NCBI RefSeq assembly: GCF_022267315.1
Contig: NZ_JAIKLE010000001.1
Location: 434,001-498,000, forward strand
DNA: 64,000 nucleotides
Source of the DNA: Maribellus maritimus
Lineage (GTDB): Bacteria > Bacteroidota > Bacteroidia > Bacteroidales > Prolixibacteraceae
Reading direction: 5' to 3'
This document shows, piece by piece, positions 1 through 64,000 of the stretch. The notes under the pieces were generated by a model. The model made no database searches. It had not been told where the DNA came from and worked only from the letters and a program-made list of their open reading frames with translations. Positions within the stretch are counted from its first letter, which is position 1, and each line of letters begins with the position of its first letter. Position numbers and translations under genes: made by a program.

Positions 1-1
1 A

Positions 2-592
2 CTTACTATTGATGAGTGTTCGCAGCTTGTCAGCCTGGCGAATGAATCAGGGTCGGTTATTCAGGTTACAAATCCGCGTTATTTTACACCGGCAACCCAA
101 TGGCTGAACAATCATTTAATTACACCTACATTCCTTGATATTTCATACGTAACAGAGGAAACAATCACCGACAGCACACTTATTTCCCTTTTACTAATGT
201 TAATTGGGACAACAGGAACTAGTCCAAAAAAAATTGGTGCTGTTACTTTCCGGACAAAAGAAACCGAGTCGAAATTTAACAATGTAAGGCTTGAATTTGG
301 TGATGCCTCTGTGGTGAATATCAATTACGGAAATCTGCCTCCGTTAAATGAATTCAAAATAAAATCATACTCACCAGGCCAGTTTGTAACATTAAACTTT
401 TCCACAAAAGTTTTTCAATGTAACAATAAACCCATCAATCTGTCAGAGTACCCCCCTGTAAATGAAATTGACAGGTTCCTCCATGTGGTTCAAAAAAAGT
501 CAAAACAAATCAGCAATATAGAGGACTATCTGATTGTTTTATACGCCGTGCAGAAAATCAACAAAAAGATAATGCAGTTTTCCACTCATTAA
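2..592 (+). CDS. Gfo/Idh/MocA-type oxidoreductase, 3' part only
   Basis: The frame is open from the first complete codon at position 2 to TAA at 590-592, so the gene starts before the window and only about 196 C-terminal residues are visible. The first residues (SQLVSLANESGSVIQV, then a PRYFTPA stretch) look like the end of the NAD(P)-binding domain of Gfo/Idh/MocA proteins. A DISYVTEE segment and a beta-rich C-terminal domain follow. In this family the enzyme oxidises or reduces a sugar, often a nucleotide sugar. The next gene on the same strand is a sugar-phosphate transferase, so a role in surface polysaccharide precursor synthesis is likely. The substrate cannot be told. An internal ATG at 197 is not the real start. 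Confidence 0.6.
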   Translation, partial: LTIDECSQLVSLANESGSVIQVTNPRYFTPATQWLNNHLITPTFLDISYVTEETITDSTLISLLLMLIGTTGTSPKKIGAVTFRTKETESKFNNVRLEFGDASVVNINYGNLPPLNEFKIKSYSPGQFVTLNFSTKVFQCNNKPINLSEYPPVNEIDRFLHVVQKKSKQISNIEDYLIVLYAVQKINKKIMQFSTH

Positions 593-684
593 GTCGTCTA
601 AAAAATTATTTTTGCGGCAATATTTCAGTCTGGCAACCGTTACACTAATGCATTAGCTGAATTACCAGACTTAACCGGCAAAGA

Positions 685-2100
685 ATGAACAAAAAAAGAC
701 AGGTTGCAAAATACTTGGTTTTTGATTTTTTAGCAGCGGCCCTTGGTTGGACTATATTTTTCATTTACCGCAAACTGGTTATAGAGCCCCAGCGCTTTGG
801 CATTGACATACCTTTGGATTTTACCAACCGTTATTTTCTTGGCTTGCTGTTTATTCCAGTTTTTTGGCTTACTTTTTATTATATCACCGGATTTTATAAA
901 AACATTTTTCACAGATCGCGGCTGCTTGAACTCGGACAGACTTTTTTAACATCGGTTGTAGGTGTAGTAATTATTTTCTTTGCTTTGATTTTAGATGATT
1001 TTATAACATCGTATAAAGATTATTACGAACTCTTTTTTATTCTTTTTATCCTCCACTTCTTCCTTACCTATTCGTTTCGCCTAATTCTTACCACACGAAC
1101 AATACATCGAATTCACAAACGTAAAATAGGGTTTAACACGCTTATTATAGGAAGCAACGAAAAAGCAGTAAAAGTGTATAATGAGATGATGAACCAGCAG
1201 CGCCCTGCCGGAAACTTATTTGTTGGTTTTGTGGGAGTTGAAAACAACAACGATGCGCTTTTAAGCGATTACATTCCAAAATTAGGCGGTGTAAACGACC
1301 TGACAAATATTATTGAAAGAAAACAGATTGAAGAGGTAATAATTGCGCTTGAAACCATTGAACACAAAAGATTAAGCGACATTCTTACAATAATTGAAAA
1401 CCGGCAGGTAACAATTTGGGGAATTCCTGATTTGTACGATTTTCTGTCGGGCACGGTAAAAGTAAATACCATTTACAGCAGTCCCCTGATAAAAATATCA
1501 AACGGTTTGATGCCGGGCTGGCAGGAAAATACCAAACGTTTAATCGATGTATTGTTCTCGTTTATTGCATTGGTTTTGTTTTTCCCTGTTTTTTTGGTTT
1601 TAGCTGTGGTTATCAAAACCACATCGAAAGGCCCTATAATATATAAACAGGAAAGAGTGGGGCGTTTCGGACAACCGTTTAAAATCTACAAATTAAGAAG
1701 TATGGTTTTTAATGCCGAAAACGGAATTCCTGAACTATCGAACGAAAACGATGAGCGAATTACTAATATTGGGCGGTTCATGCGAAAAACACACCTCGAC
1801 GAAATTCCGCAATTTATAAATGTAATTAAAGGTGAAATGTCACTGGTGGGTCCCCGCCCTGAAAGAAAATATTACATTGACCAAATCATTCAAAAAGCAC
1901 CTCATTACACCCACCTTCACAAATTACGACCGGGAATAACCTCGTGGGGACAAGTAAAATACGGTTATGCTTCAAATGTGGAAGAAATGCTTGAAAGATT
2001 GCCTTTCGATATGATGTATCTGAAAAATATTTCGCTGTACATCGATTTTAAAATTCTAATTTACACCTTGATGGTAAGTTTTAAAGGAAACGGAAAATAG
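685..2100 (+). CDS. Polyprenyl glycosylphosphotransferase (exopolysaccharide initiation)
   Basis: A 471-residue membrane enzyme that should transfer a sugar-1-phosphate from a nucleotide sugar to undecaprenyl phosphate, the first step of capsule or exopolysaccharide repeat-unit synthesis. The N-terminal 130 residues hold about four membrane segments. A Rossmann-like CoA_binding_3 domain follows (NTLIIGS near residue 150). The C-terminal third is the bacterial sugar transferase domain: one membrane helix, then KIYKLRSM and the VGPRPE signature. Length and domain order match the WbaP/WcaJ-like class. The sugar cannot be predicted. A possible -7 box (TATTTTTG, 607-614) lies in the 92-nt gap after the oxidoreductase. 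It ends 1 nt before the convergent VOC gene. Confidence 0.92.
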   Translation: MNKKRQVAKYLVFDFLAAALGWTIFFIYRKLVIEPQRFGIDIPLDFTNRYFLGLLFIPVFWLTFYYITGFYKNIFHRSRLLELGQTFLTSVVGVVIIFFALILDDFITSYKDYYELFFILFILHFFLTYSFRLILTTRTIHRIHKRKIGFNTLIIGSNEKAVKVYNEMMNQQRPAGNLFVGFVGVENNNDALLSDYIPKLGGVNDLTNIIERKQIEEVIIALETIEHKRLSDILTIIENRQVTIWGIPDLYDFLSGTVKVNTIYSSPLIKISNGLMPGWQENTKRLIDVLFSFIALVLFFPVFLVLAVVIKTTSKGPIIYKQERVGRFGQPFKIYKLRSMVFNAENGIPELSNENDERITNIGRFMRKTHLDEIPQFINVIKGEMSLVGPRPERKYYIDQIIQKAPHYTHLHKLRPGITSWGQVKYGYASNVEEMLERLPFDMMYLKNISLYIDFKILIYTLMVSFKGNGK

Positions 2101-2101
2101 T

Positions 2102-2578
2102 TTACCGGCTAACTCCTTTATCGTTTTCCCAATGTTGAATCTCCACAATATTCCCTTCAGGATCCCGGGTATAGACTGCATTTAAAATTCCAACTCCTTC
2201 AATTTTTGTTTTAATAAGTTCGCCATACTTTTCACCGCCATTTTGAACCAGTTTCTCCAAAACGTCCTCCACATCTTCAACATGAAATGCGATGTGTGCA
2301 AATCCTGCTCGATTGATTACACGATTATTTTCCGCCAAATTCTCCGGCGAATATTCAAATATTTCAAGTGTCGGGTCTTTTTCAAAACCAGGGAGTTGAA
2401 GATGAATTCCTCTTATACCTGCTTTTTTCAAACCTGTTAATTGGTCTAACCAGTTTCCGCTTAAATTCCGTTCCGGCAAAATTGGAATGCAATCAAAAAC
2501 TTTGATATAAAATGCGGCCAACTCTCTCCAGTTTGCAGCAACAATATTGGTATGAACATATTTAATTTTGGAAGACAT
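2102..2578 (-). CDS. VOC-family (glyoxalase/bleomycin-resistance-like) protein
   Basis: A 158-residue cytoplasmic protein with two beta-alpha-beta-beta-beta modules of the vicinal oxygen chelate superfamily. The N-terminal strand KYVHTNIVAANW has a candidate metal-binding His. AGFAHIAFHVEDVE marks the second module, and it ends with DPEGNIVEIQHWE, where the Glu is a usual metal ligand. Members include glyoxalase I, dioxygenases and drug-binding resistance proteins, and the sequence alone does not say which. It lies 11 nt downstream of the MFS transporter on the same strand, so the two are probably cotranscribed. Confidence 0.8.
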   Translation of the reverse strand: MSSKIKYVHTNIVAANWRELAAFYIKVFDCIPILPERNLSGNWLDQLTGLKKAGIRGIHLQLPGFEKDPTLEIFEYSPENLAENNRVINRAGFAHIAFHVEDVEDVLEKLVQNGGEKYGELIKTKIEGVGILNAVYTRDPEGNIVEIQHWENDKGVSR

Positions 2579-2589
2579 ACTTAACTGAT

Positions 2590-3828
2590 TTAATTTCTTA
2601 AACCTTTGAGATAGTAGATGAAAATTGAAAATACTCCAAGAAACACAGAAACCACTATAAACGAAATTCCAATTCCAAAATGGTCGGCAACCACTCCAAA
2701 AACAAAGGCCAAAACAGATGTTAAGATGGTTTTGAGCAAGGACTGGGCCGAAATAACCGATGTTAAAACTTCGTTAGGGACGTTATCTGAAATATATCCG
2801 GTTAAAACCGGTTTTCGTACATTCTCAACCAAATAAATCCCAATAAAAGCGACCAACGCCACCACCCAAATCTCGCAGCTGTAAAAAAATCCAGTGACTG
2901 TTCCAAGAAAAAAGCCAAACAACAGTGTAACAAAAGGAAGGTCAATTTTATTGTTCTTTTCCAGTTTTGATGAATATTTTGACGCCCGGGAAGTGCCCAG
3001 GTAAATCAAAAAATAAATAACTCCTATTATTGCCCCGTTTCTTTTCTCATCTTCCTGGTTTACAAAAACCGGAATTAAAAGCGCCACACTTGCCATTAAT
3101 GGCTGAATATAATCTTTTACCGCTTTTAAATAGGCCGAATGAAGCGCAGCCGTATTTATTATTTTCAAGACCTTAGGGCGTTTAACCATTTTAATCAGCG
3201 ACTTAACCATAAAAACAAAGCTCACTTTCTTATTCTTTTCCGACTGATTTGATGAATGGTTTAATGCATTGGGGTATGACATGATCAGAAATAAATTTAT
3301 CATGTACGGAACAATGGAATACAGAAAAATATTATGATACTCTCCGGAATAAAAAACAATTCCGCCTGCAATTAACGACGAAATTGCAGAGCCCATTTGC
3401 GACCACGAACGAGTATGCCCGTAATAATCTATTTTCTGATCTTCCCAGTTCTCAATTTTCAGGTATTCCATAATCATTCCTTTGTGGGTACCACTCCGAA
3501 ATGCATCGCCTACACCATAAAAAATAAAAGCAACTAAAAACAACCAGAAGTTAGCGGAAATAAAAAATACAACAAACGATAAAATATAAGCTACAAAAGA
3601 TCCCATCAACGAATTTTTTCGTCCGTAAGTATCAGCAACAATTCCGGATGGTACTTCAAAAATGTTTATACAGATTTCCCTTGCTGCATACAATACACCT
3701 ATTTCGGTATAAGACAATCCTTTTTCAACCAAAAACAAAATAAAAAAAGCATCAAAAAACCGAAGATTTTTTAAAAATCCGTAAAAACTAAATTTGTAAT
3801 ATTGTTTATTTTTAACAAACGAACTCAT
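2590..3828 (-). CDS. MFS transporter
   Basis: A 412-residue protein with about 12 hydrophobic segments. It has MFS features: the loop after the second helix (GIVADTYGRKNSLMG) carries the D-R/K-x-G-R-K type motif A, and the second half repeats the layout (GVVADHFGIGISF). The start is the ATG at 3828, since the frame's further extension begins only at a TTG two codons upstream. The substrate is unknown. The neighbouring VOC gene, 11 nt downstream, suggests efflux or handling of a small organic compound, but this rests on gene order only. Confidence 0.88.
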   Translation of the reverse strand: MSSFVKNKQYYKFSFYGFLKNLRFFDAFFILFLVEKGLSYTEIGVLYAAREICINIFEVPSGIVADTYGRKNSLMGSFVAYILSFVVFFISANFWLFLVAFIFYGVGDAFRSGTHKGMIMEYLKIENWEDQKIDYYGHTRSWSQMGSAISSLIAGGIVFYSGEYHNIFLYSIVPYMINLFLIMSYPNALNHSSNQSEKNKKVSFVFMVKSLIKMVKRPKVLKIINTAALHSAYLKAVKDYIQPLMASVALLIPVFVNQEDEKRNGAIIGVIYFLIYLGTSRASKYSSKLEKNNKIDLPFVTLLFGFFLGTVTGFFYSCEIWVVALVAFIGIYLVENVRKPVLTGYISDNVPNEVLTSVISAQSLLKTILTSVLAFVFGVVADHFGIGISFIVVSVFLGVFSIFIYYLKGLRN

Positions 3829-3950
3829 TTCCAAAATTTTAAGCAGAAAGATAATTTGTTAAAAATAGGTAACTATTCTGAATATTCATCAAACCAGTAA
3901 CCGGCCGGTTGGCCGTTCCAAAATAATAGGTCAAAAAACGCAAGGAAACA

Positions 3951-3974
3951 AAAAAACCCCGGAATTCTCCGGGG
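3951..3974 (-). terminator. Rho-independent terminator of the T9SS cargo gene
   Basis: On the minus strand a perfect self-complementary stem, CCCCGGAGAATTCCGGGG (3957-3974), is followed by a run of T (complement of 3951-3956). It lies 32 nt beyond the stop of the secreted protein gene at 4006-5745 and separates it from the MFS/VOC pair. Confidence 0.85.
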
Positions 3975-4005
3975 CCACTGTCTAAGATAAAATTAAAACT
4001 ACCTA

Positions 4006-5745
4006 TTACCTATTGTTCAAAATAAGTTGTTTTACAACTGCTTTATCACCATTCAGAAGCATCCTGCAAAAGTAAATTCCGGGTGAAGAAAGGGTGCCAT
4101 TTTCATTCATCCCGTTCCATTCAACAGTATGAAGACCTTCTGATTTCTTTTCGTGTACCAAAACTTTTACTTTTTGTCCGTACAAATTGTAAATGCTGAG
4201 ATCAATGTCTGATTTTCTGGAAAGTTTAAATGCCAATTGTGTTGAAACGCTGAACGGATTTGGATAAGCCATTAACATTTCCCCTATGTTTTCTTCTAAA
4301 TCTTTGGAAAAAGTTTCAATCTCTTTCTGTTTTACAACAATAGTACTAAAATGCTCAATTGCTGCGTAAATTTTGTTTTTTACAGTGTCAACGGCTACAC
4401 TTCCGGTACCATCATCTGTAAATCCGGTATTTTCCGCAAAAAATACGTCCAGATTTTTGGGGCTAACACCAAGCGAATCCAACAGGCCATATTTATAAAC
4501 CAGGCTTAAGTTCAAAGGAATATTAAAGTAATAAGGCTCAACAATTGAGTCACTCCCAACAGGCATTACATTAAACTTCACCCCGGTAATAATTTCATTT
4601 TCAAACTCTACTTCAACGCTGTCCTCATCTACTTCTGCATATTCGTCAGGAATAAACATATAAATAAGGATATCTTCATCAATACATCCAAAGGGGAAAT
4701 GAATCATTCCTCCATTCAAAATATTCAAGGGAAAGGGTAATCCGCCAATCTTATATGACTCACCTTCATTAAATAATTTAGCCGGCAGTTCTGTTCCATC
4801 GGGAAGAACGCGATGTATGGTTATTGTATTTACTACCGGATCAACAAGAGAATCAACCACCAGCAACTCTACTGACTCACTAAAATTACTATATTCTGCT
4901 TTGATCAAGGCCAACCCGGTTTCACCCGACAGAGTCAGCAAGCCAGTACTTACGTCAATTGCCCCTATCGAATCACCGGACAGGCTCCACACAACTTCTG
5001 CATCGTCGTGTTTATTCCCGTTTGTTTTATAAACAGCATCGTACTGGATTTGCATTAAGCTGCCCAGCGCAACTATTGTGTCGCCCGGCAGAATTTGCAT
5101 TTGCCTGCTGTTATTGCCGTTGTTGGTTTTTACTTTTGGCTCTTCAACCTCAAGTTTTACCGTATCAGCTAATTCTCCCAGCGATGCTACAAGAATTCCT
5201 TTACCAACATTATGAGCATAAAACATATTTTCTGAAGAATAGGAAAAGCTTCCAAGTTCCGCCGGCCAAACCGACCAGGAAAAAATAGTGTCAACCTTTT
5301 GATCCAGTTCGTTGATATAAAATGCAGCCAATTCAACCGAATCGCCGGCCATTACCTTAATTTTGCCGGGAGTAACCTTTACTTTGGGATATGCAGTATT
5401 CTCTTCTTCAGTACCTTTGGGGGTCCCTGTCACTTTTAAATTCACAGAATCGCGAAGTTCCTTATACTTAGCAATTAAAATCCCTTCTCCGGAATGACTT
5501 GCAGTAAATAATCCGTTTTTGTCTACTTTGCCAAGATAGCCGGGCTCGGTATTCCATTTTATTTTCACCTCCTGCTCTATTCCCATACTGTCAGTATAAC
5601 CGGCGCTTACGGAAATTGTCTCGCCTGGAGCCAGTTCAATATCCGGTGTTGTTATAAACAACGATTCCTGACTAAATACAGAATACGTGAATAATAGAAA
5701 AAACAGTAAAAGGGTTATTTCTTTTAACAAATAAAATTTCTTCAT
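4006..5745 (-). CDS. Secreted Ig-like repeat protein with type IX secretion sorting tail
   Basis: A 579-residue protein with an N-terminal signal peptide (hydrophobic stretch FYLLKEITLLLFFLLFTYSVFSQ). Three or so bacterial Ig-like (Big-type) repeats of about 85 residues follow; each begins with a P-G-x-x-(I/V) strand and contains a W-s-x-(P/G)-x-x-L-G core. After a middle region of unknown fold (about 300-480) the last 85 residues form a type A Por secretion tail: AYPNPFS, then LSIYNLYGQKV, a SPGIYF strand and a final KQLILN. Proteins with this tail cross the outer membrane by the type IX system and are attached or released at the surface. No catalytic domain is recognisable, so an adhesive or structural role is only a guess. 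It appears to be transcribed alone. Confidence 0.85.
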   Translation of the reverse strand: MKKFYLLKEITLLLFFLLFTYSVFSQESLFITTPDIELAPGETISVSAGYTDSMGIEQEVKIKWNTEPGYLGKVDKNGLFTASHSGEGILIAKYKELRDSVNLKVTGTPKGTEEENTAYPKVKVTPGKIKVMAGDSVELAAFYINELDQKVDTIFSWSVWPAELGSFSYSSENMFYAHNVGKGILVASLGELADTVKLEVEEPKVKTNNGNNSRQMQILPGDTIVALGSLMQIQYDAVYKTNGNKHDDAEVVWSLSGDSIGAIDVSTGLLTLSGETGLALIKAEYSNFSESVELLVVDSLVDPVVNTITIHRVLPDGTELPAKLFNEGESYKIGGLPFPLNILNGGMIHFPFGCIDEDILIYMFIPDEYAEVDEDSVEVEFENEIITGVKFNVMPVGSDSIVEPYYFNIPLNLSLVYKYGLLDSLGVSPKNLDVFFAENTGFTDDGTGSVAVDTVKNKIYAAIEHFSTIVVKQKEIETFSKDLEENIGEMLMAYPNPFSVSTQLAFKLSRKSDIDLSIYNLYGQKVKVLVHEKKSEGLHTVEWNGMNENGTLSSPGIYFCRMLLNGDKAVVKQLILNNR

Positions 5746-6124
5746 ACTATCGCGATTTAATGATTGGTTTCAAATCAAGTATAAAAACGTAAATGACCCG
5801 AAAAAAGCCATTTACAATTTATACTGAATTTGTCAGGATATAGATAACCCCGCCAAACTAAATGTGACCCATCCCAAAAAAAGTGTGGTTTGGGGTTTGT
5901 AAACCATCACAAACGATCTTGCCTTCAAAAACAAGATCTTTCTGTACCGAAATGATACAGTCATCTTCTTCTTTCAAAAATTATAATTAGTTGCGTCCTT
6001 TTGTATATATATATATATTCGGAAAAACAGGAAAAGGTAATCTCCGCTACAAAAGACGTAGGCATACAACAAAGGTGCAAACATCTGTTATATTGAATTT
6101 TGGAGGCTAAAAAAAAATCTACTT
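5746..6124. other. Intergenic region with a possible decayed coding fragment
   Basis: There are 379 nt without an intact gene. On the minus strand 5858-5977 is an open stretch of 39 codons that reads like protein (for example KDLVFEGKIVCDGLQTPNH) and ends just before a G-rich TGGGTCA sequence. It has no credible start and may be the tail of a lost gene or mobile element. A TA dinucleotide run lies at 6004-6018. No clear promoter was found for the flanking minus-strand genes. Confidence 0.35.
6004..6018. repeat. TA dinucleotide run
   Basis: Seven consecutive TA units plus one T. This is a simple-sequence tract in the noncoding gap between two minus-strand genes and could vary in length. No function is evident. 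Confidence 0.8.
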
Positions 6125-7234
6125 TTAAAAAAAAACTGCTCTGCCGGTTCTGGCCGATTCACGGGCTGCATCGAGTATTTTTACCACTTCCAAATTGTTT
6201 TTAAGCGAATAAAGACCATATTCAGGCTGAACAATTTTTTTGTGGATCACATCAGCAAAATAGGCAAATGGATCCTCGTAAACCGGGATATCGTCTGGTG
6301 TAATCTTTTTTTGAACTTCTGAACTTACATCAGCACCTCTGAATTTTATATCCGACCTGTTAAGTGCATAAATATATCCCTCATCTCCGTAAATTTCCAT
6401 GTCTTTCCTGCTAAACGGCCAGTTCCACGATGCCTGAATAATACACTGCGCTTCAGGATAAGAAACAATTATGGTCGCCTCGTCGTCAACCTTTGGATAA
6501 ACATCGGGTTTAAACTGGCGGGTTACTGCCGTAACAGAAACAGCCTCTTGCCCGTTTGTTAACGCGGTCATCAGATTGGCCCCATAACACCCAAAGTCGA
6601 TAATAGCACCGCCGCCATTTAAAACCGGATCGGTCAGCCACTCAAGAAAAAACCGGTCGCAACCAATTTCCTTTGGTCCCCGATGCCCATCGTGAATAAC
6701 CACTTTCCTCAAATTCCCGACAAAATCATCTTCTCGCACCATTTTCAGCGATTGCGCCGTTGTGGGGTACCACGAAGTTTCATAATCCGTTAGCAAAAAA
6801 ATATCGTGTTTTTCTGCCAATTCTGCCATTTGTTTTGCATGTTCCATATTTACCGCCAACGGTTTTTCCACCATCACATGAATACCGCGGGGAGCACAGG
6901 CTTCAACCACCGACAAATGGTCGAAAATAGAACCAAATGCGACCACAGCTTCCGGTTTTGTTTCATCGAGCATTTTTTCCAGATTGTGATAAATAATTTC
7001 AGCAGGCAATTCGTACCTTACTTTTACATTCCGGGTTAATACCCGGTTTGTATCGCAAACTCCTACCAATTCAAAGTCACCCTTATCGGGCCGGCCTAAA
7101 ATAAATGAAATATGCCCGTGCGACATTCCAGCCACTGCCAGACGAATTGGTTTTTCTGCTTTTGACATGGTAGTTATTGCAACGGAAAACGCCAGGATCA
7201 AAACTGTTGCAATGCTTAGCTTTTGAGTTTTCAT
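6125..7234 (-). CDS. Exported Gfo/Idh/MocA-family oxidoreductase
   Basis: A 369-residue protein starting at the ATG at 7234, because MKTQKLSIATVLILAF forms a signal peptide with likely cleavage after SKA. A longer frame to 7273 would bury that signal. The mature part begins with a Rossmann strand (IRLAVAGMSHGHI) in which the usual G-x-G-x-x-G is altered. The family EKP motif follows (VMVEKPLAVN), then a beta-sheet domain with GGGAIIDFGCYG. In this family the enzyme uses a tightly bound or free NAD(P) to oxidise or reduce sugars or to hydrolyse glycosides. Export to the periplasm by a Sec-like signal without twin arginines is unusual for a cofactor enzyme. Substrate unknown; it stands alone. 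Confidence 0.8.
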   Translation of the reverse strand: MKTQKLSIATVLILAFSVAITTMSKAEKPIRLAVAGMSHGHISFILGRPDKGDFELVGVCDTNRVLTRNVKVRYELPAEIIYHNLEKMLDETKPEAVVAFGSIFDHLSVVEACAPRGIHVMVEKPLAVNMEHAKQMAELAEKHDIFLLTDYETSWYPTTAQSLKMVREDDFVGNLRKVVIHDGHRGPKEIGCDRFFLEWLTDPVLNGGGAIIDFGCYGANLMTALTNGQEAVSVTAVTRQFKPDVYPKVDDEATIIVSYPEAQCIIQASWNWPFSRKDMEIYGDEGYIYALNRSDIKFRGADVSSEVQKKITPDDIPVYEDPFAYFADVIHKKIVQPEYGLYSLKNNLEVVKILDAARESARTGRAVFF

Positions 7235-7496
7235 ACTTGTTGTTTTTAGTTGGTTTATCAAAAATAGCAACATTTTGTTTGTCTATTGAAAAGAAACGAT
7301 TTACACTTCGAAATAAACTAACAAACGGATAAAAGAGGGGTTCAATATTAGCGATGAAGTTGATCGCTGATTTTTATACTTACAACAGAATAACCAATAT
7401 CAAACATTCTGTATTTATTAGAAATGCGGATATTTTAACAAAACGCTCCTCCCTGAAAACAATAGAGCTCCGGTATCAGCAGCTTTACCTGTTTAA

Positions 7497-8045
7497 TTAA
7501 TCCACATGCAGGGCAAATTGTTCCGGTTTTTTCCCTTTTACTTCTTTATAAAATTCTTTAATCTGCCCCATAACAGCAGTAAAGTCAGAAGTGTCATAAA
7601 TAATTCCAAGTACGCCCATTTCTTTTTTCCCATAATCAAGCGCAGCCACAACAATAGGAACCTGAGCTTTTTGAGCCATATAGAAAAACCCTTTATTCCA
7701 TTTTTCCATCTTTTTTATCCACCCCTCCGGAGAAACAACAATATGCAATTCTTCTGATGATTCCAAAAGATCAACAACCTGATAAATGGCATTTTTACCT
7801 TTTACCCCGCGAACCGGAATCGAACCAAATTTCCTCATAACCAAATTCATGGGAAAAAAGAAGAGTTCTTTTTTTGAAAGAAATTTAAATTTAACACCCA
7901 GCTCCGTGAATCCGAGTTTCCCGTAAATCGCATCGATGTGTGCGGTGTGAGGTGCAAAAATGGTAACCGACTTTTTTAAATCGCCATAATCACCCGTTAT
8001 TCGCCATCCACACTTTTCTAAAATTCTACCGGACAAGGTTTTCAT
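7497..8045 (-). CDS. Lysophospholipid acyltransferase-like protein (PlsC superfamily)
   Basis: A 182-residue protein with the two diagnostic blocks of glycerophosphate acyltransferases: the H-x4-D catalytic motif (APHTAHIDAIYG, near residue 32) and the substrate block SPEGWIKKMEKW in the position of the usual FPEGTR. A VPIVVAALDYG strand follows. It has no long membrane helix and is shorter than typical PlsC (about 240), as in the small acyltransferases common in this phylum. It should move an acyl chain onto a lysophospholipid or related alcohol at the membrane. The acceptor is unknown. It is not clearly in an operon. Confidence 0.78.
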   Translation of the reverse strand: MKTLSGRILEKCGWRITGDYGDLKKSVTIFAPHTAHIDAIYGKLGFTELGVKFKFLSKKELFFFPMNLVMRKFGSIPVRGVKGKNAIYQVVDLLESSEELHIVVSPEGWIKKMEKWNKGFFYMAQKAQVPIVVAALDYGKKEMGVLGIIYDTSDFTAVMGQIKEFYKEVKGKKPEQFALHVD

Positions 8046-8259
8046 AAGTCAGTTAGCTTCGTTTTTAATTACGGTCAAGGTACGACATTAATCGACACAG
8101 CAACTGAAAAACCAAAATAAAACTTTAGCTACTATTTGATTGGGTGGATCTTATTGATTTCCTCATTCAGGGATGTACTTTCATCATCTAATCTTTGGAT
8201 TAAATTATAAGATAGGTGGCAACTTCCAAAAGAAACGTCTATGTTTAGGACATTAATTT

Positions 8260-8985
8260 TTAAAGAGGTAGTTGAATTAAAGTAGCAGCCGGCAATCCAT
8301 TGGCCAGCGCCATCGTTTCTAAGGTAATATTTGCAATTTTTACAGCAAGTTCAAATATTGGTTTAGCCTCCTTATAGTTTTGATATAAAAGGTTGGCTTC
8401 CACGACAAATCCAAAAATTCTATCATAATTAGTCATTTTGATATGTAACTCACTTTGAAGTTTTTCTAACCTTTCCAGAACTCTTTGACGATGATTCTCC
8501 TCAATAACATCACATTCTAAAATTTTATTTCTAAGTTCATTAATCAAATTTTGAATATTTCCTATTTGATCTTCGGATAACTCATAAATGATGTCATTTC
8601 CAAATTTTGAAGAAATTGTAGCATTTAGCTCTTCGAATTTTCTGGTAGCCTCTCGTTATGCATATTTATTATTAATTGCTGAGTAATGTCGAAAGTAGCC
8701 ATTAACCTTATCTTTAAGTTTATTGACATCCATCGTAAACTCTAAGAAACTGCCTGAATCAACATTGTGATTTTTAAGGAAATTACTTAATACTGCGTAT
8801 GCAGCAAAAAGTTCAATTTGTAAATTTGAACCTCATTCAAAATCTTTAATATTATTGAAGTACTCACGACATATATATCTTACTCCGTCAATTAAATCAT
8901 CTGGTATTTTCTCAATAAGTTCTTCAGAAAAAAAAGTTCTTGTATTTGAATGTATCTTATTCAGGTTAATATTTAAATCCCTCAA
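8260..8985 (-). pseudogene. Decayed gene for an uncharacterised protein, two in-frame stops
   Basis: Reading one minus-strand frame from about 8985 down to the TAA at 8260-8262 gives about 240 codons of protein-like sequence. It is broken by TGA at 8833-8835 and TAA at 8656-8658. The text is continuous across both stops (ELIEKIPDDLIDGVRYICRE; SNFLKNHNVDSGSFLEF; then after the TAA KFEELNATISSKFG and RQRVLERLEKLQSELH). Both stops could come from single C-to-T changes, for example CGA to TGA and CAA to TAA. No ATG is present at the 5' end; a TTG at 8983-8985 may replace the lost start. The intact last 95 codons alone would not be a normal gene. The family resembles helical hypothetical proteins of accessory regions and I cannot name a function. 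Confidence 0.7.
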
Positions 8986-9152
8986 ACTTACAAAATACTG
9001 ACACTCAACACTCTGGTGTTAATAAAATTTAGAAAAAAATTATACATAATACATCGAACCACAAAATATCCTATACCGAATACTCAACTTTCAATATTTA
9101 ACCTCTGGAAATTCAATATTGTGTTATTAAGCATTGGTTGTTCCCAATCCAC

Positions 9153-9184
9153 AAAAAAAGCCCCCAGTCAACAGACTGAAGGCT
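9153..9184 (-). terminator. Rho-independent terminator of lysS
   Basis: On the minus strand AGCCTTCAGTC (9184-9174) pairs fully with GACTGGGGGCT (9169-9159), counting two G-U pairs, around a 4-nt loop. Seven T follow. It begins 22 nt after the lysS stop codon. Confidence 0.88.
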
Positions 9185-9205
9185 CACATATCATTGCTAC
9201 ATACT

Positions 9206-10915
9206 TTACACTAATTCCACAAACAAACCATCATCGTTTTTTTCTACTTTGGCCAGTTTGTGTTTGGTGAGGCCTTTAATGGCTTTATCCCATTTTTTGT
9301 TACTAAGGCCAGACTTTTCTTTTAGCTCATTTAAATAAACCGGCGATTGCGTTTTTAACAGTTCCATCACCGCTTTTTCATCTTCGGTAAGCTCAACTGT
9401 AACTTTCTTTTCGGGTTTCATTTGCGGGAAGAAAAGTACATCCTGAATCGATGGACTGTTGGTCATAAACATGGTTAAACGGTCGATTCCCATTCCCATT
9501 CCGGAAGTTGGTGGCATTCCGTATTCCAGCGCACGCAAAAAATCCTGGTCGATAAACATGGCTTCGTCATCGCCTTTTTCCGACAAACGCAACTGTTCTT
9601 CAAAACGCTCGCGCTGGTCAATCGGGTCGTTTAATTCCGAATAGGCATTTGCCAGCTCTTTCCCATTTACCATCAATTCAAAACGTTCGGTCAACTCCGG
9701 GTTTTCCCTGTGTTTTTTTGTCAGCGGTGACATTTCAACCGGATAATCGGTAATAAACGTTGGCTGAATGTAATTATGTTCGCATTTCTCCCCAAAAATC
9801 TCGTCAATCAGTTTTCCTTTTCCCATGCTCGGATCTATTTCAATTCCCAGTTTGTCGCAAATCTCACGCAATTCCTCTTCGCTTTTGCCCGAAATGTCAT
9901 AACCGGTATATTCTTTTATCGCTTCGGTCATGGTTACACGCGGATAGGGTGTTTTGTAATCAATAATATTTTCGCCCAACTGCACCTTTGTGGTTCCATG
10001 AAGCGCCAGCGCCACACGTTCACAAATCTGCTCGGTGAAACTCATCATCCATTTGTAATCTTTGTAAGCTACATAAATTTCCATCACGGTGAATTCCGGG
10101 TTATGTGTGCGGTCCATCCCTTCGTTACGGAAATCTTTGGCAAATTCATATACACCATCGAAACCACCAACAATCAAGCGTTTCAGATAAAGTTCGTTGG
10201 CGATACGCAGATAAAGCGGAATATTCAGCGAATTATGATGTGTAATAAAAGGGCGTGCCGCAGCACCTCCGGGAATTGGTTGCAAAATTGGTGTTTCAAC
10301 TTCAAAATAACCGTACTCGTTAAACATCTCGCGCATGGTATTGATGATTTTTGTACGCTTGATAAATACATCTTTCACCTGCGGATTTACGATTAAATCG
10401 ACATAACGCTGACGGTACCGTTGTTCAGCATCGGAAAAAGCATCGTAAGTTTTGCCATCTTTTTCTTTTACGATGGGCAGCGGACGAAGCGATTTATTCA
10501 GAACCGTTAATTCTTTTACATGAATAGAAATCTCTCCCATTTGTGTTTTAAAAACAAAACCTTTAATACCGATAATGTCGCCAATATCAAGCAGTTTTTT
10601 AAACACCTCGTTGTACATGGTTTTGTCTTCTCCGGTGCACAACTCATCGCGGTTTACATATATCTGAATTCGTCCTTTATAATCCTGAATTTCGGCAAAC
10701 GAGGCCTTTCCCATTATCCTCCGGCTCATTAATCTTCCGGCAAGAACAACATCCTGATAATTGCTCTTCTCCTCACTAAAATTTGCTTTTATTTCGGTGC
10801 TTGTTGCATTTACTCTAAACTCAGCCGCAGGATACGGATCGATGCCCAGTTCGCGTAATTTCTGCAACGAATTTCTCCTGATAACTTGCTGTTCGCTTAA
10901 TTCCTGATTACTCAT
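9206..10915 (-). CDS. lysS: Lysine--tRNA ligase (class II)
   Basis: A 569-residue cytoplasmic enzyme that charges tRNA-Lys with lysine using ATP. The N-terminal part is the OB-fold anticodon-binding domain (about 55-165: [18 protein letters not shown]). The class II catalytic core follows with motif 2 ([15 protein letters not shown]) and motif 3 ([13 protein letters not shown]). Beyond the usual end near residue 500 there is an extension of about 65 residues (from [12 protein letters not shown]) that looks like a small winged-helix module. LysS of about 575 residues is usual in Bacteroidota, so the tail is a lineage feature. The gene is monocistronic, with a -7 box upstream and a terminator downstream. 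Confidence 0.97.
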
Positions 10916-10941
10916 TTTATCTCTTTCGAAAAATTTTCCGG

Positions 10942-10949
10942 CAAAGATA
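10942..10949 (-). promoter_or_regulatory. Bacteroidota -7 promoter box for lysS
   Basis: The minus strand reads TATCTTTG, an exact match to the phylum's TAnnTTTG -7 consensus, 26 nt upstream of the lysS ATG. No clear TTTG -33 element is present, so this is a motif match only. Confidence 0.45.
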
Positions 10950-11051
10950 ATAAAAGAACTTGTATCGCTTTTGTTCTCAGAAGAATTGAAAGGAAAAGAA
11001 AATAAATGGTAAGGTTAAATAAATATTTTTCAAATTTCAGCCGGCAATTTC

Positions 11052-11059
11052 TATCTTTG
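11052..11059 (+). promoter_or_regulatory. Bacteroidota -7 promoter box for recJ
   Basis: TATCTTTG, an exact TAnnTTTG match, 26 nt before the recJ ATG. It mirrors the box facing lysS about 100 nt away, so the gap acts as a divergent promoter region. Confidence 0.5.
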
Positions 11060-11085
11060 CAGATTAACGGTTTGGAACAATATTT

Positions 11086-12810
11086 ATGGAAAAAGTGTGG
11101 AATCTAAAAAAGCGGGGCGATCAAAATGAAATTAAACATTTGTCGGTTGCCCTAAACGTAAATATGGTAATTGCCAAACTGTTAGTTCAACGCGGAATAA
11201 AAACCTTCAACGAAGCAAAAGCATTTTTCAGACCCCGATTGAGCGACCTCCACGACCCTTTCCTGATGAAAGATATGGGGAAAGCAGTTGAACGGCTGGA
11301 AAAGGCCATTGCCAACCAGGAAAAAATTCTGATTTATGGCGACTATGACGTCGATGGTACCACTTCCGTTGCTCTGATGTACACCTTTTTAAAATCGCGT
11401 TTTCAGCATATTGAATATTATATCCCAGACCGATACAGCGAGGGGTACGGGATTTCACCCAAAAGCATCGATTACTCGGTTGACAATGGATTCTCGCTTG
11501 TGATTGCCCTTGACTGCGGTATTAAAGCTGTGGAAAAAATTGCAAATGCAAAAGAGCGCGGGCTTGATTTTATCATTTGCGATCACCACAACCCTGATGA
11601 TGAAGTTCCTCCGGCAGTAGCGGTTTTAGATCCCAAACAGTCTGACTGTAAATATCCTTACAAAGATTTATCGGGATGTGGAGTGGGCTTTAAGTTTTTA
11701 CAGGCATATTGTCAGAAAAATAATATCGAGCAGGAAGAGGTTCACGATTTACTGGATTTGGTTGTGGTAAGTATCGCTTCTGATATTGTTCCACTTACAG
11801 GAGAAAATCGTGTTCTTTCATATTACGGATTAAAAAAGCTAAACTCAAACCCCGGAATTGGGCTGCAAACCATTATCAATTTTGCGGGGTTGAATGGAAA
11901 TGAAATCACAATAAGTGATATTGTTTTCAAAATAGGACCACGTTTAAATGCTTCGGGCAGAATTGAACATGGTAAAAAATCGGTTCAGATCCTGGTTTCC
12001 AACGATGAGGATAAATCGGATTTGCTGGGTGAAGAAATTGATTCGTTTAATGAAATCAGAAAAACCCTTGACCGCGACATTACTCAGGATGCGCTGGATA
12101 CAATTGAAGAGAACGAAGAACTGAAAAATATGAACAGTACGGTTTTATATAACCGCGACTGGCACAAAGGCGTTGTTGGAATTGTTGCATCCAGAATTAC
12201 AGAGCAATATTACCGCCCCACTGTCATTTTAACGGAATCAAACGGACAGGCAACCGGTTCTGCACGCTCGGTGGGAGATTTTGATCTATATGAAGCAATC
12301 GGAAAATGCAGCGATTTGCTCGAATCGTACGGTGGGCATATGTACGCCGCCGGACTAACCATGAAAATTGAAAATATTCCGGAATTCAGAAAGCGTTTTG
12401 AGGAAATTGTTACAGAGCAAATCACCGACCTTCAGCAAACACAAACAATTGAGGTTGATGCAAAAATCCCGTTAAGTGAAATTACACCGCGTTTTTTTAG
12501 GATCTTAAAACAATTCGCGCCATTCGGACCACATAATATGACGCCGATTTTTGTTACGGAAGATGTTTTTGATGCAGGAACCAGCCGATTGGTTGGAAAA
12601 AATCAGGAACACCTTAAACTTGATTTGGTTGAACCCGATGTGAACTCTGGAATATTTCCCGGAATTGCTTTTAACCAATCAGACAAATTCGACCTGATTA
12701 CTTCCGGACTTCCGTTTGATGTATGTTATTCCATCGCCGAAAATGAATACAGGGGAAAAACCAACCTTCAGTTATATATTCGCGACATAAAAAAACGTGA
12801 TATTTTTTAA
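11086..12810 (+). CDS. recJ: Single-stranded-DNA-specific exonuclease RecJ
   Basis: A 574-residue 5'-to-3' exonuclease on single-stranded DNA, used in recombination repair (RecF pathway), mismatch repair and base excision. It carries the DHH phosphoesterase motifs: IYGDYDVDGTTS (near residue 83, DxDxDG), ALDCGI and CDHHNPDD. The C-terminal DHHA1 domain has SGRIEHG and SARSVGDFDLY, with GGHMYAAGLT as the GGH motif. An OB-fold domain lies at the end (RFFRILKQFAPFGPHN). The length is normal. The stop overlaps the stop of the convergent HAD gene by 4 nt. Confidence 0.97.
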   Translation: MEKVWNLKKRGDQNEIKHLSVALNVNMVIAKLLVQRGIKTFNEAKAFFRPRLSDLHDPFLMKDMGKAVERLEKAIANQEKILIYGDYDVDGTTSVALMYTFLKSRFQHIEYYIPDRYSEGYGISPKSIDYSVDNGFSLVIALDCGIKAVEKIANAKERGLDFIICDHHNPDDEVPPAVAVLDPKQSDCKYPYKDLSGCGVGFKFLQAYCQKNNIEQEEVHDLLDLVVVSIASDIVPLTGENRVLSYYGLKKLNSNPGIGLQTIINFAGLNGNEITISDIVFKIGPRLNASGRIEHGKKSVQILVSNDEDKSDLLGEEIDSFNEIRKTLDRDITQDALDTIEENEELKNMNSTVLYNRDWHKGVVGIVASRITEQYYRPTVILTESNGQATGSARSVGDFDLYEAIGKCSDLLESYGGHMYAAGLTMKIENIPEFRKRFEEIVTEQITDLQQTQTIEVDAKIPLSEITPRFFRILKQFAPFGPHNMTPIFVTEDVFDAGTSRLVGKNQEHLKLDLVEPDVNSGIFPGIAFNQSDKFDLITSGLPFDVCYSIAENEYRGKTNLQLYIRDIKKRDIF

Positions 12811-13466
12811 GCCCCGTTAATGCTAAATTCCTGCCAGCTTTTTAACTCCAAAAGCTTTTCCATTACCGGCATGTTGGTTCCTTTGAGTCTTTGTACTGAT
12901 TGATGCCCGTCGGCAACTAAAATACATTTTATTCCAAGTTGCTCAGCTACTTCAAAATCATGAGTCGTATCCCCTACAATCCATGAACTTTCAACGTTAA
13001 TTTGATACTGTTGAATCAACTCTTTTCCTCTTTCTATTTTTGAAACTGCATAGTGATCATTTAAGCCTGCTACTCCTTCAAAAAAATGAAAAATTTTGTT
13101 TTGTTGAAGTGTCTTTTCAAGCATATTTTGTTTCATCGCCGAAAGAACAAACTGCCGGAATCCCTGATTCCTGAAGAACTCAAGTACATCTTTAGCAGAT
13201 GGGTGCAGCCCACAATTTCCGACGCCGCCGTCATATAAATCGATAAATTCTTTTGCGGGAATTGAAAAGTCTTCCTTTTTAAAATTGAAACCGATTGCTT
13301 TATAATAATCTTTCACAGGAAAAGAAAACACCTCTTTGTAACTGTTCCGGTTTAACAAGGGCAGCTCTCTTCTTTTTAGTAAAATATTTATTGTTGAAAT
13401 ACAAAAATCAAGATCATTTAAAAGCGTTCCGTTCCAGTCCCAGATAATTGACTTTGTCATTTTCAT
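12807..13466 (-). CDS. HAD-superfamily phosphatase (phosphoglycolate phosphatase-like)
   Basis: A 219-residue hydrolase with the three HAD motifs: DWNGTLLND (motif I, first Asp nucleophile, with W in place of the usual F), VLSAMKQ (motif II, Ser) and WIVGDTTHDFEVAEQLG (motif III/IV acidic pair). A helical cap follows motif I, as in Gph/PGP-like enzymes. It should remove phosphate from a small metabolite such as phosphoglycolate or a nucleotide. The start ATG at 13466 overlaps the end of the upstream acyltransferase gene as ATGA, which suggests translational coupling. A second ATG two codons later is also possible. Confidence 0.85.
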   Translation of the reverse strand: MKMTKSIIWDWNGTLLNDLDFCISTINILLKRRELPLLNRNSYKEVFSFPVKDYYKAIGFNFKKEDFSIPAKEFIDLYDGGVGNCGLHPSAKDVLEFFRNQGFRQFVLSAMKQNMLEKTLQQNKIFHFFEGVAGLNDHYAVSKIERGKELIQQYQINVESSWIVGDTTHDFEVAEQLGIKCILVADGHQSVQRLKGTNMPVMEKLLELKSWQEFSINGA

Positions 13467-14605
13467 CCTTCTGTTACAGCAAGTTTATTTATTACCGGAT
13501 TGGCATAAATTCTTAAAAATCGCTCGGTAATATCTGTAATCGGGAAATCGATAAAAATCATCGCCTGTTCCAACATCAACTCAAAGTGTTTTTTCTCTTC
13601 TTCCGAATATTTATGTCTGAACCGGTCCTCCCCCATCAGTAAATCATAGGCAACATAATTGCTTGGCCACAATTTAAAGTTGGAATATATCTGGCTGTCA
13701 ATTTTAGCAGCCAGTACCTCTGCCAGTTGATTTTGTTTTTCTCTTGTTTTTGCTTCCTCAAGATCTATTTTAATTTGAGTTCCAAATGAAAAACGCATTC
13801 TTCCTTTTGGATTAAACATTCCCATCGACATACTTTTCAAATCGTCTTTGCTGGTTTTTTTCTGGCCATAGTGTTCCTTTTTTATCAGCTCTTTCATTTT
13901 TGCCAAACCACAAGGTTCTATCTCGTAAGAGATTGATACCGGAACAATATTCAATTCGTTAAAACCTTCTGAAAAACCTGCCGTATTACTCATATTCAGC
14001 ATTTTCAGCACACTCACCTGCGTTTTATCAAATCCGTCTTTAGTGCGGCCTTCCCGCTGTGCAATCCAAACAGAAACATTGTCTTCAACAATTGATTTTC
14101 GTATGTAGTGAGAAACTTTCTTTGAAGATTCCATTAATTCCCGCGGCGGAAGATTCCGCTTTACAACAAAAGCCCGGTTAAGTTTTACTGCATGTTCAAT
14201 CCAGGTATATAAAAGCAGGTTATTCCCGATAGCAACATTCGTTGTATTCATTCCCTTTTCAAAAATGAGATAATTTATAAATGCTGCATCGAGTACTATA
14301 TCGCGGTGATTGGAAATAAAAAGGTACGCTTTCTTTTTATCAAGTTTATCAAGTCCTGTGTGAGTCAGCCCATCAGAGGTTTTATTGATAATCATCCGGA
14401 GCATATCATATACAAAAGTTCCCTGTAACTGCCGCACAGTTCGCACCATTCGCAACTGTAATTTTATCATCTCCACCTTAGGCCGGACTTTGAACATGTG
14501 CATTAAAACCTCATCAAAAACAGGGTCTTTAGTCAGCAGTTTTATTTTCTCTTTAACTTCCTTGTCGGTATAAGGGCGTATGTCATCAAAATTAAATTCA
14601 GGCAT
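13463..14605 (-). CDS. Glycerolipid acyltransferase (PlsB/PlsC superfamily)
   Basis: A 380-residue protein, with the start taken at the ATG at 14605 because the residues before MPEFNFDDIRPY look unrelated. The catalytic block is FISNHRDIVLDAAFINY and a later block is WIAQREGRTKDGFD, equivalent to the phosphate-binding EGTR block. The spacing in the first block (H-x5-D) differs from the usual H-x4-D. This is a soluble-looking member that should acylate glycerol phosphate or a lysolipid at the membrane. It lies 43 nt after the helix-hairpin-helix gene and overlaps the HAD gene, so it is part of the purE-to-HAD minus-strand run. Confidence 0.82.
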   Translation of the reverse strand: MPEFNFDDIRPYTDKEVKEKIKLLTKDPVFDEVLMHMFKVRPKVEMIKLQLRMVRTVRQLQGTFVYDMLRMIINKTSDGLTHTGLDKLDKKKAYLFISNHRDIVLDAAFINYLIFEKGMNTTNVAIGNNLLLYTWIEHAVKLNRAFVVKRNLPPRELMESSKKVSHYIRKSIVEDNVSVWIAQREGRTKDGFDKTQVSVLKMLNMSNTAGFSEGFNELNIVPVSISYEIEPCGLAKMKELIKKEHYGQKKTSKDDLKSMSMGMFNPKGRMRFSFGTQIKIDLEEAKTREKQNQLAEVLAAKIDSQIYSNFKLWPSNYVAYDLLMGEDRFRHKYSEEEKKHFELMLEQAMIFIDFPITDITERFLRIYANPVINKLAVTEG

Positions 14606-14648
14606 TTTTAGCTTTTTTGTAAAACAGGGCAAAGTAATGAATTCAAAT

Positions 14649-16691
14649 CTATATTTTCAACCTCAATTGAAATTTTAGTTCGGTTTTTTGATTACCGGCT
14701 ATTTCATTGTAGCCCGAACTGATTGATTCCCGTTCGTTGTAAATGGTGTGTCCTATTTTGAACCAGCAATCTAATTTTTCTGAAATTTGATATTTTAAAT
14801 TTAAATATCCCCGAAACCCTTTATCGTAAAACGCCGGAACAGAAAAAGTATAAAGCAGGTCGTTTTCGTAAGCATAAATACGCGAATTGTATCCCCCGGT
14901 TGAAAACCAGGCCAGCCGGACTGAACAATTCAACGGAAACGAAACCGATGAATATTGTATATCCTGAAACATTAAAAATCCTTTCTCTTTTTCCAGTCCT
15001 TCAAAAAATGAATGCTCGAAACGGGTTTTATAAGTAAGCTTTTCACCCGGTTTATACTGAAGATGCAAACGAATTTTTCTGTTTTGTTCAATTTTATTCT
15101 GATATAATTTATCAAGCTTTACTTTCTGATCTTTTTCTTCATTTTTATAACGAAGATAAAACTGAAATTTCTCTGAAAACCGAAAATCGGCTTGTGCAAA
15201 AACCTCCCAGCCGGATGCGGGACCGGCAGTTGTATAATTCACCCACTCCGAATGGTAAAAATCGGTATAGGCTGAAAGTGTCACATATTTAACCGGCAAA
15301 ATCCGGGTGCCCAAATACAAGCCTGTTTCATTTTCGGCTGAACCTCCTTCGGCAAACGGATTTGCCCAAAGTGCATGATAATCTTTATCGAAATGGCGAA
15401 ATAACAATGATAAACTAAAACGGTCGTGCCAATGTGCTACTGCACCCTGCAAAAATGCTTTTCCTTTTGATTTTGAAATTGCTGCTTCGCCAAACAACTG
15501 GTATTTTCCTCTGCTGAAAAGATAATCCGTGCCGGCCGTATAATTTTTCGACCCGGAAAAACGAAACTTATTGTATAACTGATCACTTCGAACAAAAGAC
15601 AAACCAAACTGCTCTGCAACAAAAGTAGCTCCCAGCTTCAGGTAGTTAAACTGCCAGGTTACAATTGCTCCCCAATTTAAATTTTCAAGCGATTTTTCAT
15701 CGGCTGTTTCATTTTCCGTGCGATGATAACCTGAAGTTTGCAAACTGGAAAAACTTGTTGGAACCGAATCGGTAAAAATGATATTTGCATCATCGTTTTT
15801 GTGAGAGTAAAAAAAAATCAGGCCAAGGTCTTCAAATTTTAATGACGTTGCAAGACCTCTGAAAAACTTGTTTTCATCGGTCGAAGTAAATGGACGCACT
15901 CCCTGGTTGGTTTTAGAAATATCAAGGGCATTAAGCGATTTATTCATAGAAAACCCCTGCCAAAGCACCAGACCCTGTCCCGATCGAATCCAAAAATCAC
16001 CGACGGTAACATTTTCAATAACCGAACTAATTTTGGTGCTTATATGACCAGAATAAAAATCAAATCCACTTCTGTTTGAGCCCAAAAAAAATGCCTCGCC
16101 CGGATCTTTTTCAGCGGTAAAACCTACAGAGAAATTATCTCCAGCTTCAAAACGGTAACGCGAATAATATCTGAACCGGTTCCCCTCATAAGGAATAGAA
16201 CCATCATCTCTTTTTTTATACCCCTTTGGAATCTGTATTGTTGTCAGCGTTCGAATCAACAACTGATGTCGCCCGTATTTTAAGGTTTCAGAAAAACGTT
16301 GAGGTTCTTCTTCAAAATTACCAAACGAAACAAATGGCTCCATTTTCAAAAGCAAATCAGGTGAAAACCCTTCAATGGTATTTAGTTCATAAATGGAATA
16401 AACAGCACCGTACTGTTCGCGGTAATGAATTAAATTTTGAATTTGAATGTCATTCAGAAAGTGTAAACGCGAAAGTTCTGATACCGAAGCAGAATTAATA
16501 TTAAGAGGATTTTCTGCCAAACGCTCCAAGTCTTCAATTATCAGTGCGGCACCTGACTCCTCTTCCAGTGTTCCTGCCAATGATTCCAAAATCGCTTCAA
16601 TGGTTCGAACCGGATCTGTTTCCTGTGCAGATAAACCTATGGCAAAAAGCAAAAGCGCAAAAGCAATGATATGTTCTCTGCCCCATTTCAT
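14649..16691 (-). CDS. Helix-hairpin-helix domain joined to an outer-membrane beta-barrel
   Basis: A 680-residue exported protein. Residues 1-22 are a signal peptide (FALLLFAIGLSAQ). Residues 61-120 form two helix-hairpin-helix units like ComEA (NPLNINSASVSEL, IQNLIHYREQYG, YELNTIEGF). From about 135 to the end the chain alternates short amphipathic strands (RFRYYSRYRFEAG, FSVGFTAEK, FQFYLRYKNEE) and ends with KTELKFQLRLKI, as expected of a beta-barrel in the outer membrane. Helix-hairpin-helix units usually bind DNA without sequence preference, or proteins. Here the domain would face the periplasm. Its ATG overlaps the stop of the PorV-like gene (TAATG), so the two are translationally coupled. 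The function is unknown. Confidence 0.78.
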   Translation of the reverse strand: MKWGREHIIAFALLLFAIGLSAQETDPVRTIEAILESLAGTLEEESGAALIIEDLERLAENPLNINSASVSELSRLHFLNDIQIQNLIHYREQYGAVYSIYELNTIEGFSPDLLLKMEPFVSFGNFEEEPQRFSETLKYGRHQLLIRTLTTIQIPKGYKKRDDGSIPYEGNRFRYYSRYRFEAGDNFSVGFTAEKDPGEAFFLGSNRSGFDFYSGHISTKISSVIENVTVGDFWIRSGQGLVLWQGFSMNKSLNALDISKTNQGVRPFTSTDENKFFRGLATSLKFEDLGLIFFYSHKNDDANIIFTDSVPTSFSSLQTSGYHRTENETADEKSLENLNWGAIVTWQFNYLKLGATFVAEQFGLSFVRSDQLYNKFRFSGSKNYTAGTDYLFSRGKYQLFGEAAISKSKGKAFLQGAVAHWHDRFSLSLLFRHFDKDYHALWANPFAEGGSAENETGLYLGTRILPVKYVTLSAYTDFYHSEWVNYTTAGPASGWEVFAQADFRFSEKFQFYLRYKNEEKDQKVKLDKLYQNKIEQNRKIRLHLQYKPGEKLTYKTRFEHSFFEGLEKEKGFLMFQDIQYSSVSFPLNCSVRLAWFSTGGYNSRIYAYENDLLYTFSVPAFYDKGFRGYLNLKYQISEKLDCWFKIGHTIYNERESISSGYNEIAGNQKTELKFQLRLKI

Positions 16692-17506
16692 TATAAATTA
16701 AACTGAAGTGAAACTGACGGTGTAAGCCCAAGGTTTCCGTGATAGCTAAAACCGATATCAGTTGTAACCTTCCCAAAGGTGTAGCCAAGTCCGGATGTGT
16801 ATTTAAAAGGTTTTCCCGAAACTCCAAAACGTAAAGCCAGGTTCTCCACCGGTTTACATTCCACTCCTGTTTTCAGGAGTAATGGACTCCTGTTATTTTT
16901 TTCGACTTCAAAGGCCAGGAGAACCATTGTATCAAAATGATAGCGCCCCCCAAAACGAAAAACAGCAGGCACCTTTTGTTTCCCGTTTAATGTTTCTATT
17001 CCACGCAAAAAAGGATTAAAAACATGCGCCCCAAACACCAAATCCTCCGAAGCTGAGAAAATAACGCCTCCCTCTATCGTTACAAAGCCTTTTGAGCGAA
17101 AGTTTTCCGGAAATGTTTGCGACAGATAATCGAGTTGAATTCCTGCGCTAAGCCTTTTTGTCAGCAGCTTTGAAAAAGCCAGTCCAAATTTATTTTCTTT
17201 AAAATTTCCCTTTCCAAATTGAAAAAAGCTGACACCAAAATTTCCAGAAGCAGTTGGCAACACCAAGGCTCCTGAAACAAGAGAAAGTTCCTCAATCTGA
17301 AATTTCGACTCGTAGAAAAAACCGGCAGAAAAAGTATTTACAGCAGTCAACCCGGCCTGATTGTGAAAGGTACTCCAAACATCGGAAAAAGAAACTGACG
17401 CATGCGAAAGTGCCAGTGAACGTGCACCGGAATGGTAATTCTCAATAGAAAATGCAAAAATACCGAGAATCAGGAAGCTAACTGTAAACAAAAACTGTTT
17501 CATCAT
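16691..17506 (-). CDS. PorV/PorQ-like outer-membrane beta-barrel protein
   Basis: A 271-residue protein with a signal peptide (FLFTVSFLILGIFAFS). The pattern at the start of the mature chain, GARSLALSHASVSFSDVWSTFHNQAGL, is typical of PorV/PorQ and related FadL-like barrels, where an ala/asn-rich plug motif (here FHNQAGL) comes first. Regular amphipathic strands follow to a terminal SVSLQFNL with aromatic end. PorV itself acts as a shuttle for type IX secretion and is longer (about 390), so this is a short relative. It is coupled by a 1-nt overlap to the helix-hairpin-helix barrel gene, which suggests that the two products work together. Confidence 0.72.
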   Translation of the reverse strand: MMKQFLFTVSFLILGIFAFSIENYHSGARSLALSHASVSFSDVWSTFHNQAGLTAVNTFSAGFFYESKFQIEELSLVSGALVLPTASGNFGVSFFQFGKGNFKENKFGLAFSKLLTKRLSAGIQLDYLSQTFPENFRSKGFVTIEGGVIFSASEDLVFGAHVFNPFLRGIETLNGKQKVPAVFRFGGRYHFDTMVLLAFEVEKNNRSPLLLKTGVECKPVENLALRFGVSGKPFKYTSGLGYTFGKVTTDIGFSYHGNLGLTPSVSLQFNL

Positions 17507-17517
17507 AAATTAGAAGA

Positions 17518-17533
17518 GACGGAAAAATCCGTC
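17518..17533. other. Short perfect hairpin between purE and the PorV-like gene
   Basis: GACGGA and TCCGTC pair perfectly around an AAAA loop. It lies 36 nt past the purE stop. Neither side has a long T run, so it is a weak terminator at best and may instead stabilise or process the transcript. Confidence 0.4.
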
Positions 17534-17569
17534 CCCACTAATTTACTAAAATATCTTATTTTCTAAAAA

Positions 17570-18076
17570 TCAATTGGTTTTGAAGTTGTATTTCACCTCT
17601 GAGAGTTCGGAATTTGCTTTCACAATCTTCTGTTTCAGACTCTCTTTATAATCTACTAATTTTTGCATCAACACATCATTACCTGTAGCCATCATCTGAA
17701 CAGCCAAAATAGCAGCATTCATCGCACCGTTTACAGCAACGGTAGCAACCGGAATTCCCGGAGGCATTTGGAGGATAGCCAGAATTGAATCGAAACCGGA
17801 AAGACTCGCATTAATCGGAACGCCAATTACAGGAACCGGAGTCATTGCAGCAATTACTCCAGGCAGGTGAGCTGCCATTCCGGCACCGGCAATAATCACT
17901 TTAATTCCCTTGTCCCTGGCTCCTTTTGCAAACTCCTCCACTTCATCCGGCGTACGATGTGCTGAAAGCGCATTCATTTCAAACGGAATTTCAAAATCGT
18001 CGAGTAATTTTGCTGCTTTTGCCATCACATCCAAATCAGATGTACTCCCCATAATAATACTTACTTTTGGCTCCAT
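17570..18076 (-). CDS. purE: N5-carboxyaminoimidazole ribonucleotide mutase
   Basis: A 168-residue enzyme of de novo purine synthesis that converts N5-CAIR to CAIR in the cytoplasm. Class I PurE signatures are clear: IIMGSTSDLDVM near the N-terminus (CAIR phosphate binding), MNALSAHRTPDEV, IIAGAGMAAHLPGV and PVIGVPI. The length is usual. It is divergent from hpt, a purine salvage gene, with 112 nt between the starts. Downstream the PorV-like gene follows at 63 nt with a hairpin between, so readthrough is uncertain. Confidence 0.96.
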   Translation of the reverse strand: MEPKVSIIMGSTSDLDVMAKAAKLLDDFEIPFEMNALSAHRTPDEVEEFAKGARDKGIKVIIAGAGMAAHLPGVIAAMTPVPVIGVPINASLSGFDSILAILQMPPGIPVATVAVNGAMNAAILAVQMMATGNDVLMQKLVDYKESLKQKIVKANSELSEVKYNFKTN

Positions 18077-18188
18077 GTTTTATAACTTATATTTTCAGTT
18101 AATCGAATTGTTTTGTTAATTTGTACATTTTATTTTTCAAAGGCGAAATTACGGCAATTTAACAACTAAAAAAAATCATTTTTCTTTG

Positions 18189-18731
18189 ATGAAACAGGTA
18201 AAAATCCTTGACAAAGAGTTTAAACTCTTTATTCCGTACGAAAAAATTCGTTCCGAAGTAGAAAAAATGGCGGAAAAAATGAACAATGAGTTAGCAAATA
18301 AAAATCCTCTTTTTATCTGCATATTAAACGGGTCATTTATGTTTGCCGCCGAACTCTTTAAACGTATCGATTTGCTGGATTCTGAAATCACTTTTGTAAA
18401 ACTGGCATCTTACGAAGGAAATAAAACAACAGGAAATGTTAAACAGTTAATCGGGATAAACGAAAGAATTGAGGGCAGGACGGTTGTTGTGCTTGAAGAT
18501 ATAGTGGATACAGGAATCACCATTGAAAATATTCTGAAACAACTCGAAGGAATGAATCCGAAAGAAGTAAAAATTGCGACACTCTTACTAAAACCGGATG
18601 CTTTACAAAAACAAGTTCAGTTGGATTATATTGGTTTGGAAATTCCTAACGATTTTATTGTTGGATATGGTTTGGATTACGATGGCTATGGTAGAAATTT
18701 AATAGATATTTACTCAGTTATTAACGATTAA
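18189..18731 (+). CDS. hpt: Hypoxanthine phosphoribosyltransferase
   Basis: A 180-residue purine salvage enzyme that joins hypoxanthine or guanine to PRPP to form IMP or GMP. The PRPP-binding signature VVVLEDIVDTGIT is at about residue 101-113, and the flexible-loop region has FVKLASYEG. ICILNGSFMF is the N-terminal nucleotide-binding strand. The start is the ATG at 18189, one codon after a TTG in the same frame. adk follows after 11 nt on the same strand, which makes a small nucleotide-salvage operon. Confidence 0.95.
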   Translation: MKQVKILDKEFKLFIPYEKIRSEVEKMAEKMNNELANKNPLFICILNGSFMFAAELFKRIDLLDSEITFVKLASYEGNKTTGNVKQLIGINERIEGRTVVVLEDIVDTGITIENILKQLEGMNPKEVKIATLLLKPDALQKQVQLDYIGLEIPNDFIVGYGLDYDGYGRNLIDIYSVIND

Positions 18732-18742
18732 AAACCAAAAAA

Positions 18743-19315
18743 ATGCTAAATCTTGTATTGTTTGGCCCTCCGGGAGCGGGAAAAGGAACGCAGGCTGAAT
18801 TTCTAATCAACTCATTTGGATTGAACCACTTATCGACAGGCGATTTACTTCGAAGTGAAATTGCTGCGGGAACAGAGCTTGGTCTGGAAGCCAAAAGTTA
18901 TATGGATAAAGGAGAACTGGTACCCGACGAAGTAGTTATCGGGATGATAAAAAGCAAACTGGAAAGCAATAAAGATGCAAAAGGCTTTATATTTGACGGT
19001 TTTCCACGAACCGTTGAACAAGCAAAAGCACTGGATAAGCTTCTGAAAGAAAATGACACACCTATTTCAGGTATGTTGAGTCTTGAGGTAGAAAAACAAG
19101 AATTGATAAACCGTTTATTGAGCCGGGGAAAAGTTTCAGGCAGAGCAGATGACCAGGATCAATCAGTAATTGAAAACCGGATTAATGTATACAACAAAAA
19201 AACATTGCCGTTAATTGAATATTACAAACCACAAGGCAAACATTTTGGGATAAACGGTATGGGAACCATCGAAGAAATTGCCGGAAGATTAAAAGAAGTA
19301 GTGGGAAAATTTTAA
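18743..19315 (+). CDS. adk: Adenylate kinase (short form)
   Basis: A 190-residue enzyme interconverting ATP + AMP and 2 [14 protein letters not shown] near the N-terminus is the P-loop. LSTGDLLR and [11 protein letters not shown] are the AMP-binding and NMP-lid segments. The region where long adenylate kinases have the LID insertion is replaced by a short loop ([13 protein letters not shown]), so this is the LID-less form, as is usual in Bacteroidota. It lies 11 nt after hpt, with obg 88 nt further on. Confidence 0.97.
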
Positions 19316-19403
19316 TTGCTTTTGTTTGTATTTCCGCTTTAACAGCGAAGTTTACAGCAAAAAACATTATCATTTAAAAAAGAAGGAGCAAAAAGGGAAG
19401 AAA

Positions 19404-20393
19404 ATGGCTGAATCAAATTTTGTTGATTACGTAAATATTTTTTGTAAATCGGGAAACGGAGGAGCTGGTTCAGCGCATTTGCGAAGAGAAAAGTATATTC
19501 CGAAAGGAGGCCCTGACGGAGGCGATGGTGGCCGCGGCGGGCACATTATCCTTCAAGGAAACCAAAATATGTGGACTCTCCTTCATTTAAAATATCAGAA
19601 ACACATCAAAGCCGGGCATGGCGAAGCAGGAGGTAAACAAAGGAGTACAGGAGCAGATGGGGAAGATATCATTCTGGAAGTTCCGCTGGGAACCGTAGCA
19701 CGAGATGCCGAGTCAGGCGAATTTCTGTTTGAAATCACAAAACATGGCGAATCACAAATTTTAATGGAAGGCGGTCGTGGCGGACTGGGGAACGACCACT
19801 TTAAATCATCAACCAACCAAACACCGCGCTACGCCCAGCCAGGCGAAGAAGGTGTTGAAGGCTGGAAAATACTGGAATTAAAAGTTCTCGCTGATGTTGG
19901 ACTGGTTGGTTTTCCCAGTGCAGGCAAATCAACCTTACTTTCTGTGGTCTCGGCGGCAAAACCTAAAATCGCCGAATATCATTTTACTACCCTTGTACCA
20001 AATTTAGGAATTGTAGGACACCGGGAACAACGTTCGTTTGTAATGGCCGACATTCCGGGGATTATTGAAGGTGCACACCAGGGGAAAGGTTTGGGAATTC
20101 GTTTTTTAAGACATATTGAACGTAATTCGATGTTGCTTTTTATTGTACCGGCCGACAGCAAAGATCATCTCAAAGAATATAAAATTCTTTTAAATGAGCT
20201 TGAAAAATATAATCCTGAATTACTTGATAAACAGCGCTTTTTATCCATCGGAAAAGCAGACATGCTGGATGAAGAACTAATGAAAGAAATCAGTAACGAA
20301 TTAAAAGGAATTCCGCACATGTTTTTTTCATCGGTTACGGGATTCAACATTCAAAAACTAAAAGATAAAATCTGGGAAATATTAAACAGTTAA
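19404..20393 (+). CDS. obg: GTPase Obg/CgtA
   Basis: A 329-residue GTPase that binds the 50S ribosomal subunit and acts in ribosome assembly and stress responses. The start is the ATG at 19404 ([13 protein letters not shown]), since the family begins with this glycine-rich Obg fold; the 26 codons before it are not conserved in character. The Obg domain covers about 1-157 ([14 protein letters not shown]). The G domain has GFPSAGKST (G1), [10 protein letters not shown] (G3) and a degenerate G4 (SIGKADML). There is no C-terminal OCT extension. The stop overlaps the next ATG by 1 nt (TAATG). Confidence 0.95.
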
Positions 20394-21085
20394 TGGAGTT
20401 ACTTCAAAAAATATCGGAATTAGATACCGAACTTTTTTTATACCTGAACAGTTTTCATAATGATTTCTGGGACACAATCATGTTAATGGCCACGCGAAAA
20501 GAAACATGGTTTCCTTTTTATGCTGTTATTTTGTATTATTTTGTAAAAAACTACCGTGAAAAATCAATTTTAATTGTGATTTTTCTGGCTTTAACAATTT
20601 TAGCCAGCGACCAGATTTCAGTTTTTATCAAACATTGGGTTGAACGCCTGCGACCTGTATATAATCCGGAAATCGAACATCTTGTACATAATGTTTTACG
20701 AAAAGGAGGAAAATATGGCTTTGTATCTTCTCATGCGGCCAACACTTTTGGTATTTATGTTTTCACTTCCCGTATTTTCAAAAATCGCAGTTACAGTATT
20801 CTAATATTACTTTGGGCACTTTTGCTCTCGTATTCGCGTATTTACTCAGGAGTTCACTACCCAACCGATATTCTTTTTGGTGCACTTTTAGGATGGGGTA
20901 TTGGTTGGATAATGTTCAAAACATTAATTTTTCTCGACATTCACTTTTTTGGCACACGAATGCCTAAAATTGAAGCAACAGGTTTAGTCTTAAAACAGTC
21001 CGGTACAGTTTTTCTTGTATTTCTCACATTAATAACAACTGTTTTGATTGTTGTTTCCATTCTCCACTACTATAATTATCTGTAA
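20393..21085 (+). CDS. PAP2-family membrane phosphatase
   Basis: A 230-residue membrane protein with about six hydrophobic segments and the three phosphatase motifs of the type 2 phosphatidic acid phosphatase family: KHWVERLRP (K-x6-RP), SSHAANT (PSGH-like) and SRIYSGVHYPTD (SR-x5-H-x3-D). It should remove phosphate from a lipid such as undecaprenyl diphosphate, phosphatidylglycerophosphate or lipid A on the outer side of the inner membrane. It is translationally coupled to obg by TAATG and is followed after 1 nt by the MutS-like gene. Confidence 0.92.
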   Translation: MELLQKISELDTELFLYLNSFHNDFWDTIMLMATRKETWFPFYAVILYYFVKNYREKSILIVIFLALTILASDQISVFIKHWVERLRPVYNPEIEHLVHNVLRKGGKYGFVSSHAANTFGIYVFTSRIFKNRSYSILILLWALLLSYSRIYSGVHYPTDILFGALLGWGIGWIMFKTLIFLDIHFFGTRMPKIEATGLVLKQSGTVFLVFLTLITTVLIVVSILHYYNYL

Positions 21086-21086
21086 A

Positions 21087-22874
21087 ATGAACCGACCCGT
21101 TTCAGATTTTTACAACGATAGAAAAGAAAAATATACAGAGGATTTAAAAAGTGTATCAGGCCTGCTTCGACGTTTTGTCTGGTATCGTTTAGCCTCATTT
21201 ATTTTAATTTTCATTCCCGTTTCAACACTTGGTTTCGACACCTGGCTAACACTGTTTTTTACTATCGGGGCTCTTGTCCTTTTTTCCATTTTGGTAAAAA
21301 AGAATATTGAGCACGAAAAAAGAAAGAAAAAAATTTCTGTTCTTTTAAAAATTACAAAAAACGAACTTCTGGCTTTACAGCATTCGTTTTCGCATTTTGA
21401 AAACGGGGAATCTTTTTTGAATACCGAACATTTTTTCACATACGACCTCGATGTTTTTGGCGAGGGTTCCCTGTTTCAGTTTTTAAACCGGACCTCTACC
21501 CAAAGCGGACGTAAAAAACTGGCGAACTGGCTCATTCATCCATCGCTGGATAAAAATGAAATCGAGAAAAAACAGGAAGCCGTAAAAGAGCTGTCTGAAA
21601 TACCAGAGTGGCGACTTCAGTTTTTAGTAAACGGATTACTCTTTGAAGAAACCGAGGAGATGAGCAGAGAAATTAAAAACTGGTCAAACACCAAACTGGA
21701 TTTAAAAAACAGAAAAGCTACAAAGTGGCTAATTGGCATTTTGCCGCTGCTGACGTTTATTGCACTAATACCCGCAGTTACCGGTTTTTCCAATTTTTAC
21801 ATCTCCTCTGCAATTCTGGCACAATGGATTCTGATGTTTTTTTATGGGAAAAGGATTCGTCAGTACTTTCGCTACTTTGGACAGAAATCGAACCTGCTTG
21901 AAAAATACATGCAATCGTTGAAACTTATCGAAGAAAGGGAGTTCCAAACCGTATATCTTCTTGAGCTGCAAAAAAAGATTATTGCTCCCGATTCGGCAAG
22001 TCATGTTTTCAATAACTTAAAAAAACGGGTAACAGAATTTGAGTACCGGGGAAATATTATTGTAGGATTTATTTTGAATTCACTTTTCGTGTGGGATATT
22101 CGTTGTGTTTATAAACTTTGGAAATGGCATAACAAAAATCATAAAAAACTGACCGCCTGGCTTGATGTAATTGCAGAAATGGACGCTTTAATAAGTTTAG
22201 CCAATTTTGCCAATAACCAACCGGATTTTATCTTTCCCAAAATACACGACGGAGGTTTCACTTTCCGGGCAAATCAATTGGGACACCCGCTCCTTCTGTC
22301 GGAAAAAAGAGTATGTAATGATTTTGAAATAAACGGCTGGTCAAAAGTCATGATTGTAACCGGAGCAAATATGGCCGGAAAGAGTACTTTTTTGCGTACC
22401 GTTGGTGTTAATCTTATTCTTGGGCGCATTGGAGCACCGGTTTGCGCCAATGAAATGAAATTCACGCCGGTAAGGATTTATACCAATATGCGCACAACCG
22501 ATTCATTGTTAAAGGACGAATCGTACTTCTTCGCTGAATTAAAAAGGATAAAAGGCGTTCTGGACAGACTACAAAAAGGCGAGCGAATTTTTGTAATTCT
22601 TGACGAAATGCTCAAAGGAACCAACTCTGTTGACAAATTAAATGGCTCAAAAGAACTTATTCGCAAACTGGTAGAGTTTAGATCAGTTTCGTTGATTGCA
22701 ACACACGATTTAAAACTTAGCGAAATGGAAGAAGAATTCCCGCAACAGGTGTTTAACAAATGTTTTGAAATAAAAATTGAAAACGATGAACTGGTTTTTG
22801 ATTACAAACTTTCGGATGGTGTTACACGAACCATGAACGCTACTTTTTTGATGAAAAAAATGGGTATTATTTAA
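21087..22874 (+). CDS. Membrane-anchored MutS-family ATPase
   Basis: A 595-residue protein starting at the ATG at 21087, 1 nt after the PAP2 stop. The C-terminal 200 residues are the MutS ATPase: Walker A TGANMAGKSTFLRT, the RTTDSLLKDESYFFAE loop, Walker B FVILDEMLKGTNS and the ATHDLKLS switch. A MutS core/lever region precedes it (HFFTYDLDVFGEG, SGRKKLANWL). The N-terminal mismatch-recognition domain is absent. Instead there are hydrophobic segments near residues 30-70 and 213-260, which predict membrane attachment. There is no Smr nuclease domain, unlike MutS2. The role is unknown; mismatch repair itself is unlikely. Confidence 0.85.
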   Translation: MNRPVSDFYNDRKEKYTEDLKSVSGLLRRFVWYRLASFILIFIPVSTLGFDTWLTLFFTIGALVLFSILVKKNIEHEKRKKKISVLLKITKNELLALQHSFSHFENGESFLNTEHFFTYDLDVFGEGSLFQFLNRTSTQSGRKKLANWLIHPSLDKNEIEKKQEAVKELSEIPEWRLQFLVNGLLFEETEEMSREIKNWSNTKLDLKNRKATKWLIGILPLLTFIALIPAVTGFSNFYISSAILAQWILMFFYGKRIRQYFRYFGQKSNLLEKYMQSLKLIEEREFQTVYLLELQKKIIAPDSASHVFNNLKKRVTEFEYRGNIIVGFILNSLFVWDIRCVYKLWKWHNKNHKKLTAWLDVIAEMDALISLANFANNQPDFIFPKIHDGGFTFRANQLGHPLLLSEKRVCNDFEINGWSKVMIVTGANMAGKSTFLRTVGVNLILGRIGAPVCANEMKFTPVRIYTNMRTTDSLLKDESYFFAELKRIKGVLDRLQKGERIFVILDEMLKGTNSVDKLNGSKELIRKLVEFRSVSLIATHDLKLSEMEEEFPQQVFNKCFEIKIENDELVFDYKLSDGVTRTMNATFLMKKMGII

Positions 22875-23030
22875 ATTTTCTAGTCGAGTCAAAGAAATCC
22901 ACGATATTAAAAAATGATTGTTGAAAACTTAGCTAATCCCAGTAAAAACGGCACTTACAGAGCACACTTTTCAACCACACACTGTTAAATACTGAAGTAT
23001 TTTAATCTCGAAAACCATCATTGTTTTAGT

Positions 23031-23038
23031 TATATTTG
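23031..23038 (+). promoter_or_regulatory. Bacteroidota -7 promoter box for parE
   Basis: TATATTTG matches TAnnTTTG, 19 nt before the parE ATG. It lies in the 183-nt gap after the MutS-like gene and supports a separate transcript for parE-parC. No convincing -33 element is visible. Confidence 0.4.
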
Positions 23039-23057
23039 TGCCAAATTGAAGATAACT

Positions 23058-24893
23058 ATGACTCCGAATTACGACGAAGGGACAATTAAAACACTCGACT
23101 GGCAGGAACACATACAGAAGCGTCCGGGAATGTACATTGGAAAATTGGGCGACGGCTCAGCACCCGACGACGGAATTTATGTTCTTTTAAAGGAAGTTAT
23201 GGACAACTCCATCGATGAGTTTATGATGGGATTTGGGAAAAAAATAACCATAAACATCGATCAGGAGAAAGTAGTTGTTCGCGACTACGGACGTGGAATT
23301 CCTTTGGGGAAACTGGTGGATGTTGCCAGCAAAATGAATACCGGGGCCAAGTACGATTCAAAAGTATTTAAAAAGTCGGTGGGTTTAAATGGAGTCGGAA
23401 TAAAAGCGGTTAACGCACTTTCGTCTAATTTTACAATAAAAGCCGTTCGTGAGGGAGTGGCGAAAGAAGTATTTTTTAGTCAGGGTATAAAAACCGATGA
23501 AAAAGACTATAAAGGGCTGGACGAACCCAATGGCACACAGGTGGTATTTGAGCCCGACCAAACTGTTTTCAAAAAATTTCGTTTCATCAGCGACTATGTC
23601 GTAAATATGATGAAAAACTATACCTTTTTGAATGCGGGTTTAACGGTTGAATTTAACGGGGAAAAGTTTTATTCACGCAACGGTCTTCGCGACCTTCTGG
23701 AAGAAAACATGAACCACGATCTCATATATCCCATCATCCATTTAAAAGGGGAGGACATTGAAGTTGCGATCACCCACGGGAATCAATACGGAGAAGATTA
23801 CTACTCGTTTGTTAACGGACAACACACCACACAGGGAGGAACCCACTTACAGGCATTTCGGGAAGTGTTGGTAAAAACCATCCGCGAATTTTACAAAAAA
23901 GATTTTGACCCTTCAGATATCAGGGCTTCCATTGTTGCGGCAATTAGCATAAAGGTAGAAGAACCGGTTTTTGAATCGCAAACCAAAACCAAACTGGGTT
24001 CAAAAGATATCGGCCCCAACGGCCCTTCAGTGAGGGCGCATGTTGGAAATTTCCTCCAGAAAGAACTGGATAATTATCTCCACAAAAACCAGGAAACAGC
24101 GGAGATTCTTTTAAAAAGAATCGTTGAATCGGAACGGGAAAGAAAAGCCATTTCCGGAATTAAAAAACTGGCAAAACAGCGCGCAAAAAAAGCCAATCTG
24201 CACAACAAAAAATTGCGCGACTGTCGCGTTCATTTTAACGACAAAAATGAAAGAAACGAAGAATCGAGTATTTTTATTACCGAGGGGGATTCAGCCAGCG
24301 GTTCAATTACAAAATCGCGCGATGTAAACACCCAGGCTGTTTTCAGCTTACGGGGAAAACCGCTTAATACATACGGTTTAACCAAAAAGGTGGTATACGA
24401 AAATGAAGAGTTTAATCTTCTTCAGGCAGCCTTAAACATTGAAGAAAGTATGGAAGACCTTCGTTACAACAAGGTAATTATTGCCACTGATGCCGATGTT
24501 GACGGGATGCATATCCGGCTGCTGCTTATCACTTTCTTTTTACAGTTTTTCCCCGAGTTGATTCGGAAAGGCCATGTTCACATTCTTCAAACCCCGCTTT
24601 TCAGGGTGAGAAACAAACAAAAAACCTACTATTGTTATTCGGAAGAAGAAAAAGAAAAAGCCATAAAAAAATTAAAAGGAAAACCGGAAATCACACGGTT
24701 TAAAGGGTTGGGAGAAATTTCTCCGGATGAATTCAAAAATTTTATCGGGAAGGATATTCGCCTTGATCCTGTTATGATGAAAAAGCACGAATCGGTTGCA
24801 CAAATGCTGGAATTTTACATGGGAAAAAATACTCCCGACCGACAGGAATTTATAATCGACAACTTGTATGTCGAAAAAGACGAAGTAGCATAA
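23058..24893 (+). CDS. parE: DNA topoisomerase IV subunit B
   Basis: A 611-residue ATPase subunit of a type IIA topoisomerase, which unlinks daughter chromosomes. The start is the ATG at 23058 (MTPNYDEG), as the frame's upstream part begins at a TTG. The GHKL ATPase has [18 protein letters not shown] and GRGIPLG. The transducer domain and the TOPRIM domain follow ([21 protein letters not shown]), and the C-terminus has FKGLGEI. The N-terminal [18 protein letters not shown] style separates it from GyrB. parC follows after 41 nt. Confidence 0.93.
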
Positions 24894-24934
24894 ATTTTTA
24901 CTAACCATATACAAGCCATTTGTTCTAACACAGT

Positions 24935-27589
24935 ATGGACGAAAAAGAGGGAATGTCAGAAGAAAATATAAATGAAGAGGAACTCCGGGACGATAACATC
25001 AAAGAGGAAATTACCTATTTGCCGGGGATGTATCGCAACTGGTTTCTCGACTATGCATCTTATGTAATTTTGGAACGTGCCGTTCCTTATATAAACGACG
25101 GACTAAAACCGGTGCAGCGTCGAATTATGCATGCAATGCGCGAAATGGACGATGGCCGCTACAACAAAGTAGCCAACATTATCGGGCAAACCATGCAATA
25201 TCACCCACATGGCGATGCATCGATTGCCGATGCCATTGTTCAACTGGGGCAAAAAGACTTATTGATTGATGCTCAGGGAAACTGGGGGAATATCCTTACA
25301 GGTGACGGAGCCGCAGCTGCCCGTTACATTGAGGCCCGTCTTTCAAAATTTGCTTTGGAAGTTCTTTTTAATCCGAAAACTACAGAGTGGAAACTTTCTT
25401 ACGACGGACGAAAAAGAGAACCACTTACTCTTCCTGTAAAATTTCCTTTGCTTCTGGCACAGGGAGTAGATGGGATTGCTGTTGGTCTGGCTTCAAAACT
25501 TTTCCCTCATAACTTTAACGAACTTATCGATGCATCCATTGCCTACCTCCGTAAGCAGGACTTTGAAATCGTCCCCGACTTTCCAACCGCAGGTATGGCA
25601 GATTTCAGTAAGTACAACGATGGTTTAAGAGGCGGTTCGGTTAAAGTTCGGGCAAAAATCGAAAAACTCGATAACAAAACCCTTGTTATTACAGAAATTC
25701 CATATGGAAAAACGACTACAACTTTAATCGAGTCGATAATTAAAGCAAATGACAAGGGAAAAATCAAAATAAAAAAGATTGACGACAACACAGCCCAGGA
25801 TGTTGAAATCCTTGTTCACCTGGCTTCAGGCGTTTCTTCCGACAAGACCATTGATGCATTGTATGCTTTTACCGATTGTGAAGTTTCACTTTCACCCAAT
25901 GCATGTATTATCGAGAACGACAAACCTCTTTTTATTGGGGTAAAGGAAATTCTGAAAAGATCGGCTGACAGCACAGTGGATTTGCTGAAAATGGAGCTGG
26001 AGATAAAAAAGGCCGAACTGGAAGAAGCATGGCATTTTTCTTCGCTGGAAAAAATATTTATTGAAGAACGCATATACAAAGACAAAAAATTTGAAGATTC
26101 GGAAAACATGGACCAGGCGATTGCGCACATCGACAAAAGACTGGATCCCTGGAAGCCAAAGCTAAAACGCGAAGTTACCCGCGAAGATATTTTAAAACTG
26201 ATGGAAATCAGAATGGCTCGTATCCTTAAATTCAACAAAGACAAAGCTGAGGATTTATTGCGTGCTATCGAAGATGAAATTGCCGATGTTGTTAATAATA
26301 TTGAAAACATTATTCCTTATACCATTAAATGGTTTAGCCATTTGAAAAACAAATATGGAAAAGGACGTGAACGTAAAACAGAAATCCGAAGTTTTGAAAA
26401 TATTGAAGCATCAAAAGTTGTGGTAAAAAACGAAAAGCTTTATATCGACCGGAAAGAAGGTTTTATGGGAACCGGACTGAAAAAAGCCGAATATATCTGC
26501 GATTGCTCCGATATTGACGATATTATTGTTTTCAGACGCGACGGCACCTATTTTATAACCAAAGTTTCAGACAAAGCTTTTATCGATAAAAATCCGTTAC
26601 ACATTGCAGTTTTCAAAAAGAATGACAAAAGAACCATTTACAATGTGGTTTATAAAGATGGGAAATCAGGCAATTTCTACATGAAACGTTTTTCTGTTAC
26701 GGGAGTTACCCGTGACAAAGAATACGATGTAACAAAAGGTTCAAAAGGTTCGCGCATTGCTTATTTCTCGGCGAATCCAAATGGCGAAGCCGAAGTTCTG
26801 AAAGTAATTTTAAAACCCAAGCCGCGTTTAAAAAAATTACATTTTGAAGTTGATTTGGGAGAACTGGCTATAAAAGGTCGCCAGTCGATGGGAAATCTTC
26901 TCACCAAACACGATGTCCACAAAATTAACCTAAAAGAAAAAGGCGTATCAACACTGGGAGGACGCAAAATCTGGTTCGATGAAGACGTGCTTCGATTAAA
27001 TGCGGATAAACGCGGAAAATATTTGGGTGAATTTTCCGGCGAAGATAAAATTCTCGTTCTATACAAAAAAGGAGAATACCAGCTATACAACTACGACTTG
27101 AGTAACCATTTTGATGACGACATTCTTTGTATTGAAAAATTTGATTCAGGAAAAGTACTGTCGGCTGTTTATTTTGACGCTGAAATGCAGTACTACTATG
27201 TAAAACGTTTTGAAATAGAAGAAGCAGAAGGAAAATTGTATCGTTTTGTTGGCGATAATCCTGATAATAAACTGGTAAGCATCACCTGGGTTCGTTACCC
27301 GAGACTGGAACTTGAATTTGGGGGTAAAAACTCGGAACGCGAAAATGAAATTATCGAAGTTGCTGAATTTATTGGCGTTAAATCATGGAAAGCTAAAGGG
27401 AAACGACTCTCCAATTATCATGTAGACAACATCAAAGAACTGGAGCCCATAATAAAAGATGAAGACGACAAGCCGGAAGAGGAAGAGCCGGAAGAAAAGA
27501 AAGGTTTTGATGATGTTCCTTTTGAAATAAAAAGACCAAAAAAAGATGACGACGAGGAGGAAAATCCTAATCAGATGTCACTTTTCTAA
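24935..27589 (+). CDS. parC: DNA topoisomerase IV subunit A
   Basis: An 884-residue breakage-and-reunion subunit that pairs with the ParE just upstream. The winged-helix region has RAVPYINDGLKPVQRRI and the catalytic Tyr is in AAARYIEARLS (around residue 130). A coiled-coil tower domain follows, then a C-terminal beta-pinwheel domain from about residue 500 with degenerate repeats (FMGTGLKKAEYI, ISTLGGRK-like). The last 50 residues are very acidic and lysine-rich (EEEEPEEKKG, DDDEEENPN). A hairpin terminator follows the stop. Confidence 0.94.
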   Translation: MDEKEGMSEENINEEELRDDNIKEEITYLPGMYRNWFLDYASYVILERAVPYINDGLKPVQRRIMHAMREMDDGRYNKVANIIGQTMQYHPHGDASIADAIVQLGQKDLLIDAQGNWGNILTGDGAAAARYIEARLSKFALEVLFNPKTTEWKLSYDGRKREPLTLPVKFPLLLAQGVDGIAVGLASKLFPHNFNELIDASIAYLRKQDFEIVPDFPTAGMADFSKYNDGLRGGSVKVRAKIEKLDNKTLVITEIPYGKTTTTLIESIIKANDKGKIKIKKIDDNTAQDVEILVHLASGVSSDKTIDALYAFTDCEVSLSPNACIIENDKPLFIGVKEILKRSADSTVDLLKMELEIKKAELEEAWHFSSLEKIFIEERIYKDKKFEDSENMDQAIAHIDKRLDPWKPKLKREVTREDILKLMEIRMARILKFNKDKAEDLLRAIEDEIADVVNNIENIIPYTIKWFSHLKNKYGKGRERKTEIRSFENIEASKVVVKNEKLYIDRKEGFMGTGLKKAEYICDCSDIDDIIVFRRDGTYFITKVSDKAFIDKNPLHIAVFKKNDKRTIYNVVYKDGKSGNFYMKRFSVTGVTRDKEYDVTKGSKGSRIAYFSANPNGEAEVLKVILKPKPRLKKLHFEVDLGELAIKGRQSMGNLLTKHDVHKINLKEKGVSTLGGRKIWFDEDVLRLNADKRGKYLGEFSGEDKILVLYKKGEYQLYNYDLSNHFDDDILCIEKFDSGKVLSAVYFDAEMQYYYVKRFEIEEAEGKLYRFVGDNPDNKLVSITWVRYPRLELEFGGKNSERENEIIEVAEFIGVKSWKAKGKRLSNYHVDNIKELEPIIKDEDDKPEEEEPEEKKGFDDVPFEIKRPKKDDDEEENPNQMSLF

Positions 27590-27605
27590 ATGAATAACAT
27601 ATAGC

Positions 27606-27637
27606 AGGACGCAAAACCAGCGTCCTTTTTTATTTTT
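27606..27637 (+). terminator. Rho-independent terminator of parC
   Basis: AGGACGC (27606-27612) pairs perfectly with GCGTCCT (27620-27626) around a 7-nt loop and is followed by a T-rich run. It starts 17 nt past the parC stop. Confidence 0.85.
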
Positions 27638-27666
27638 GCCAATCTCCGATTCACTTTGTATTTTTA
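27635..27666 (+). promoter_or_regulatory. Possible aroK promoter (-33 TTTG, -7 TATTTTTA)
   Basis: TTTG at 27635-27638 is followed after 20 nt by TATTTTTA at 27659-27666, near the Bacteroidota spacing and one mismatch from TAnnTTTG. The -7 box ends 15 nt before the aroK ATG. The -33 element coincides with the end of the parC terminator T run, so the match may be partly chance. Confidence 0.35.
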
Positions 27667-27681
27667 CGTTTTTCAAGAATT

Positions 27682-28182
27682 ATGAGAATATACCTGATTG
27701 GTTACATGGGATGCGGAAAGTCAACGTTAGGGAGAAGACTTTCAAAACACACCGGCCTGCAGTTTGTGGATATGGACCACTACATTGAAGAACGAAACTG
27801 TAAAACAATACCTCAAATTTTTGCTGAGGATGGAGAGGCAGAATTTCGCAAAAAAGAACAAAAAGCATTACAGGAACTCTCGGAGTTTACGAATATTATA
27901 ATTGCTACCGGTGGCGGCGCACCCTGCTTTTTTGATAATATCGACCTAATGAACAAAACCGGAAAAACAATGTATATGAATATTGCTCCGGGCATTCTGG
28001 CCGATCGCCTTTTAAAATCGAAAACAGAACGTCCTCTTATCAAAGGCAAATCGCGCGATGAATTGGTTGTTTTTATTGATGAAACACTCAAAAAAAGAAA
28101 CGAATTTTATACACAGGCTCAATACCAGATCTCCGAACCCGACATTGATTTGGATTATGTAATGAAAATGCTGGAAGAATGA
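27682..28182 (+). CDS. aroK: Shikimate kinase
   Basis: A 166-residue enzyme that phosphorylates shikimate with ATP in aromatic amino acid synthesis. GYMGCGKSTLG is the P-loop, FVDMDHYIEE holds the shikimate-binding Asp, FRKKEQKAL holds the Arg, and ATGGGAPC is the glycine-rich substrate loop. The lid has KSKTERPLI. The length is normal. It is separated from parC by a terminator and from the next gene by 155 nt, so it is probably transcribed alone. Confidence 0.96.
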   Translation: MRIYLIGYMGCGKSTLGRRLSKHTGLQFVDMDHYIEERNCKTIPQIFAEDGEAEFRKKEQKALQELSEFTNIIIATGGGAPCFFDNIDLMNKTGKTMYMNIAPGILADRLLKSKTERPLIKGKSRDELVVFIDETLKKRNEFYTQAQYQISEPDIDLDYVMKMLEE

Positions 28183-28337
28183 TTTTACGCTTCCTTTCCC
28201 TCTTTATTTACTGACGATCGTCATCCGTTTCTTCACAAATTAAAACTAACTTTTCGGCTTCAAAAAATATATTTTATCTCAATCAAAGTTTTGGTTGCAT
28301 TGCGTTTAAAATTTGACTTATTCAACAAAAAATATTT

Positions 28338-29591
28338 ATGAAACGGAATTTTTTAGCATTGATGGGGTTGTTGATTGCCTTTGGTACAATGGCCCAAAAA
28401 AATGAAGACAAAGGAAAACTCGAAGTTGTAGAACAAGGCAAAGGGTTTTATTATGAATCGATTTTAAAAGATGTAAACGCAGTTGAAGATAAACTGGAGG
28501 AAAAAGAACCCTACAAAAGATTTGTAATGGATCAGTCGGGGCTTGATTTACCCAACGACAAGAGTTTGTATCAAACAGTTTGGTGCCAACCCACTATTTC
28601 GCAGGGAAACGGAGGAACATGCTGGTGCTTTTCAACCTCGTCGTTTTATGAAGCGGAAATTTACAGACAAACCGGCAAAGAAGTAAAACTTTCGGAAATG
28701 TACACGGTGTATTGGGAGTATGTTGAAAAAGCGCGCCGTTTTATTGAAAAACGAGGCGACTCCCATTTTAGTGAAGGTTCTGAAGGAAATGCTGTTGCCC
28801 GGATTATGGAAATGTACGGCGCTGTTCCTGAAAGTGCATACACCGGTTTGCTGCATGGCCGCAAATTTCACACCCACGCAAAAATGATGGACGAAATGTC
28901 AAGTTTCCTCAAATCCATGAAAGAATCGAACTCCTGGAATATGGAATACGGACTGGCAACCATTAAAGACATTATGAAACACTACATTGGCGAACCGCCA
29001 GTTGAATTTACTATTGACGGGAAAAGATACACGCCAAAAACCTATTTAAAAGATTACCTGAAACTGGATCCAAACAATTTTGTTGAAATCATTTCGTACA
29101 AACAGGAACCTTACTGGGAAAAAGTAGAATACAAAGTACCCGATAACTGGTGGCACAACAAAGATTATTACAATGTTCCGCTTGATGTATTTATGAAAGC
29201 GCTGAAAGAAGCAGTGAAAAAAGGATATTCCGTTTCTATTGGCGGCGATGTTTCGGAAACCGGTTTTAGCCGCGAAACAAACTGCGCCATTATTCCGGAT
29301 TACGATATTCCTTCAGAATACATTAATGAAGATGCGCGACAGTTCCGTTTTTCAAACGGCACAACCACCGATGACCACGGAATGCATCTGATTGGAATTC
29401 TGGAAAACTACAAAGACACCGGAAAAGACTGGTACCTGATCAAAGACTCAAGTTCAGGTTCTCGCAACGTGGGAGAAGACAATCCAAACTTTGGCTACTA
29501 TTTCTTTAGCGAAGATTACATCAAACTAAAAATGATGGATTTCACTATTCACAAAGATGCCGTTCAGGAAATTCTGAAAAATTTTAAATAA
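28338..29591 (+). CDS. Secreted C1-family cysteine peptidase (bleomycin hydrolase/PepC-like)
   Basis: A 417-residue papain-fold peptidase with an N-terminal signal peptide (FLALMGLLIAFGTMAQ), so it acts in the periplasm or outside. SQGNGGTCWCFST contains the oxyanion Gln89 and the catalytic Cys95 six residues later. TDDHGMHLIGI carries the catalytic His (about 347), and WYLIKDSSSG places Asp370 where papain has Asn. The insertion pattern and size resemble the bleomycin hydrolase/aminopeptidase C branch, which is normally cytoplasmic, so export is notable. It appears to be monocistronic with its own terminator. Confidence 0.85.
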   Translation: MKRNFLALMGLLIAFGTMAQKNEDKGKLEVVEQGKGFYYESILKDVNAVEDKLEEKEPYKRFVMDQSGLDLPNDKSLYQTVWCQPTISQGNGGTCWCFSTSSFYEAEIYRQTGKEVKLSEMYTVYWEYVEKARRFIEKRGDSHFSEGSEGNAVARIMEMYGAVPESAYTGLLHGRKFHTHAKMMDEMSSFLKSMKESNSWNMEYGLATIKDIMKHYIGEPPVEFTIDGKRYTPKTYLKDYLKLDPNNFVEIISYKQEPYWEKVEYKVPDNWWHNKDYYNVPLDVFMKALKEAVKKGYSVSIGGDVSETGFSRETNCAIIPDYDIPSEYINEDARQFRFSNGTTTDDHGMHLIGILENYKDTGKDWYLIKDSSSGSRNVGEDNPNFGYYFFSEDYIKLKMMDFTIHKDAVQEILKNFK

Positions 29592-29609
29592 AACATTTCG
29601 ATCTTCTTG

Positions 29610-29642
29610 AAAAAGGTTCTTTCATCGGGAACCTTTTTCTTT
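29610..29642 (+). terminator. Rho-independent terminator of the C1 peptidase gene
   Basis: AAAAAGGTTC (29610-29619) pairs with GAACCTTTTT (29629-29638) around a 9-nt loop and runs into a T-rich stretch. It starts 18 nt past the stop codon. Confidence 0.8.
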
Positions 29643-29683
29643 TACACCAATATTGGTAACTTACAAAACCTAATTAAAAAAAT

Positions 29684-31315
29684 ATGGCGACGGTTGCCCG
29701 ACAATTTGCACAGACCTTAAAAGAAATCGGAGTTCGATATGTTTTTGGCGTTCCCAGCGGAAATATGATTGACTATATTAAAGCGCTCCGAGAAGAAGAA
29801 AATATCGATTTTATTTTGGTCGGGCACGAAACTACTGCCGCATTTATGGCCGGTGCTGTTGGCCGGTTAACAGGAGTTCCGGGTGTGTGTTTTGGCACTT
29901 TCGGACCGGGAGCCACCAATTTGAGTACGGGAGTTGGAGGTGCATTTCTCGATCGTTTTCCAATGATTGCGTTCACCGATGAAATGCCTGAAAATCTACT
30001 TCACCGAACCGTTCAAATGAACATCGATCATCAACAACTTTTTAAGCCAATTACAAAACACACCACTCGTTTTAATACTGAAAATGTTCGGGAAATTATT
30101 TTAAAAGCGGCAGGAATTGCCATTTCTGAATATCCCGGGCCGGTGCATGTTGGCGTTCCGGCGGGAATTGGACAAACTGAAATTCGAGAAACAGAAGTGG
30201 ATGTCAACTATTTGCAGCTAAAAAAAGATCTTTCTCAAAAAACACCGGATGAATCAATACAAGAGGCAAAGATGCTTTTTTTGAAAGCAGAGAAACCAAT
30301 TCTGGCTGTTGGATTAAGTGCTGTGCGCGCTGACATCAAACCGCTGTTGTTGCAACTCGCTGAAAGATTTCATCTTCCTGTTGTGTTGACTCCGATGGCA
30401 AAGGGAATGTTTGCGGAAAAACATCTCTTGTATGCAGGAGTTCTTTTTCATGCTTTATCTGATAAAGTTGCGTTAACCTACCAACAGGCCGACCTCGTTA
30501 TTGGAATTGGTTACGATCCGGTAGAGTTCAATTATGAAGACTGGATGCCCAAGGTTCCGCTAATTCATTTTGATGAAAAAGAAGCCGACGTTGATATAAC
30601 TCAAACCGGAAAAGTGGTAAATATTTTGGGGGAACTTAAAACTTCCATCCCACAATTTTCAAATTATAAACAGATTCAAAACACGTGGAATCTGAAAAAT
30701 CTTCAAATTCGGAAAAATATACTTTTCCATGCACTCACACCTCAACCCAATCATTTCGGGCCATTAAATATTGTAACAGAATTGCGAAATACACTTCCTG
30801 AAAATGGCATTTTAACAGTTGACGTGGGCGCACATTTACATTTGATTGGCCAAATGTGGCAAACGCCTTCTCCTGAAAAACTACTTATAACTAATGGCTG
30901 GTCGTCAATGGGATTTGGCATTCCGGCTGCACTGGCTGCAAAACTTTGTCATCCGGGACTGGAGGTTGCATGCGTGACCGGAGATGGCGGTTTTCTGATG
31001 AATGCAGGGGAACTTGCTACTGCCAAACGGCTCAATTTAAAAATTGTATTTATCGTGATTTACGACAACAGTTTATCACTTATCAAAATAAAACAGGAAA
31101 AGAAGAATTTTGCGACTGATTACGGAACTCCACTCGACATGCTTTCTGAAGAAGCGACCAATCATTATTTTGGCGTTCCGGTGATTCGCATCAGGAATCA
31201 AAAGGAATATAAAAATGCGCTTCAAAAAGCTTTTATAGCAAATGGACCGACAGTAATTGAAGCGGTGGCAGACGGAGATGAATACAAAAAATTTGTACTA
31301 AAACCCAATAAATAG
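29684..31315 (+). CDS. Thiamine-pyrophosphate enzyme, acetolactate synthase-like
   Basis: A 543-residue protein with the three domains of the POX/ALS family. The N-terminal pyrimidine-binding domain has GHETTAAFMAGAVGRLTG, where the Glu activates the cofactor, and FGPGATN. The central domain carries GLSAVRADIKPL. The C-terminal pyrophosphate domain has GDGGFLMNAGE and, about 27 residues on, IYDNSL (GDG-N motif for the metal). It should decarboxylate a 2-oxo acid and join or release the product. No ilvN regulatory subunit and no other branched-chain genes lie nearby, so it is probably not the biosynthetic IlvB. The substrate is unknown. Confidence 0.82.
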   Translation: MATVARQFAQTLKEIGVRYVFGVPSGNMIDYIKALREEENIDFILVGHETTAAFMAGAVGRLTGVPGVCFGTFGPGATNLSTGVGGAFLDRFPMIAFTDEMPENLLHRTVQMNIDHQQLFKPITKHTTRFNTENVREIILKAAGIAISEYPGPVHVGVPAGIGQTEIRETEVDVNYLQLKKDLSQKTPDESIQEAKMLFLKAEKPILAVGLSAVRADIKPLLLQLAERFHLPVVLTPMAKGMFAEKHLLYAGVLFHALSDKVALTYQQADLVIGIGYDPVEFNYEDWMPKVPLIHFDEKEADVDITQTGKVVNILGELKTSIPQFSNYKQIQNTWNLKNLQIRKNILFHALTPQPNHFGPLNIVTELRNTLPENGILTVDVGAHLHLIGQMWQTPSPEKLLITNGWSSMGFGIPAALAAKLCHPGLEVACVTGDGGFLMNAGELATAKRLNLKIVFIVIYDNSLSLIKIKQEKKNFATDYGTPLDMLSEEATNHYFGVPVIRIRNQKEYKNALQKAFIANGPTVIEAVADGDEYKKFVLKPNK

Positions 31316-31361
31316 AATTTATTCTGTAAACAACAATATTCAAACACAAAATATTGAAAAT

Positions 31362-31394
31362 AAAAAAGGACTTCTGTAATTCAGAAATCCTTTT
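31362..31394. terminator. Bidirectional terminator between convergent genes
   Basis: AAAAGGA-c-TTCTG pairs with CAGAA-a-TCCTTTT around a 5-nt loop, with A and T runs on the two flanks. It can end both the TPP enzyme transcript (plus) and the glycerol operon (minus). Confidence 0.75.
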
Positions 31395-31414
31395 CTGCTA
31401 TTCAATTTCAAAAT

Positions 31415-31621
31415 CTATTTCATCACAAATTTTACCATCTTGTCTTCAATCATTTGCTGAAGTTCGCTCAGCAACGCCTGTTCGTGTCTGTCGATATGAC
31501 CATCCTCGGTTGCGATATGAATAATCTTATCATATTCATCGCGCGTAATTTTATGATCTTCGATTGCTTTTTCAATCATCTCCCGCAAGCGAATTGAGCT
31601 GTCACTAATTTTATTATCCAT
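31415..31621 (-). CDS. Small TerB-like acidic protein
   Basis: A 68-residue protein starting at the ATG at 31621; a longer frame to 31756 runs back into glpF and is not credible. The sequence is helical and charged: LREMIEKAIEDHKITRDEYDKI, then ATEDGHIDRHEQALLSEL. The repeated DG-x-I-D-x-x-E pattern resembles half of a TerB/DjlA-type domain, which may bind metal. The function is unknown. It lies 53 nt after glpF as the last gene before the terminator and may be cotranscribed with the glycerol genes. Confidence 0.65.
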   Translation of the reverse strand: MDNKISDSSIRLREMIEKAIEDHKITRDEYDKIIHIATEDGHIDRHEQALLSELQQMIEDKMVKFVMK

Positions 31622-31674
31622 GTTCGTAAGTATTAGTTTCTTTTTTATTAAACCCAAAAATAGCAGAATATGTT

Positions 31675-32424
31675 TTAGTTTATCATAAGATTGATAATTA
31701 AATAAACTAAAGCAGCCAATCCTGCCCCGGCAACAGGGCCAAAAAACGGAACCCAAAAATAACTCCAGTCATTGTCATCTTTTGCTTTGAGCGGCAATAA
31801 AGTATGAACTATCCTCGGTCCAAAATCACGTGCCGGATTGATTGCATATCCGGTAGTTCCGCCTAAACTCATACCGATGGAAAAAACCACCAAAGCAACC
31901 GGCAACGCCCCCAGCGATCCCATACCCACTTTATCACTTCCCAGGCTTACATAGTCAAGCTGAGGCAGAGTTATGAGCAAAACAGCAAGCACAAGCACAA
32001 AGGTTCCGATCACTTCAGAAAAAAAATTGCTTCCATAACTTCGAATAGCAGGCGCGGTACAAAAACAAGCTTTCTTTGCCCCTGGCTCGGTTGTAATATC
32101 AAAATGATTTTTAAAAAACAGATAAACCACTGTTGCGCCAAACATTGCTCCCAGGATTTGAGCGAGAATAAACGGGAATACTTTTATCCATTCGAACAGG
32201 CCACTAAATGCCAACCCAAGTGTTACGGCAGGATTTAAGTGAGCGCCGCTGATATCGGCAGTAGCCAGTACCGCCACAAAAACCGCCATTCCCCAGCCTG
32301 CTGTAATCACAATCCAGCCTGCTCCCTTACTGTGTGTTTTATCGAGATTTACATTGGCGACAACTCCATTTCCCAAAAGAATCAGAATAAATGTGCCCAG
32401 GAATTCTCCAAAAAGTTCTGTCAT
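31675..32424 (-). CDS. glpF: Glycerol uptake facilitator (MIP family aquaglyceroporin)
   Basis: A 249-residue inner-membrane channel with six hydrophobic segments and both half-helix NPA motifs: HLNPAVTLG (around residue 68) and AINPARDFGPR (around residue 205). The Asp after the second NPAR (NPARD) is the mark of glycerol facilitators rather than water-only aquaporins. It lets glycerol diffuse into the cell to be trapped by GlpK. It follows glpD by 18 nt on the same strand. Confidence 0.94.
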   Translation of the reverse strand: MTELFGEFLGTFILILLGNGVVANVNLDKTHSKGAGWIVITAGWGMAVFVAVLATADISGAHLNPAVTLGLAFSGLFEWIKVFPFILAQILGAMFGATVVYLFFKNHFDITTEPGAKKACFCTAPAIRSYGSNFFSEVIGTFVLVLAVLLITLPQLDYVSLGSDKVGMGSLGALPVALVVFSIGMSLGGTTGYAINPARDFGPRIVHTLLPLKAKDDNDWSYFWVPFFGPVAGAGLAALVYLIINLMIN

Positions 32425-32442
32425 AATTTATTGGTTTTAATC

Positions 32443-34005
32443 TTAGTCTTCAAAATAATAGTTCTTTGCCACTGCCTTATAAACTTGTATTTGGTCAGCA
32501 ATCCATTTCTCGTCACGATTGAGTTCCTTTGCCATTAATTGAGCTACTTCCGGAGCAATCCGGATACTTTCACGGGCATCTAGAAACAAAGCACGAGTGC
32601 GGCGTGCGAGTACATCTTCTACCGTTCTTGCCAACTCTTTTTGTACCGCCCATACAACCTGTGATTTCAAAATCTGCAATTTTTCGCTCAACCATCCGCT
32701 CCAGGCGTCTTCCTCTTCCCCCAAAGCAATAACTTCCTCTTTTTCCAAACCGTATGGAGCAAGCGGATCGTTATACGGATCGATGTCCATCCGGTAACCG
32801 TGAACGGGTAAATGTCGTGTCACACATTCTCTCTCTGGCAAACCTCCCAGCATAATTGCTTTTTCAATTGTATCTTCAGCCATTTTTCTGTAAGTCGTCC
32901 ATTTCCCGCCGATAATAGTGATTAATCCCGAAACCGAAATCAGAATTTTGTGACCACGAGAAATTTCCTTGGTTGCTTTTTTCTCTCCGTCAGGCTTTGC
33001 CAGGGGACGTAATCCTGCAAATACGCTCAATACATCTTTCCGTGTTGGCTGTTTCACCAGATATTGTCCTGCAGTTTCCAAAACAAAATCAACCTCTGAC
33101 TCGAGAGCAACAGGTTCAAGGGAATGATTTTTAACAAGCGTATCAGTGGTACCAACGACCACATGATTATGCCAGGGAACAGCAAACATCACTCTTCCAT
33201 CAGAGGTATGCGGAACCATAATCGCATAATTATTAGGTAAAAACTCTTTATCGAGAATCAAGTGAATTCCCTGACTTGGTGTAATCATATCCTTTTTTTC
33301 CGGTTCATCCATCTGAATAATTTCATCGGCAAAAACCCCGGTTGCATTAATTACTACTTTTGCCTGTATTTTCATCTCCTCCCCACTTTCCTGGTCAACC
33401 GCTACAACACCCGAAATCAGTTCGCCATCTTTAACCAGCTTTGTAACCTTGCAATAGTTTAAAACTGTTCCGCCATAATCAATACAGGTTTGCGCCAGAC
33501 TTATGGCCATTCTTGAGTCATCAAACTGTCCGTCCTGATAAATCACTCCACCTTTTAAACCGTCTTGCTCCACTGTTGGAAGAGCTTTGATTGCCTCTTC
33601 AAGTGATAAGTGCTTAGACGGCCCCAACCCGAGCTTACCGGCCATCAGATCATACACTTTTAATCCGACCGTGTAAAACGGGCCGCCCCACCAATCGTAA
33701 GTTGGAATAACAAACGACTGGTTAGTAACCAAATGTGGTGCATTTTTGAACATCAAACCACGCTCTTTTAGAGCTTCAAAAACCAAAGAAACATCCCCCT
33801 GCTGAAGATAACGAACACCTCCATGAACCAATTTTGTACTTCTGCTTGATGTACCTTTTGCAAAATCTACCTGTTCCAGCAACAAAGTTTTATATCCTCT
33901 AGAGGCTGCGTCAACTGAGCAACCCAGCCCGGTCGCCCCTCCTCCGATTATTACAATATCCCAGGAGCTCTTTTTTATTTTTTTTAAAATCTTTTCCCTT
34001 TTCAT
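32443..34005 (-). CDS. glpD: Aerobic glycerol-3-phosphate dehydrogenase (FAD-dependent)
   Basis: A 520-residue membrane-associated flavoprotein that oxidises glycerol-3-phosphate to dihydroxyacetone phosphate and passes electrons to quinone. The FAD-binding Rossmann motif is IIGGGATGLGCSVDAASRG near the N-terminus, followed by the family signature KLVHGGVRYLQQGD. GLRPLAKPDG and ISVSGLITIIGGKWTTYR are in the substrate half. A C-terminal DAO_C helical domain is present (TRALFLDARES). It sits between glpK (31 nt upstream) and glpF (18 nt downstream). Confidence 0.95.
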   Translation of the reverse strand: MKREKILKKIKKSSWDIVIIGGGATGLGCSVDAASRGYKTLLLEQVDFAKGTSSRSTKLVHGGVRYLQQGDVSLVFEALKERGLMFKNAPHLVTNQSFVIPTYDWWGGPFYTVGLKVYDLMAGKLGLGPSKHLSLEEAIKALPTVEQDGLKGGVIYQDGQFDDSRMAISLAQTCIDYGGTVLNYCKVTKLVKDGELISGVVAVDQESGEEMKIQAKVVINATGVFADEIIQMDEPEKKDMITPSQGIHLILDKEFLPNNYAIMVPHTSDGRVMFAVPWHNHVVVGTTDTLVKNHSLEPVALESEVDFVLETAGQYLVKQPTRKDVLSVFAGLRPLAKPDGEKKATKEISRGHKILISVSGLITIIGGKWTTYRKMAEDTIEKAIMLGGLPERECVTRHLPVHGYRMDIDPYNDPLAPYGLEKEEVIALGEEEDAWSGWLSEKLQILKSQVVWAVQKELARTVEDVLARRTRALFLDARESIRIAPEVAQLMAKELNRDEKWIADQIQVYKAVAKNYYFED

Positions 34006-34036
34006 CTTTAATTCTTTGGGTGAATTAGATTACCAA

Positions 34037-35533
34037 TTAATGTGTTTCGTACCATTTTTTACTTCGCTCAACTGCTTTCGACCAATTTTTGATAACTCTT
34101 TTTATTACCGTTTTATCCTCAACCGGTTCAAAAATTTTATCTACCTGCCATTGTTTTTTTACTTCATCAACGCTGTTCCAGAATCCTGTTGCCAGTCCTG
34201 CCAGATACGCAGCTCCCAGTGCCGTAGTTTCCGTAACTCTGGGCCGAACAACCTTTGTATCGATCGAATCGCTCTGAATTTGCATCAATAAATCATTCAC
34301 GGCAGCTCCTCCATCTACACGGAGTTCATTTAGTTCTATTTCTGAATCTTTTACCATGGTCTCAATCACTTCCATTGACCTGAATGCAATGGCTTCAAGA
34401 GCAGCGCGGGCTATGTGAGCCTTTCCTGTTCCACGGCTTAAACCAATTATTGCTCCAGTCGCATATTGATCCCAGTGTGGTGCCCCCAGACCAACAAATC
34501 CCTGTACGAACGATACTCCTCCATTATCGTCCACTTCTCGGGCAAGAGCTTCAATCTCGGATGAGGATTTTATAATCCCCAACTGATCGCGTAACCATTG
34601 CACTACTGCACCACCAATAAAAATGCTACCTTCAAGTGCATAAGTAACTTTATCGCCAATTTGCCAGCCAATGGTCGTTAACAATTTATGTTTTGATACA
34701 ATCGGTTTTTCACCCGTATTCATTACTACAAAACACCCGGTTCCGTAAGTATTTTTCACCATTCCCTTTTCAACACACATCTGGCCAAATAAAGCTGCCT
34801 GCTGGTCGCCCGCAATCCCGGCAATTGGGATTTCTTTGTCAAAAATCTCACCAAATGTATTTCCGTAAACCTCGCTACTTGGTTTTACTTCAGGAAGAAT
34901 TCCCGCTGGAATATCAAGAATTTCGAGCAATTCCTGATCCCACTTTAAGTCATGAATATTGTAGATTAAAGTTCGGCTGGCATTGGTTACATCGGTTACA
35001 TGAAGATCTCCTCCAGTCAATTTCCAGATAAGCCAGGTGTCCACCGTCCCAAACGCAAGCTTCCCCTGTTTTGCAAGGTCACGGGCACCCTCCACGTTGT
35101 CGAGAATCCATTTAATTTTTGTCCCTGAAAAATAAGCATCAATTACCAATCCTGTTTTTCCGGCTATCAACGGTTCCAGTCCTTTCGACTTCAAATTGTC
35201 GCATATTCCGGAAGTTCTTCTGTCTTGCCACACAATTGCATTGTAAACAGGTTTACCGGTTTCCCTATTCCAAACAATGGCAGTCTCACGTTGATTTGTG
35301 ATTCCTATCCCTGCAATTTCAGAAGCTAAAATTCCCTGTTTTTGAATAACTTCCCTTGCTACTTTCAGCTGTGTTTCCCAAATGGTTTCAGGATTATGTT
35401 CCACCCATCCTGCCTGTGGATAAATCTGTTCAAACTCTTGCTGGGCAACATTAACTATTTCGCCTGAATGATTAAATAAAATGGCCCGGCTGCTGGTTGT
35501 TCCTGCATCGAGCGAAAGAATATATTTTTGCAT
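34037..35533 (-). CDS. glpK: Glycerol kinase
   Basis: A 498-residue cytoplasmic FGGY kinase that phosphorylates glycerol to sn-glycerol-3-phosphate. The phosphate-binding motif is [52 protein letters not shown] and the FGGY signature region [19 protein letters not shown] are all present. The length is exactly that of the family. First gene of the glpK-glpD-glpF transcript. Its start faces gpsA, 213 nt away. Confidence 0.97.
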
Positions 35534-35718
35534 AAAATTAGGTTTAATTAGAAATCCTGTTAATAATAATTGCTCCTGAATTTACAACTTTAAAAGCAAA
35601 CTCAAGGAATATTTTACAGCATCTTCAAAACAATTTACCGACAGCTTTTCAATCAACGTTATAAAAATGAAAAACATATCCTATTTAAAAATCATTGCCT
35701 GATTCCTGATAAACTTTT

Positions 35719-35726
35719 TACTTTTG
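35719..35726 (+). promoter_or_regulatory. Bacteroidota -7 promoter box for gpsA
   Basis: TACTTTTG matches TAnnTTTG, 20 nt before the gpsA ATG. A TTG at 35695-35697 is 21 nt upstream and could be the -33 element. Confidence 0.45.
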
Positions 35727-35746
35727 CCCGCCGAAACTCATAAAGA

Positions 35747-36745
35747 ATGAATATAAAACGAGACAAAGTTGCTGTAATTGGAAGCGGAAGTTGGGCTACA
35801 GCGATAGCAAAAATGTTGCTTGAAAATGTTAAAGAAATCAATTGGTTTTTCCGAAAAGAAGATACCATTAAACAGTTCAAAAAACAGGGAAATAATCCCA
35901 GATATCTTCAAAGTGCAGAGTTCGAAACTGACCGAATTCACTTTTTTAGCAATATAAATGAAATTATTAAAGCTTCCGACATTCTGGTGTTGGCCATTCC
36001 TTCTGCATTTTTACCGCAAATTCTTAGCGGTACGCCGATCGATATAAGCGAAAAATACATTCTTTCAGGAATTAAAGGAATTGTTTCCAGGGAGAATTAT
36101 CTTGTGGTGGAATATTTAAATAAATATTTTAATGTACCTCTGGAAAAAATGGGTGTTATCGCAGGGCCATGTCATGCGGAAGAAGTAGCATTGGAAAAAT
36201 TATCCTATTTAACGGTTGCAAGTTTAGATGAAGAAAAAGCAAGCAATTTTGCGCAACTTATTCAAAGTGAATACATTTTCACATCGGTTTCCGATGATAT
36301 CTGGGGAACAGAATACGCGTCTGTAATTAAAAATATAATTGCCATCGGTGCGGGAATCGCTCACGGCTTACGTTACGGCGACAATTTTCAGGCAGCGATG
36401 GTTGCCAACTCCATTCAGGAAATTAAACGATTTGTAGATGCTGTTCACCCTATTTCGCGCGACATAAAAGACTCGGCATATTTAGGCGATTTGATGGTAA
36501 CTGTTTATTCACAATTCAGCCGAAACAGAACTTTCGGGACCATGATTGGCAAAGGCTACTCCATAAAAAACGCGATTTTGGATATGAACATGATTGCTGA
36601 GGGCTACTATGCTTCACGCTCTATTTATGAAATTAACCGAAAATACAAAGCACACATGCCCATTTCTGACATGGTGTATAAAATTCTCTACGAAAACGCT
36701 TCTCCAAAACGCGAGATGGAGAAATTAACTCATCAGCTCAGCTAA
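35747..36745 (+). CDS. gpsA: NAD(P)H-dependent glycerol-3-phosphate dehydrogenase
   Basis: A 332-residue cytoplasmic enzyme that reduces dihydroxyacetone phosphate to sn-glycerol-3-phosphate for phospholipid synthesis. The cofactor motif is VIGSGSWATAIAKML (usually G-x-G-x-W-G-T-A; here A replaces one G). GPCHAEEVA and KNIIAIGAGIAHGLRYGDN, with the catalytic Lys, follow; SAYLGDLMVT and EGYYASR close the C-terminal domain. It is divergent from glpK, so the synthetic and catabolic routes to the same metabolite share one intergenic region. Confidence 0.94.
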   Translation: MNIKRDKVAVIGSGSWATAIAKMLLENVKEINWFFRKEDTIKQFKKQGNNPRYLQSAEFETDRIHFFSNINEIIKASDILVLAIPSAFLPQILSGTPIDISEKYILSGIKGIVSRENYLVVEYLNKYFNVPLEKMGVIAGPCHAEEVALEKLSYLTVASLDEEKASNFAQLIQSEYIFTSVSDDIWGTEYASVIKNIIAIGAGIAHGLRYGDNFQAAMVANSIQEIKRFVDAVHPISRDIKDSAYLGDLMVTVYSQFSRNRTFGTMIGKGYSIKNAILDMNMIAEGYYASRSIYEINRKYKAHMPISDMVYKILYENASPKREMEKLTHQLS

Positions 36746-36883
36746 AAAACCTATATCACCTGTTAACTCAGCTGTTTTTATCATCTTTTTGCTTTTATTA
36801 ACGCCTTGTTGTACAGACAAGTGAATTCTTATTTCTATTTTTAGAAAAATAATCCGCCATACGTCGTATTAAAATCAACCGAT

Positions 36884-38215
36884 ATGAGTTTTGAAGTTGA
36901 TAGCCAAACCATCAATGACCTTGAGTTATTCGGAAAGGACAAAAGCAGAAGCTACATTTTTGAACTGTACAATTCCTGTAAAACTGCAGGAGGAAGAAAG
37001 GTTTTAAATAAACTGATGCGTTCTCCGCTAAACGAATTAAACCAGCTAAAGGAAAGAGCTAATGCTATCCGTTTTTGTTACGACACCAACTTTGAACTCA
37101 AAATAAATCACAGCCAGTTTGAATATATTGAGCATTATCTTCGGTTAAATATTGCTCCTCTGAAGAATAATTTTCTTGACGCCCTGCTTCAAAATTTATC
37201 TTATAAAATAAAGCCCAGCAACCACTATTACATTATCATGCTGGGTGTTCAAAATTTATTGTACCTGTTTACTCATCTTCAAAAGAAAATATTTGAAGTT
37301 GAGACAGAAACATTACCACTCCAAATTGTATCAATTTTTAACCAAATTGAGACACTGACTAAAAACCCGAAAATAAAAAAATACTCTGGTTACAAAATAA
37401 AAATAACACCGCTGCAATTGGGCCGCCTTGACAACATATTTAGAAAAAATTTAAAAGATGAAATTCAGGAAATGCTTCAATCCTTGTATCTACTCGATGT
37501 GTTAATATCTGTTGCGAACACAGCCAAAAATAAAAATTTTACATTCCCCGAATACTTGGAAGAAGAAAAACCACATCTTTTAATTTCCGGTCTATACCAC
37601 CCTCTGGTGGAGAACGCTGTTCCTTACGATTTTAAAACTGAAGACAAAAACAATCTTTGTTTTCTAACAGGACCTAATATGGCGGGAAAATCAACTTTTC
37701 TAAAATCGCTCGGCTTGTCAGTCTATCTTTCACATCTCGGTTTTCCTGTTCCTGCAAAAACGTACAAAACCACAGTTTTTAACGGGATTATCACAACCAT
37801 CAATCTTTCGGATAATATTGGAAAAGGCTACAGTCATTTTTACAGCGAAGTAAAACGAGTAAAAGAAACTGCACAAGTAATTAAAGATAAAAAGAAGGTG
37901 TTTGTAATTTTTGATGAACTATTCAGAGGAACAAACGTAAAAGATGCGTTTGATGCGTCTCTTTTAATAATACTCTCGTTTGCAAAAATTCAAAAGTCGT
38001 TCTTTTGTATTTCCACCCACATCTCTGAAATTGCCAATGAAATAGAACATCTTGATACGATCTTATACCGCTTTTTTAATTCAAAACTTGAGAATGAAAC
38101 TCCTGTTTACGATTACAAGATTATAAAGGGAGTTTGCTTTGACAGACTGGGTTTACAGATAATAAAAAATGAAAAAATAATTGAGATTCTAAAATCAGTA
38201 ACAGAAACAGAATAA
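36884..38215 (+). CDS. MutS-family ATPase lacking the mismatch-recognition domain
   Basis: A 443-residue protein with a helical MutS core (starting FEVDSQTINDLELFG, TAGGRKVLNKLM) followed directly by a MutS ATPase domain: Walker A TGPNMAGKSTFLKSL, the NLSDNIGKGYSHFYSE loop, Walker B FVIFDELFRGTNV and STHISEIA. It is about half the length of MutS1, has no N-terminal mismatch or connector domains, no Smr nuclease and, unlike the relative at 21087-22874, no membrane segments. The role is unknown. It stands alone, with a hairpin after its stop. Confidence 0.85.
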   Translation: MSFEVDSQTINDLELFGKDKSRSYIFELYNSCKTAGGRKVLNKLMRSPLNELNQLKERANAIRFCYDTNFELKINHSQFEYIEHYLRLNIAPLKNNFLDALLQNLSYKIKPSNHYYIIMLGVQNLLYLFTHLQKKIFEVETETLPLQIVSIFNQIETLTKNPKIKKYSGYKIKITPLQLGRLDNIFRKNLKDEIQEMLQSLYLLDVLISVANTAKNKNFTFPEYLEEEKPHLLISGLYHPLVENAVPYDFKTEDKNNLCFLTGPNMAGKSTFLKSLGLSVYLSHLGFPVPAKTYKTTVFNGIITTINLSDNIGKGYSHFYSEVKRVKETAQVIKDKKKVFVIFDELFRGTNVKDAFDASLLIILSFAKIQKSFFCISTHISEIANEIEHLDTILYRFFNSKLENETPVYDYKIIKGVCFDRLGLQIIKNEKIIEILKSVTETE

Positions 38216-38250
38216 AAAAAGGGCGACAATTTCAAAATCACCACCCTTTT
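38216..38250. terminator. Probable terminator between the MutS-like gene and pgi
   Basis: AAAAAGGG and CCCTTTT flank an imperfect inner stem, with an A run on one side and T on the other. It lies between two convergent stops 56 nt apart and could end both transcripts. The inner pairing is irregular. Confidence 0.5.
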
Positions 38251-38271
38251 CCTAAAAAAACTTACATAATC

Positions 38272-39921
<1,650 letters not shown>

Positions 39922-39970
39922 TTAAATTCTTGTTTTTAAATAATTTCAGCAAATTTATACTTGTTAACTA

Positions 39971-39978
39971 CAAAGATA
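39971..39978 (-). promoter_or_regulatory. Bacteroidota -7 promoter box for pgi
   Basis: The minus strand reads TATCTTTG, 52 nt upstream of the pgi ATG, an exact TAnnTTTG match. No clear -33 element. Confidence 0.4.
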
Positions 39979-40073
39979 ATTGTTTAAAAAGATTGTCGAT
40001 CGTTCCTCATTCAATCTTAATCTACCATTAAGAACAAGCGAAATTAAATCAACCCAATTCTATTCCATTTTTG

Positions 40074-40081
40074 TACATTTG
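40074..40081 (+). promoter_or_regulatory. Bacteroidota -7 promoter box for the DMT exporter gene
   Basis: TACATTTG matches TAnnTTTG, 26 nt before the ATG at 40108. It would drive the exporter and the ATP-grasp-like gene that follows. Confidence 0.4.
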
Positions 40082-40107
40082 CTTCGAATTTCTTTTGAAA
40101 GATATTT

Positions 40108-41010
40108 ATGAAATCGGAAACTTTAATGGGCTATTTTTTTGCACTGGTTGCCACACTTGCCTTTTCCAATGTTTACATTTTTAGTAAAGCTGCTTTAAAC
40201 GAGGTACATTTGGCACAATTCGGAATCTACTGGTTTGCCATCGGAACTTTTTTAAATTTTTTGATGGCAGCAAAAAATAAAAAGCTTTCGCAAATCAGAA
40301 CCCTCAGTAAAAAACAAATCCGGGTTCTGGTTATCCTTGGAATTCTTGAAATCCTCACCACCACAACTTTTTTTGTTTCCATCAATATTATCCCTGATCC
40401 TGCAGTTACATCCTTCCTCGGAAATATGTATCCGGTTTTTCTAACACTCGGCGGCATTTTTCTACTTAAAGAAAAATTTGGATGGATTGAAATTATCGGT
40501 GCTGTTTTAGCGCTAAGCGGAGCTTTTGTTATCAGTTACACGGGAGGAACAACGCTAAAAACTTTTTTTATAGCCGGAACAGGAATTGTTTTTGTGAATG
40601 CCTTACTGGCAGCCACGGCCAGTCTCGTTGTTAAGGTTCATGTAAAAAAGCTAAGCCCCGAATTTATTAATCTGAACAGAACGGTTTGGCTTCTTACGTT
40701 TTCAATTGTAGTATTTGTTGTAACCCGACAATCATTTGCCATTCCCGTTTCAGCACTAAAAAATATTGCTATCGGCGCAGTTCTTGGTCCCTTTCTGGCT
40801 GTGTTAACTGTTTATTATTCATTTCATTTTATTGACGCTTCGCGCTCGTCGGTGGTTCAAAGCTTAAAAGGCATTTTTGTGTTAATTGGCGCTTATTTAT
40901 TTTTTAAAACCATTCCGCTGTCTCATCAGTTGACTGGTGGATTAATTACAGTTTTTGGTGTGCTGATAATGACTCTTGCCCAGGCAGGCGTTTTAAAAAC
41001 CCGAAAATAG
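40108..41010 (+). CDS. EamA-type (drug/metabolite) transporter
   Basis: A 300-residue inner-membrane protein with ten hydrophobic segments in two repeated EamA halves. The first ends with LGNMYPVFLTLGGIFLLKEKFGW, and the second with VVQSLKGIFVLIGAYLFFKT, the usual position of the acidic/basic pair before the last helices. Members export amino acids, nucleosides or other metabolites. The ATP-grasp-like gene begins 24 nt downstream on the same strand, so the substrate may be what that enzyme makes, but this is inference from spacing. Confidence 0.87.
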   Translation: MKSETLMGYFFALVATLAFSNVYIFSKAALNEVHLAQFGIYWFAIGTFLNFLMAAKNKKLSQIRTLSKKQIRVLVILGILEILTTTTFFVSINIIPDPAVTSFLGNMYPVFLTLGGIFLLKEKFGWIEIIGAVLALSGAFVISYTGGTTLKTFFIAGTGIVFVNALLAATASLVVKVHVKKLSPEFINLNRTVWLLTFSIVVFVVTRQSFAIPVSALKNIAIGAVLGPFLAVLTVYYSFHFIDASRSSVVQSLKGIFVLIGAYLFFKTIPLSHQLTGGLITVFGVLIMTLAQAGVLKTRK

Positions 41011-41034
41011 TCACTGACACAACCGGCAATTGAA

Positions 41035-42258
41035 ATGAAACATCCTGATGTATATCTTTTTAATCCAACATGCGAATATGCAGTGGCAAACGGAAATGCA
41101 TCGTGGCACCCCAACCGGATTTTACAAAAGATGGAATCAGATTTGGCAACTCTGCCAATGTTTTATGCCCAATCAAAGGATTTAATTTTAGTTGACAAGC
41201 TCCCATCAGAAGAATTTATTGAACAGTTGGGTAAAGTTGATATTTTACTTCCTCAATTTGTTTTGAGAAAAAAAATTCTAAATTCAGACAAATCAAAAAA
41301 AGAAACCTTTAACAAGCTTAGTCCCTGGGGATGGAGTCCGGCTGCGCACAAATTATTATCTCCGCTAAAAGCCTTCTGTTCGGAAGAATTCAATCAATCT
41401 CCCGTTTCAAACTGGCACCCGGAACACCGAAAACTGTATTCAAAAGGATTTGCACTGCATATTTTAAAACAATTGGTTTCTACAGTTAAATCCGATTTAT
41501 TTATTGAGGAAGAGCTTTTCCCTGAAATTTGTACAAGCAGGGAAGAAATTGAAAGACTAATTTCACGATGGGGCAGATTGATGGTGAAAGCTCCTTGGAG
41601 CAGTTCCGGCCGTGGCTTACAACCCATCACGAAAACACCTGTTCACGAAAAAGTTTGGGAAAAACTATTGGGTATAGTAAACGATCAGGGCTTTACACTG
41701 GTTGAACCTTACCTTGACAAAGTTGCTGACATGGCGCTGCAGTTTGAGGTAAAAAAAGGGAAAGTTTCTTTTCTGGGGATCAGTAATTTCCGGACAGATC
41801 AAAAGGGACAATATCAGGGTAACCTTCTGAACGGATTACCCGATACTTATTCAAAAGAAATCAAAAATTTTATAACAGAAATTCCCGAAATTATTATTGA
41901 ACCGCTTATTAATATTCTTGAGAACAGTAAACTAAGCCAACTTTACGAAGGTAATTTTGGTGTCGACACGTTACTATTCAGAGATAAAAAGGAGCAACTA
42001 AAAATAAACCCTTGTCTTGAAATTAATGTGCGCCAAAATATGGGGTTTCTTTCGCTTTACCTTGAAAAACTGATTTACCCCGGAGAGAAGGGAATTTTCA
42101 GAACTTACTACCAACCGGGAAAAAGTTTTTATTCATTCAAAACTGAGATGGAAGAAAAACATCCTTTAAAAATAAAATCAAAAAAAATCAAATCTGGTTT
42201 TTTTGCTTTAACCGAGGCAACAAATGAAGCGCAATTCGGGGCCTATATTCTGGTTTAA
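41035..42258 (+). CDS. ATP-grasp-like protein of unknown substrate
   Basis: A 407-residue protein I do not recognise by name. Residues 180-340 show ATP-grasp features: LMVKAPWSSSGRGL (182-195) resembles the glycine-rich nucleotide loop, LVEPYLDK (222-229) the hinge strand, GVDTLLF (309-315) the next strand, and NPCLEINVRQNMG (325-337) the metal-binding E-x-N pattern. The N-terminal 170 residues (VYLFNPTCEYAVANG, WGWSPAAHKLL) are not assigned. ATP-grasp enzymes join a carboxylate to an amine or thiol. It follows the EamA exporter at 24 nt and precedes ppk2 by 79 nt. Cytoplasmic, with no signal peptide. Confidence 0.65.
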   Translation: MKHPDVYLFNPTCEYAVANGNASWHPNRILQKMESDLATLPMFYAQSKDLILVDKLPSEEFIEQLGKVDILLPQFVLRKKILNSDKSKKETFNKLSPWGWSPAAHKLLSPLKAFCSEEFNQSPVSNWHPEHRKLYSKGFALHILKQLVSTVKSDLFIEEELFPEICTSREEIERLISRWGRLMVKAPWSSSGRGLQPITKTPVHEKVWEKLLGIVNDQGFTLVEPYLDKVADMALQFEVKKGKVSFLGISNFRTDQKGQYQGNLLNGLPDTYSKEIKNFITEIPEIIIEPLINILENSKLSQLYEGNFGVDTLLFRDKKEQLKINPCLEINVRQNMGFLSLYLEKLIYPGEKGIFRTYYQPGKSFYSFKTEMEEKHPLKIKSKKIKSGFFALTEATNEAQFGAYILV

Positions 42259-42337
42259 AAAATGAATGCAATAAGATTTAAATGATTTTTTACTACTTTT
42301 AAAAAAATCATTCACCGTTCCATCAAAATCTGTCGTT

Positions 42338-43144
42338 ATGGAAAATTCTGAAACACAAACCACAAACAAGAAAATTTCCAAAAGAATCTATGAACAGGAG
42401 TTAAATAAAATGCAGATTGAACTGGTAAAACTCCAGGAGTGGATAAAACACAAGGGGCTAAAGGTTGTAGTTATTTTTGAAGGACGCGACGCTGCAGGAA
42501 AAGGCGGAACCATAAAAAGGATCATTCAATCGTTGAACCCCAGAATTTGCAGAGTTGTTGCACTGGGAACGCCTACTGAAAAAGAAAAAACGCAGTGGTA
42601 CTTTCAGCGGTATGTTGCTCATTTACCGGCTGCCGGAGAAATGGTTTTGTTTGACCGAAGCTGGTACAACCGGGCCGGAGTTGAAAAAGTAATGGGATTT
42701 TGTACCAACGATGAATATTGGGATTTTTTACGTGCCTGCCCGAATTTTGAAAGAATGCTTATCCGTTCGGGAATTATTTTGATAAAATATTGGTTTTCGG
42801 TGAGCGAGGAAGAGCAGGAAAAACGTTTTCTTTCAAGAATAAAAGACCCGACCAAACGCTGGAAACTCAGTCCGATGGATTTGAAATCACGGGAAATGTA
42901 TGAAGAATATTCAAAGGCTAAGGATGAGATGTTTGCGTATACCGACACAAAAATCAGCCCGTGGTATATGGTTGATGCTGACAATAAAAAACGAGCCCGT
43001 TTAAATTGCATTCATCATCTGTTGTCAATGATTCCGTATGAAGATTTAACGCCGGATTCTTTTGAGCTCCCACCAAGAAAAGAAACAAAAGGATATGTTC
43101 GCCCGCCGCTGGATGAGATGACATATGTACCCAAAAAATATTAA
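42338..43144 (+). CDS. ppk2: Polyphosphate kinase 2
   Basis: A 268-residue kinase that moves phosphate between polyphosphate and nucleotides. The Walker A motif is EGRDAAGKGGTIKRI, the Walker B region FDRSWYNRAGVEKVMGF, and the lid RIKDPTKRWKLSPMD is characteristic of class I PPK2 (nucleoside diphosphate to triphosphate). No Ppk1 or exopolyphosphatase is nearby. The stop overlaps that of the convergent DUF1338 gene. Confidence 0.95.
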   Translation: MENSETQTTNKKISKRIYEQELNKMQIELVKLQEWIKHKGLKVVVIFEGRDAAGKGGTIKRIIQSLNPRICRVVALGTPTEKEKTQWYFQRYVAHLPAAGEMVLFDRSWYNRAGVEKVMGFCTNDEYWDFLRACPNFERMLIRSGIILIKYWFSVSEEEQEKRFLSRIKDPTKRWKLSPMDLKSREMYEEYSKAKDEMFAYTDTKISPWYMVDADNKKRARLNCIHHLLSMIPYEDLTPDSFELPPRKETKGYVRPPLDEMTYVPKKY

Positions 43145-44064
43145 TTATCGCGGGTTTTGGTCATATCAAACAAATGTGTTGCCTGTTCCCCCAAAAAACC
43201 CGAGAAAAGTTTTATTTTGCCATTCTCTTCAATAAAGTCCCGCTGGGCAAGTTCGTAGTAGGCATAGGTCCAGTCAATCAACTCAACACCGCTGGCGGTC
43301 CTTACTTCAACCTCCTCTTTTACAGCTTGTGTTGCCGATTGCTGCAGTTTACTTCCTTTTTGCCCCTCAATAGTATCCTTCATGGGGATACCCGCATCTT
43401 TTAATCCTTTGCAGGTAGTCTCCAGATCGGTCCATTCTTCTACCTCCTGGAAATTAATATAAGCAGTAAAATGATTCACCGAATTCCCGTGCAATAATGT
43501 CCATGCGGCATATTGCGAAACATCGTTAATTTTTAATACATCGTCTTTGAAAGGTATTGACCACGGACGACGAAAATAATTAACCAGATCGTCAATTAAA
43601 AACTTCGATGCTTCATGTGTCAATGTTTTCTCAGTCCTGAGAATTCCAAGCAATTCAATCGCCTCATCGGAAAGCAAATAGGGTGTATCCTTTACTGTCT
43701 GATTGATTGTGTTCTGCGCCCACTTCGGAAGCTGTTCCACTTCTAACTGGCTAACAAAAATTTTGGGAAATAACTCATCTGCATGCTCAAAATGAGTGGC
43801 CGTTAGTTTTTTTTTCTTAAAGACATATTTTTCAACCGGTTTGTATTCCAGCGTTTCAATAATGTGTTTTATTGCCCTGATGCCTTCCGGTTGTTCCCCG
43901 GTGTGTGTATTGAATGTTCGAAAGGCGATGTGATCATTAACAACCTTACCTCCTTTTTTACTCACCAGTTCTGCATATATTTTTGCATACGATACTCTTT
44001 CCAGATATTTCTCCCACAATCTGTTTAAAAGTTCGCCCATAATTTGTTTTGCTGTTGCTTTCAT
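43141..44064 (-). CDS. DUF1338 / 2-oxoadipate dioxygenase-like metalloenzyme
   Basis: A 307-residue protein, start set at the ATG at 44064. DUF1338 members have a VOC-type fold with a mononuclear iron. The best-known one converts 2-oxoadipate to D-2-hydroxyglutarate in lysine breakdown. Candidate metal ligands are in VNDHIAFRTF (His) near the N-terminus and in LHGNSVNHFTAYI, and a Glu occurs in SGVELIDWTYAYYE. The LTATHFEH segment is also typical. Other lysine-catabolic genes are not seen here apart from a KamA-like gene 2 kb away, which belongs to a different route, so the substrate is open. Confidence 0.83.
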   Translation of the reverse strand: MKATAKQIMGELLNRLWEKYLERVSYAKIYAELVSKKGGKVVNDHIAFRTFNTHTGEQPEGIRAIKHIIETLEYKPVEKYVFKKKKLTATHFEHADELFPKIFVSQLEVEQLPKWAQNTINQTVKDTPYLLSDEAIELLGILRTEKTLTHEASKFLIDDLVNYFRRPWSIPFKDDVLKINDVSQYAAWTLLHGNSVNHFTAYINFQEVEEWTDLETTCKGLKDAGIPMKDTIEGQKGSKLQQSATQAVKEEVEVRTASGVELIDWTYAYYELAQRDFIEENGKIKLFSGFLGEQATHLFDMTKTRDN

Positions 44065-44190
44065 GTCACTTCTGTTATTTGGGAGGGGAAATAAAAATGA
44101 CATCCCTCCTTCTCATTTAAACATAAAAAGGAAGTTACAGGTTTCTAAAAATCAGATGTTTAAAAGTATTGTTTAAGTGGAAAAAATCTA

Positions 44191-45111
44191 TTATAAACCT
44201 GGTTCTCTTTTAGAATTCTTCTCCATAAACTGCAACACATCCTTTTTATTAAAAATGGCTGTAGCACCACGTTTTGAAGTATTTAGAGCGCCGGCAGCAT
44301 TTCCAAACTCCAGTGCCTCTTCAATTGATTTTCCGTTTAGATAATAATGTAAAAATCCGGCTGAGAATGCCATGCCGGAACCAATGTTGTCTCTCATTTT
44401 TATATTGTAACCCGAAATCCTGAATGCTCCCTGCCTTTTACTGTAAGCAAAGATTCCACCTTCTCCCCGGGTTACCAGAACAAGGTCCAGCTTTTTATAT
44501 TTTGCTAAAAGAAGAGCCCCAAAATCTTCCAGACTATCTGGTTTCAAGTCAAGTTTCTCTGCCAGAAAACCAATTTCCTTTTCTTTTATCCGTACAATAT
44601 TTGAATTCCGAAGAAGAAAATCAACTACCGTCAGATCAAAAAAATGTTCAAAAAGTTTTAAATCAAAAAATTTAAGTGAATCAGGCGACTCTTTTATTAA
44701 TTCACGAATTGTATTTTTTGAAAGGCCAAAACGTTGCGGAAGTAATCCATAAAACAAGCAGTCGGCATTTCGCGCCAGTTTCAGTGCTTCAGCAGAAAAC
44801 TCGATATGATCGAAAGCAACATCGAGTGTTACATTGTACCTGGGGTCGCCTTTTTCGTCAAATGTAATGTTTACTGTTCCGGTGGGGAATGCAGAATCCA
44901 TCTGAACATTTTCATCCGATATTCCCAATTCCTTTAACTTGTTTAAGACCGCGTGCCCCAGTTTGTCGTCGCCAACCCTTGAAAGTAAATATCCTTCTTC
45001 GCCAAAAGAATTGCTTCTGAAAACCATATTCGATGGTGTCCCTCCCAAAACTTTGCCGTTGGGTAACAAATCCCAAACTATTTCACCAAATGCAACTATC
45101 TTTTTTCCCAT
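44191..45111 (-). CDS. PfkB-family sugar kinase (fructokinase-like)
   Basis: A 306-residue ribokinase-fold enzyme starting at the ATG at 45111 (MGKKIVAFGEIVWDLL). VLGGTPSNMVFRSNSFG is the N-terminal PfkB signature region, LVTRGEGGIFAY binds nucleotide, and DNIGSGMAFSAGFL is the second signature. In it the catalytic Asp of the usual D-T-x-G-A-G-D motif is changed: D-N-I-G-S-G-M has Met where the base Asp normally sits. This may lower or alter activity. The FGEIVWDLLP start is typical of fructokinases. Monocistronic. Confidence 0.8.
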   Translation of the reverse strand: MGKKIVAFGEIVWDLLPNGKVLGGTPSNMVFRSNSFGEEGYLLSRVGDDKLGHAVLNKLKELGISDENVQMDSAFPTGTVNITFDEKGDPRYNVTLDVAFDHIEFSAEALKLARNADCLFYGLLPQRFGLSKNTIRELIKESPDSLKFFDLKLFEHFFDLTVVDFLLRNSNIVRIKEKEIGFLAEKLDLKPDSLEDFGALLLAKYKKLDLVLVTRGEGGIFAYSKRQGAFRISGYNIKMRDNIGSGMAFSAGFLHYYLNGKSIEEALEFGNAAGALNTSKRGATAIFNKKDVLQFMEKNSKREPGL

Positions 45112-45260
45112 CAATAAATTTTCAGAGCGCAAAAATAGTTATAATTGAAAAACGATTCAAATTTCAAATCATAAAGATGTTTAATAAAATTAAAATCATT
45201 TACAAAAGAATTAAGAGAAATACAAAACAAAAACGGACACCAGCCGTTTAATTCTTGATT

Positions 45261-45875
45261 ATGAACTATCTGGCACATTTATATCTCTCCGGCAAAGAAG
45301 AAGATGTCATTGTTGGAAATTTTATAGGAGACTATGTAAAGGGCAAAAAATATATAAATTATCCGGGGCCCGTTCAAAAAGGTATTCTCTTACATCGTCA
45401 AATTGACTCCTTCACAGATACAAATCCTAAATTCAGAGAAGCAAAACAACTTTTGCTCGCTGAATACGGATTACATGCCGGTGTTGTTATCGATCTTTTT
45501 TATGACCACTTTCTGGCCCGAAACTGGCCATCCTATTCACAGCTAATTTTGAGGGACTTTACAAAAAAAATACATGCAATTTTACTTTCGCATTTTTTTT
45601 ATCTACCTAAACGGGTGCAGGGTTTTCTACCTTTTCTAATTCAACACAAAAGACTGGAATCGTATGCAACTATCGAAGGAATTCAAAAAACGCTTGAAAT
45701 TATGAGCAGCCATACTTCATTGCCGGCAAAATCTGAAAAAGCCATCGAAATTCTGAGGGAGAATTTTATCTTTTTTGAAAACAATTTTACCTCTTTTATG
45801 GATGAAATGTTTGAATTTGTTACAGAAACTCACCAGATAAAAATAAAAAAATCCGACTGGATTGCCGGGCTTTGA
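45261..45875 (+). CDS. ACP phosphodiesterase-like protein (DUF479)
   Basis: A 204-residue protein, start at the ATG at 45261. MNYLAHLYLSG, VGNFIGDYVKGK, GILLHRQIDSFTD and VVIDLFYDHFLARNW match the AcpH family, in which HD-like His and Asp residues bind metal. The E. coli member removes phosphopantetheine from acyl carrier protein. In Bacteroidota the role is not established, and some relatives may act on other phosphodiesters. It is flanked by convergent or divergent genes and appears to be transcribed alone. Confidence 0.85.
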   Translation: MNYLAHLYLSGKEEDVIVGNFIGDYVKGKKYINYPGPVQKGILLHRQIDSFTDTNPKFREAKQLLLAEYGLHAGVVIDLFYDHFLARNWPSYSQLILRDFTKKIHAILLSHFFYLPKRVQGFLPFLIQHKRLESYATIEGIQKTLEIMSSHTSLPAKSEKAIEILRENFIFFENNFTSFMDEMFEFVTETHQIKIKKSDWIAGL

Positions 45876-45878
45876 ATA

Positions 45879-47174
45879 CTATGCATGCATTTCGTAATAC
45901 AAATCTTCAAAAAAGAATTTTGATTCTCCGATAATTGGTTCCAGTTCATCAAACCAAATGGCATGGGGATCGAATTTAGCAAAGAATGGTTTCCCTACCC
46001 AGCTTGGATCTCGTCCCTGAAGAAAGTTTAAAACAAACACTTTTTGATTGTTGATTTCAGAGACTCCTACAATTTGAACTTTACCCGGATTACACGACAT
46101 ACTCGGTCCCTTCACTGTACGGTGAATTCCACTCACCTGGTTATACGCATTCCTAAAAATTTGCCACGAACGATTCAGTGTTACAGCAAAATAATCCTGT
46201 GAACCGGTATCGCGGGCAACAAACATGTAGTAAGGAATTATTCCCAACTTTACCTGTTCCTTCCAGTTTTCGGCCCAAATTTCTGCATTGTCGTTAATAT
46301 TTCGGAGAAGTGGCGATTGGGAGCGAATCTGTACTCCTGCACCAATCAACCTTTTTACGGCTTTTTTTACCTCTCTGGTTTTTAATTCACCCGGATGATT
46401 AAAATGGGCCATCAGTGCGACATTGATTCCTTTCTTTTTCACTTTTTCAAACAAATGCAGCAAGTCGTCTGCATCCTCATCGGTTGTATAACGGTATGGC
46501 CAGTAGGCAAGAGATTTTGTGCCAATCCTGATATTTCTTACATGAGGAATATCAGCTTCCAGAAGTGCATTAAAATATTGTTTAAAAAACCGGGTTTTCA
46601 TTACGGCCGGATCGCCGCCGGTAAAAAGAACATCTGTTATTTCGGGATTTGCTTTAAGGTACCGAATCATTGCGTCAGCTTCTTTCATCGCAAATTTAAA
46701 TTCGTTTAATGCGAACTGCGGCCATCTAAAACAAAATGTACAGTAAGCGTGGCAAGTTTGTCCCTGCGACGGAAAAAACAACATTATCTCCCTGTATTTG
46801 TGTTGAATTCCGTTAAGTCTTTTTCCTTCAAATATCGGAACATTGCTCTCCTGCCCTGCGGGATTTGGATTTAATTTTAGCCTGATTTTATTTACTTCCT
46901 TTTGTAAAAACGGCTTGGGTGTATTGTTTCTTAAAAGTGTTGCAACCCGATTAAAACTATCATCATCAAGCATTTCTTTCTGCGGAAAATTTAAAATAAA
47001 AAACGGGTCTTTTTCAAAGTTATTCCAATCTATTAATTTATTAACTACGTAATTATTTGTCCGAAAAGGAAGAACTGTCCCCACCACTTCAATATCAAAC
47101 TTCTGTTCCTCCGATAAATTTTCTATTTGGGGTATTTCCCGGAAATTATGTAAAGAATACGATTTAAATTTCAT
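45879..47174 (-). CDS. KamA-like radical SAM protein (lysine 2,3-aminomutase family)
   Basis: A 431-residue protein with the radical SAM cluster motif CHAYCTFCF (Cys141, Cys145, Cys148), preceded by LFFPSQGQT. VLFTGGDPAV binds SAM, and the barrel continues with IRIGTKSLAYWP. In lysine 2,3-aminomutase a PLP lysine sits in a glycine-rich PGGGGK loop; here SCNPGK (Lys365) is in the equivalent region, a divergent form. Family members move an amino group between carbons of lysine, glutamate or arginine. The substrate is not predictable. The C-terminal 60 residues differ from the classical enzyme. The gene starts 159 nt downstream of the rodA stop. Confidence 0.82.
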   Translation of the reverse strand: MKFKSYSLHNFREIPQIENLSEEQKFDIEVVGTVLPFRTNNYVVNKLIDWNNFEKDPFFILNFPQKEMLDDDSFNRVATLLRNNTPKPFLQKEVNKIRLKLNPNPAGQESNVPIFEGKRLNGIQHKYREIMLFFPSQGQTCHAYCTFCFRWPQFALNEFKFAMKEADAMIRYLKANPEITDVLFTGGDPAVMKTRFFKQYFNALLEADIPHVRNIRIGTKSLAYWPYRYTTDEDADDLLHLFEKVKKKGINVALMAHFNHPGELKTREVKKAVKRLIGAGVQIRSQSPLLRNINDNAEIWAENWKEQVKLGIIPYYMFVARDTGSQDYFAVTLNRSWQIFRNAYNQVSGIHRTVKGPSMSCNPGKVQIVGVSEINNQKVFVLNFLQGRDPSWVGKPFFAKFDPHAIWFDELEPIIGESKFFFEDLYYEMHA

Positions 47175-47333
47175 TTATAAACTATTTTAAAGAACTATTT
47201 TAAGTCAGTAAGCCGTATATGCCTCCACAGAAGACATGAACAAGAGCAATATTTTTTTTGATTTTTCTTTTAAGTCGCCCAAATATACAAAAAATCGGTG
47301 TTTTATAAAATGAGCAGATTCCGAAACCTCAGC

Positions 47334-48761
47334 TTAATTAGACAAATGATCCAGGCGACTTGCATCCAACCGGATAAAAATAAACAAAAGGATGGTAAAC
47401 GACCAAAGTGACGAGCCTCCGTAGCTAAAAAATGGTAATGGAATACCAATTACAGGCATTATCCCGATTGTCATACCAATATTTACCATGAAATGAAAAA
47501 AAAGAATAACGGCCACTGAATAACCATAAATTCGCGAAAACCCGGACCGTTGTCGTTCAGCTAAAAGCACAAGCCGGATGAACAGGGTTAAAAAAAGTAT
47601 TATCAGTACAAAGGTCCCTACAAAACCCCATTCCTCGCCGACGGTACAAAAAATAAAGTCAGTGCTCTGTTCAGGAACAAAATCGAATTTTGTTTGCGTG
47701 CCATTTAAAAATCCTTTCCCCCAGAATCCACCGGAACCAATGGCAATTTTGCTCTGGTTTACATGATAACCTGCTCCCTGTGGATTTGATTCTATCCCCA
47801 AAAGCTCATTTATCCGCACCTGCTGGTGAGGTTCCAGCAGATTTGTAAACCCATAGTCAACCGACACACTAAAAAGCAAGGCTCCTATAAATATTACCGT
47901 TACGATTATATAATTGCTTATCTGTTTACGGATGCTGTATATCAGTGTAATTAATGCCCCCAATAATCCACCTGAAAATAAAAAATCGGCAGGCTGGTAT
48001 TCGGTTGAGACAATTTCATTTAAACCAAAAAATATTCCTATACTTAAAGAAAATATTATCAGGATTATACCAAACTGTTTCAACCGCGTGTTCATAATCA
48101 AAAATATGCTCAAAACTGCGCCAATCAATACAGCGTTGAGAATTAAGTTTGAAAGCACCAATGCCAGAACAAAAAGCAGGGCTATCAACGAGCCAAAAAA
48201 TAAAATCACCCCTGACAAACCTTCTCTGAAAAGTACCAGAACAAAAGAGAAATAAACCAAAGCAGATCCGGTATCGTTTTGAAGCAAAATAAAAAAAGCA
48301 GGGGCTAAAATAAGCAAAGCAATTACCACAATCGACTTAAACCGCTGCAATTTAAACCCAAAAGAACTCATGTACTTTGCAAGAGCCAAAGCAGTTGCAA
48401 ACTTTCCAAATTCAGAGGGCTGTAGTCTCACTCCACCAATGTCAAACCATGATCTGGCGCCATTAATTTCCTTCCCCATAAACAGCACAAGAATGAGCAA
48501 CAAAATAAAAAATCCATAAATAATATAGGAAAAGAACACATAAAAATTAGTTTCAATAAGCAAAATTAGAAAGCCAAGTGCAAGTGCCGCTCCAATCCAA
48601 ATTAACTGTTTCCCATAACGTTCAGAAACATCAAATATACTCTGGTTTTCAGGATTATAAATAGCAGCATAAATATTAATCCAGCCCAAAAATATGAGTA
48701 AAAGGAACAACAAAACAGTCACCCAGTCGATATTTGCCCACACATTGTTTCTTTTTGCCAT
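47334..48761 (-). CDS. rodA: Rod shape-determining SEDS glycosyltransferase RodA
   Basis: A 475-residue integral membrane protein with ten or more hydrophobic helices that polymerises lipid II into glycan strands during elongation, working with PBP2. Signatures are GAKRWF-like NGARSWFDIGGVRLQPSEFGK, the large loop with HQQVRINELLG, and GFLNGTQTKFDFVPEQSTDFIFCTVGEEWG near the catalytic Asp. The C-terminal signature is GIMPVIGIPLPFFSYGGSS. Last gene of the mre operon, starting 1 nt after the mrdA stop. Confidence 0.96.
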   Translation of the reverse strand: MAKRNNVWANIDWVTVLLFLLLIFLGWINIYAAIYNPENQSIFDVSERYGKQLIWIGAALALGFLILLIETNFYVFFSYIIYGFFILLLILVLFMGKEINGARSWFDIGGVRLQPSEFGKFATALALAKYMSSFGFKLQRFKSIVVIALLILAPAFFILLQNDTGSALVYFSFVLVLFREGLSGVILFFGSLIALLFVLALVLSNLILNAVLIGAVLSIFLIMNTRLKQFGIILIIFSLSIGIFFGLNEIVSTEYQPADFLFSGGLLGALITLIYSIRKQISNYIIVTVIFIGALLFSVSVDYGFTNLLEPHQQVRINELLGIESNPQGAGYHVNQSKIAIGSGGFWGKGFLNGTQTKFDFVPEQSTDFIFCTVGEEWGFVGTFVLIILFLTLFIRLVLLAERQRSGFSRIYGYSVAVILFFHFMVNIGMTIGIMPVIGIPLPFFSYGGSSLWSFTILLFIFIRLDASRLDHLSN

Positions 48762-48762
48762 A

Positions 48763-50580
48763 TCAGTTTTCCTGTTTCGGATGTATCAAATCAATATTAA
48801 GCATTCGTTCTTCAACCCATTTCCGGCTTTCTTCCACTTCTCCTTTTAAATATTTTTCAACAAGTAAACTTGCAATCGGAGCCGCAAACATTGAGCCGTA
48901 GCCGCTATTTTCAACATAAACAGAAATAGCAATTTTGGGATTATCTTTTGGCGCAAACGCCATAAAAGCAGAGTGATCTTCTCCATGTGGATTCTGAACA
49001 GTACCGGTCTTTCCGCACATCACAACGTCGGGAATCTTCATAAAAACAGAAGCATTGGTTGTTTCTACCACTCTCTGCATCCCCTCAATTACCGGCTCAA
49101 AAAACTCCTCGGAAATATTGGTATTTACTTTTTCAAGAAAATCTGCTTTTAATTCTTCTCCCTCAACTTCCTTTACAACATGCGGGATATGATAGTAGCC
49201 CCTATTGGCAATTACAGCGCAGTAGTTTGCCAATTGTAAAGGAGTGATGCCAAGTTCTCCCTGTCCGATAGCCAGCGAACGGACAGTCATTGCATTCCAG
49301 TGGCCGGCTCCGTAAAACCGGTTATAATACTCTTCCGTAGGAACATTTCCTTTATTTTCGTATTGTAAATCGGAACCCAATTTTTTGCCCAGCCCAAAAC
49401 TTTGCACATATTCTCTCCACATATTAAAACCGTCAGCAGAGGTTTTCCCTTTGTTTATTATAGCACGGAATGTATTCCATAAAAAGGGATTACAAGACTC
49501 TTTAATTGCCTGAATAGGTCCTAAAGGTGTTACATGGTTATGTGTACAACGGATTGGCGTAGAAGCAGGTCCGGCACAGGAAAAACGGGTATAAAGATTT
49601 ATCGCCTGTTCCTGTAAGCCTATAAGAACATTTAATATTTTAAATGTGGACCCTGGAGGATATTCAGCAAGCAGCGCCCTGTTAAACAATGGCTTTAGGG
49701 TGTCGGCAACCAACTTTGCATAATTACTTCCCCTAACCCTACCAACTAATAAACCGGGGTCATAAGTAGGGGCGCTTACCATAGCAAGTATTTCTCCGGT
49801 TGACGGCTCGATGGCAACCACACTTCCAATTTTATTCTGAAATAATTTCTCGGCATACAATTGCAAATCCAGATCAATAGAAGAAGTTACATTTTTGCCA
49901 ATTTGAGCAGGAACATCTTCCTGTCCGTCCAGAAAACTCCCCTGAATACGATTATGTACATCAACCAGTTTTTTTTGTACTCCTTTGGTTCCTCGCAGGG
50001 CTTCTTCATACGTTTTTTCAATGCCACTTACGCCAATATAGTCGCCCATGTTATAATAAGTACTGTTTTTAATATCGCTGGCGGTAACTTCACCAACATA
50101 CCCCAAAACATGTGATGCAGCGGTGGTTTCGTATTCTCTTAAAGTTCTCGATTGGGTGTGAAAGCCCCTGAACTTATACAACTGTTCCTGCAGATTTGCG
50201 TAGCTTTCAGGAGGAATCTGTTTTACAAGAATGGAAGGTTTATACCGCGAATAGTCTTTCGCTTCCTGAATTTTTATTTCAAGTTCTTCCCTGGTTATTT
50301 CAAGAAGATTACACAGCTGAAGCGTATCGAAAGTCTTTACTTCCCGTGGTGTAATCAACAAGTCGTAAGCCGCCTTGTTTATAACCAGCAACTTACCGTT
50401 TCGGTCATAAATTAGTCCACGTGCCGGATATTGAACAATCTCGCGCAGTATATTATTTGTTGCAAACTGCTTGTAGGTAGAATCAACAACCTGCAAGCTG
50501 AACAAACGAATAATATAAACAAGGCCAACAACAGCAAATATGGCAATTATGATATAGCTTCTCTTCGAAAAATTATTCAC
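48763..50580 (-). CDS. mrdA: Penicillin-binding protein 2
   Basis: A 605-residue class B PBP with one N-terminal membrane helix (YIIIAIFAVVGLVYIIRLF), a dimerisation or pedestal domain (GRIYDRNG-like ARGLIYDRNGKLL) and a C-terminal transpeptidase domain. The active-site motifs are PPGSTFKIL (S-x-x-K), KESCNP (S-x-N) and CGKTGT (K-T-G). It cross-links new peptidoglycan in cell elongation with RodA. The first codon is GTG (50578-50580); the mreD stop is 9 nt upstream. The SCN serine is followed directly by a second Cys-rich region, not unusual. Confidence 0.95.
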   Translation of the reverse strand: MNNFSKRSYIIIAIFAVVGLVYIIRLFSLQVVDSTYKQFATNNILREIVQYPARGLIYDRNGKLLVINKAAYDLLITPREVKTFDTLQLCNLLEITREELEIKIQEAKDYSRYKPSILVKQIPPESYANLQEQLYKFRGFHTQSRTLREYETTAASHVLGYVGEVTASDIKNSTYYNMGDYIGVSGIEKTYEEALRGTKGVQKKLVDVHNRIQGSFLDGQEDVPAQIGKNVTSSIDLDLQLYAEKLFQNKIGSVVAIEPSTGEILAMVSAPTYDPGLLVGRVRGSNYAKLVADTLKPLFNRALLAEYPPGSTFKILNVLIGLQEQAINLYTRFSCAGPASTPIRCTHNHVTPLGPIQAIKESCNPFLWNTFRAIINKGKTSADGFNMWREYVQSFGLGKKLGSDLQYENKGNVPTEEYYNRFYGAGHWNAMTVRSLAIGQGELGITPLQLANYCAVIANRGYYHIPHVVKEVEGEELKADFLEKVNTNISEEFFEPVIEGMQRVVETTNASVFMKIPDVVMCGKTGTVQNPHGEDHSAFMAFAPKDNPKIAISVYVENSGYGSMFAAPIASLLVEKYLKGEVEESRKWVEERMLNIDLIHPKQEN

Positions 50581-50589
50581 ACTACAAAA

Positions 50590-51090
50590 TTAGTCTCTGA
50601 AAACAATAAACTGACTTAAAACTATAATAAAAATTGAAAAAAGAGAACTTAAAACAATACGATAAAAAGTTTGGACAAAATCAGCAAATGTGAAAATCTC
50701 GAGAAAAAATAAAATAGCATGATGAAAAAATACCATAATGATAGTGTAGTATAAAAACCAGCGGAATCCGTTGTATTTCATTCCCGGATAATCACTCCGA
50801 TCCTCTTCATGAGTCGATATTGAGCGGCTTACTAATGGTCGTATGTATGCTATAAAAGTAGTAGCTGCAGCATGTATTCCTAGAGTATTTGAAAAAACAT
50901 CAACAGTAAGCCCGGTTAAAAAAGCAAGCGGCAATACAATATACAAGGGTAAACTTAAAGGCAGTAACATTATAAATAAAACATAAATGTAAGGATTTAA
51001 ATATCCACTCACCTGAATCTGATTTAGTACCAACACCTGAACCAATACCAAGCTTATGAACATGACGATATATCTAATTCCCCCTCTCAT
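50590..51090 (-). CDS. mreD: Rod shape-determining protein MreD
   Basis: A 166-residue membrane protein with about five hydrophobic segments (YIVMFISLVLVQVLVLNQI, LPLAFLTGLTVDVFSNTLG). The GLTVDVFSNTLGIHA motif is the conserved part of MreD. It joins MreC, RodA and PBP2 in the elongasome. It overlaps the end of mreC by 17 nt and is followed by mrdA after 9 nt, which indicates tight coupling. Confidence 0.9.
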   Translation of the reverse strand: MRGGIRYIVMFISLVLVQVLVLNQIQVSGYLNPYIYVLFIMLLPLSLPLYIVLPLAFLTGLTVDVFSNTLGIHAAATTFIAYIRPLVSRSISTHEEDRSDYPGMKYNGFRWFLYYTIIMVFFHHAILFFLEIFTFADFVQTFYRIVLSSLFSIFIIVLSQFIVFRD

Positions 51091-51922
51091 TTTCCTGAAT
51101 TAATTTTTCAAGTTCCTTTATTTCATCTACATGTAAATTCTCCACCACTTCAACATATGAAAGTGCCTTAAAATTGGTTGTTAATTTTACTGTTATATTA
51201 TAATAATTTTCTCCCGCAGGTTTATCAAATGCGTTAACAGTACCAATTATTACTCCTTCAGGAAAAATAGATGAATAGCCACTGGTAACAATGGTATCGC
51301 CTAATTGAAGCTCAACATGAAAAGGAATCTCCATAAGCTCCGCAAACCTGTAATCTTCTCCATCCCACAACAATGAGCCCAAAGAACCATTCTTTTTAAG
51401 TTTCGAGGAAACACTCCAACGCTGATTTAAAACCGACAAACCCATGGAATATGATTCCAGCACATTGGTAACAACCCCTACAATTCCACTTGCAGATATA
51501 ATTCCCTGATCGGGTTTTACCCCGTCACTTCTTCCTTTGTTTAGCGTAATATAGTTAAAAGGTTTATTCACCGAATTATTGATAACTTTTGCAGAAATGA
51601 ACTGAAAAAGTGTTGAATCGGATGGGACAAAGGCAGGTGCTTTATTCTCAAAAATCATCGGTTCACTTTCGTCGGTCTGAAAGCGTGACCTTAATTTTGC
51701 ATTTTCCGCTGCCAGCTCTGCGTTAACCCTTGCCAGTGCAAAATAACTAACTACTGAATTAAATGAATTGTAAACAGAACCAGCAACCACATTGGATGAA
51801 TTCAGGTATTTTACTTTTTGATAATTGTTGTAATTAAACACTAAAAATAAGGCGACTATTTCCAATATGATAAAAAGGAAAAAACCATAATTCCGAAATA
51901 AATACCTGAAAAGACTCCTCAT
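51074..51922 (-). CDS. mreC: Rod shape-determining protein MreC
   Basis: A 282-residue protein with one N-terminal membrane helix (FFLFIILEIVALFLVFNY), a short coiled coil (ARVNAELAAENAKLRSR) and a periplasmic beta-barrel domain with the family motifs NYITLNKGRSDGVKPDQGII and GDTIVTSGYSSIFPEGVIIG. It scaffolds PBP2/RodA in the periplasm. The upstream mreB stop is 25 nt away. Confidence 0.94.
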   Translation of the reverse strand: MRSLFRYLFRNYGFFLFIILEIVALFLVFNYNNYQKVKYLNSSNVVAGSVYNSFNSVVSYFALARVNAELAAENAKLRSRFQTDESEPMIFENKAPAFVPSDSTLFQFISAKVINNSVNKPFNYITLNKGRSDGVKPDQGIISASGIVGVVTNVLESYSMGLSVLNQRWSVSSKLKKNGSLGSLLWDGEDYRFAELMEIPFHVELQLGDTIVTSGYSSIFPEGVIIGTVNAFDKPAGENYYNITVKLTTNFKALSYVEVVENLHVDEIKELEKLIQENERGN

Positions 51923-51947
51923 TTGAAATTAAAAAAAATCCTGACCG

Positions 51948-52970
51948 TTATCTGATCAGGAAAGAGAATTTATCTACATTCTTTAATGCTATTCCAGTTC
52001 CTCGTACAACCGCTCTCAATGGATCTTCTGCAATGTGGAAGGGAATTCCTATTTTGTCTGAAAGACGTTTATCCAAACCTTTAAGCAAGGCTCCACCTCC
52101 TGCCAGCCAAATTCCTTTGGTTACAATATCAGCATACAATTCAGGCGGGGTTTGCTCCATCGCGCTTAACACTGCTGTTTCAATTTTTGAAATTGACTTT
52201 TCCAAACAATGTGCAATCTCCTGATATGAAACGGGAACTTCAATCGGCAGTGCGGTCATTTGGTTAGGTCCTTGTACTACATAATCCGGCGGCGGATCTT
52301 TCAACTGTGACAGCGCCGAACCAACATGTATTTTAATTTCCTCTGCTGTACGTTCACCTATTTTGATATTGTGCTGATGCCTCATATACTCCATAATATC
52401 AGCTGTTAAATCATCGCCGGCAATACGGATTGATTTATTGGTAACAATTCCTCCCAAAGAGATTACAGCAATTTCGGTTGTTCCGCCACCAATGTCAACC
52501 ACCATATTTCCTTCCGGTGCTTCCACATCAAGTCCAATACCAATCGCTGCTGCCAGCGGCTCATAAATCATATATACTTCTCTTCCACCAGCGTGTTCAG
52601 AAGAATCGCGTACAGCCCGAATCTCTACCTCTGTACTTCCTGAAGGAATACAAATAACCATTTTTAATGCCGGTGAAAACATTCTCGACTTGGGATTAAT
52701 CATCTTAATCATACCCCGTATCATCTGCTCTGCAGCGTTAAAATCTGCAATCACACCATCTCTTAGCGGCCTGATTGTTTTCAGGTTCGCATGTGTCTTC
52801 CCCTGCATTTGCCTGGCTTTTTCACCAATTGCTACCATTTTTTCTGTTTTCAAATCAATGGCAACAATCGAAGGTTCATCTACCACAATTTTATCGTTAT
52901 GAATGATAATGGTGTTAGCTGTTCCCAGGTCAATCGCAATCTCCTGTGTCAAAAAAGAAAATAATCCCAT
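51948..52970 (-). CDS. mreB: Actin-like rod shape protein MreB
   Basis: A 340-residue bacterial actin that polymerises on the inner membrane and directs elongation. DLGTANTIIIHNDKIV is phosphate loop 1, DIGGGTTEIAVISLGG is phosphate loop 2, and GIWLAGGGALLKGLDKRL is the adenosine motif. IYEPLAAAIGIGLD is also present. The N-terminus MGLFSFLTQEIAIDL carries the short amphipathic helix for membrane binding. Second gene of the operon, 45 nt after purH. Confidence 0.97.
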   Translation of the reverse strand: MGLFSFLTQEIAIDLGTANTIIIHNDKIVVDEPSIVAIDLKTEKMVAIGEKARQMQGKTHANLKTIRPLRDGVIADFNAAEQMIRGMIKMINPKSRMFSPALKMVICIPSGSTEVEIRAVRDSSEHAGGREVYMIYEPLAAAIGIGLDVEAPEGNMVVDIGGGTTEIAVISLGGIVTNKSIRIAGDDLTADIMEYMRHQHNIKIGERTAEEIKIHVGSALSQLKDPPPDYVVQGPNQMTALPIEVPVSYQEIAHCLEKSISKIETAVLSAMEQTPPELYADIVTKGIWLAGGGALLKGLDKRLSDKIGIPFHIAEDPLRAVVRGTGIALKNVDKFSFLIR

Positions 52971-53015
52971 ATTAATTTAAATACTTATTTAAACTAAATA
53001 TTATCCAGTTTATTG

Positions 53016-54608
53016 TTAATGTTTGAAATGTCTGCGTCCGGTAAATGCCATGGCGATTCCAAATTCGTTGCATGCTTCAATCACTTCATCATCGCGAATA
53101 CTGCCTCCGGGTTCGATAATGTATTTTACTCCGTATTCGTTAGCCGCTTCAATACTGTCGCGGAACGGGAAAAATGCATCCGAAATTAAAACCGAACTTT
53201 CGATATCAAGTCCTTCCTTCATTTTAAAACGAGGCATAGTCAGATGACGTAAACTATCCAGACGGTTAGGTTGTCCCATCCCTGCACCGGTCAGCCAAAA
53301 CGAACCATCTTCATTTTCCGTGACAACGGCAATTGAATTACTCTTCAAATGTTTACATGCTGTAACACCAAATTTAGCCAGGTTTAATTTTCCGGGTTCA
53401 AACGGACGATTGGTTACATTTTTGAACTCCGTATCCAGCCCTTCATCTTCATCCTGAACCAGCATTCCGCCACTTATCGAACGATATAATTTTTCTCCTG
53501 TAATTTCTTTTTTTACCGGCGTTACCAACAAACGCAGGTTTTTCTTTTTGCTGAAAACCTCAAGCGCACCTTCACTAAATTCGGGAGCGATAACAATTTC
53601 AACAAACTTTTTCCCAAACCACTCAGCCACTTCTTTTGTCACTGTGTCGGTAAAACAAATAATACTTCCGTATGCACTAATCGGATCACCCGCCCAGGCC
53701 AGTTCCAAAGATTTTAAAGTATTATCGGTCACTGCCAACCCACAAGGATTTAGGTGTTTTATTACTGAAGCAGCAACTTTCTTTTCGATGTGTTTTACTG
53801 AATGGTAGGCATCGCTTGCCGATTTCCATGCGGCATCGGCATCAAGCATATTGTTATATGAAAGCGCTTTCCCCTGCAAAACATCGGCATTGGCCAAAGT
53901 GTCTTTTTCAGGAGAATTATCAAATTTAAAAAAGGTTGCTTTTTGATGTGGATTCTCGCCATAACGTAAAACATGTCCGTTGTTGAGGCTGATTCTTTTA
54001 GTTGCTTCATCTTCGTCATTATTGAAATAACCAAAAATTGCAGCGTCGTAATGCGATGAAACACCAAATGCTTTTCCGGCAAACCATTTTCTGTCGGCAA
54101 GCGAAAACTCACCACCTTTTTCATTCAAAAGATCAAGCAATGGCTGATATTCTTTTTGTGACGGAACAATCACAACATCTTTAAAATTTTTCGCAGCGGC
54201 CCGAATCAGGGAAATTCCACCAATATCAATTTTTTCAATTATGTCCTGCTCCTCTGCTCCTGAAGCAACGGTATCTTCAAAGGGATACAAATCAACAACC
54301 ACCAAATCAATTTCAGGGATCTCATATTCTGTCAACTGACTTACATCTCCCTGATTATCACGTCGCGACAAAATTCCACCAAAAACTTTTGGGTGAAGTG
54401 TTTTTACACGACCTCCTAAAATTGAAGGATAACCTGTAAGACTTTCAACTGATGTTACGGGTACTCCAAGCGACTCGATAAAACTTTTTGTTCCCCCGGT
54501 ACTTAAAATTTTAACACCTAATTCATTTAACTTTTTAATAATTACATCCAGATTTTCTTTGTGAAAGACTGAGACAAGAGCAGTCTTAATTTTTTTATTA
54601 TCAGCCAT
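53016..54608 (-). CDS. purH: Bifunctional AICAR transformylase / IMP cyclohydrolase
   Basis: A 530-residue enzyme for the last two steps of IMP synthesis. The N-terminal MGS-like cyclohydrolase domain has ILSTGGTKSFIESLG and GGRVKTLHPKVFGGIL. The C-terminal transformylase has SVIKHLNPCGLAV (the KHxNPCG motif with the catalytic Lys and His) and FFPFRDSIE. The length is usual. First gene of the transcript continuing into mreB and the elongation genes, so purine synthesis and shape genes share a promoter. Confidence 0.97.
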   Translation of the reverse strand: MADNKKIKTALVSVFHKENLDVIIKKLNELGVKILSTGGTKSFIESLGVPVTSVESLTGYPSILGGRVKTLHPKVFGGILSRRDNQGDVSQLTEYEIPEIDLVVVDLYPFEDTVASGAEEQDIIEKIDIGGISLIRAAAKNFKDVVIVPSQKEYQPLLDLLNEKGGEFSLADRKWFAGKAFGVSSHYDAAIFGYFNNDEDEATKRISLNNGHVLRYGENPHQKATFFKFDNSPEKDTLANADVLQGKALSYNNMLDADAAWKSASDAYHSVKHIEKKVAASVIKHLNPCGLAVTDNTLKSLELAWAGDPISAYGSIICFTDTVTKEVAEWFGKKFVEIVIAPEFSEGALEVFSKKKNLRLLVTPVKKEITGEKLYRSISGGMLVQDEDEGLDTEFKNVTNRPFEPGKLNLAKFGVTACKHLKSNSIAVVTENEDGSFWLTGAGMGQPNRLDSLRHLTMPRFKMKEGLDIESSVLISDAFFPFRDSIEAANEYGVKYIIEPGGSIRDDEVIEACNEFGIAMAFTGRRHFKH

Positions 54609-54633
54609 TTATTCCATTTTTCGAATTCGATTG

Positions 54634-54641
54634 CAAAGATA
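54634..54641 (-). promoter_or_regulatory. Bacteroidota -7 promoter box for purH-mre operon
   Basis: The minus strand reads TATCTTTG, an exact TAnnTTTG match, 25 nt upstream of the purH ATG. It would serve purH, mreBCD, mrdA and rodA. The -33 element is not clear. Confidence 0.5.
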
Positions 54642-54843
54642 AAAAAATCAATGCAGATATTGTTAAAAAACAAAAGGATAAAAAAATTTTCTTTGGGATT
54701 TTTTTAAGTTTGCTTTCAATCTTAAATATAAACTGTAATCATTACAAAAAAAATACACTAATAAGGAAAATTACTTTTTTAAGAAATTTTAATTTTTATC
54801 GTTTATACAAGTTGTATTTTTAAAACCGAAATCCATTTCCTGA

Positions 54844-56097
54844 ATGTTACTTTTAAGACTCATATTTGAAAGTTTTAGTTTTGCGTTTGGTTCGCTAAGG
54901 GCAAACAAATTGCGAACTTTGCTTTCGCTTTTGGGAATTACTATCGGAATTTTTGCCATTATTTCGGTTTTTACAGTAATCGATTCACTCGAACGGTTTA
55001 TCAAAGAGAGTTTGAATTCACTGGGAAGTGACATGGTTTATGTTCAAAAATGGCCCTGGACACCACCGGAAGGAGAAACAGAGTATCCATGGTGGAGATA
55101 TTTAAATCGGCCCTCACCAACTCCAGAAGAAACCGAAGAATTGGTCAGAAGAGGAAATACCATCGACAACGCCTCTTTCTTTTTCGGATTCTCCAGAACT
55201 GTTCAATCCGGTTCCGACAAACTCGAAAATGCAACTATCCTGGCCACATCTTATCCGCTGTATGATGTATGGAACCTGGAACTTAGCCAGGGACGATATT
55301 TTACCGAAGCTGAAATGAACTCAGGAGCACCTGTAACCGTAATTGGCGCAGAAATAGCCAATAAATTGTTCAGCGGAACGAACCCGGTGGGGACAACAAT
55401 AAAAATCCAGGGATACAAATTCAGAATAATTGGCGTTTACAAGAAAATGGGGCAAGACATGTTTGGGACAAGCATGGACAACTATATCCATATCTCGGCC
55501 ACAAAATCGTTTTATATGGTCGACGTCCGAAATCGCGACCGCGGGCAAACCATTTGCGTAAAAGCAAAACAAAATGCTGACCAGGATGAGTTTATCGCCG
55601 AGCTGGAAGGAATTATGCGAAACATCCATCGATTAAAACCAATGGAAGAAAATGATTTTGCACTAAATGAAGTAAACCTGATTTCTAACCAGTTTGACCA
55701 GCTTTTTGGAGTGATCAACCTTGCCGGTGCAATTATCGGCGGATTTTCCATTTTGGTGGGTGGCTTTGGGATTGCCAATATCATGTTTGTTTCGGTAAAA
55801 GAACGTACAAAAATTATCGGCATTCAAAAATCGCTGGGAGCTAAACGGTACTTTATTTTGCTTCAATTTATTTTTGAAGCCATTGTACTTTCATTGATTG
55901 GAGGAGTAGTTGGTCTGGTACTGATTTTTATCGGAACACAGATTGTCACTTATGTTAGTGAATTCACTATTGTTTTAACAGTTGGAAATATCGTAAGAGG
56001 CTTGTTGATTTCAAGTGTTATTGGTTTTATTGCCGGATTAATGCCTGCACGATCTGCCGCCAAACTCGATCCGGTAGAAGCAATTAATTCTGTTTAG
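54844..56097 (+). CDS. MacB/FtsX-type ABC transporter permease
   Basis: A 417-residue permease with an N-terminal helix (TLLSLLGITIGIFAIISVFTVI), a large periplasmic MacB_PCD domain of about 240 residues and three C-terminal helices with the FtsX domain (FSILVGGFGIANIMFVSVKERTKIIGIQKSLGA). The final residues LDPVEAINSV are typical. It should work with a separate LolD/MacB-type ATPase, which is not in this window, to move a lipoprotein or peptide. It begins 235 nt from purH on the other strand and ends 5 nt before the convergent deacylase gene. Confidence 0.9.
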   Translation: MLLLRLIFESFSFAFGSLRANKLRTLLSLLGITIGIFAIISVFTVIDSLERFIKESLNSLGSDMVYVQKWPWTPPEGETEYPWWRYLNRPSPTPEETEELVRRGNTIDNASFFFGFSRTVQSGSDKLENATILATSYPLYDVWNLELSQGRYFTEAEMNSGAPVTVIGAEIANKLFSGTNPVGTTIKIQGYKFRIIGVYKKMGQDMFGTSMDNYIHISATKSFYMVDVRNRDRGQTICVKAKQNADQDEFIAELEGIMRNIHRLKPMEENDFALNEVNLISNQFDQLFGVINLAGAIIGGFSILVGGFGIANIMFVSVKERTKIIGIQKSLGAKRYFILLQFIFEAIVLSLIGGVVGLVLIFIGTQIVTYVSEFTIVLTVGNIVRGLLISSVIGFIAGLMPARSAAKLDPVEAINSV

Positions 56098-56102
56098 TTA
56101 GT

Positions 56103-57068
56103 TTATTCAAAACCCAAATGCAGCAATGCATCGCCTTTGTATACCACCGGTGCGTGGTTTAGACCAATAATGTGCCCGTCGGCAGGTATTTTTATTTTGT
56201 ATTCGTATTTCCCGTACGGATCGGATATGGTACCAATAATTTCATCCTTTTTTACTTTTGCTCCGTCTTTTATAAAAAACCGGAACAACCCTCCCTGCCG
56301 CGCGCGTAACCACGTAGAATTTTTAATAATAACTGCATCGGAATAATTGTTCATCTTCTCCAGTTCCTCCGAAAAGTCACGCATCCCGAGATATTGCATC
56401 AGTTTCATTGTTCCTGAAACCCCTCGTTTTGTAATGCGCTGATTAAAGTCGTGTGTTTTTCCACCTTCAAAAAGCAACACTTTTTTGCCCGCCAATGTAG
56501 CCGCCTGTCGAAACGATTTTTCACGTTGCCCGGCATAAACGATAAACCGCGGATTAAAAATTTTTGCCAACTCAAGTAATTCCTCATTGTCTTTAGAAAT
56601 GCGAATCTGCGAAGAATTAAAACGACGTGCCCCACCCGTATGAAAATCGATACAATAATCTGCATGCGGAATAATCTCTTTCATCATGTGATGGGCAAAA
56701 ATACCAGCAAGTGAACCTTTTTGCGAACCCGGAAAAATGCGGTTTAAATCTTTGCCATCGGGAAATTCGCGGGTTTGGTTGATAAACCCAAAAATATTCA
56801 ACGTAGGAATACTAATTACCATTCCTTTTTCGGGTTTCGTAAATTTTCTCGCAAGTAATTCGCGAACAATTTCAACCCCGTTTAATTCGTTTCCGTGAAT
56901 CCCGGCGTTTAATAAAAGAACCGGACCTTCTTCTTTTGCACGTTCAACAATTACAGGAATTTCAATTTTTGAATAGGTATGCAAACGGGCAATGTCGAGG
57001 TTTAAAATTCTTTTTTTACCGGGCGTAATTTCCTCACCGAGAATGGTAATTTTCTTTCTCTTATTCAT
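56103..57068 (-). CDS. AstE/AspA-family zinc deacylase
   Basis: A 321-residue metallo-carboxypeptidase-fold enzyme; the start is the ATG at 57068. GIHGNELNG (His58, Glu61) and DFHTGG (His143) are the zinc ligands, and LLFEGGK holds the likely catalytic Glu. GGLFRFFIKDGAKVKKDEIIG in the C-terminus forms a lipoyl-like beta domain, as in the longer AstE/AspA relatives. Family members remove an acyl group such as succinyl or acetyl from an amino acid, or cleave an amide at a Glu or Asp end. It lies 8 nt after rimK as third gene of a trio, so an amino-acyl or glutamyl conjugate is the likely substrate. Confidence 0.82.
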   Translation of the reverse strand: MNKRKKITILGEEITPGKKRILNLDIARLHTYSKIEIPVIVERAKEEGPVLLLNAGIHGNELNGVEIVRELLARKFTKPEKGMVISIPTLNIFGFINQTREFPDGKDLNRIFPGSQKGSLAGIFAHHMMKEIIPHADYCIDFHTGGARRFNSSQIRISKDNEELLELAKIFNPRFIVYAGQREKSFRQAATLAGKKVLLFEGGKTHDFNQRITKRGVSGTMKLMQYLGMRDFSEELEKMNNYSDAVIIKNSTWLRARQGGLFRFFIKDGAKVKKDEIIGTISDPYGKYEYKIKIPADGHIIGLNHAPVVYKGDALLHLGFE

Positions 57069-57076
57069 ATTTTGAA

Positions 57077-57949
57077 TCAAACATTTCGTTCAATGTAACG
57101 AACAATGCTTTTGGCGATGTCTTTTCCGGTTGCGGACTCGATACCTTCCAAACCCGGCGACGAATTTACCTCCAGAATAAGGGGCCCGTGGTCTGACTGT
57201 AACATATCAACACCGCAAATGCCAAGCCCCATTACACGCGCAGCTTTTAGAGCAGCATTTTCTTCATCCTCCGAAAGTTCAATAATCTCGGCCGACCCTC
57301 CACGGTGCAGATTGGATCGGAATTCACCTTTTTTTGCCTGGCGTTTCATTGCTCCAACCACAACACCGTCAACAACAAACGCTCTGATATCAGCACCTTT
57401 AGCTTCTTTTACAAATTCCTGAACAATTACCCTTGCCTTTAAACCATTAAAAGCTTCCAGCACCGATTCGGCTGCATTATCTGTTTCAGCTAAAACCACA
57501 CCAAGTCCTTGTGTTCCTTCAAGCAGTTTGATAACCACCGGTGTCCCTCCCGCTCCTTTTATAATGTCTTTTACATTTTTTGAGTAATTGGTAAAAACAG
57601 TTTTTGGCAAACCTAAACCGGCACGCGACAATATTTGAAAACTCCGCAGTTTATCGCGTGACCGAACGAGAGCCTGCGACTCCACAGCAGTAAACACCTT
57701 CATCATTTCAAACTGGCGAACCACTGCTGTCCCGTAAAATGTGACTGATGCCCCAATTCGCGGAATCACAGCATCAACATTTTCCAGCTTTGCCCCTTTG
57801 TAACTAATAACCGGGTTCTTTTTTTCAATGATTAAATCGCATTTGGTGTGGTCCACCACCACCATTTCATGTTTTCGTTTTTCTCCCGCCTGAACCAATC
57901 GTTTTGTTGAATATAAATGTGGATTTCTTGATAGTATCACAATCTTCAT
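57077..57949 (-). CDS. rimK: RimK-type ATP-grasp amide ligase
   Basis: A 290-residue ATP-grasp ligase. [20 protein letters not shown] contains the glycine-rich ATP loop, [18 protein letters not shown] the central strands, and [17 protein letters not shown] the metal-binding E-x-N. The N-terminal RimK domain has [24 protein letters not shown]. coli RimK adds glutamates to the C-terminus of ribosomal protein S6, and close relatives ligate other acidic amino acids. It overlaps the protease gene upstream by 4 nt (ATGA) and is followed 8 nt later by the deacylase gene. Calling it the S6 ligase is likely but not proved. Confidence 0.87.
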
Positions 57950-58419
57950 CTGTCTGCTTTTTTCGGTAATTTAATTTCTATCTTCTCTCTCTTTTGGGAA
58001 AGATTTTTTTTTGACGTATCGATAATAAATTTTTTTGACAGAAATTTCCGGCCCAATAAAACCGGATGTTTCATATCTTGTCTTTCCGTCAACGTTAATT
58101 CTATTGGATAAACATTTTCAAATATTTTTATGTCAGTAATTATGGAATACCTTTCTTCCACCATGCCGTTTGAACTTTTTACACGACGTGTTTTATGAAC
58201 CGGAAAACAAAATTCTTTTTCGTGGTACATTTCATGGTCCGGATCCAGAAAATTACATTTTACCCAGTCTTCTCCCTCTTTTTCAATGCACGAAATTTTA
58301 TGGCAATGAAAACTGGATGTATATGCTCCCGAGTCCACTTTCACTTCAATGCCAAACAAACCAAGTTTTTCGAAGTCGGCAATATCTTTCCTGCCAATTA
58401 CGATTTTTTTTACAAACAC
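57946..58419 (-). CDS. Retropepsin-like protease partner of RimK (RimB/DUF785 type)
   Basis: A 157-residue protein that starts with GTG at 58417-58419 and has no in-frame ATG upstream before a stop. The retropepsin-like active site is VDSGAYTSS (Asp29), followed by the family blocks [21 protein letters not shown] and the closing [17 protein letters not shown]. This small aspartic peptidase family is often named ATP-dependent zinc protease, but the motif is that of aspartic enzymes; some members regulate RimK-modified proteins. It is 4 nt overlapped by rimK and lies 9 nt after mgtE. Confidence 0.85.
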
Positions 58420-58428
58420 AAGCTGTTC

Positions 58429-59787
58429 TTATAAAAATTCAAAAAACATCTTTCCAATCATCAGATAAATAAGCAACCCGCAAATGTCGTTCATTGTGGT
58501 AATGAAAGGTCCTGTTGCCAATGCGGGATCTATTTTTAAACGATGCAATATTAATGGAATTGTAGTTCCAAAAAACGACGCGAATATAATTACAATAAAT
58601 AAAGAAATAGACACAGAAAAAGTAAGGTTCATATTCCCCTGCGTAAAATAATTGTAGACAAAAATAAGTATTGCAAAAATAGAAGCGGTTAATAAGGCCA
58701 CAGAAATCTCCTTCATTAACTTTTTAGACGTTGATTCGATATCTTTCACCCCGCTGGCAATGCTTTGCACCACAATCGAGGACGACTGGACTCCCACATT
58801 TCCTGCCATCGCAGCAATTAAGGGTATAAAAAAAGCCAGTTCGGTGACTTTACTCAATGCATCTTCATGGCTTCCTAAAACAAGTGCTCCCATAATCCCA
58901 CCAAGCAGTCCGATTAACAACCAGGGAAAACGTGCCCGCAATAATTCCCAAACCTTATCGCCCGGTTCAACATCACCGGTAATACCCGATACCATTTGGT
59001 AATCTTTCTCGGCTTCTTCACGCACAAAATCAATGACATCGTCAAAGGTAATCCGGCCTTTCAATCGACCAATTTCATCAACCACAGGAATCGCAACCAA
59101 GTCGTATTTATCCATAATTTCCGCTACTTCTTCCTGCCGGGTACTGGTATCAACCATTTTTACATCCGGATTATAGATATTCGAAATTTTTGTATTTGTG
59201 TTGTTCAGAATAAGCTTTTTGAGTGAAAGAACACCCTTCAGTTTTTCGGTATCGTCAACCACATAAATATAGTAGATTTCATCTACCTCCTCGGCCTGCC
59301 TGCTAATTTCTTTTAAACAGGTAGCAACGGTCCAGTTTGCATTTACCACCACCAGCTCTTTTGCCATAATCCCGCCGGCAGAGTCTTCTTCATATTCCAA
59401 AAGGTCAACAATATCGCCAGCCTGCTCAATATCCTCAATCTCGTTTAAAACCTCTTTTTTTACATCATCATCCAAAGCTGCAACAACATCCGCCGCATCA
59501 TCAGAATCCATGTATTCGATAAACTTACTTGCAATAAACTCGGGTGGCAATACCTTCAGGAATCTTCGCCGGTCATTTTCGGGAATTTCAACCAAAACAT
59601 CAGAAGCCTTTTCTCCATCAAGAAGCAAATAGATGTATTTGGCTTCGTCCATGTTCAAATCATCCATTACCTCTGCTATGTCAGCGGGGTGGAGTTCATC
59701 CATCAGCTGTTGCAATTCTTTCTTGTTGTCGTTTTCAACAAGTTCTTTGATGTGATCTATATATTCTCTTGAAATTTCAAATTGCAT
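58429..59787 (-). CDS. mgtE: Magnesium transporter MgtE
   Basis: A 452-residue inner-membrane magnesium channel. The N-terminal helical domain ([17 protein letters not shown], about 30-125) and a pair of CBS domains ([13 protein letters not shown] to [11 protein letters not shown]) sense cytoplasmic magnesium. Five membrane helices follow, with [18 protein letters not shown] at the pore and [19 protein letters not shown] in the last. The start is the ATG at 59787, 11 nt inside the rsmA end, since the longer frame starts at a TTG. It lies between rsmA and the RimK trio. Confidence 0.95.
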
Positions 59788-60562
59788 GTCCTGTCTTTTT
59801 GATTTGATTTTCAATTCCGCGAGTTAATTCAATGTAGTCATTAACAGAGAGCTGCTCAGGTCTTTTCTCAGCGTATTCAGCCGGAAGATCAGTACAAATT
59901 TCCTTCAGAGAGTTCCGAAGCATTTTCCGCCGTTGGTTGAAAGCCGCTTTTACTACTTTAAAAAAAAGCTTCTCATCACAGGGCAAATCGGTCCGGTCGT
60001 TACGCACCAAACGAATTACCGCCGATTTTACTTTTGGTGGGGGAGTAAAAACCTGTTCGGAAACCGTAAAAAGATATTCTATCTGATAAAAAGTTTGAAG
60101 CAATACGCTCAATATTCCATAGGTTTTATTTCCATGGCCCGCGTTAATTCTTTCGGCTACTTCTTTCTGAATCATTCCGACAACCTCGGGGATCCGGTTT
60201 CTGAATTCAAGAACCCGAAAAAATATTTGAGAAGAAATGTTGTAGGGAAAATTCCCTATGACACAAAATTTTCCTTCGAAAAGACCAGGAAAATTAAATT
60301 TCAAAAAATCTTCAGAATAAATATGATTTTCCAGCGCCGGAAAATTTTGATGTAAATACTCAACCGATTCCTTGTCTATTTCTACAACATGAATATTAAG
60401 TTCAGGACGTTCAAGCAAAAACTGTGTCAGCACTCCCATCCCCGGTCCTACTTCCAATACATTGGATTCGGTAGTCCCCAGGCTGTCAACAATTTTACGT
60501 GCAATATTTTGATCTTTCAAAAAATGCTGACCAAGTTTCTTTTTGGGTCTTACAATATTCAT
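59777..60562 (-). CDS. rsmA: 16S rRNA dimethyladenosine methyltransferase
   Basis: A 261-residue SAM-dependent enzyme that dimethylates A1518 and A1519 of 16S rRNA (E. coli numbering), late in 30S assembly. [15 protein letters not shown] at the start, [15 protein letters not shown] as SAM loop, [10 protein letters not shown] (the N-L/F-P-Y catalytic motif) and VKSAVIRLV are all present, with the C-terminal [12 protein letters not shown] block. Length is usual. First gene of a minus-strand run with mgtE and the RimK trio; mgtE overlaps its stop. Confidence 0.96.
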
Positions 60563-60621
60563 TACTCCCCGCCTCGTCCATTTCTGTTATAACCTTATAT
60601 TTTTTATCGAAATTAATAAAA

Positions 60622-60637
60622 CAAATTTATATTTTTG
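60622..60637. promoter_or_regulatory. Divergent -7 boxes for rsmA and the flippase-like gene
   Basis: On the minus strand TAAATTTG (60629-60622) faces rsmA, and on the plus strand TATTTTTG (60630-60637) faces the membrane protein gene. Both match TAnnTTTG and they sit back to back. No -33 elements are obvious. Confidence 0.4.
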
Positions 60638-60740
60638 TTCGCTACGAATAGTTGCAGCCTTTTTAATTTCGCATCCCGAAAGTAATAAAAATTTAGGGAT
60701 TATTATTTTGAAACCGGTTTGCACCCAAAAAAACTACAGA

Positions 60741-61745
60741 TTGAAAAAAATTGTACTTAACGTATTAAAGTTTCTGGCCTTTTTTGCTGTTGGCGCATTT
60801 ATTTTCTGGCTTATTTATAAAGATCAAGATATTGAACGAATTAAATCGGTACTAAAAAACGATGTAAATTATCTTTGGGTTATCATCTCTCTTTTTATCG
60901 GGCTGCTTAGTCATATAAGCCGCACTTTAAGATGGGGATTGATGATTGAGCCCATTGGACATAAGCCAAGGTTTGTAAATACTTTCCTGGCAGTTATGGT
61001 AGGGTATCTGATGAACATGGCGATACCCCGAATGGGAGAAATATCGAGATGTGGGGTGTTATCACGTTATGAAAAACTTTCGTTTACAAAACTGATAGGG
61101 ACTGTCGTTGCGGAAAGAGCGGTTGACATGGTTTCTCTTTTAGTACTGCTGGCAATTGTCATTTTTTCGCAATTTGGCGAAATGTTGAGCTTTCTTCATA
61201 ACAATCCAGGCATTGAAGAAAAGCTTGGTTCAATTATTTCATCTCCATATTTAATTGGTGGACTGGTCGTTTTGATTGTTCTTATGTATATTTTCAGAAA
61301 AGCATTTAAACACACGGTGGTTTTCACCAAACTTATAGAAATCATTAATAATTTTAAAGAAGGATTTATTTCTATTGGTTCAATAAAAAGAAAAGGCTGG
61401 TTCTTTTTTCATTCGTTTTTTATTTGGGCCATGTATTATTTGATGTTGTATGTGGTTTTTTTCGCGTTCGATTTTACAAGCGATTTAAATCCGATTGCCG
61501 GCTTAACCACTTTTGTTCTGGCGAGTTTCGGGATGGTGGCACCGGTGCAGGGAGGAATCGGAGCATGGCATTTTATGGCCAAAGAAGCACTTTCGCTTTA
61601 CGGCATTGCCAATGAAAACGGAATTATTTTTGCGTTTGTGGCCCACTCTTCAATGACACTGATGATTATTATCATTGGTATAATTTCGTTGCTTGTTTTA
61701 CCGTTTATAAACAGAAGAAACGATGTGGAACCGGCAGGTGCCTGA
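60741..61745 (+). CDS. Flippase-like integral membrane protein (LPG_synthase_TM / UPF0104)
   Basis: A 334-residue protein taken from the TTG at 60741, where a charged start (KKIVLNVLKF) precedes the first helix; the frame is open further upstream but with no convincing start. It has about eight to nine hydrophobic segments. Family blocks are SRTLRWGLMIEPIGHKP, MNMAIPRMGEISRCGVLSRYE, TVVAERAVDMVSLL and GMVAPVQGGIGAWHFM. This is the transmembrane flippase-like domain shared with MprF and AglD; stand-alone members are thought to move lipids or lipid-linked sugars across the membrane. The LolC/E-like gene follows 40 nt later. Confidence 0.82.
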   Translation: MKKIVLNVLKFLAFFAVGAFIFWLIYKDQDIERIKSVLKNDVNYLWVIISLFIGLLSHISRTLRWGLMIEPIGHKPRFVNTFLAVMVGYLMNMAIPRMGEISRCGVLSRYEKLSFTKLIGTVVAERAVDMVSLLVLLAIVIFSQFGEMLSFLHNNPGIEEKLGSIISSPYLIGGLVVLIVLMYIFRKAFKHTVVFTKLIEIINNFKEGFISIGSIKRKGWFFFHSFFIWAMYYLMLYVVFFAFDFTSDLNPIAGLTTFVLASFGMVAPVQGGIGAWHFMAKEALSLYGIANENGIIFAFVAHSSMTLMIIIIGIISLLVLPFINRRNDVEPAGA

Positions 61746-61785
61746 TTTCTGAATTCAGAATTTCCAAAATTTAAAACTTTTTCGG

Positions 61786-63039
61786 ATGAATACCGAACTA
61801 TTTATCGCTCGCAAATTATTTTTCGACAAAAGCAATAAAAAATATTTGTCGCACAAGATAATACGGATTGCCCTATTTGGCATTGCACTCGGGCTAGCGG
61901 TAATGATAGTTTCGGTGGCGGTAGTTACCGGGTTCAAAAACGAAATCAGAAGTAAGATAGTTGGTTTTGGTTCGCATATTCAAATCATTAATTTCGATTC
62001 CAACAATTCATATGAAACAAAACCAATTTCAAAAAACCAGGCTTTTGTCCCCGAAATAAAAAAAATTAAAGGAATCAACCGTGTAGATGTTTATGCGACA
62101 AAACCCGGAATGATAAAAACCGACGAATACTTGCAGGGAATTGTTTTTAAGGGTGTTGACAAAGATTACAACTGGGCCTTCTTCAAAAAAAACCTGATTG
62201 AAGGTCGCATTCCTGCGTTGAATGATTCGGCGAGGGTAAATGAAATTATTTTGTCGGAGCAGGTTTTACAGCTGCTGCACTTAAAGTTAAACGAAGATGT
62301 ATTTATCTATTTTTTAAACGAAGATGAAAACCTCCCCAGAATCTTACAACTTAAGGTTTGCGGTATTTATCGTACTGGTCTGGAAGAATTTGACAATGTT
62401 TTTATTCTTGGCGATTTAAAACACATTCAACGTTTAAATGACTGGCAGAACGACCAGGTAAGTGGCTTTGAAATTACTGTTGACAATTTTTTCAGTACCG
62501 AAGAAATTGAACAGCGGGTAAGAAACCAGGTAATCAGCTACAGTGAAGAAAATTCGACGATTTTGCGCACACTCAACATTACACGCGAATATCCGCAAAT
62601 ATTTGATTGGCTTTCTGTTATTGACATGAATGTATGGGTGATTCTGATTCTATTGAGCGTAGTTGCCGGTTTTAATATGATATCGGGATTACTGGTTTTA
62701 ATCCTGGAGCGAATAAATATGATTGGCATTTTGAAAGCACTCGGAAGCCCGAACTGGTCGGTCCGAAAAGTTTTCTTATACCTCTCTTTCTTTCTAACCG
62801 GCAGTGGTATGCTTTGGGGAAATATAATCGCGATTGCAATTATTGTCATTCAAAAAGTCTTTCATGTTGTAAAACTGGATCCTGCAATGTATTATGTTGA
62901 TGTAGCGCCAGTTAATTTTTCCATTCTCCATATTCTTATTTTAAACCTGGCAAGTATCACCATTACGATATTAATGCTCGTAATTCCGAGTTTCCTTATC
63001 AGCAAAATCTCACCTGAGAAAGCAATCCGATTTGATTAA
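61786..63039 (+). CDS. LolC/LolE-like ABC transporter permease
   Basis: A 417-residue permease beginning NTELFIARKLFFD, with a first helix (IALFGIALGLAVMIVSVAVVTGF), a periplasmic domain of about 220 residues and three C-terminal helices containing the FtsX/MacB core (DMNVWVILILLSVVAGFNMISGLLVLILERINMIGILKALG, of which ERINMIGILKALG is the coupling-helix motif). It should work with LolD in releasing lipoproteins from the inner membrane towards the outer membrane. No LolD ATPase is next to it. The end LISKISPEKAIRFD is typical. Confidence 0.9.
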   Translation: MNTELFIARKLFFDKSNKKYLSHKIIRIALFGIALGLAVMIVSVAVVTGFKNEIRSKIVGFGSHIQIINFDSNNSYETKPISKNQAFVPEIKKIKGINRVDVYATKPGMIKTDEYLQGIVFKGVDKDYNWAFFKKNLIEGRIPALNDSARVNEIILSEQVLQLLHLKLNEDVFIYFLNEDENLPRILQLKVCGIYRTGLEEFDNVFILGDLKHIQRLNDWQNDQVSGFEITVDNFFSTEEIEQRVRNQVISYSEENSTILRTLNITREYPQIFDWLSVIDMNVWVILILLSVVAGFNMISGLLVLILERINMIGILKALGSPNWSVRKVFLYLSFFLTGSGMLWGNIIAIAIIVIQKVFHVVKLDPAMYYVDVAPVNFSILHILILNLASITITILMLVIPSFLISKISPEKAIRFD

Positions 63040-63411
63040 ATGTTAAAACAGGTCTGTCATTATCTGGTTCAAAATTAGTAGCCGGGAAGAAAAACTTCAT
63101 CTGGAAGAATTAGAAAAAAGAGGAGAACCAACATTTTTTTGGATCCTGAACAAATCACCTGTCTGTCAACAAAATAAAAACAAAAATCAAAAAAATGTAT
63201 TAAAAACGTTAACAAACAGACCGGTGCTTTTTTACATTTTACACACCCGCATTAACACTTCATACACCAAGCAAAAACATTTTCTCACATGTATTCTTCT
63301 CCAGGTCCATACTTTTAGAATTAATTTATTATGAATTTCCGGAAATGGAATTTTCATCGCAGCTAAATTGTAAGAATTGAGAGAACTAATAATCTAATTA
63401 AACTTTTACGT
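63040..63411. other. Intergenic region upstream of the GH5 lipoprotein gene
   Basis: There are 372 nt without an ORF. GTCTGT occurs twice in direct orientation (63052-63057, 63161-63166) and once inverted (ACAGAC, 63216-63221), which could be coincidence or a regulator site. No exact TAnnTTTG box is seen before the next gene. Confidence 0.3.
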
Positions 63412-64000
63412 ATGAAAAAAAATTTAATAATCATCGTTCTCCTTCTTTTGTTCTTTGTATTTGGATGTGACAAAAAAAAGGAAGAAATTATTCCTCCTGA
63501 AGAATTTGTTGCTGAACTTTCTGTTGCTCCGCTATCGTTTGATTTTACAAAAGAAGGCGGCACAAAAACCTTTTCAATAGCATCAAATACGACCTGGAAT
63601 ATTAATTCTTCTTCAACGTGGTGCCGCCCCTCTATTCAAACCACTAAAGGAAATGCATCAGTTACCATTACTGCCGATGCGAACGAACTGGAAGAGGAAA
63701 GAAATACCACTTTTACAATAACGGCTTTAAATGTTGACGATATTACAATTTCAATTTCACAGGAGGCTGGTGAGCCGGAAATACACCTGCCTGAATATAT
63801 TGAACCTGATAATACGGGAATGGAAAGTGATGCAAAAACCATTGCATCAAAAATATATCTGGGCTGGAACTTAGGAAATACGCTTGAAGCGATTGGAGGC
63901 GAAACAGTCTGGGGAAATCCACAGGCAAGCGCCGACTTAATTTTAGCTGTAAAAGCAGCCGGTTTTAATGCCGTCCGCATCCCATGCTCGTGGGATCAAT
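63412..64000 (+). CDS. Lipoprotein with BACON-like domain and GH5 cellulase domain, 5' part
   Basis: The first 196 codons of a gene that continues past the window. The signal peptide ends in a lipobox (FFVFGC, Cys19) followed by the acidic/basic linker DKKKEE. Residues about 36-118 form a beta-rich BACON-like module (AELSVAPLSFDF, TWNINSSSTWCRPS, ITISISQEAG), which in Bacteroidota glycan-binding lipoproteins spaces the enzyme from the cell surface. A glycoside hydrolase 5 fold begins near 140 (YLGWNLGNTLEAIG, GFNAVRIPCSWD). The catalytic glutamates lie beyond the window. It probably cleaves beta-1,4 glucans or mannans on the surface and may open a polysaccharide-use locus. Confidence 0.85.
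   Translation, partial: MKKNLIIIVLLLLFFVFGCDKKKEEIIPPEEFVAELSVAPLSFDFTKEGGTKTFSIASNTTWNINSSSTWCRPSIQTTKGNASVTITADANELEEERNTTFTITALNVDDITISISQEAGEPEIHLPEYIEPDNTGMESDAKTIASKIYLGWNLGNTLEAIGGETVWGNPQASADLILAVKAAGFNAVRIPCSWDQ

Follow-up and report, generated by a model that had tools for sequence, protein, structure and literature searches.

Within the window, a 64,000-nucleotide stretch of the Maribellus maritimus genome, a gene for a zinc hydrolase of the AstE/AspA type lies next to genes for the glutamate ligase RimK and for a retropepsin resembling RimB. What does the hydrolase do beside this pair, and what does RimK make here? The genes concerned and their neighbours are the following:

60562-59777, minus strand: rsmA, RsmA/KsgA 16S rRNA dimethyltransferase (TIGR00755, 262.3 bits, cut-off 171)
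58429 to 59787 (ATG start) or 59814 (TTG start), minus strand: mgtE, MgtE magnesium transporter (TIGR00400, 350.7 bits, cut-off 232.75)
58419-57946, minus strand: rimB-like retropepsin, GTG start (Pfam Zn_protease PF05618, 83.9 bits, cut-off 27)
57949-57077, minus strand: rimK, alpha-L-glutamate ligase of the ATP-grasp type (Pfam RimK PF08443, 214.8 bits, cut-off 21)
57068-56103, minus strand: AstE/AspA-type zinc hydrolase (Pfam AstE_AspA_cat PF24827, 113.5 bits, cut-off 25)
54844-56097, plus strand: MacB/FtsX-type permease, convergent, bounding the cluster (PF12704 and PF02687)

The coordinates confirm the minus-strand trio described in the original prediction. The rimB and rimK genes overlap by 4 nt (ATGA at 57949-57946), and the first ATG of the hydrolase gene (57068) lies 8 nt past the rimK stop codon; an in-frame TTG at 57080 is an alternative start that would give a 4-nt overlap with rimK. 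The assignment of the three products as protease, ATP-grasp ligase and zinc deacylase holds as well, all three scoring above their Pfam cut-offs. On the upstream side, 9 nt separate the end of mgtE from the start of rimB, and mgtE is itself overlapped by rsmA. On the other side, the ends of the hydrolase and permease genes are 5 nt apart; the permease family is present in 10 of 114 clustered loci. A scan for promoters and terminators was uninformative (15 versus 12.2 and 5 versus 5.1 expected from shuffles).

The ligase passes the curated S6--L-glutamate ligase equivalog NF007764 (372 bits, cut-off 331). Its residues 1-289 align without gaps to 7qyr, listed as a probable alpha-L-glutamate ligase, and it retains Arg211, His215 and Arg216 of this alignment, the roles of which are taken from PMC10092738. 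The retropepsin carries the motif VDSGA, with Asp29 conserved in 58 of 59 aligned rows. We refer to it as RimB-like because the RimB model NF052261, although its top NCBIfam match and the best among the NCBIfam retropepsin models, gives 84.6 bits, under the cut-off of 200. The Pseudomonas RimK is an enzyme that attaches glutamates to S6 (PMC11957791, PMC7343187 and PMC10092738); RimB is a retropepsin that strips polyglutamate and also stimulates RimK, leading to free poly-alpha-L-glutamate (PMC11957791). The suggestion that the protease controls the writing and erasing done by the other two enzymes thus understates its part. Since RimK and RimB already form a described write/cut pair, two thirds of the trio correspond to a published system, and by analogy the orthologues here would keep the Pseudomonas activities.

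Linkage was scored at the 80 named RimK loci with the highest match scores among 514 relatives. At 59 of them the hydrolase gene follows rimK by no more than 400 nt, at 55 RimB precedes it within 600 nt, and at 46 both neighbours are present. At 18 of the 21 loci without an adjacent hydrolase gene the genome encodes the enzyme elsewhere (39-54% identity), so that 77 of the 80 RimK loci belong to hydrolase-encoding genomes. The three loci without any hydrolase (L015, L019, L074) are labelled as metagenome-assembled genomes.

Co-occurrence was followed in a separate, evenly drawn sample of 148 Bacteroidota genomes. RimK is encoded in 48 of them. The hydrolase clade is represented in 44 genomes and a RimB-type protease in 42, and all 44 hydrolase genomes and all 42 RimB genomes are nested inside the 48: 39 have all three genes, five RimK and the hydrolase, three RimK and RimB, and one RimK alone. 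Neither the hydrolase clade nor RimB was found in any of the 100 RimK-less genomes of this sample. Counted by genus, the safer figure given that genome-level Fisher values ignore relatedness, the hydrolase is present in 26 of 29 versus 0 of 54. Its gene sits directly downstream of rimK, on the same strand, in 34 of the 44 genomes and on another contig in 10. The clade was defined by a hand-set cut (E <= 6.1e-57). To the extent checked, the tree agrees: G077, the clade's weakest member, is placed within, and remote relatives from two RimK-less genomes, G135 (33% identity) and G175 (25%), are placed outside. Exceptions to co-occurrence are few, the hydrolase missing from four of the 48 RimK genomes (G097, which has a fused rimBK gene, and G042, G125 and G170) and RimB from five of the 44 hydrolase genomes. 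As every family other than the three Rim genes occurs in 20 or fewer of the 114 clustered loci, no general partner beyond them emerges. The linkage between rimK and the hydrolase gene is not due to chance but reflects a real and strongly conserved partnership. That the three genes belong together, as originally predicted, is supported by adjacency in the one set and nesting in the other; the trio is not unlinked in most relatives.

Of the 10 genomes in which the hydrolase gene is on another contig than rimK, five (G061, G065, G108, G124 and G182) carry a fused rimBK gene with open frames of 459-471 aa, a type of fusion reported mostly from Flavobacteriales and Rhodobacterales (PMC11957791). 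In these five, the hydrolase gene is flanked by families c7 and c8 on one side and c11 on the other, the same flanks that surround an intact rimB-rimK-astE trio in relatives such as L301, L049 and L051. The rimB-rimK pair is absent from the hydrolase site, and the fusion lies elsewhere. In the simplest history, rimB-rimK would have been lost from the site and replaced by the fusion, the hydrolase gene having stayed.

The trio is also found outside Bacteroidota. The 12 best hydrolase matches in plasmid records show 35-41% identity, and 11 of them adjoin rimK by coordinates. Pseudomonadota and Cyanobacteriota were sampled through plasmid records only, as 10 hand-picked, thus not random, loci from 37 RimK records (those of Escherichia, Klebsiella, Thioclava and Aeromonas being left out); eight of the 10 have RimB and six the hydrolase, all six with RimB as well. 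The six trio-bearing loci are from Vibrio europaeus, V. nigripulchritudo, Salinivibrio proteolyticus, Photobacterium sp., Phaeobacter inhibens and Acaryochloris sp. In the stretches read, two Vibrio records show RimB without the hydrolase, and the Leisingera and Allocoleopsis loci show neither. In a midpoint-rooted tree of 106 hydrolases, several of them long rows, the 96 Rim-linked sequences form one group (support 98/97), "Rim-linked" here including unlinked copies from RimK genomes as well as L329 (V. parahaemolyticus, where the match is split in two and the stretch read shows no rimK). One Legionella sequence on a long branch, with no rimK nearby (L328), falls inside this group.

The rsmA and mgtE genes, which the original prediction suggested may share control with the trio, fare differently. 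The order rsmA-mgtE-rimB-rimK-hydrolase is seen at 14 of the 80 loci, all labelled Prolixibacteraceae, and no mgtE match was found at any of the 24 phylum-sample RimK loci read (L297-L320, out of 48). The link is a family-level feature; as general partners of the trio, the two genes are not supported. Separate mgtE-family genes do lie near rimB-rimK at another locus (L034) and in V. europaeus and Salinivibrio (raw occurrence), so that a magnesium link recurs without being general. As a side observation, mgtE or mechanosensitive-channel genes are found near Rim genes in some lineages, again as raw occurrence.

If RimK acted here as it does in Pseudomonas, its target would be the C-terminus of S6. 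For comparison, S6 ends in ...SEE in E. coli and in ...ADE in P. fluorescens (table in PMC11957791); that of M. maritimus ends in ...KAKTEQEG, that is, in Gly. Among the 48 RimK-positive sample genomes, the encoded S6 C-terminus is Glu in three, Asp in 16 and Ala or Lys in 19. The corresponding figures are Glu in eight and Asp in four for 42 of the 100 RimK-negative genomes, a set made up of 14 from the search's best loci and 28 hand-picked for family spread. A second set of 38 RimK-positive genomes, M. maritimus included, gave S6 ending in Glu in three (S6 was found in 37 of 40 genomes hand-picked from the 80 RimK loci). An exception is family f22, where S6 has an acidic tail in 13 of the 18 RimK-positive genomes, its last residue being Asp in 11 and Glu in two. 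The case for S6 as the substrate shared by ligase and deacylase is thus weakened, and S6, judged by its encoded ends, is a doubtful target; the acidic f22 tails might still serve as acceptors. Other proteins were considered in the same way. The last residue of S18 is Lys or Arg in all 60 cases read, and that of L9 is Glu in 23 of 46 RimK-positive versus eight of 14 RimK-negative genomes; by these counts neither protein tracks RimK. The hydrolase itself was also rejected as an acceptor, a C-terminal Glu being present in 21 of 59 rows and not conserved.

The hydrolase falls below the cut-offs of the curated equivalogs DoeB (74.4 versus 402.7 bits), AstE (22 versus 305.65) and aspartoacylase (21.6 versus 180), and passes only that of the general AstE/AspA catalytic domain (PF24827). 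It consists of an M14-like catalytic domain and a C-terminal beta domain. An AF2 model built on 27 aligned sequences has a mean pLDDT of 84.8, with values below 50 at positions 93-99 and 101-105, which immediately precede the DLNR motif. The solved folds nearest to the model are 3cdx (Z 30.6) and DoeB/EutE 6twm (Z 29.4), both over about 298 residues. CphZ (8eip) aligns with Z 23.9 and an rmsd of 3.6 over 294 residues, and below it come carboxypeptidases including CCP5 (Z about 15), an entry listed with a Glu-type transition-state analogue. Six residues are conserved in 95 or 96 of the 96 Rim-linked hydrolases: His56, Glu59 and His141, Asn107 and Arg108, and Glu199, which, from aspartoacylase and carboxypeptidase A, we take to be the zinc ligands, the binders of the substrate carboxylate and the catalytic glutamate, respectively. 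This set fits the release of a residue bearing a free carboxylate and does not specify which residue. A pocket for acidic substrates peculiar to the clade, formed by Arg or Lys residues invariant in the Rim-linked enzymes and absent from paralogues, was looked for and is not supported. The only basic residues to stand out are Arg67 (93 of 96 versus two of 10 paralogues) and Arg253 (96 of 96 versus four of 10); Arg147, Arg154 and Arg185 are common to six or seven of the 10 paralogues as well. With most of the invariant basic residues thus shared, this comparison lends no support to glutamate specificity.

Taken together, gene order, near-obligate co-occurrence, retention of the unlinked hydrolase, its predicted fold and conserved catalytic residues, and the rarity of S6 proteins ending in Glu suggest a three-enzyme poly-alpha-glutamate module, a reading which we consider about evenly poised between right and wrong. 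RimK would ligate glutamates into a chain that is free or attached to some acceptor, but not to the C-terminus of S6; the dimeric retropepsin RimB would cut runs of about five or more glutamates; and the zinc hydrolase would finish the pieces as CphZ does for cyanophycin. Working from the end with the free carboxylate, it would break down short oligoglutamates, or whatever residues are left on the acceptor, to yield glutamate. Both the hydrolase substrate and the non-S6 acceptor are what we infer. The proposal in the original prediction that ligase and deacylase write and erase the same product is plausible. Several observations speak against the module. Among characterised enzymes the closest fold is that of DoeB, whose reaction is the deacetylation of a small N-acetyl amino acid; a pocket for acidic substrates is not clearly indicated by the invariant basic residues; the f22 S6 tails might still accept glutamate; and the set of genes is incomplete in some genomes, as in the RimB- and hydrolase-less Bacteroidota counted above and at four of the 10 plasmid RimK loci, which lack the hydrolase.

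A more classical arrangement, in which RimK glutamylates S6 whatever its last residue and the tail is trimmed back to differing extents by RimB and by the hydrolase, could draw on the score of RimK above the S6-ligase equivalog cut-off, on the acidic tails of f22 and on the Pseudomonas and E. coli precedent (PMC11957791 and PMC7343187). We consider it unlikely. The S6 of M. maritimus itself lacks a terminal Glu, such a terminus is no commoner with RimK than without it, and 19 of the 48 RimK-positive genomes encode an S6 ending in Ala or Lys; moreover, the RimB authors themselves (PMC11957791) take S6 proteins without terminal Glu as pointing to other possible roles of RimK. It is distinctly unlikely that the product is a small-molecule conjugate, RimK joining glutamate to a metabolite and the hydrolase splitting it in the manner of aspartoacylase. 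Vertebrate RimK-like enzymes do make N-acetylaspartylglutamate, and the substrates of named members of the hydrolase family are dipeptides or small N-acyl amino acids; however, RimB, which is specific for glutamate runs in Pseudomonas, accompanies the hydrolase in 39 of 44 genomes, and for this reason a polymer fits better than a single conjugate. Finally, the hydrolase might not act on the glutamate product at all, being a regulatory or scaffolding partner, or linked to rimK through co-inheritance in a cassette. The presence of the trio on plasmid or secondary-replicon records, implying that it may travel as a block, agrees with this explanation, which we nonetheless judge very unlikely: the hydrolase is kept when unlinked (18 of 21 loci; 10 of 44 genomes), even where rimB-rimK is gone from the site and a fused rimBK lies elsewhere, and its catalytic residues are almost invariant.

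The poly-alpha-glutamate module can be extended to a broader proposal, which we put forward tentatively as having a small chance of being correct. The Rim genes of Bacteroidota, and those of some roseobacters, cyanobacteria and Vibrionaceae, might serve a complete poly-alpha-glutamate cycle rather than ribosome modification: RimK would build an intracellular polyanion and glutamate store, RimB would cut it and the zinc hydrolase, dedicated to this task, would recycle it, possibly in connection with magnesium and osmotic balance. Glutamate is an osmolyte and polyglutamate a binder of Mg2+.

What is new here is the hydrolase as a third Rim gene, a real partnership that extends the known RimK/RimB system. 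The rimK-hydrolase neighbourhood may have been listed in the 2009 survey that Iyer and colleagues made of ATP-grasp amidoligases, and we therefore do not claim priority. Among the matches listed for the open-licence PMC literature (title and start of abstract), none reports RimK paired with an AstE/AspA hydrolase; the listed papers containing both words concern, by title, tumour or brain metabolism. The words AstE, deacylase, carboxypeptidase, aspartoacylase and desuccinylase do not appear in the main text of PMC11957791, nor desuccinylase or aspartoacylase in PMC12239564. The role of RimK where S6 lacks a terminal glutamate is a question raised by the RimB authors (PMC11957791). Accompanying RimK in 44 of 48 genomes even when unlinked, the hydrolase provides a direct handle on it: knowing what it cleaves, or what accumulates without it, would reveal the real RimK product.

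The closest known relative of the locus is the RimBK/RimABK system of Pseudomonas, which polyglutamylates RpsF. There, too, RimK is found beside a retropepsin known to remove polyglutamate and stimulate RimK; unlike in Pseudomonas, the pair is almost always joined by a zinc hydrolase here, S6 mostly lacks a terminal Glu, and no rimA is present among the six proteins scanned. The Rlo system of P. aeruginosa (RloA retropepsin, RloB, and RloC, an ATP-grasp protein) likewise combines a retropepsin with an ATP-grasp protein. The ligase here is, however, a true RimK, giving 32.6 bits (cut-off 314.2) with the RimK-related model TIGR02291, which we take to stand for RloC-type ATP-grasp proteins; nor is there any RloB, an inactive-transglutaminase membrane protein, among the six proteins scanned. 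RloA cuts a glutamate-rich sequence (PMC12239564), but it carries a signal peptide and works together with RloB. DoeB/EutE N-acetyl-diaminobutyrate deacetylase (6twm) and 3cdx, for their part, are the closest solved folds to the hydrolase, yet they share only about 20% identity with it, and no ectoine enzyme was found among the six proteins scanned.

Two further systems are related to the trio by their logic. In tubulin polyglutamylation, glutamate chains are written by TTLL enzymes of the ATP-grasp type and erased by CCPs of the M14 type, and CCP5 is among the fold matches to the hydrolase; the match is a distant one (Z 15), CCP and AstE/AspA are separate families, and tubulin tails are branched from the side chain. 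The cyanophycin cycle (CphA, cyanophycinase, CphZ) similarly relies on a polymerising ligase of the ATP-grasp type, a polymer-cutting protease and a finishing hydrolase of the AstE/AspA fold. Enzymes annotated "succinylglutamate desuccinylase/aspartoacylase family protein" beside cyanophycin genes proved to be dipeptide hydrolases (PMC10206079). The differences are that the ligase here is RimK and not CphA (60.8 bits with the cyanophycin synthetase model, cut-off 850), that the protease is a retropepsin, that the hydrolase is about 16% identical to CphZ in the structural alignment and that the polymer would be alpha-linked glutamate. If the module reading is true, the trio would represent either the equivalent, for alpha-glutamate, of the cyanophycin cycle or a pair of bacterial enzymes that write and erase polyglutamate on proteins.

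The neighbourhood of the Rim-linked hydrolase at loci L281-L285 is otherwise like that at L301, L302, L049 and L051, except that rimB-rimK is absent from the former. The genomes of L281-L285 have a fused rimBK gene at another place. At three further loci, RimB-like genes (34-36% identity) are found 3′ of rimK, not 5′:

L041, 9781-10212
L071, 6991-7401
L077, 6996-7406

A hydrolase match in two pieces, with no annotated gene at the site, occurs in a Vibrio parahaemolyticus plasmid record (L329, 4001-4935); rimK was not found in the stretch read around this match.

A separate AstE-like paralogue, 31-36% identical to the window hydrolase, was identified at the following genome:contig positions:

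G104:C11, G128:C4, G149:C49, G174:C1 (L291-L294): phylum sample
G037:C8, G038:C4, G192:C6, G194:C197: further genomes

All four phylum-sample genomes with the paralogue carry both RimK and the Rim-linked hydrolase (4/4). The further four were preselected as RimK-positive. A second, short AstE/AspA-domain protein (209 aa; PF24827, 30.9 bits) is encoded in genome G000 (C134:32038-32271; locus L006, ORF 1441-2070), immediately 3′ of a 229-aa ORF that is presumably trmD-like.

MscS-type mechanosensitive channel matches lie within a few kb of rimK at 10 of the 119 loci searched (L034, L037, L044, L071, L080, L081, L086, L300, L325 and L334), a raw count obtained with queries taken from two of these same loci, L325 and L334.

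Finally, MgtE-family transporter genes adjoin the RimB gene in two plasmid records:

L321, 5884-7227: Vibrio europaeus
L325, 1382-2722: Salinivibrio

The two plasmid-encoded proteins share approximately 34-35% identity with one another, as against 22-30% between each of them and the Bacteroidota copies.
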